Shown one piece after another: positions 1-23,318 of a stretch of 23,318 nucleotides of DNA (its first letter is position 1; each line of letters starts with the position of its first letter). The position numbers were made by a program, and so were the translations under genes. The notes beneath the pieces were generated by a model. That model was not told the origin of the DNA. It saw only the letters and a list, made by a program, of their open reading frames with translations, and searched no databases. This DNA comes from a virus, in IMG/VR virus record IMGVR_UViG_3300020436_000098, positions 1 to 23,318 of that record. The stretch is one strand, 5' to 3'.

Positions 1-101
1 TTGATACTATCTGTAGTAATCTTAGATGCTGTTGCTGAGTCTGTAAGGCCTGCACCACTTGCTCCAAGTAATGCCGCTAATCTTCGTGTTACTGTTGCCA
101 T
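1..101 (-). CDS. Partial CDS, N-terminus of a probable fibre or virion protein
   Basis: An ATG at 99-101 opens a frame that runs off the left edge with 33 codons and no stop. The peptide begins MATVTRRLAALLGA and continues with Ala/Ser/Thr-rich residues including SKITTDSI. It starts 7 nt after the stop of the upstream 336-aa fibre-like gene, in the same tightly packed orientation. The Ala/Gly/Ser/Thr composition and the position just after fibre genes suggest another tail-fibre or adhesin-associated virion protein. Only the N-terminus is visible, so the product cannot be identified. The upstream sequence has only a weak ribosome binding site. Confidence 0.55.
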   Translation of the reverse strand, partial: MATVTRRLAALLGASGAGLTDSATASKITTDSI

Positions 102-108
102 AGTCTAA

Positions 109-1119
109 CTATTTAGGTAAGTATCTTACAACCAAACTTGATCCTGCGCCTGGAGCTCCTCCTACGAGAGTCAGAGTCGTTCCTGAAACTGTATAGTCAG
201 TTGTGGGTATTAAATGTACTCCGTTGAGATATACTAAGAGATCATCAACTGTATAAGTCTTTCCTGTTCCTGCCGAATTTATAGTCTTTGTTGCAGCTCC
301 AAAGTTGTTGTCTATTGTTGGTGCTGTATTTGCATTGGAATTACTCAGAGAGATTTTTGCATTTGTAACTGACCTGTCAACGACTGTAGGTAGAAAACTC
401 TGTTCCGTTGCAAGATGCATGACAGCAATATTTGCTGTGTTTGCAGGAGCTGCCGTAAAGGTTAGTGTGTCACCTGAGAGTGTCCATGCATTTGAAGACC
501 CTTCTCTTTGAAAAACACCATCTACAAATACCATGATTGCACCAGCACTTGGTGGAGTTGTGGAAAGAACAAAGGTTGTGTCTGACCCATCTCCTGTAAA
601 CAAATCCAACTTAGGATAGGTTCTTGCATTATTTGCCGATGGAGTCAGTAATTGTTTTCCAAGGTATGTGACAAATATACGAGAACCAATCTTGATTGTC
701 TGGTTTGCAGACCCCGACCCTGTAGCTGCATTTGAAATTGTGAGTGTGGATGAACTTGGTATTGCAGTGATAAAGGTGTTTGCAGGAATGTTTGCGTTTC
801 CTGTAATCGGTTGTCCTACGTTGTAAAGTCCTGTATTGGATACGGCAGAGATTGTTGTTGAACCAGAGGTCAGAGTCACACTGGATGCAGTTTGTTCTGT
901 GAGAGCTGATGCAAATGTCAATTGCATTGTTCCAGTAGCACTTCGTCCTACTGAGTATGCATAGTCTGGTTCTTGGACAATACCATCAAGTGATACCATC
1001 AACTGTGTAGCCTGGACCACATCAAAGTCAAGAGGATAAGAAGTTGCAGTTGTCCCTGCAATGACTTGTTTCTCAAAGACTCCGTATGATGGTGCTAATC
1101 CAATATAACTTTCTGACAT
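109..1119 (-). CDS. Tail-fibre-like protein with repeated beta modules (336 aa)
   Basis: Predicted virion fibre or fibre-attachment protein. It carries three copies of a beta-rich module of the type hydrophobic-x-V-x-G-hydrophobic-x-Q-x-P...YTVSGTTLTL...V-x-Y/H. The copies lie at about residues 15-155, 171-240 and 285-336 (the last contains LLVYLNGVHLIPTTDYTVSG). Copy 1 appears split: after LTFASALTE there is a different 65-residue module (about 79-144, containing VGQPITGNANIPANTF), and the first module then resumes with SRIFVTYLGK. No signal peptide, membrane segment or enzyme motif is visible. The N-terminus (MSESYIG) resembles that of the 563-aa fibre gene two positions upstream (MSYIG). 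The start is 13 nt after the preceding stop, with a weak AGAG about 8 nt before the ATG. It is clearly a virion beta-protein, but the exact role is not established. Confidence 0.75.
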   Translation of the reverse strand: MSESYIGLAPSYGVFEKQVIAGTTATSYPLDFDVVQATQLMVSLDGIVQEPDYAYSVGRSATGTMQLTFASALTEQTASSVTLTSGSTTISAVSNTGLYNVGQPITGNANIPANTFITAIPSSSTLTISNAATGSGSANQTIKIGSRIFVTYLGKQLLTPSANNARTYPKLDLFTGDGSDTTFVLSTTPPSAGAIMVFVDGVFQREGSSNAWTLSGDTLTFTAAPANTANIAVMHLATEQSFLPTVVDRSVTNAKISLSNSNANTAPTIDNNFGAATKTINSAGTGKTYTVDDLLVYLNGVHLIPTTDYTVSGTTLTLVGGAPGAGSSLVVRYLPK

Positions 1120-1132
1120 TTATTTTACTCTG

Positions 1133-1402
1133 TTATGGAGTTTCTTGAGATGCTAAGAATGTCTGATAATTTGCCTTAACTTCATCAGTCATAACCGCAT
1201 TAAATTGTGCTAGAACTACTGGATCAGATATTTTGGAAACATCTGCATCTGGAGTTAAAATGTAACGATTAAAAGTTTGTGACAAAATTTCATTATCTTC
1301 AAGAACCTGAATTGCTTCTCTGACTTGAATAAAATAATGTGATCCATTATTAGCAGATACTGTTTCAATTTTGTCTGTAATTGTTTGTTTTGATAAAGAC
1401 AT
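1133..1402 (-). CDS. Small conserved-looking tail-region protein (89 aa), unknown function
   Basis: An 89-aa soluble protein, MSLSKQTITDKIETVS..., with a central part (HYFIQVREAIQVLEDNEIL, then FNRYILTPDADVS) and a C-terminal part (VMTDEVKANYQTFLAS). I recall this layout, a strand-rich start with VREA..V.EDG/NEI, then a HxxL/YxLxPxxD segment and TDEVxxAYQ, in short proteins found beside tail-fibre genes of many phages. No function is established that I know of. It lies between two fibre-like genes (8 nt after one stop, 13 nt before the next start). A role in fibre assembly or as a small virion component is inference from position only. No clear Shine-Dalgarno is seen; the A-rich leader next to the upstream stop suggests translational coupling. 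Confidence 0.7.
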   Translation of the reverse strand: MSLSKQTITDKIETVSANNGSHYFIQVREAIQVLEDNEILSQTFNRYILTPDADVSKISDPVVLAQFNAVMTDEVKANYQTFLASQETP

Positions 1403-1410
1403 AAGATTTT

Positions 1411-3102
1411 TTAGATAAAGTAGTAAAAATTTCCTCTAAGTAAAAATGTTCCAGTGGAAGCATCACTTCCTTTGTATTGTTCGGTAGTGCCTGTTCCATC
1501 TTGTGTAGCCCCTACATTATGATACAAATAAATATGTGGCTGTTGAGAGCCACTAAAGAGAAGGTAAGCAGTATAAAAAGACGTTCCATTAGAGTTATAT
1601 AAATCAACAAAACTACGAGGTGTTTGTGCATAATTTCCAGATGTAACAGGAAGTGTCATTCGGAAGGTCGTAGCAGAACCTATAGCACCTTCTAAATTAG
1701 CTATCTGAAATAAAAACTCTACAAAAACGACATTGCCAAGAACACTATATCTACCTCTGGCTGAATCAGCACCTACAGTTGCCCCCGCACTATTGTAACA
1801 TAGTGGAGTGTAAGTTCCTGTTTCAATGTGTTCTAAAACTTCACCAGTTATTCCATTAGATGTACTTCCTGCACTAAAATCTATCCCCTTTCCTGCCGTG
1901 CCAATGACTACGTTGCCACTTAAATATAGGTCTTTAAAACGTGAGGAAGAATAACCTAAATCCATAGTATTATCTAAAGCACTTCCGTAGGCTTGTGCAG
2001 GAAATAATTTACCGTTATGCAACGCAATTTGTTGAGTCGCTGTTCCAAAAGCTGGACCATCACTACTAACGCCAATAGTTCCAACCGCACTTGCAGATTT
2101 CTGTAATGAAACACTTTCCCCATCTGTGCCTCGATTAAAAGTACCACCACCATCTTTTAAAGTAACACCATCAATGGCTACACCATTTGCACTTGTTTTT
2201 TCTGCAATAGTGTCAACAAGAACATTTCCACTAAAAGTAGTATTACCTCCGTCTGCAACTACAACCTTATCTACACCACCATCTTGTAATTGAAGGATGT
2301 TACCAGAAGACGTACTATTAATTTTTAGACCTACATCTGTCCCTGCATTATTAATAACCATTGCATCAGAGGTAGTGACTGTAGTATCTATTGTTGTCGT
2401 TGTTCCACTTACTGTGAGGTTTCCTGCGACTGAAAGATCAGCACTTGCAGTTACATTTCCTGTAACTCCAAGTGTTCCAGCAACCTGAATGTTGGTATCA
2501 AGTTTCCCACTTGTTACACTACCATCAGCAACATGAGTGACTGTAGTTCGTATTGTGTGATGAATTACATCAATCTCATCTCCTGCAACTGCACCAGCTG
2601 TCAGTGTTAGAGTTGTACCACTAACTGTAAAGTTTGTTGTTGGTTTCTGATAGATACCATTGACGAACACTGAAATACTCTGAGCATTCAGAGGAGTCTC
2701 TGTCAATGTGAATGCAGTCTGTCCTGCCGTTGCAGTAAAGGAATCTACGTTTCCAGATCTCAGATTGTCCTGAAGAGCAGCTGCATTTACTGAACCAGCA
2801 GCTGGAGTCATGTTCAGAGTACCGACTCCTCTATGTTGAACGTAACAATCGTCTGTAGTTGAGAGTACGTTTCCAGCACCAAAATCTAGGACTCTTGGAT
2901 TACCACTTGCATCCTCCTTGATTGTGTAGGCTGCAACTGGTTCCTGAATCACATTGTTGACAACAACCATAATGTTGTCAGCATTAAATCCAGGCACGTC
3001 TTGAATCAGAGTGAACTGAGTTGCAGAGCCGTCACCATTGATGACCTCTCTAGAAAACTGAGGACTTATTTGATTCTGTGTTTGTATCCCAATATACGAC
3101 AT
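1411..3102 (-). CDS. Tail fibre / receptor-binding protein (563 aa)
   Basis: Likely tail fibre. Two N-terminal copies of a beta module (about residues 18-94, with NIMVVVNNVIQEPVAAYTI, and about 119-187, with SISVFVNGIYQKPTTNFTVS) match the modules in the 336-aa gene downstream. They are followed by a shaft-like Gly/Thr/Val repeat region (about 195-400) with phrases such as GTLGVTGNVTASADLSVAGN, typical of trimeric beta-structured fibres of marine myophages. The C-terminal 140 residues start at about 425 with ETGTYTPLCYNSAGATV and continue through RGRYSVLGNVVFVEFLFQI. This looks like the jelly-roll-type tip seen in many phage fibres and is the best candidate for receptor contact. A good Shine-Dalgarno, AAGGA, lies about 7-8 nt before the ATG. 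No chaperone-cleavage motif is recognised. Confidence 0.82.
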   Translation of the reverse strand: MSYIGIQTQNQISPQFSREVINGDGSATQFTLIQDVPGFNADNIMVVVNNVIQEPVAAYTIKEDASGNPRVLDFGAGNVLSTTDDCYVQHRGVGTLNMTPAAGSVNAAALQDNLRSGNVDSFTATAGQTAFTLTETPLNAQSISVFVNGIYQKPTTNFTVSGTTLTLTAGAVAGDEIDVIHHTIRTTVTHVADGSVTSGKLDTNIQVAGTLGVTGNVTASADLSVAGNLTVSGTTTTIDTTVTTSDAMVINNAGTDVGLKINSTSSGNILQLQDGGVDKVVVADGGNTTFSGNVLVDTIAEKTSANGVAIDGVTLKDGGGTFNRGTDGESVSLQKSASAVGTIGVSSDGPAFGTATQQIALHNGKLFPAQAYGSALDNTMDLGYSSSRFKDLYLSGNVVIGTAGKGIDFSAGSTSNGITGEVLEHIETGTYTPLCYNSAGATVGADSARGRYSVLGNVVFVEFLFQIANLEGAIGSATTFRMTLPVTSGNYAQTPRSFVDLYNSNGTSFYTAYLLFSGSQQPHIYLYHNVGATQDGTGTTEQYKGSDASTGTFLLRGNFYYFI

Positions 3103-3112
3103 TTATTTTTCC

Positions 3113-3766
3113 TTATGAAACGTCTTCCAAAACTGATAATACTGCATCAACTCCAGTTGCAGATGCATGGATATAAATTTTATCATGTAAAGATGCACTG
3201 TCAGATTCAACTACTAATTTTTGTCCAGAAATAACTTTAAGTGAAGAGCCAACTGGAACAGGAGCTTGTCTTATGACTGATGCAGTGTTTATCTTTCGGA
3301 AAACTGGAGATGTACCTGAGTTTGAACATTGTATAAACGTAGTAGGATTTCTAGTTTCTCCTACCTTAAATGTGTTATCATTTACTTTAGATACGTAATA
3401 CATTTTTCCAGTTCCTTGTGACCCATTTGCTGTAGGTCCAGCTCCTCCTACTATATTTCCTGGCGCCGTCCCAGCTCCTCCGTCATTAAACCTTACTCTG
3501 TCATTGGTTTCCAGACCATGATTTGCAGCTGTAAATACTGTATCAGTACTTCCATTTGTTCCTGTTACAGTTGTTATTGCGGTTGTAGATGCAGATGCCT
3601 CATCCTCTAACATAACAGATACAGTTACACCAGCACTGGTATTGTTAGCTACATCTAACTCAATTGCAATCGATTTTTTTGAATTTGGTGTGTAGTAAAT
3701 AGCATGAGGTAATGTTTCATCTGAGGAGACATTTCTCACGATAGAATTTTTAAAATTATTGGCCAT
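3113..3766 (-). CDS. Virion decoration/structural protein with inserted module (217 aa)
   Basis: The two ends form one recognisable pattern. MANNFKNSIVRNVSS...IAIELDVANNTSAGVTVSVM at the N-terminus and VIRQAPVPVGSSLKVISGQK...VDAVLSVLEDVS at the C-terminus resemble a small beta-sandwich phage structural protein of roughly 110-130 aa. Between them (about residues 62-145) sits a separate module containing FTAANHGLETNDRVRF and YYVSKVNDNTFKVGETRN, of the HGL type also seen in gp8 and the gp7-position protein here. The start is preceded by GGAG with 6-nt spacing, and a late-promoter-like GATAAATA lies at 3788-3795. The protein lacks signal peptides and membrane segments. Whether it decorates tail, neck or fibres cannot be told from sequence. 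Confidence 0.72.
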   Translation of the reverse strand: MANNFKNSIVRNVSSDETLPHAIYYTPNSKKSIAIELDVANNTSAGVTVSVMLEDEASASTTAITTVTGTNGSTDTVFTAANHGLETNDRVRFNDGGAGTAPGNIVGGAGPTANGSQGTGKMYYVSKVNDNTFKVGETRNPTTFIQCSNSGTSPVFRKINTASVIRQAPVPVGSSLKVISGQKLVVESDSASLHDKIYIHASATGVDAVLSVLEDVS

Positions 3767-3787
3767 TGTTTACTCCAATTACTATTA

Positions 3788-3795
3788 TATTTATC
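3788..3795 (-). promoter_or_regulatory. T4-like late promoter candidate (GATAAATA)
   Basis: Read on the minus strand this is GATAAATA, one mismatch from the T4 late consensus TATAAATA. It overlaps the stop of the 181-aa gene. With T4 spacing, transcription would start near 3782, giving a 16-nt leader that holds TTGGAG six bases before the ATG of the 217-aa gene. Both placement and ribosome binding site fit a real promoter, but a single octamer in AT-rich DNA is weak evidence. Confidence 0.5.
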
Positions 3796-4339
3796 ATCCT
3801 AATGCAACCGCCATTGCCGCAGCGAATCCTTGAGTAGAACCAAAGTCTAAATTTGTGTCGCCTGGACTTACAAATTTTATAGAGTATGTATTTGATGCAT
3901 CTGCATCTGAGAACTGAACAAAAGTATTACTTCCAGTTGTTGGGTGTATTTTATCCACTTGAACACTCTTTAGACTTACAATAGTATCATTCAAAAGAAA
4001 TGACATCGTATCATCGGCTGTTATATCTGTGACAATGTTGGTTGTAGGTTTTCCAGCGCCTGTTTCACTATAAACACCAGAACCCCCTTGTAATGTTAAA
4101 GTTTCTGCATTTGACGATTGCAAATATATTGGTGTAATATCTGTAAATGTTGCAACCTGAGCAGATAACTTCATTCCTGCAAAGATTTCATTAATAGCGC
4201 CTACAACTGTAGATGCAGTAGTATTAAGTTGATCTCCTGCACTGGAAACAGTCACGTTTCCAATATCGTCTACCAACCCATTAAAGTTTACCCTAAAAGT
4301 TTCTAGGGTATTACTTGCTTCTGTAGTTCTAGTTGCCAT
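3794..4339 (-). CDS. Fibre-associated / virion protein (181 aa)
   Basis: A 181-aa soluble protein. Its N-terminal part (MATRTTEASNTLETFRVNFN, then LVDDIGNV and STVVGAINEIFAGM) is a pattern I associate with N-terminal regions of marine T4-like fibre or fibre-hub proteins. The rest is beta-rich with many Thr/Ser/Asn/Asp residues and ends in a hydrophobic GFAAAMAVALG. It overlaps the preceding 80-aa gene by 11 nt, which argues for coupled translation, and no strong Shine-Dalgarno is seen. Position between the DUF4815 protein and the fibre genes suggests a linker or short-fibre component of the baseplate rim; this is inference. It could also be the attachment half of a split fibre. Confidence 0.68.
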   Translation of the reverse strand: MATRTTEASNTLETFRVNFNGLVDDIGNVTVSSAGDQLNTTASTVVGAINEIFAGMKLSAQVATFTDITPIYLQSSNAETLTLQGGSGVYSETGAGKPTTNIVTDITADDTMSFLLNDTIVSLKSVQVDKIHPTTGSNTFVQFSDADASNTYSIKFVSPGDTNLDFGSTQGFAAAMAVALG

Positions 4340-4571
4340 TGACTTTGTTTAAAATTTGTTGGAGAACATCTTGCATCTCCGACATTTGTTCCTTTAGAAT
4401 ATTTATTTCCCTAGTCGTGTTATCTATTTGCTCTCTTCTCTGTTTTCTCTTAGATGCAGATTCCATATACTTTTCATATGCAGAAGTATCTCTATTAGTT
4501 ATTCCTTTACTATAAGTGTCCCTAATAAGTTCTGGTCTGTCTTCTACAACTTGATATTTTGGTTTTATCAT
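4329..4571 (-). CDS. Small coiled-coil protein (80 aa), unknown
   Basis: An 80-aa, strongly charged protein. The C-terminal half (about residues 38-78; KRKQRREQIDNTTREINILK, then EQMSEMQDVLQQILNKV) has heptad-like spacing of I/L/M residues consistent with a coiled coil. The N-terminal half is short and polar (IKPKYQVVEDRPELIRDTYS). It overlaps the stop of the 2363-aa gene by ATGA (4 nt) and the next start by 11 nt, so it is translationally embedded in the structural operon. No family is recognised. A small oligomerisation or adaptor subunit between the DUF4815 protein and fibres is a reasonable guess but unsupported beyond context. Confidence 0.65.
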   Translation of the reverse strand: MIKPKYQVVEDRPELIRDTYSKGITNRDTSAYEKYMESASKRKQRREQIDNTTREINILKEQMSEMQDVLQQILNKVNGN

Positions 4572-7500
4572 AATGCAAGTGCAATAGCTCTCAAGTCTTT
4601 AATCAATGGAGGCTCAGCAGAGTTTGTTCCTTTCATTACAATCTTGATTGCAAATGAGATAAACGAATTGAGTCCCGACGCTTCGAAAGTGTTTTCTCTA
4701 TAATCTTGATAATTCTTAGACTCAGCAATTGATTTATCAGCTGTCATCTCTATCCATGCAAGGTCTTCAAACTGTGTCGTATCATCTGACTCTTGAATCT
4801 TATAGTAAACCTCAATACTAGCTTCACTGAATCGAATTGCATCGAAAAGAACTTTTATAGCTGTAGCTGCATTTTCAAGAGTGACTTTACGTGTACAGTA
4901 TATAGCTGCATTGTTATCACCCTCTGGTGCAGTAGATGCTTTGTATGCATCCGTAAGAGTTGTATCTTTGTTCAGAACACCAGTTGAATATAAATCAGTA
5001 TTTACATTTATGTTATTCAGTCGATTCTGAATTGTAAATATTCCCATTCTCTGAGTATCCAATGCAGGGGAAAGATTTTCAAGTGTAGTGCTCATAGTAA
5101 TCAATGTTTCAAACGATTTATTACCTGTCATTTCGTTTGTCTCATTGATTGTTGAGGCAACCATTTGAGGATTCTCAAAAGATACGTTTTCATTTGGAGA
5201 AATAATTTTTGCACTTGATGTTGCAGCTAATTGAAATGAAGTTTCAGCTCCACCACTCACTCCAGCTGTACTAGAAGGACTTGACCCACTTGTTGTTCTA
5301 ACTGAAGTTGATGTACTAGTTCCAGATACTTCCATAATCTGAAGAACTGATTTCATAGTATCCATCATATAGTTTTCTGTTGCCTTTACACCAGTACCTC
5401 CGACATTCTCTGCGGTAGCAAAGTTATTTGTTGGAGCATTCCCTAAACTAGCTAAATCTATAATGTAGTGGTCCAATCCCATTTCAGATATTGAAGTATA
5501 TGTTGCATTCAAACTGGATAACTGATAAGTTGCAGGACCAGAATCCTGAACTGTTCCACCAACATCTGATAGTGTAACATTATTTGCAGTATCGTACATA
5601 CCATGATTTTTATGTCTAACCAAAATCTTCTTGGTGCCTGGAATTGGTGTGATAGGATTATTTTCCAAAATTGTATTTTCTAATCCCTTATTGTGTAAAG
5701 TCACAACTCCACTTGTTGTAGAAAAACTAGCTCTCTTAATGTTAAACTTCAAGTCCTCCATCTGAGAGGCTGTCCATGTTGATGCATTTTGTGATTTAAA
5801 CAGTACTCCAGCATAAGGTTGGTCAGAAATCATTCGTGTACCACCAATCTCTTGATCTCCCATGTGAGATAACCAAATGTGATAATCTTGAGTATTTGCA
5901 AGAATAACAAAACAGTACTCAATGTCCTGCATGAGATAAACAGGAGATGGAAACGTAAACGTAGTAGCTACACTTGCATCATCAGATATGTTTACATTTT
6001 CTGGTTCTACTGTAGACTTACTAAATGGTAATATTGTAGTTGATGGATAACCATTTTTCATGGTACGAATCTGACATTGCACTGGAACTGTTTCAGATTT
6101 TGACTGAAAATAACAATCAACTGATGTGATGAATGCACCACCTTTTTCGTCAATCAAGAAAGATTGCGCCACTGGATCCCACCATCCAATTTGTCTATCA
6201 GAAGTTCTTGTACTTGTGACAGACCTTGCATCATTTACTGTAACTCTTACTTCTTCTGCATTTCTAGTTGCAATGACAGTCTCTTGAATATTGTCAAGAA
6301 GACCTTTTGCAAAGTATGTTGCTTCACCAGAGGTTTGTGTATCACCTGAAAGAACTCCATTTGTAGTATCAGAAGTTAATCTAAGAATTCTTTCGCCAAC
6401 TGGAAAGGCTGGATTTCCAGATACATTTGGGTCTGGAATAGAAAATTTACCAGCAAGTTTTCCTGTAGCTCCAGAGATAAGAGGGTCACCCATGTTTATC
6501 GAATAAACTTTAGCTCCAGAGGAATGACTTGCAGCTGTTGTTCCGTTTACTCCCCTTGTACATCCAGTAAATTGAAATGGTGATGAATTAGTTTTTCCAG
6601 TATAGGTTATCTGTTCATCATCAATCTGAATGGTTCCAGATGATTCAAATAATGAAGTGGATACTACACCAATGGTGGTTACACTATCATTGATATTTGC
6701 ACTCAGACTATTATATTTGTTGACATAAGGTGCAGATGGAGTAATGTATTGTGTTACATCTACATTGTCAAAGAACGCATACAAACGTGTCAAAGGTTTA
6801 AAAACTGAACCTGTAAAATTGACATCACGAGCTCTACAGAATGGTAAGATTTCTGTACTGAGAATCTTATCTCCCTTGGACTCATAGTCAATTCTTGGAA
6901 CGACAAAAGTAGTAGTTCCAGAACGTGTCTGCAATCTTGTTTCAGTTGTAGTTGTTCTTTCCATTACTCTACGGAAAGGAACCTGAGCTCTAGCGGTTTC
7001 CCAAGAGGTATCTCTCCACTCTTCTGTAGTGGAAGTTTCTCCTGTCCAAAATGTCTCCCATTCATTCCAGACAGTGTTCATAGCACTTCCACCATTTCTT
7101 GCTATAAGAGTATCATAATTACCCTCTCGATTTATAATAAGATTAGGTAAACGATTTGTATCTTTCCAGATATCTGATGCAGGGTCTAGTTCAAGAGAAC
7201 CAACCCATGCAATTACGTTAAACGGATTTACATTTTCGATACGAGATGCATAGGGTTGAGAAACAAAGGTAGTTTCTGTATATGGGAGTGTAATAAGATC
7301 CCCTGTCTTCCTATAACCAGCTGCAGTTCGTAAGGTATCTGTAGAAACAGATTCATCTAACTCAACAACTCTGGACATATATTCAGGACGAAGAAGACCT
7401 ACGGCCATATCCATAGAATTTTTGTAATCTGGATGACTCGCATCTCCTGTTCCATGTCCTCTAAAATTGTCTACTATGAATCCATTTTTGAATCTGTCAA

Positions 7501-10500
7501 GACCATCAGAATCTTGAATCTGAAAAGTCTCAGTGTCTTTTTCCAGAAGATTGAGTTGTGTAAAGTATTCTAGGTTGTTGACTCTCTCACTTATAGCACC
7601 AATATCTCTCATAGTATATCTTCGGTTCTTCAACCTACGAACACCGATATCCAATGGGTCAAATGTATATTGTGGAATCCTGAAAGCTGCTAATTGCATA
7701 GCATCGTCAATGGGTTTTGGTCTTTCTGGATTTTCAGCGGCACCTCCCACTACAGTTTTGAATTCACCCTCTGAGTCTAGAAACAGAGCTGCATTTTGTG
7801 GAAGATAATAATCAAAAGACGCTAGAAAAGTATTGTCTGTTTTTGGAACGTCTACAAGAGAACTTGTTCCTACAGTAAAGTCTCTGTTATTAAATTGAAA
7901 TGCAGATATGGAATTAGTATTCAGTTCTCCACTAGTCATTTCTCCACTTCCATCATTTGATGCCGAAATAACATCAACGTCACCAACTCTTGGACGAAAA
8001 TCTATTGTATCTCTGAGTTCATATTCACCAGTTGGAGAAATAGTATCTGGGTCAACTCTTTGTGCTGAGTAAAGTGGTATTTCTTCGTAGGTAATACTAG
8101 TTGCAGAAGTTCCTACAGGATATGAGTCTACACTAAAATAGTCTCCTGCACCATGAGTAAAATAATCATATACTATGAGTAGTCTTCCAGTTGGTGGAGC
8201 GGCAGCAGCTTTTCTGGAAATCCTTCCAATGTCATAGAAAGTATCTCTCATTCCTGTGTCTACAAAGAAGTCATTTAGAATATTTGTACTACCCGCCGCA
8301 ACTGCTGTAGTTGTGAGAATATTACTAAAAGATCTCTGTTCTGATGTAAGAGTTATTCCAGTTGTAAATGTTTTGGTAGTAAGATATACAATCTTTGTAG
8401 TCGCTACATTATTAGTGTTATCGGCTGTAGTAGAAACAGTTCTTGCAATTGCACCATTAGAACCTATTATCTTTTCGCCAGGTTGAAAGATTTCATCAAC
8501 GACATCTCCACCTGTTCCATTGTTATATGTTACAGAAGGAGTTTCAGCATCAGCACTAGAGGTTCCCATGAAAACACCTCGTACCTTGAAGATATCTGCC
8601 TTCTGTAAAGTGATATCCAAATCTTTGTAGTTGGTTCCGTAAATGTTTCCTTTTTCATTACGTATATGTAAAGTCTGAGAAGGAACTAAAGTTTTTGTCT
8701 TTTCAGTTGAGGTTGCAATTTGAACAGTGAATATAACCTTCAAGGTCATATTTGTTACACCACCACCAAGAGTTATGGTAAGTCCTGTAGTTGTGATTGA
8801 AAGTTTACAAGTTGCATTTGAGTCAGTAGATGGAGCTAAATTTTGACCAGCTGCGAAGGTAGCTCCTCCACCACCTGTATTTGGGTCAAGGACAGAAATT
8901 AGATAATCATCTGCATTAAAAGATACAAAAGATTCTCCCTCAGGCAAAGATATGTTTCCAGTTGTACCTGTGAGTGTGACTACTTGTTGCCTTCTTACAG
9001 TCAGAGTTGTATCAACTTGATTGTTCAGAGTTGCAGTTTTTAAAGTCTTAATAGCTGGTTTTGGAAGTTTTGATAACATTACCAATTCTTCCTGTTCTTC
9101 TATTCTAGAACGAACTCTAAGTATAGTAGAGTTTGTAACATCTGTATGAAATTTTTCTACAGTTTCAAGTGAGGTATCACTGTTTATAATATCAACCTCA
9201 AACCTTCTTATATTACCCCCTACATCCTGAACCTCTATCAAATCTCCAGCTTTAAGGTCTGATAAGAATCCAGTATTTGTTCCTGAGACTGTTTGTTCTC
9301 CAGAACCAGCCGTTACTGAAACACTACCTGTGAGTTGTTTAACTGAAGAAGGAAATATATCAGCAACATAATTAGAACCAGCATCATCACCAAAAACAGA
9401 GTGTGCATCACCCATGTTAAAGTACACTGGTTTGGTTGTTGGGTGTAATAGTGTCTCACCTCCAGCTGGAGAAGTTCCTCCCAAATCACCAGCAACATTA
9501 CTTATTATTTTCTCGCCGGCTTGGAAAGTTCCAGTAGTTTGTATTACATGAACAGTTGCACCATCATTTAAAACTTTTCCATCAGTTGTTCCGTTTCCAG
9601 CAGAATTTGCAATATCCTGTTTTGTAATGAATACGAAACCAGTTGCACCTGTAATACTACCAGTTAATTTTGCACCATTATGCAAAAGATTTTGTGCAGA
9701 AAGTTCTGCACTAAAAGATAAGTCTGTTGAATTACCACTAGCAGTTGCGTTTCTAGATATTGTAATAGTTCCATCATTACTTGCTCCAGCTACATCAATA
9801 GACGCTACAGTTGTCCCTACTCCACTAACATCAATTCCTGTTCCTGTTACAAACATTCCAACTTTAATGTTTGTTGTGGTAATGTTGGTAATAGTGGTAT
9901 TGCTAGCTGTGGTTCCAGATATAGAACCATGAGGTCCATCCAATGTCAGTTTACATAACATTCTGACATCGAAAAGATAATGTTGAAATCTTGTTCCTAA
10001 AGGATATGCACCACTAATATAGTTAGAATCTTCAGAACCAGTTCCATGTTCAAAGGCTCTAGTTCTTGCTACTCCAATTACATTTGCTCTAGAATTTGTG
10101 GTAGTCTGTGGGTCAATTCCCCAACCTACAACTATAGAATGGTCTGCATGAGTAGCTGGTGTGGTTGTTCCTAGATAACCTCTACCATTTGTTTGTACTG
10201 TAAAAGTTGTAGCATTTGTAGTTACGACATTTATGAGTTCGTTTCCTATTCTTATAAGAAAGGCACCAGAAGATGGAAATTTACTTGTACTATCGACTGT
10301 AATAGTTCCACCATTACCTACTGAATTAGTCAAAGTTCCACCGCCACTACTAATATTCAAATGAGTAACTGGTAATCTCTGATCTCTTATCTCGACTTCT
10401 CTAAATGGTAAAACATTGGAACCAGAAGAGTCAATATCTGGAGTACCGAAAACATTTTCAACTTGAATAAAGTTTCCTGCACTAAATGTGGTTGGATAGT

Positions 10501-11659
10501 TTTGAACAAAATTTGTGGAACGTGCCTTATCTAAAGGAACTACTGTCTGTCCTATAGTAGCTATCTCAAATCCTTTCACATATGCTTTGCCTGGAGACAA
10601 TGTGATACCAACCTTAGATGCATCACCACCATTTGCAGCTGTAAACAGACCATTGTTAAGACCTGTATCCAGATGTTCTCTCATATTAATATCAAATCCA
10701 CGAACAATATAGTTTCCAGATTCGTCAAATGTTCTTCTTGCTAATGTTTCTTCTAGAACAGAATAATCTGTACTTCTTACCTGAGATTGTGCTCGACCAC
10801 TTTGAAGTCTTAATAATTCTACAAAGTCAGCATCATCTGTAGTTCCAGTTGTTTTCTTGGAAAGTGTCAGTGTGTATTTAAGACGATGAGCTCCTTTTGC
10901 AGTGTAATTTGAACTTCCAGTAGCGTTATCAAGAAGTGTTGTGTCTTCTTCTGGAGTTGACAATGACTCCGTAATAGTAAATCCAACTCTGTATGTTGGT
11001 GTGTTTGTATATTTGTCTAGAATGATTGTTTGGGCTGCAACCTGTACGAAAGTTCCTCTGATAAAATAAACACCCTTTTCAACATATGCAGCTGAACCTG
11101 TTCCAGTTGCGTTTGTTGCAATTGTAGTTGCTACTTGTGTATTGGCATTTATTGTATATGAACTTCCTCCAGCTGTATATGAAATTGCCGTATCGATATT
11201 TAATGCTTCTTCGTTACCAAAAGCAAAATTTGTAGTACTTCCTACATCTGTTCCTGAAGACTCATATTTTACGTAAAGTGTAAGTTCATCAGACCCAGAT
11301 GCCGCTACCGCATTAACTACCTTTGCAATAACTTTAGAAGTTACACCTGTAAGTTTTTTTCCTATCAGACTTGTTCTATAATTTTCTACTACATGAGTTG
11401 TTGAACTATCACTAAAATTTGCTTGAAGTTTTACATAGGAATAAGTTATATCAAATCCACATTGGCCAGGAATGACCATAGACCCCTCTTTGAAAAAGTG
11501 AGATCCAAATCTTTCTATTTGATTCTGTAGGATAGATTGTAACTGTGTAAGTTCACGAGCTTGTACTGAAAAGGATGGACGAAAAAGAACTCTGTGAAAA
11601 TTATTGTCCTCCGTATAATCATCATAATATGGAGAGACATTAAGATCTGTTTTTTGCAT
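4568..11659 (-). CDS. Giant DUF4815-type virion structural protein (2363 aa)
   Basis: The largest gene of the window. The N-terminus (about residues 4-65; VSPYYDDYTEDNNFHRVLF, then RPSFSVQARELTQLQSILQNQ and IERFGSHFFKEGS) is the hallmark of DUF4815 proteins of T4-like marine phages, where they are virion components. Other family-like segments are EYELRDTIDFRPRVGD near 1210, a region starting WWDPVAQSFLIDEKGGAF near 1823, and a C-terminal SIEVYYKIQESDDT...AWIEM near 2273. Inserted between these are small repeated beta modules: two SSG...I(D/E)QITYTG..GCTRG-type copies (about 440-510 and 1645-1720), a VGMFVTGTGIDVSG copy (about 577-655) and (F/Q)xxGEKI motifs. It begins one base after the gp8 stop (TAATATG). 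A baseplate-periphery or fibre-network role is likely; it has no resemblance I can see to T4 gp9, gp10 or gp11. Confidence 0.88.
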   Translation of the reverse strand: MQKTDLNVSPYYDDYTEDNNFHRVLFRPSFSVQARELTQLQSILQNQIERFGSHFFKEGSMVIPGQCGFDITYSYVKLQANFSDSSTTHVVENYRTSLIGKKLTGVTSKVIAKVVNAVAASGSDELTLYVKYESSGTDVGSTTNFAFGNEEALNIDTAISYTAGGSSYTINANTQVATTIATNATGTGSAAYVEKGVYFIRGTFVQVAAQTIILDKYTNTPTYRVGFTITESLSTPEEDTTLLDNATGSSNYTAKGAHRLKYTLTLSKKTTGTTDDADFVELLRLQSGRAQSQVRSTDYSVLEETLARRTFDESGNYIVRGFDINMREHLDTGLNNGLFTAANGGDASKVGITLSPGKAYVKGFEIATIGQTVVPLDKARSTNFVQNYPTTFSAGNFIQVENVFGTPDIDSSGSNVLPFREVEIRDQRLPVTHLNISSGGGTLTNSVGNGGTITVDSTSKFPSSGAFLIRIGNELINVVTTNATTFTVQTNGRGYLGTTTPATHADHSIVVGWGIDPQTTTNSRANVIGVARTRAFEHGTGSEDSNYISGAYPLGTRFQHYLFDVRMLCKLTLDGPHGSISGTTASNTTITNITTTNIKVGMFVTGTGIDVSGVGTTVASIDVAGASNDGTITISRNATASGNSTDLSFSAELSAQNLLHNGAKLTGSITGATGFVFITKQDIANSAGNGTTDGKVLNDGATVHVIQTTGTFQAGEKIISNVAGDLGGTSPAGGETLLHPTTKPVYFNMGDAHSVFGDDAGSNYVADIFPSSVKQLTGSVSVTAGSGEQTVSGTNTGFLSDLKAGDLIEVQDVGGNIRRFEVDIINSDTSLETVEKFHTDVTNSTILRVRSRIEEQEELVMLSKLPKPAIKTLKTATLNNQVDTTLTVRRQQVVTLTGTTGNISLPEGESFVSFNADDYLISVLDPNTGGGGATFAAGQNLAPSTDSNATCKLSITTTGLTITLGGGVTNMTLKVIFTVQIATSTEKTKTLVPSQTLHIRNEKGNIYGTNYKDLDITLQKADIFKVRGVFMGTSSADAETPSVTYNNGTGGDVVDEIFQPGEKIIGSNGAIARTVSTTADNTNNVATTKIVYLTTKTFTTGITLTSEQRSFSNILTTTAVAAGSTNILNDFFVDTGMRDTFYDIGRISRKAAAAPPTGRLLIVYDYFTHGAGDYFSVDSYPVGTSATSITYEEIPLYSAQRVDPDTISPTGEYELRDTIDFRPRVGDVDVISASNDGSGEMTSGELNTNSISAFQFNNRDFTVGTSSLVDVPKTDNTFLASFDYYLPQNAALFLDSEGEFKTVVGGAAENPERPKPIDDAMQLAAFRIPQYTFDPLDIGVRRLKNRRYTMRDIGAISERVNNLEYFTQLNLLEKDTETFQIQDSDGLDRFKNGFIVDNFRGHGTGDASHPDYKNSMDMAVGLLRPEYMSRVVELDESVSTDTLRTAAGYRKTGDLITLPYTETTFVSQPYASRIENVNPFNVIAWVGSLELDPASDIWKDTNRLPNLIINREGNYDTLIARNGGSAMNTVWNEWETFWTGETSTTEEWRDTSWETARAQVPFRRVMERTTTTETRLQTRSGTTTFVVPRIDYESKGDKILSTEILPFCRARDVNFTGSVFKPLTRLYAFFDNVDVTQYITPSAPYVNKYNSLSANINDSVTTIGVVSTSLFESSGTIQIDDEQITYTGKTNSSPFQFTGCTRGVNGTTAASHSSGAKVYSINMGDPLISGATGKLAGKFSIPDPNVSGNPAFPVGERILRLTSDTTNGVLSGDTQTSGEATYFAKGLLDNIQETVIATRNAEEVRVTVNDARSVTSTRTSDRQIGWWDPVAQSFLIDEKGGAFITSVDCYFQSKSETVPVQCQIRTMKNGYPSTTILPFSKSTVEPENVNISDDASVATTFTFPSPVYLMQDIEYCFVILANTQDYHIWLSHMGDQEIGGTRMISDQPYAGVLFKSQNASTWTASQMEDLKFNIKRASFSTTSGVVTLHNKGLENTILENNPITPIPGTKKILVRHKNHGMYDTANNVTLSDVGGTVQDSGPATYQLSSLNATYTSISEMGLDHYIIDLASLGNAPTNNFATAENVGGTGVKATENYMMDTMKSVLQIMEVSGTSTSTSVRTTSGSSPSSTAGVSGGAETSFQLAATSSAKIISPNENVSFENPQMVASTINETNEMTGNKSFETLITMSTTLENLSPALDTQRMGIFTIQNRLNNINVNTDLYSTGVLNKDTTLTDAYKASTAPEGDNNAAIYCTRKVTLENAATAIKVLFDAIRFSEASIEVYYKIQESDDTTQFEDLAWIEMTADKSIAESKNYQDYRENTFEASGLNSFISFAIKIVMKGTNSAEPPLIKDLRAIALAL

Positions 11660-11660
11660 A

Positions 11661-13421
11661 TTAGAACTCTACAATCAATTTGATATCTTCTGTTTGGTCA
11701 CTGGCTCTACTAATTGGTTTTCTGTTTTCAATGTAAATAATATCCCCAGAGTTTGGTTGCATTTCTGGATTTGAGTATCCAGATGTAAAAACTGTATTAT
11801 TCAAAGTTTGACTATAAGATGTGTCTGGTGTACCAGTTGCAGTACCAGATGCAGCTTCTCCAGTAATTTGACTATTACCACTAAAAGGACTTCTTAACTT
11901 ATAAGTTGCATCTGTTCCTTGATTATCATAAGATGTTTGAACATAAAACAAAATCTTATTTGTTGAGTCCCATTCGACTACAGTTCCTTGTGGTTGAAAT
12001 GTAGTATAAGCTGTTGTTCCAGAATGATTTCCTGTAGGAGCTCTAGAAGAAGTTACCGCATATGAAAATGTAGTTGTACTTGGAACTGCCGTGATATGGT
12101 GTGTTCCTTCGTGACCTGTTCCATTACTTCCATCAAAACTTCCACCAGATACGTCAATCATTTGTCCCACTGCAAGTTGATGAGCTGCAGCTGTAGTTAA
12201 AGTGACAGTAGAACCAGATACAGCTACAGAATTTACTGTTTGTGCAGTATGTGATTGATAAATTTTACCATCAACTTTAAATTCACCTGAGTTTGATGCT
12301 AATCTTATTGCAAAAGTTTGTCTTGCAGTAGAGTTGGTAAAGTTTGATGTTGTACCATTAGAATATGGATTTCTTACAACCCCAACTTGTCTAAAGTCAT
12401 TGACTACACTGAAGTCAAAAGACTCTGTAGTTTGTAACTTTGTGTCCATCATAATGAAATGTCCACCAAGTTCTTTTGCTGGGTTTGAACCATGTCCACC
12501 ATCTGGTGGTATAATAACCTCAAAGGCGGGTTGTGTTCCTGAAAAGGTCAAGTCTTCTGAAAACTGAATGTTATGTTGTTCTATAATATCAGCTGGTAAA
12601 ATACTTGCCTGTGTGTATCCAGTATTTGTTGAAGTAATACTAATTGATTTTACCTTCCCAGCTGTATTGGTAGGACCATCTGATTCTCCGATTACTACTG
12701 TACACAATCCACCTGTACCATCTCCCCTAATAGGAACATTTACGATAGACCTGTCTGAAGTAATATTCCAAGTAGACCCTCCTGCAAGGGCAGTTCCACG
12801 TTCTGTTATTAGAATTACACTTAACCTACCATCAGCTAAGGCTACTCCAGACTCAGCTGCAATTGGAACTGGCATAAAATCTGGAGTAAGAAAATTTTGA
12901 ATGTCTGTGGTTGATAATGTGTACATATACTTTAACGTATATCCACCAGCGGCTTGAGGAACATCACCTTCAAATGTTGGTTCGGCTCCTCCAGCGTAGT
13001 TTGTTCCTCCATTATTATCCAAGACTTTGTACACTCTGTATGCAGATGTTACAAAGTAAAAAGTGGAGTCAAACAGGTTTGTTGCACCAGATGTTGCAGT
13101 GTTTCCTGTAGCATAATTTGGTTTGTACATATCATATGTGGTATTCCCAGATGTATCTAAATCTCTTCTGGGAATTGCGTGAGCTACACCAGTTGATGTA
13201 ATTCTTTTAGCTGCGAGCATATCATCCCAATGTTGGGATTCTTGTGTTCTATTATCATTTGGAGTAGGTGGAGCTGCATCTGTTCCACCTGTAGTTCCAG
13301 ATGCAAACTCGCCAGGTCTACCTATGAAAAGATAGTAGTTGGTAGCTGCAGCTTCTGAGAACGACTCTTTAAATTGCTCAGCGTTATGAAATCTGAATTT
13401 TGAAGTAATTATCGCAGGCAT
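11661..13421 (-). CDS. 8: Baseplate wedge protein gp8-like (586 aa)
   Basis: Homologue of T4 gp8, a dimeric baseplate wedge component. The N-terminus (PAIITSKFRFHNAEQFKESF, then SEAAATNYYLFIGRPGEFA) matches gp8 proteins of T4-like cyanophages very closely. It continues with YTLKYMYTLSTTDIQNFLTPDFMPVP and ends with YIENRKPISRASDQTEDIKLIVEF, both typical of this family. At 586 aa it is much longer than T4 gp8 (334 aa). Part of the excess is a module at about 394-470 (TLTTAAAHQLAVGQMIDVSG, then HEGTHHITAVPSTTTFSYAV) inserted between KVDGKIYQS and QGTVVEWDS. Two purine-rich Shine-Dalgarno candidates (AAGG and AAAGGA) precede the ATG, and an exact late promoter octamer lies at 13446-13453. Confidence 0.92.
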   Translation of the reverse strand: MPAIITSKFRFHNAEQFKESFSEAAATNYYLFIGRPGEFASGTTGGTDAAPPTPNDNRTQESQHWDDMLAAKRITSTGVAHAIPRRDLDTSGNTTYDMYKPNYATGNTATSGATNLFDSTFYFVTSAYRVYKVLDNNGGTNYAGGAEPTFEGDVPQAAGGYTLKYMYTLSTTDIQNFLTPDFMPVPIAAESGVALADGRLSVILITERGTALAGGSTWNITSDRSIVNVPIRGDGTGGLCTVVIGESDGPTNTAGKVKSISITSTNTGYTQASILPADIIEQHNIQFSEDLTFSGTQPAFEVIIPPDGGHGSNPAKELGGHFIMMDTKLQTTESFDFSVVNDFRQVGVVRNPYSNGTTSNFTNSTARQTFAIRLASNSGEFKVDGKIYQSHTAQTVNSVAVSGSTVTLTTAAAHQLAVGQMIDVSGGSFDGSNGTGHEGTHHITAVPSTTTFSYAVTSSRAPTGNHSGTTAYTTFQPQGTVVEWDSTNKILFYVQTSYDNQGTDATYKLRSPFSGNSQITGEAASGTATGTPDTSYSQTLNNTVFTSGYSNPEMQPNSGDIIYIENRKPISRASDQTEDIKLIVEF

Positions 13422-13445
13422 CTTGTATCCTTTACCTTGTTAAAT

Positions 13446-13453
13446 TATTTATA
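13446..13453 (-). promoter_or_regulatory. 8: T4-like late promoter (TATAAATA) upstream of gp8
   Basis: An exact T4 late consensus, TATAAATA, on the minus strand in the 45-bp gap before gp8. With T4 spacing (octamer at about -13 to -6), the start would be near 13440, leaving a 19-nt leader that contains AAGG and AAAGGA ahead of the ATG. It lies outside both flanking coding regions, and the downstream ribosome binding site is good. Use in vivo is untested. Confidence 0.65.
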
Positions 13454-13466
13454 AGAGTTTCCAACA

Positions 13467-16400
13467 TCAAACTGTCTGGTCAAATGATGGTGGAGCTGTA
13501 TTGTCTGACATATCTGGTGGAGATGTATTATCATCAAAATAAATGTATTCACCAGTTGAAGATACACCCCTAATATAAGATGGTGGTGGTACATTCCACA
13601 ATTTATTTGCTTCTTGTGGTATTGTCTGTTCAGTATCATCTTCAAATACACTATAGTTTCCATCCTCCAAGAGAATAGAACTTGTATCATCCCCTGTTTC
13701 TTCATCAACCAAAAATCTAGCTGAACGAATGATATGATTTAAAGGAACATCTCCAAATTGTTCTATTGTCATATGAACATTTTGTTCATGAACTCCTATC
13801 TGTATATTTGTATAGTTGAATGTACTATTATAGACCCCAGCATTTCCAGCGTTTACATTATCTTCAGCTGTATGTGGTCTTTGTCTTCGTCTTATATTAG
13901 GATATATGAAACTTTCTTTGTCCAAAGAAACTGGAGAAGTATCAGTATTTCCACCAACTGACCATAGGTATCTTGAAGCTGTTTTCTTGGTAGCTCCTAA
14001 ACCATATCTGTTTTGTCTGAGTTGGTCAAATCCACTCAGAATTTTTATAGTTACAGGAATTTCATAATGAGTCCTTAAAGTCAAATCTCTAGTGGTTGAT
14101 TTGAATGGTGATGCAAGAAGAACCTTCGGTGACGGACCTAAAACGCCAGGAGATGTTGGTGTAGAACTCAGTGTATAGGTAAATCTAGCATCATTAATAA
14201 TTGTTGCTACAGTATGTACTCCATCATAACCTGAAGTTTCTACCCCAGATATTTGTACTAACTCTCCAGCTTCTATTCCATGTGGTGTGTCAGTAATTAC
14301 TGTGACTGTATTTGAGGTTGCAGATATAGCACTGATTGTAGATATTAATCCAATCTTATGACCAAGATTAGCATTTGTCTGTAAGGTTGTTCCATCAGAT
14401 TGTGTTCCAAGTCTTCTTCCGACAATCGTAAACAAAGTTGCCTCAAACAGACTTGCAAGAGTTGGAGTTTCAGAAGTAATTCCAGTAACAGGAGTCGTGA
14501 GTTTAGCTGCAACTCTAGATACAAGACTAACCTCACCAAACAGAGCAAAACCAGCTGGGTGAATGGCTTTTTTAACTGACCCTCTCCAATCTGAGATTGC
14601 AGATCCAACTCTAACAACATATGAAAAATCTTGATAGTAAAAAGAGTCCTGAACTCTCATTAAGGACTCACTAATTTTTCCCTTGTCTCCACTGAAAGAA
14701 CCAGCAGTTGTACCCAAAGTTCCTATCGTAGATGACAAAGAAGCTTGTGATAACTGGTTAATGATAGCATAGTTGGTAGTATCTCCTCTTCGTAAAACTT
14801 CTCCCAATGTAAAATTAAGAGAAGACATTTTTACAGTGAGAAGTTGTCTAGTATTATCCCAAGCGGTAACTGTTCCTATTGCATTAGATGTTTGTCCTCT
14901 AACTGTATCACCTACTGAGAAAGAAGAAGCACTAGAAACATTTGGTGGTGTACCAGACACGTTTGTATTTCTGGTGATTAATACTTTAACTGGTAGATTC
15001 AATGTGGGTGCGTTGACAAAACCAGTTCCAAATTTTTTGACCTCTACACCTTTAACAGAACCAAGTCCAGATGGTGACCAAGTTAAAAATGTTGCTCCAG
15101 TTCCATGTGTATTTACAATTGTAAGTGTAGCTTTGGCACCAGAGGTTCCTCCTGTAATAACATCGCCTACATTAAATGTCCCAGATGCATTTGCAATGCT
15201 TATATTTCCAGAACGTAGGACTGCAACTTTGGCCGTTAGACTTGTTTGATTTGTTATATTTTCACCAACAATAAAAGTTCCAGTAGTAGTAAGTGCAGAT
15301 ATTGACCAATATATTCTTGCAGAGGTTGGAACAACTGTAGGTGCTATTTCATAACCAGACCCACCACTAAATGTTGTTATGTTTACAACCTCTCCAGCCT
15401 CAGTTCCAACTCCAAGGTCTGTAAAGGTTTGTGTTTCTAATTGTATCTGATTACCTGTGTAAGCATCTGATGCTTCGGTTGCATCCTCGTATACAATATG
15501 GTCTGTAGAAATAGTTCCATATTCAGCTGCATCTCCAGCTTCAACTGCAACAGCTCCACCTACGTTTGTAATTTTAGCAGATGCACCAGATCCTTCTGTA
15601 TTAGTATTATCAAAATATAAATCTGTTCCTACAGAATATCCCGAGCCTGGATTGTCAATAACAATCTGGTCTACACTTCCAGAACCCACATCTACTATAT
15701 CGATTTTTGCTTCTTGACCTGTATCACTTACGATAGATACTGTATCACTGGTATTGTAAAAAGAGGCTCCCTCTGTAACTGTAGCTCCAGTTACAATCTT
15801 TTGAATTGTACCTGTGATTGCCGTGTCAATGTCTGTATTATCTACTCCTGTTACCTCTGCACCAGAAATAAAAGTTCCTGTTATTGAATCTGGATTAAGG
15901 ATTAATTGAAAGACTGTATTTTCACCCTCCTGTATCTGTAATACTGATTCAATGGTAGCTGTTGCCTCAAAGGCACCTATTCCTGTATTTTCAGTTTGTG
16001 TAATAGATTGTCCAGTTAGATTTACTGGATTACCTTGAGTTGCTAAAATACGAATGACAGTATCACTAGTCCACTCACCAGCTGATATTTTTAATATCTG
16101 GTCTTTTGGATAGAATATTTCAGGAGTTTCTGCAAACAATAATCTGAAGAAAAGTTCATGACCCTGTTTGGTTCCCTTTGCACGATAAAGTTCACGAACA
16201 TTTTTTACAAGATTTCTTTTTGATACTCCAGATGCAAGAGTATTTGGTATGGTATTGAGATATGCATCTCTAAATCGGTCTAGGAAATCTGTAAGAGTTT
16301 TATCAACATTAGCATATTCTATAAGTTGTTGAATATTCTGAATAGGATTTCCTTGGTACTTGAAAATTGTTCCCCGAGCTCCTGTAGAAGACCCAACAAC

Positions 16401-16775
16401 AACTTCACCTACTTGAAAATTTCTATTGTGTTCGATGTAAAGAAAGGCGTTTGCATTGTCCTCTGCAAGTATATTAGAAACAGCTCCAGAGGTTTGACCT
16501 ACTACGTTTTCTCCTTTGACAAACGCACCATATTGAGAGTCTTCAGTATATAATTTTTCACCATCCTCAAGAAGAAGAAAATTATCGGTAAGAAGGTTCT
16601 CAAGAAGAATATTATCTTGAGCCTGTACGTTGGTTAAAGATATTTTTGCAGTCTCTAAAAACTGATAATACAGTCTTAGAAAGTCTACAAAGATAGGATG
16701 ATCTGTACGTACAAACTCAGGGAATTTATCTTCTATGAAAGAAGATATTTTCTTATCGAGAAAGGTGCTTGCCAT
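13467..16775 (-). CDS. Large baseplate wedge protein in the gp7 position (1102 aa)
   Basis: Large virion protein between gp6 and gp8, the place of T4 gene 7 (1032 aa). I cannot show homology to T4 gp7 itself. It clearly belongs to the T4-like marine family with N-terminal FPEFVRTDHPIFVDFLRLYY (about residues 19-38), a segment NVRELYRAKGTKQGHELFFR, then LLFAETPEIFYPKDQILKIS (about 190-235), and WRGSVKKAIHPAGFALFGEV (about 730). At least six F-x-VGE-x-V-x-G..TSGA-type repeats occur, near residues 80, 117, 497, 529, 617 and 652. An HGI-type module sits at about 812-875. It starts 9 nt after the gp6 stop with no obvious Shine-Dalgarno, so translation may be coupled to gp6. Probable role: linking the wedge core to peripheral proteins. 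Confidence 0.85.
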   Translation of the reverse strand: MASTFLDKKISSFIEDKFPEFVRTDHPIFVDFLRLYYQFLETAKISLTNVQAQDNILLENLLTDNFLLLEDGEKLYTEDSQYGAFVKGENVVGQTSGAVSNILAEDNANAFLYIEHNRNFQVGEVVVGSSTGARGTIFKYQGNPIQNIQQLIEYANVDKTLTDFLDRFRDAYLNTIPNTLASGVSKRNLVKNVRELYRAKGTKQGHELFFRLLFAETPEIFYPKDQILKISAGEWTSDTVIRILATQGNPVNLTGQSITQTENTGIGAFEATATIESVLQIQEGENTVFQLILNPDSITGTFISGAEVTGVDNTDIDTAITGTIQKIVTGATVTEGASFYNTSDTVSIVSDTGQEAKIDIVDVGSGSVDQIVIDNPGSGYSVGTDLYFDNTNTEGSGASAKITNVGGAVAVEAGDAAEYGTISTDHIVYEDATEASDAYTGNQIQLETQTFTDLGVGTEAGEVVNITTFSGGSGYEIAPTVVPTSARIYWSISALTTTGTFIVGENITNQTSLTAKVAVLRSGNISIANASGTFNVGDVITGGTSGAKATLTIVNTHGTGATFLTWSPSGLGSVKGVEVKKFGTGFVNAPTLNLPVKVLITRNTNVSGTPPNVSSASSFSVGDTVRGQTSNAIGTVTAWDNTRQLLTVKMSSLNFTLGEVLRRGDTTNYAIINQLSQASLSSTIGTLGTTAGSFSGDKGKISESLMRVQDSFYYQDFSYVVRVGSAISDWRGSVKKAIHPAGFALFGEVSLVSRVAAKLTTPVTGITSETPTLASLFEATLFTIVGRRLGTQSDGTTLQTNANLGHKIGLISTISAISATSNTVTVITDTPHGIEAGELVQISGVETSGYDGVHTVATIINDARFTYTLSSTPTSPGVLGPSPKVLLASPFKSTTRDLTLRTHYEIPVTIKILSGFDQLRQNRYGLGATKKTASRYLWSVGGNTDTSPVSLDKESFIYPNIRRRQRPHTAEDNVNAGNAGVYNSTFNYTNIQIGVHEQNVHMTIEQFGDVPLNHIIRSARFLVDEETGDDTSSILLEDGNYSVFEDDTEQTIPQEANKLWNVPPPSYIRGVSSTGEYIYFDDNTSPPDMSDNTAPPSFDQTV

Positions 16776-16784
16776 GATATCAAA

Positions 16785-18791
16785 TTAGTAACCACTAGAA
16801 CTTGAAGAACTACTAGATGAACTAGAACTTGAAGAACTACTAGATGAACTAGAACTTGAAGAACTACTAGATGAACTAGAACTTGAAGAACTATCAGATG
16901 ACGAATTAGTAGATGTAATTGTATATACACTACCGACTCCAGCAGAAGAACTATTTGTTGTGTATCCAACTCCTGCTGATGCAGTTCCTTCTGCATAGGT
17001 ATCAACCTCTGAATTAACTGTACTGTTTACTGTGTCTATTTCAATGACTTGATTTCTTACAGGAATCACATCGTTTGAATCTGGTTTGAGTGTGATATCA
17101 ATTTTACCATCAGAGTTCACTACAGCTGTAATATTGAGAGAAGTCAATACCACTTGTCCTGTACTGTAATTGATTGTTCCAGCAGATGCATTTGTGATTG
17201 TCTTTGTAGTTCCACCCAAGAGATAAAATGTTCTTATAACTCCGTTTCCATCATCATCAATATACTGAATGTTTGTATTGCCTAATAGATAGAATCCTGT
17301 GGACTCAACCACAGTTTGAGAATAATTAGCTACTGGATGAAAAGCTGCGTTATTGAAATTGATTGTGTACTTTGTTGCAGTACTTAACGTAGGAGTTATA
17401 TTCCTTTTTAGTTTTACTGTAACTGTACTTGACAAAATCGCTGGGTCCGTATTATCTAAGGCCTTCAAAATATTTGAATGTCTGAAAACACTATCGAACT
17501 TCTGTAGGTTGTTCGTATTAAAAGATGATATGGTAGTTGTGGCTAATGCCGTTATGTCTGACGCTGATTTTTCGGTCAATGATGGATTATATTTCACTGT
17601 CGTACCTAATACAAGAAAGAGTGTTTCTGGGTCCACTATAACAGGTGTTATTGAGGCTACATTATATTGTTTAAGACTATTGACTATTGTTGTCTTTGTG
17701 GTATCTGTTAAAGTATCTCCAGTATTTGGTTTTATGGAAATGTAAACTTGACCATAAACTGCTGGGTCGTTGTCCTCTCCACCCCAAACTTGAATTGATT
17801 TTATGTTAGAATATACTGTAGGAACTATAGACTTGTAATCATCTGGGGTTACGGCTCTACCTTGTGCAGAATATTTCAAGGGAGCATTAAACTTGATTGA
17901 GTCAACTGATTCCGATGGACTACCACCAGATGCATTGGAAGTTGCTAAGACAGTAACATTTGAATATCCTCCGACTGTAGATGTTGCAGTAAAGGAACTC
18001 GCTCCATCAGCATCATTACCATTAGTTACCACATAATCCAGTAGAACGATATTACCATTACTTAAACTTTTTCCAGTGATACCATCTCCAAAATAAATCT
18101 CAAATCTACCATCCTCAACCTCTTGTAGAAAATATTTTGTGGATGTAGAATTTAAAGAAGTATAATCTGTATTCAGTGTGTAGGTTGTTGTGGTGGTATC
18201 CGTTGAAGAGTTTTGAACTCTTACCAACAGAGTGCTTGTGTCTGCATTTGCAGATGGTATAACAAACTGTTGTTCAAGGTCTGAAGTGTTTACCACATAT
18301 TGAAAAGAGATTCGACTTCCCTCGTAAATTGCTATATCTGAAAAGGTAAATACTCCATTATCAGATGTTGCAGTATGGTCTGAGTCTGTGACAAAGGTAT
18401 ATGAAATGTCGTTGACAGATGTACTAAAAGTTGTTCCTGCAGCTAATGTGAGACTTGTTTGAGTTGTTGGAACGCCAGATACTGTTATGGTAACTATTGC
18501 CTTTGAGGCCTTTACAGATGATGGTGTATAACCTAAAGACTTAGCATGAGATACTGCACTTGCTCTAGTCAGTGATGTATCCAGAAACATTTCGTTTGCG
18601 AGCATATTTGCATGAAACGCTAAGTAATGGGTGTTATATGCCAAAAGGTCCATGAGGACTGACATACCAGACCCCTCAAAGTTGTAATCTGTAAATCCGT
18701 TTTGTTGTGAAAGGAATGTTTGAAAATTAGATTTTACTGTATCAAAATCTAAATCCGTTATCTCTAGTTTTCCTTCAGAATTGATAGCCAT
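16785..18791 (-). CDS. 6: Baseplate wedge protein gp6 (baseplate J family) with poly-serine tail (668 aa)
   Basis: T4 gp6 homologue, which forms the inner wedge ring of the baseplate. The N-terminus has the diagnostic pattern DFDTVKSNFQTFLSQQNGFT, DYNFEGSGMSVLMDLLAYNT, ANEMFLDTSLTRASAVSHAK and LGYTPSS (residues about 15-95). A baseplate-J-like core follows, including YFLQEVEDGRFEIYFGDGIT and GRAVTPDDYKSIVP. Length is close to T4 gp6 (660 aa). The C-terminus is unusual: residues about 628-668 are a Ser-rich tail with 33 consecutive serines ending in Gly-Tyr, encoded by a 27-bp tandem repeat. The ATG is one base after the gp25 stop (TAAAATG), so the two are likely co-translated. Confidence 0.95.
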   Translation of the reverse strand: MAINSEGKLEITDLDFDTVKSNFQTFLSQQNGFTDYNFEGSGMSVLMDLLAYNTHYLAFHANMLANEMFLDTSLTRASAVSHAKSLGYTPSSVKASKAIVTITVSGVPTTQTSLTLAAGTTFSTSVNDISYTFVTDSDHTATSDNGVFTFSDIAIYEGSRISFQYVVNTSDLEQQFVIPSANADTSTLLVRVQNSSTDTTTTTYTLNTDYTSLNSTSTKYFLQEVEDGRFEIYFGDGITGKSLSNGNIVLLDYVVTNGNDADGASSFTATSTVGGYSNVTVLATSNASGGSPSESVDSIKFNAPLKYSAQGRAVTPDDYKSIVPTVYSNIKSIQVWGGEDNDPAVYGQVYISIKPNTGDTLTDTTKTTIVNSLKQYNVASITPVIVDPETLFLVLGTTVKYNPSLTEKSASDITALATTTISSFNTNNLQKFDSVFRHSNILKALDNTDPAILSSTVTVKLKRNITPTLSTATKYTINFNNAAFHPVANYSQTVVESTGFYLLGNTNIQYIDDDGNGVIRTFYLLGGTTKTITNASAGTINYSTGQVVLTSLNITAVVNSDGKIDITLKPDSNDVIPVRNQVIEIDTVNSTVNSEVDTYAEGTASAGVGYTTNSSSAGVGSVYTITSTNSSSDSSSSSSSSSSSSSSSSSSSSSSSSSSSSSSSSSGY
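16794..16901 (-). repeat. 27-bp tandem repeat, four copies, encoding poly-serine
   Basis: Four head-to-tail 27-bp units: 16794-16820, 16821-16847 and 16848-16874 are identical, and 16875-16901 differs at two positions. On the coding strand each perfect unit reads as nine serine codons mixing TCA, TCT and AGT; the fourth unit encodes one Asp among serines. It lies at the very 3' end of gp6. The identity of three units points to recent slippage or unequal recombination, and copy number is expected to vary between relatives. Confidence 0.95.
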
Positions 18792-18792
18792 T

Positions 18793-19218
18793 TTATCTCA
18801 CTGATTCTAGTATTGTTTGAAACTCTATAAGTTCGGTAGGTAAGTTTTCAACGTAAAAATATATACGAACATCATACCGATTTGAATCTGGTACAGGAAA
18901 ACATTCGACTGTCTCAACTCGAGCTCTAGGTTCAAAGTTGAGAATCATCTCCTCTATGTTTCTGGAAAGTTGGTTTCCTGTTATTGGACCAAAATTTTCA
19001 AAGAGTAAGGCGGGGATATCTGAACCAATCTCTGGATGGAATGGTCTTTCGTAGTGATTGGTCAGTAGTAGATTACGAATAGACCTTTTGACTGCATTAA
19101 CATCTGTAACAGTAGCTACATCTCCTGTTACTGGATTGCGAGTAAAGTTCAAGTTCAGGTCTTTGTAGACCCGACTTGACCTTTTTTCGTTTTGTGAAGC
19201 TGCATCGTAACTTGGCAT
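18793..19218 (-). CDS. 25: Baseplate wedge protein gp25 (141 aa)
   Basis: T4 gp25 homologue (132 aa in T4), the GPW/gp25 family sheath-initiating wedge protein. Recognisable segments are VYKDLNLNFTRNPVTGDVAT (about residues 17-36), VKRSIRNLLLTNHYERPFHP, then EIGSDIPALLFENFGP (about 48-83), and EEMILNFEPRARVETVECFP. The ERPFxPxxGSxxxxLLFE motif is the family signature. The start ATG has a strong Shine-Dalgarno, AGGGG, six bases upstream. That site lies inside a perfect inverted repeat and just downstream of an exact TATAAATA, so expression is probably timed to late transcription. In T4, gp25 acts with gp6 and gp53 in the wedge; here it is followed directly by gp6. Confidence 0.95.
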   Translation of the reverse strand: MPSYDAASQNEKRSSRVYKDLNLNFTRNPVTGDVATVTDVNAVKRSIRNLLLTNHYERPFHPEIGSDIPALLFENFGPITGNQLSRNIEEMILNFEPRARVETVECFPVPDSNRYDVRIYFYVENLPTELIEFQTILESVR

Positions 19219-19222
19219 AGTA

Positions 19223-19250
19223 TTCCCCTATGTTATTATTTATAGGGGAA
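19223..19250 (-). promoter_or_regulatory. 25: RNA hairpin sequestering the gp25 ribosome binding site
   Basis: On the minus strand, TTCCCCTAT (19250-19242) and ATAGGGGAA (19231-19223) are perfect 9-nt complements separated by a 10-nt AT-rich loop. The downstream arm contains AGGGGA, the gp25 Shine-Dalgarno, ending 6 nt before the ATG at 19218. Any transcript entering from upstream could fold this hairpin and mask the site. There is no U-run after the stem, so it is not a terminator. Confidence 0.75.
19237..19244 (-). promoter_or_regulatory. 25: T4-like late promoter (TATAAATA) upstream of gp25
   Basis: Exact TATAAATA on the minus strand, overlapping the upstream arm and loop of the gp25 hairpin. 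With T4 geometry the start falls at about 19231, the first base of the downstream arm. The late transcript would then have a 13-nt leader with a free AGGGG. The position in a 39-bp gap and the strong ribosome binding site make this the most convincing promoter in the window. Confidence 0.72.
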
Positions 19251-19257
19251 CTCTAGC

Positions 19258-19554
19258 TTATTCTGATGGTTTAGTATGTAGATCGGTTGATTCCTTATGT
19301 TCTGGGTCATCCTTCTCCTTAAACCAATAATCAGTTGTCTTGGTCAGGACAGCTACATAAGTTCCAATCAGAATATTAATCAAATCCCGATACGTATCTT
19401 GTACTTGTTGAAAAAATAAGACGTAAACTAGAATAAAGAATATTGAGAAAACTATACCACTAATAATAAATCTTGCAGTAAAATTCCACTTCTTTCTTTT
19501 TTCAATGGACCCATGATGGTCATGTTCTCCGTTACCATTTTCTTCTTTTGCCAT
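19258..19554 (-). CDS. Small membrane protein (98 aa), possible holin-like
   Basis: I chose the ATG at 19552-19554 because GGTGGAG lies 5 nt upstream; the frame is open to a TTG at 19593 and has two other in-frame ATGs without such a site. The product starts MAKEENGNGEHDHHG (polar, His-containing), then a basic KRKKW, one clear membrane helix (FIISGIVFSIFFILVYVLFF, about residues 31-50), and a second less hydrophobic segment (LINILIGTYVAVLTKTTDYW, about 60-79) before a charged tail. Two helices and small size are compatible with a holin or other inner-membrane protein. No family is recognised, and the location among baseplate genes gives no decisive hint. Topology from the KRKK cluster suggests N-terminus in the cytoplasm. 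Confidence 0.7.
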   Translation of the reverse strand: MAKEENGNGEHDHHGSIEKRKKWNFTARFIISGIVFSIFFILVYVLFFQQVQDTYRDLINILIGTYVAVLTKTTDYWFKEKDDPEHKESTDLHTKPSE

Positions 19555-19589
19555 ATTATCTCCACCCGGCATTTTTAAATCCATATCAT

Positions 19590-20003
19590 TCAATTCAAAA
19601 AGGGTTTAGGGGTTGACTTATGAAATTGGGACCATGATTCCCAATCATCTTTTTGTTCCTCCTGTTGCCTCATCATGTGTTTATGATGAACTTGAGTCAT
19701 ATGTTTTGCAAATATTTTTGCAATCTTTTCCCGATTAATATCTGGTGACTCTCTCTTATACTTATACGCTCTTAACTCCTCTTCTGTATCTACCCAAGTA
19801 CTTACCCAATTCCACATCTGGCCTGGATAACACTCCCACTCTAATACCAGAAATCCAAAGTCATGCTCTTGATTCCTCACTGGAAAGAATACATGATAAC
19901 AACCCATCGATGGAAGATATGGAAACTCTGGTTTACTATAAAACAAATGACGAAGTTGAAGTTCAAAACCTTTTCTTAACTCATCTCTAACGTCCTTGTC
20001 CAC
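19590..20003 (-). CDS. Unrecognised 137-aa protein
   Basis: A soluble, charged protein: DELRKGFELQLRHLFYSKPE, MGCYHVFFPVRNQEHDFGFL, WECYPGQMWNWVSTWVDTEE, and a His/Met/Lys-rich C-terminal part (AKHMTQVHHKHMMRQQEE, then DDWESWSQFHKS). It has an aromatic-rich centre with several Trp. The only plausible start is the GTG at 20001-20003, with GGA about 9 nt upstream; the frame is closed by a stop a little further up. It overlaps the end of the 45-aa basic gene by 17 nt. I do not recognise the family. Position between PAAR and gp25 could mean a small baseplate or assembly protein, but no sequence feature supports that. Confidence 0.65.
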   Translation of the reverse strand: MDKDVRDELRKGFELQLRHLFYSKPEFPYLPSMGCYHVFFPVRNQEHDFGFLVLEWECYPGQMWNWVSTWVDTEEELRAYKYKRESPDINREKIAKIFAKHMTQVHHKHMMRQQEEQKDDWESWSQFHKSTPKPFLN

Positions 20004-20124
20004 GATATCGTTTCCAGTTTCGTCTTTTACTTTTGTTTAAAGGTCTAGACCTTCGACTCTTTCCAATACTGGTCTTCTTTGGAGTTGATTTTATTTTCTT
20101 TACTTCTACTTTTGCTTTAGCCAT
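19987..20124 (-). CDS. Small highly basic protein (45 aa)
   Basis: An ATG at 20122-20124 opens a 45-codon frame ending in TAG at 19987-19989. The peptide runs MAKAKVEVKKIKSTPKKTSI, then GKSRRSRPLNKSKRRNWKRY and RGQGR, with 19 of 45 residues Lys or Arg. Its ATG overlaps the PAAR stop as TAATG, the same junction used by the two preceding genes, and its end overlaps the next gene. Without it there would be a gap of about 120 nt in an otherwise gapless operon. No hydrophobic segment is present. It could bind nucleic acid or a polyanionic surface, or be a small assembly factor; nothing specific is recognised. Confidence 0.72.
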   Translation of the reverse strand: MAKAKVEVKKIKSTPKKTSIGKSRRSRPLNKSKRRNWKRYRGQGR

Positions 20125-20429
20125 TATGCATTACTCCCTGCACCTACAGTATTACCTCCACCAAGAATGATACATCCACATGAAAGTGGATCCCCTATTC
20201 TTGCTATCTTTTTACCATTAGCTGTTGCAGTAGGTGAACCATCTGTTATTACCCCATTCAATGTTGGTGAGTTTGGGGCTACACAAGGGACTGTTGTACC
20301 ATCTCCAACTAATGCAGCTGGTACTCCTTCTATTAGAACATCAGAACTGCCTGGTCCTCCAAGTGTGTTTGGTGGATATGGTCCATGTCCCGATGTTTGA
20401 TCTCCGACTCTTGCGAATGCTCCTGCCAT
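20124..20429 (-). CDS. PAAR-domain spike tip protein (101 aa)
   Basis: A PAAR-type protein that caps the beta-helical spike of contractile machines. It shows the expected pattern: N-terminal FARVGDQTSGHG, a repeat-like VLIEGVPAALVGDGTTVPC, then DGSPTATANGKKIARIGDPL and SCGC near the C-terminus. His14 together with Cys49 and the CGC cysteines (about 84 and 86) are candidates for the metal site. Length (about 100 aa) is normal for the family. The gene is one step downstream of the gp5-type spike, which it is expected to sharpen, and starts at a TAATG junction with the 270-aa gene. Confidence 0.92.
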   Translation of the reverse strand: MAGAFARVGDQTSGHGPYPPNTLGGPGSSDVLIEGVPAALVGDGTTVPCVAPNSPTLNGVITDGSPTATANGKKIARIGDPLSCGCIILGGGNTVGAGSNA

Positions 20430-21241
20430 TACGATACCCTTTCTGAAATTTCTGGAACCTTATCCAATGCTAAATAAGCATTTTTATAATCTGATATGTA
20501 TTGGTCCCTATCGTTATCAAAATTATTTATTACCTTTATGCTATACGTTTGAGTAATTGTTCCAGAGTGAGCTGGAAATAATTTAAGATGAAATTTTATT
20601 CCAAACTGAATCTCAAAGGCTCCATTATCTCTCCCAAATCCCTCACTTCTAACTTTTGCATAATCTGAACCATTAAATTTAGGGACACTATTTGTTGGTT
20701 GCCATTGTTCAACCCAACTATTTAACTCTAATATATTTCCTGTTATTTGAGCTTTTGCAATGACAACTCCCTCTCCCTGTACTACAGGAACGGCACCTAC
20801 AGTTCCAGCAGAAGTGACTAAATTAATGCCTGGAAAAATATTACTAGTACCAAAATCAGTTGCATTTAAATCTGGACTCAAACCTGTTAGTGATTCTCCA
20901 AGATATGAACTTGGCATAGTAACTGAGGTTAATGAAATCATAGGTTGTGCTGAAAGTTCTTGTCCATCAAATGGTGGCACATTTGCTGGAGATGGTTTTA
21001 ACTGAGCGGTAACGGATTCTTTCCACTCCCAAAATCCAGCTCCTTGTGGAGAAGTAAGGGCAGTTCCTCCGACAGCTAGAGCATTAAATGGTGCAGTTTG
21101 TCCTGTTTTTGCTTCTATAGCTTCAGATGCTGGTGTACCTGCAGCTGCAGCTCCAAATAATTGACCAGATGCAGCTGGAGTAAGAAGTAAACCATGAACA
21201 GCTTCTCCAGCTGTAGTTGCGAGAACACCAGGCCTGGACAT
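20429..21241 (-). CDS. Unrecognised virion-associated protein between hub and PAAR (270 aa)
   Basis: A 270-aa protein starting MSRPGVLATTAGEAVHGLLL and rich in Ala/Gly/Pro/Ser/Thr in the first half, including FWEWKESVTAQLKPSPAN. The C-terminal half is more ordered-looking (ILELNSWVEQWQPTNSVPKF, DNGAFEIQFGIKFHLKLFPA, then DNDRDQYISDYKNAYLALDK). No signal peptide, membrane helix or catalytic motif is evident. Its ATG overlaps the gp5 stop and its stop overlaps the PAAR ATG, both as TAATG. Being locked between the spike and its tip suggests a spike-associated structural protein or effector-like cargo; this is inference, and I do not recognise the family. Confidence 0.75.
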   Translation of the reverse strand: MSRPGVLATTAGEAVHGLLLTPAASGQLFGAAAAGTPASEAIEAKTGQTAPFNALAVGGTALTSPQGAGFWEWKESVTAQLKPSPANVPPFDGQELSAQPMISLTSVTMPSSYLGESLTGLSPDLNATDFGTSNIFPGINLVTSAGTVGAVPVVQGEGVVIAKAQITGNILELNSWVEQWQPTNSVPKFNGSDYAKVRSEGFGRDNGAFEIQFGIKFHLKLFPAHSGTITQTYSIKVINNFDNDRDQYISDYKNAYLALDKVPEISERVS

Positions 21242-22578
21242 TAGTTAAAACTCACTGTAGATCCTTTGAGAGTTGCAGCAGCTGCAGCTTCTGCGGCCAG
21301 GGCAGCGGCAGATTTAATTGTTACTGCACCTGTACTATCAATATCCGTAGTGCCTGTGATTGTGGTTTTGAGAGCTGCACTGAAAGTTTCAGTAACATCT
21401 TTAGATACTGCAAGAGTGAAGGTATCTGAATATGTCTGAGATACTGCCTTGGATATAGTTTCTGTGAGTGTATCTTGATAAGTGTGAGTGACTGCACCTT
21501 TGATATCCACTGTCTCTGTTCCAGTAGTTATGGTAGTTGTTCTATTTCCCTCTGTAATTGTCTCTATATAATCTCCCTTTGCAATGACATGAGTAACTGT
21601 TCCTAACTTACTTTCACCATCAGATGATTCACTGGAAGAATCACTTGATGAGTCACTACTATCTGTACGATTTTCTGTACCAGTGCAGTGTATATCCATA
21701 TTTCCATCTACTGTAAGAGAATAATTTCCTTTAACATACGTATCAGAGTTACCACCTATGATAGTTGTCATATTGACGTAATCTGGAGTTTTCAATATTA
21801 CGTTTCCTGTCTTGTCAATCTCAATAAAAGTTCCTGCCTTGTGATATACATGAATACGTTCATTATCTTTTGTGTCATCAATTTCGATATAGTGTCCAGC
21901 TTCAGTTTCAAGAACATGATTAAACGGATAGAGGGAACTAGCTTGAGTTGAAACCGCTTGTTGAATCTCTGTTCCAGAAGCGTTACTCCATTTTGTGTGA
22001 ACTGTGTCATCAACTGTTAGACCACCCTTAACTGTGAAAGATGGATGATGATCTTCCCCTTCTTCTTTGTTAGTATTCCATGTAACCGCCTGTTGAGCAA
22101 TAACATTTGTATCTGTCTTATCAACATAAAGAGCTGTTGGGTATACTGTCTCTTGGTTTCCTGTAGGTTTAACTTCTAAACCTTGGTCCTTAAATCCGCC
22201 CTTTGAGGAATAACCACCAGATGCAGATGAAGCTGCGATAGTATAATTTGTTGTTGATTTGCTATTTTTACCAGGCAATGCACCCATGATAACAGGTTCT
22301 TGTTTAGCTGGATCTCTAAAGAATCCAACAACCCATGTTCCCTCAATGAGAAAATGAGGAGATAAACCTATACCAGAGTTTGCGCCAGCTGTAACTGGCA
22401 TCATAACAGTTGCCCAAGGAAGCGTTGCAGTTGGTATGGCATCCAGACTATCACTATGATAACCTATGCACCTTACTCTAACTCTACCCGCCTTTTGTGG
22501 GTCATTTCGGTCTTCAACGACTCCCACAAACCAATGGAAACCATCTTGACCCATGAAATAAGAAGTATTATCTAACAT
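21241..22578 (-). CDS. 5: Baseplate hub / spike protein gp5-like (445 aa, no lysozyme domain)
   Basis: Central spike of the baseplate. The N-terminal gp5-type OB-fold is clear (MGQDGFHWFVGVVEDRNDPQ, then KAGRVRVRCIGYHSD and LPWATVMMPVTAG, then GTWVVGFFRDP; residues about 9-100). A VgrG-like segment YPFNHVLETEAGHYIEIDDT...IHVYHKAGTFIEI follows at about 214-260, then a Thr/Val-rich beta-helix (about 325-420) and an Ala-rich C-terminus. The lysozyme domain of T4 gp5 is absent, as in T4-like cyanophages. A Ser/Asp/Glu loop sits at about 306-322. I start at the ATG at 22576-22578: the upstream extension to 22644 would translate the terminator hairpin. An alternative ATG is at 22552-22554. AGGA lies 11 nt before the chosen ATG. 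Confidence 0.9.
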   Translation of the reverse strand: MLDNTSYFMGQDGFHWFVGVVEDRNDPQKAGRVRVRCIGYHSDSLDAIPTATLPWATVMMPVTAGANSGIGLSPHFLIEGTWVVGFFRDPAKQEPVIMGALPGKNSKSTTNYTIAASSASGGYSSKGGFKDQGLEVKPTGNQETVYPTALYVDKTDTNVIAQQAVTWNTNKEEGEDHHPSFTVKGGLTVDDTVHTKWSNASGTEIQQAVSTQASSLYPFNHVLETEAGHYIEIDDTKDNERIHVYHKAGTFIEIDKTGNVILKTPDYVNMTTIIGGNSDTYVKGNYSLTVDGNMDIHCTGTENRTDSSDSSSDSSSESSDGESKLGTVTHVIAKGDYIETITEGNRTTTITTGTETVDIKGAVTHTYQDTLTETISKAVSQTYSDTFTLAVSKDVTETFSAALKTTITGTTDIDSTGAVTIKSAAALAAEAAAAATLKGSTVSFN

Positions 22579-22583
22579 ATAGA

Positions 22584-22591
22584 TATTTATC
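22584..22591 (-). promoter_or_regulatory. 5: T4-like late promoter candidate (GATAAATA) upstream of gp5
   Basis: Minus-strand GATAAATA, one base off the late consensus, placed between a strong terminator and the gp5 ATG. With T4 spacing, transcription would start at about 22578, the A of the proposed ATG. The location at a transcription-unit boundary supports it; the absence of room for a leader is a concern. Confidence 0.45.
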
Positions 22592-22606
22592 CTGGCGAGT
22601 AGGCCT

Positions 22607-22639
22607 AAAAAAAGGGGGAACCCAAAAGGATTCCCCCTT
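22607..22639 (-). terminator. Intrinsic terminator downstream of the 182-aa gene
   Basis: On the minus strand AAGGGGGAA (22639-22631) pairs perfectly with TTCCCCCTT (22620-22612) around a 10-nt loop that can form two more pairs, followed by a run of seven T (22613-22607, sharing its first bases with the stem). This is a classic rho-independent terminator. It points left, ending transcription of the 22716-23264 gene before the structural block. No T-run follows it on the plus strand. Confidence 0.88.
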
Positions 22640-22715
22640 CCCAAAAGAGAATAAAAAAATTATGGAAACTTTCGTGGTTAGTTTTACTTCACACTCACGA
22701 CTTGAGAAGAATTAA

Positions 22716-23264
22716 TTAGACAGACATTGCCTCTTCTGCAATCTCTCTCATACTTGAACTATGCCATCGACAAACAACTTCTTCAAGGTCATCGGCAGAA
22801 TCTTCATACTCATTTCCGTAAGACCTCAATCGTTCAACAGTCTTTCGTCCCTCACGAACAAAAGAACGAGCAAGGTCATGAAACCCCATCCAAGTTGACT
22901 CATATCGAGCATCATATCCAAACCCAACTTCCTCATGACTCCAAGAAGAAACCAACCATCTTCCCTCTGTCCAAACATATCCAAACTCAAGGTGACTGTT
23001 CTCTCTCAGATATTCTTCAAACTCAGACATGGAATCAAACATCTCAACTTCTTCAGTGTGAGCTGACTTTTCCAGTGACTCATTCAGGTCTTCACTCAGA
23101 CTTGAGTAGTATCCCCCAACCGAAACGGCGAGAGCTCTCTCTTCTGAATTGTAGTGTTCCAGAAGGGTCATTCCAACCCCTGTCTCATATCCATCATAGT
23201 GAACATAGGAACTAACAAGTGAACCATCACTTCTTACGTAGGCAACAACTGAATTAGTACTCAT
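22716..23264 (-). CDS. Conserved phage protein of unknown function (182 aa)
   Basis: I start at the ATG at 23262-23264 because AGAGG lies 4-5 nt upstream; the longer frame would need a TTG at 23297 or the ATG at 23282. The N-terminus (STNSVVAYVRSDGSLVSSYV, then HYDGYETGVGMTLLEHYNSE) matches a pattern common in phage accessory proteins: S-T-x-S-x-I-A...DG-x-V...Y-x-H-W/Y-DGY...LLEHY. The rest is acidic with many Glu and aromatics (EFEEYLRENSHLEFGYVWTE, RWLVSSWSHEEVGFGYDARY). No enzymatic motif or membrane segment is seen. It is separated from the baseplate operon by a terminator, so it is probably expressed at an earlier stage. Function is unknown. Confidence 0.75.
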   Translation of the reverse strand: MSTNSVVAYVRSDGSLVSSYVHYDGYETGVGMTLLEHYNSEERALAVSVGGYYSSLSEDLNESLEKSAHTEEVEMFDSMSEFEEYLRENSHLEFGYVWTEGRWLVSSWSHEEVGFGYDARYESTWMGFHDLARSFVREGRKTVERLRSYGNEYEDSADDLEEVVCRWHSSSMREIAEEAMSV

Positions 23265-23309
23265 ATAACCTCTTTCTTTCATTAGGGTTTCTCTCAATCA
23301 TCAGTTTAT

Positions 23310-23318
23310 AGTATACCA
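23310..23318 (-). promoter_or_regulatory. Possible extended -10 promoter (TGGTATACT)
   Basis: At the extreme right edge the minus strand reads TGGTATACT, a TGn extended -10 with TATACT (one mismatch from TATAAT), about 45 bases before the ATG of the 182-aa gene. Any -35 element or middle-promoter box would lie outside the window. It would fit early or middle expression by host-type sigma factor. Weak evidence. Confidence 0.35.

Follow-up and report, generated by a model that had tools for sequence, protein, structure and literature searches.

A predicted T4 lysozyme-type RNA switch in front of the baseplate gene gp25 of a marine T4-like phage

In a marine relative of phage T4, the baseplate gene gp25 is preceded by a perfect inverted repeat that is overlapped by a late promoter box. 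This raises the question of whether the repeat controls the translation of gp25, and on which messages. The window analysed here is a 23.3-kb fragment of a T4-like marine myovirus (IMG/VR record IMGVR_UViG_3300020436_000098, 23,318 nucleotides). All genes of the window that matched a family are on the minus strand. Descending from 22.6 kb, the order is a gp5-like spike gene, a 270-aa gene, a PAAR gene, a 137-aa gene, a small membrane protein gene, gp25, gp6 and further wedge genes. The membrane protein has weak DUF3290/holin-like Pfam matches below the cut-off, and gp6, starting 1 nt after gp25, is presumably co-transcribed with it. Among named phages, the closest in gp25 are Pelagibacter phage HTVC008M (55.8% identical) and Methylophilales phage Melnitz (54.5%). 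We identified no late-transcription genes on the 23-kb window, which is a fragment; among the genes of the relative HTVC008M are those for a late sigma factor, a sliding clamp and a putative late-promoter transcription factor.

Read on the minus strand, the stop codon of the membrane-protein gene (TAA, 19260-19258) is followed by GCTAGAG, the 5' arm TTCCCCTAT (19250-19242), the segment AAATAATAAC (19241-19232), the 3' arm ATAGGGGAA (19231-19223), TACT and the gp25 ATG (19218-19216). The arms are perfect 9-mers around a 10-nt loop, and a G.U pair lengthens the stem to 10 bp. The Shine-Dalgarno sequence AGGGG (19229-19225) lies in the downstream arm, 6 nt from the ATG. The late box TATAAATA spans arm and loop and has 3 nt in common with the 5' arm. 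These coordinates, including the exact match of the box, are as given in a preliminary description of the locus. Its placement of the transcription start also agrees with the T4 late promoter spacing, in which the box occupies -13 to -6 (PMC2988020): the predicted +1 falls on the first base of the 3' arm (Table 1). On the plus strand, an antisense sigma70-like match (TTGGCA-16-TATTAT, extended -10) runs across the hairpin at 19212-19239; relatives do not conserve its -35 part.

Table 1. Coordinates of the gp25 hairpin, its promoter and the features around them in the window
Feature	Position	Strand	Basis or remark
gp6 baseplate wedge gene	16785..18791	-	phrog_219, E 6e-186
gp25 baseplate wedge / sheath initiator gene	18793..19218	-	phrog_261, E 1.5e-48; Pfam GPW_gp25
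Predicted outer helix, GCUAG with CUAUGC; mask reaches start codon	19216..19256	-	MFE of window
3' arm ATAGGGGAA, contains Shine-Dalgarno AGGGG (19225-19229)	19223..19231	-	sequence and fold
Predicted late transcription start (+1)	19231	-	T4 spacing (PMC2988020)
T4-type late promoter box TATAAATA (-13 to -6)	19237..19244	-	exact match
5' (masking) arm TTCCCCTAT	19242..19250	-	pairs with 19223-19231; near-invariant in 12 relatives
Small membrane protein gene	19258..19554	-	stop 7 nt before 5' arm
Late box before the gene at 13421, serving as an unmasked comparison	13446..13453	-	late-box match
Late box GATAAATA of the gp5/spike operon	22584..22591	-	predicted +1 = A of ATG at 22578
Strong intrinsic terminator before the gp5 operon	22605..22642	-	-24.5 kcal/mol, U tract

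Two RNAs with different leaders would be expected from this layout, and their predicted folds differ sharply. The folding energy is -17.4 kcal/mol for the read-through leader (z -4.35, with no shuffle as stable) and -1.7 for the late leader. Opening the gp25 start region is predicted to cost 18.0 kcal/mol in the read-through RNA versus 2.2 in the late RNA. As the preliminary description had proposed, the Shine-Dalgarno sequence is masked in the predicted fold of the read-through RNA alone; the outer helix of this fold masks the AUG as well. Our preferred reading, to which we give a probability of about three in four, is an RNA switch of the kind seen at T4 gene e, acting in cis. In RNA reading in from upstream, 19250-19242 would pair with 19231-19223 and hide the Shine-Dalgarno sequence and part of the AUG, so that gp25 would be poorly translated in vivo. 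A late polymerase of the gp55 type would use the embedded promoter and start near 19231; such RNA would lack the masking arm and carry a 13-nt leader with a free AGGGG, from which gp25 would be translated.

The masking was expressed as the opening cost of the translation start in the read-through RNA minus that in the late RNA, for 66 late-box/ATG sites taken from the window, HTVC008M, the first 100 kb of T4 and parts of Mosig and Melnitz. The gp25 site of the window, with a difference of 15.7, is at the top of all 66. The next among the T4 sites are e (13.9), I-TevII (12.9), gene 49 (12.1) and segB (12.0), all of which are named as hairpin-regulated or implicated (PMC3014915); their high ranks indicate that the measure recovers known switches. 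The T4 survey missed soc, although soc has TATAAATA and predicted structure.

Similar hairpins were seen elsewhere. Melnitz-type phages have a late box within a hairpin before an OB-domain spike gene, with a difference of 15.3 (Melnitz, L313:16310-16360; also L315-L331, L329, L357 and L359). Their arms vary in spelling and still pair (CCCUUG/CAAGGG, CCCCUUUG/CAAAGGGG, AAUCCUCUU/AAGAGGAUU); since the arms shift in the alignment, these pairing changes carry no formal count. The stem, often with a U tract after it, may both terminate transcription and mask. On the minus strand of Mosig (L312:42980-43020), an 11-bp perfect inverted repeat, TGTTGCATACA/TGTATGCAACA, surrounds CATAAATA, and the start codon of a putative Asp/Arg hydroxylase lies within the 3' arm.

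Taken singly, the parts of the gp25 module are close to what chance provides. Perfect 9-bp repeats whose loops measure 3-12 nt occur four times in the window, against a shuffle mean of 1.3 and maximum of 5, and TATAAATA has two exact copies, the number expected by chance. The combined arrangement is not due to chance: when the 35 nt before the box were shuffled, the observed masking was reached in 3 of 2000 trials, and random 35-mers from the same strand reached it in none of 2000. The notion that a conserved promoter merely happens to pair with a G-rich Shine-Dalgarno sequence draws on the three of nine pairs that come free from TAT/ATA and on the single G.U variant. It is the explanation to which we give the least credence, given the shuffling result, the retention of the pairing in 12 diverged relatives with variable flanks, and the mostly unpaired state of other sites that combine this box with ATAGGGGA.

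The 12 loci that bear the module (11 and L097) have gp25 genes 74-100% identical. Its 27 columns are near-invariant in them, and the flanks differ in sequence and length; fourfold synonymous sites average 54% identity in the 11 members with full context. An outer helix of other spelling is predicted in L009 and L036, and L096 and L099 have the central 18 nt of the module in common and nothing more. Pattern scans for the module at other genes returned genuine matches at gp25 loci alone; in the broader scan, the others among the matches listed were mostly unrelated TTCCCCTATAAATA matches. Rfam gave no match for the gp25 hairpin. Variation is confined to L035-type phages, where one end pair is lost and one C->U change gives a G.U pair. 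The compensatory changes that the preliminary description would have looked for in the two arms are thus missing from the module-bearing relatives, in which no two-sided change occurs and both single changes belong to one lineage.

Such strict conservation would also suit a palindrome that works as DNA, for instance as an operator to which a dimeric regulator binds over the late promoter: 28 bp around the promoter are near-invariant, bases unneeded for pairing included. We consider this highly improbable, because one of the two stem changes keeps the RNA G.U pair yet breaks the DNA symmetry. In addition, the bases conserved from the box to +1 form an AT-rich stretch, as would suit a melting region, and are conserved at the unmasked 13453 promoter too.

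The distribution of the module separates the mask from the promoter. In the gp25 tree, where single-gene support is modest, the module seems to sit at the base of the group (L097, which was given the label 'nobox' there solely because its contig ends too near the start) and is absent from one subgroup except L026 and L035. A sister group (L015-L034), with gp25 79-87% identical to that of the window, is without late box and hairpin and has a stop/start overlap, TAATG; it has lost, or never had, both elements. Beyond the clade, the preliminary description's view that a switch at gp25 is unusually placed does not hold for the promoter: almost every relative at 50-58% identity has one at gp25. In most of these the late box is masked weakly if at all (difference 0-8 kcal/mol), and in about half the predicted start is 0-3 nt from the gp25 ATG. 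HTVC008M, Mosig, Melnitz and uncultured relatives thus resemble the window in having a TATAAATA-type box directly before gp25, but differ from it in lacking a comparable mask and in being, for about half, predicted leaderless. Relatives that keep the box with arms that are not complementary, which the preliminary description had named as evidence against the switch, do exist outside the clade. L106 has the same Shine-Dalgarno sequence and box at gp25 and no masking arm. A late promoter at gp25 is therefore ordinary, and the clade-specific mask is the interesting part.

Two further observations concern these relatives. The distant L040 and L042 have a different, weaker possible gp25 mask, GTCTTT with AAAGAC (difference 8.0 kcal/mol). 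Many late boxes, at T4 spacing, put +1 on the ATG or at most 3 nt away, which predicts leaderless late mRNAs: 12 of the 19 box/ATG sites of HTVC008M, gp5 of the window (22576-22591), and gp25 in L043, L065, L067-L072, L084 and L088.

Which message, then, would the hairpin silence? The terminator before the gp5 operon is conserved in five module-bearing relatives (L009, L012, L020, L022 and L035); the L035 stem is spelled otherwise, GGGGAACAC/GTGTTCCCC, yet pairs. It was not seen in the sister-group members checked. Because the gp5 operon begins behind this strong terminator and then a late promoter, RNA reaching gp25 should be mostly late and early read-through is probably rare, which weakens the silencing of early read-through that the preliminary description had offered as the purpose, although the terminator may leak. 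On module-bearing contigs no mask covers the late promoters at gp5 (leaderless), at the wedge gene (13453) and at 3795 (differences of -0.4 to 4.2), and gp25, with a difference always of 10.1-15.7, is the sole masked late promoter. Insulating gp25 and gp6 from the long late mRNA explains the position at least as well as early silencing does. In either case the purpose would be to make gp25 and gp6 depend on their own late promoter and not on the long spike-operon message, be it early leakage or late. In its stricter form, the hairpin would be an insulator within a late operon and no early/late timer, keeping gp25 and gp6 off a late, terminator-guarded spike message, with relatives alternating between insulation and stop/start coupling; we offer this tentatively, as a version that we rather doubt.

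The best rival to the switch is translational coupling, in which ribosomes ending the membrane-protein gene melt the hairpin and pass to gp25, so that translation of the long mRNA would scale with that of the upstream gene. The stop codon lies 7-10 nt before the arm in all relatives that show it. If the terminating ribosome covers at least 11 nt past the stop, the predicted opening cost drops from 18 to 4-5 kcal/mol, and the direct TAATG overlap of the sister group fits as well. However, T4 e, with a near-identical stop-to-hairpin geometry, is repressed 100-fold (PMC3014915), and a hairpin of this kind would need no late promoter within it. We regard coupling as unlikely.

A stable stem a few nucleotides past a stop codon could also be a 3'-end or processing element of the upstream message (a terminator, stabiliser or nuclease site) and incidental to gp25, and the late promoter in a hairpin followed by U's in Melnitz-type phages lends this some plausibility. 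At gp25, however, the loop is followed by AUAGGGGAAUACUAUG and the stem by no U tract, so that it does not have the form of an intrinsic terminator. The terminator scan did not report the gp25 stem, and its loop limit of 8 nt misses such a stem anyway. The 3' arm is itself a Shine-Dalgarno sequence at proper spacing, and the Rfam result gives no hint of a known element; we judge this explanation quite improbable.

The RNA switch is thus the reading that we retain, and the module is real and probably functional. Its closest known counterpart is T4 e, whose hairpin cuts lysozyme synthesis from the long RNA 100-fold (PMC3014915). In both, the 5' arm and loop of a 9-bp stem are overlapped by an exact late box, the 3' arm contains +1 and the Shine-Dalgarno sequence, and a stop codon shortly precedes the 5' arm. 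The 5' arm is outside the sole conserved promoter element of T4 late promoters. Embedded late promoters in leader hairpins also occur at T4 soc, 49 and I-TevI (PMC3014915). Here, by contrast, the gene is a structural baseplate gene of a marine phage, with spike and late genes behind a terminator upstream, and the switch is a predicted one. T4 gene 25 itself has RNA structure in its translation start region, but of another kind: according to PMC3014915, citing Malys and Nivinskas, the ribosome binding site is split and a stem between Shine-Dalgarno sequence and AUG enhances translation. In the window the Shine-Dalgarno sequence lies inside the stem and its spacing is already 6 nt, which leaves no long spacing for a stem to shorten. 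The same source bears out the preliminary description in treating e and soc as inhibitory and gene 25 as enhancing. We found no masked or leaderless late promoters of marine T4-like phages in the open-access literature.

The masked late promoter at gp25 would thus be the known T4 lysozyme switch in a new gene and lineage, apparently undescribed for gp25. If so, masked late promoters would reach beyond the lysis, capsid and endonuclease genes of coliphages and include a core gene of the baseplate in marine T4-like phages. Should the insulator version apply, baseplate wedge proteins would be made from their own promoter alone and in their own ratio. The masked, coupled and leaderless forms of gp25 offer a natural comparison of how phages set the output of a structural gene.
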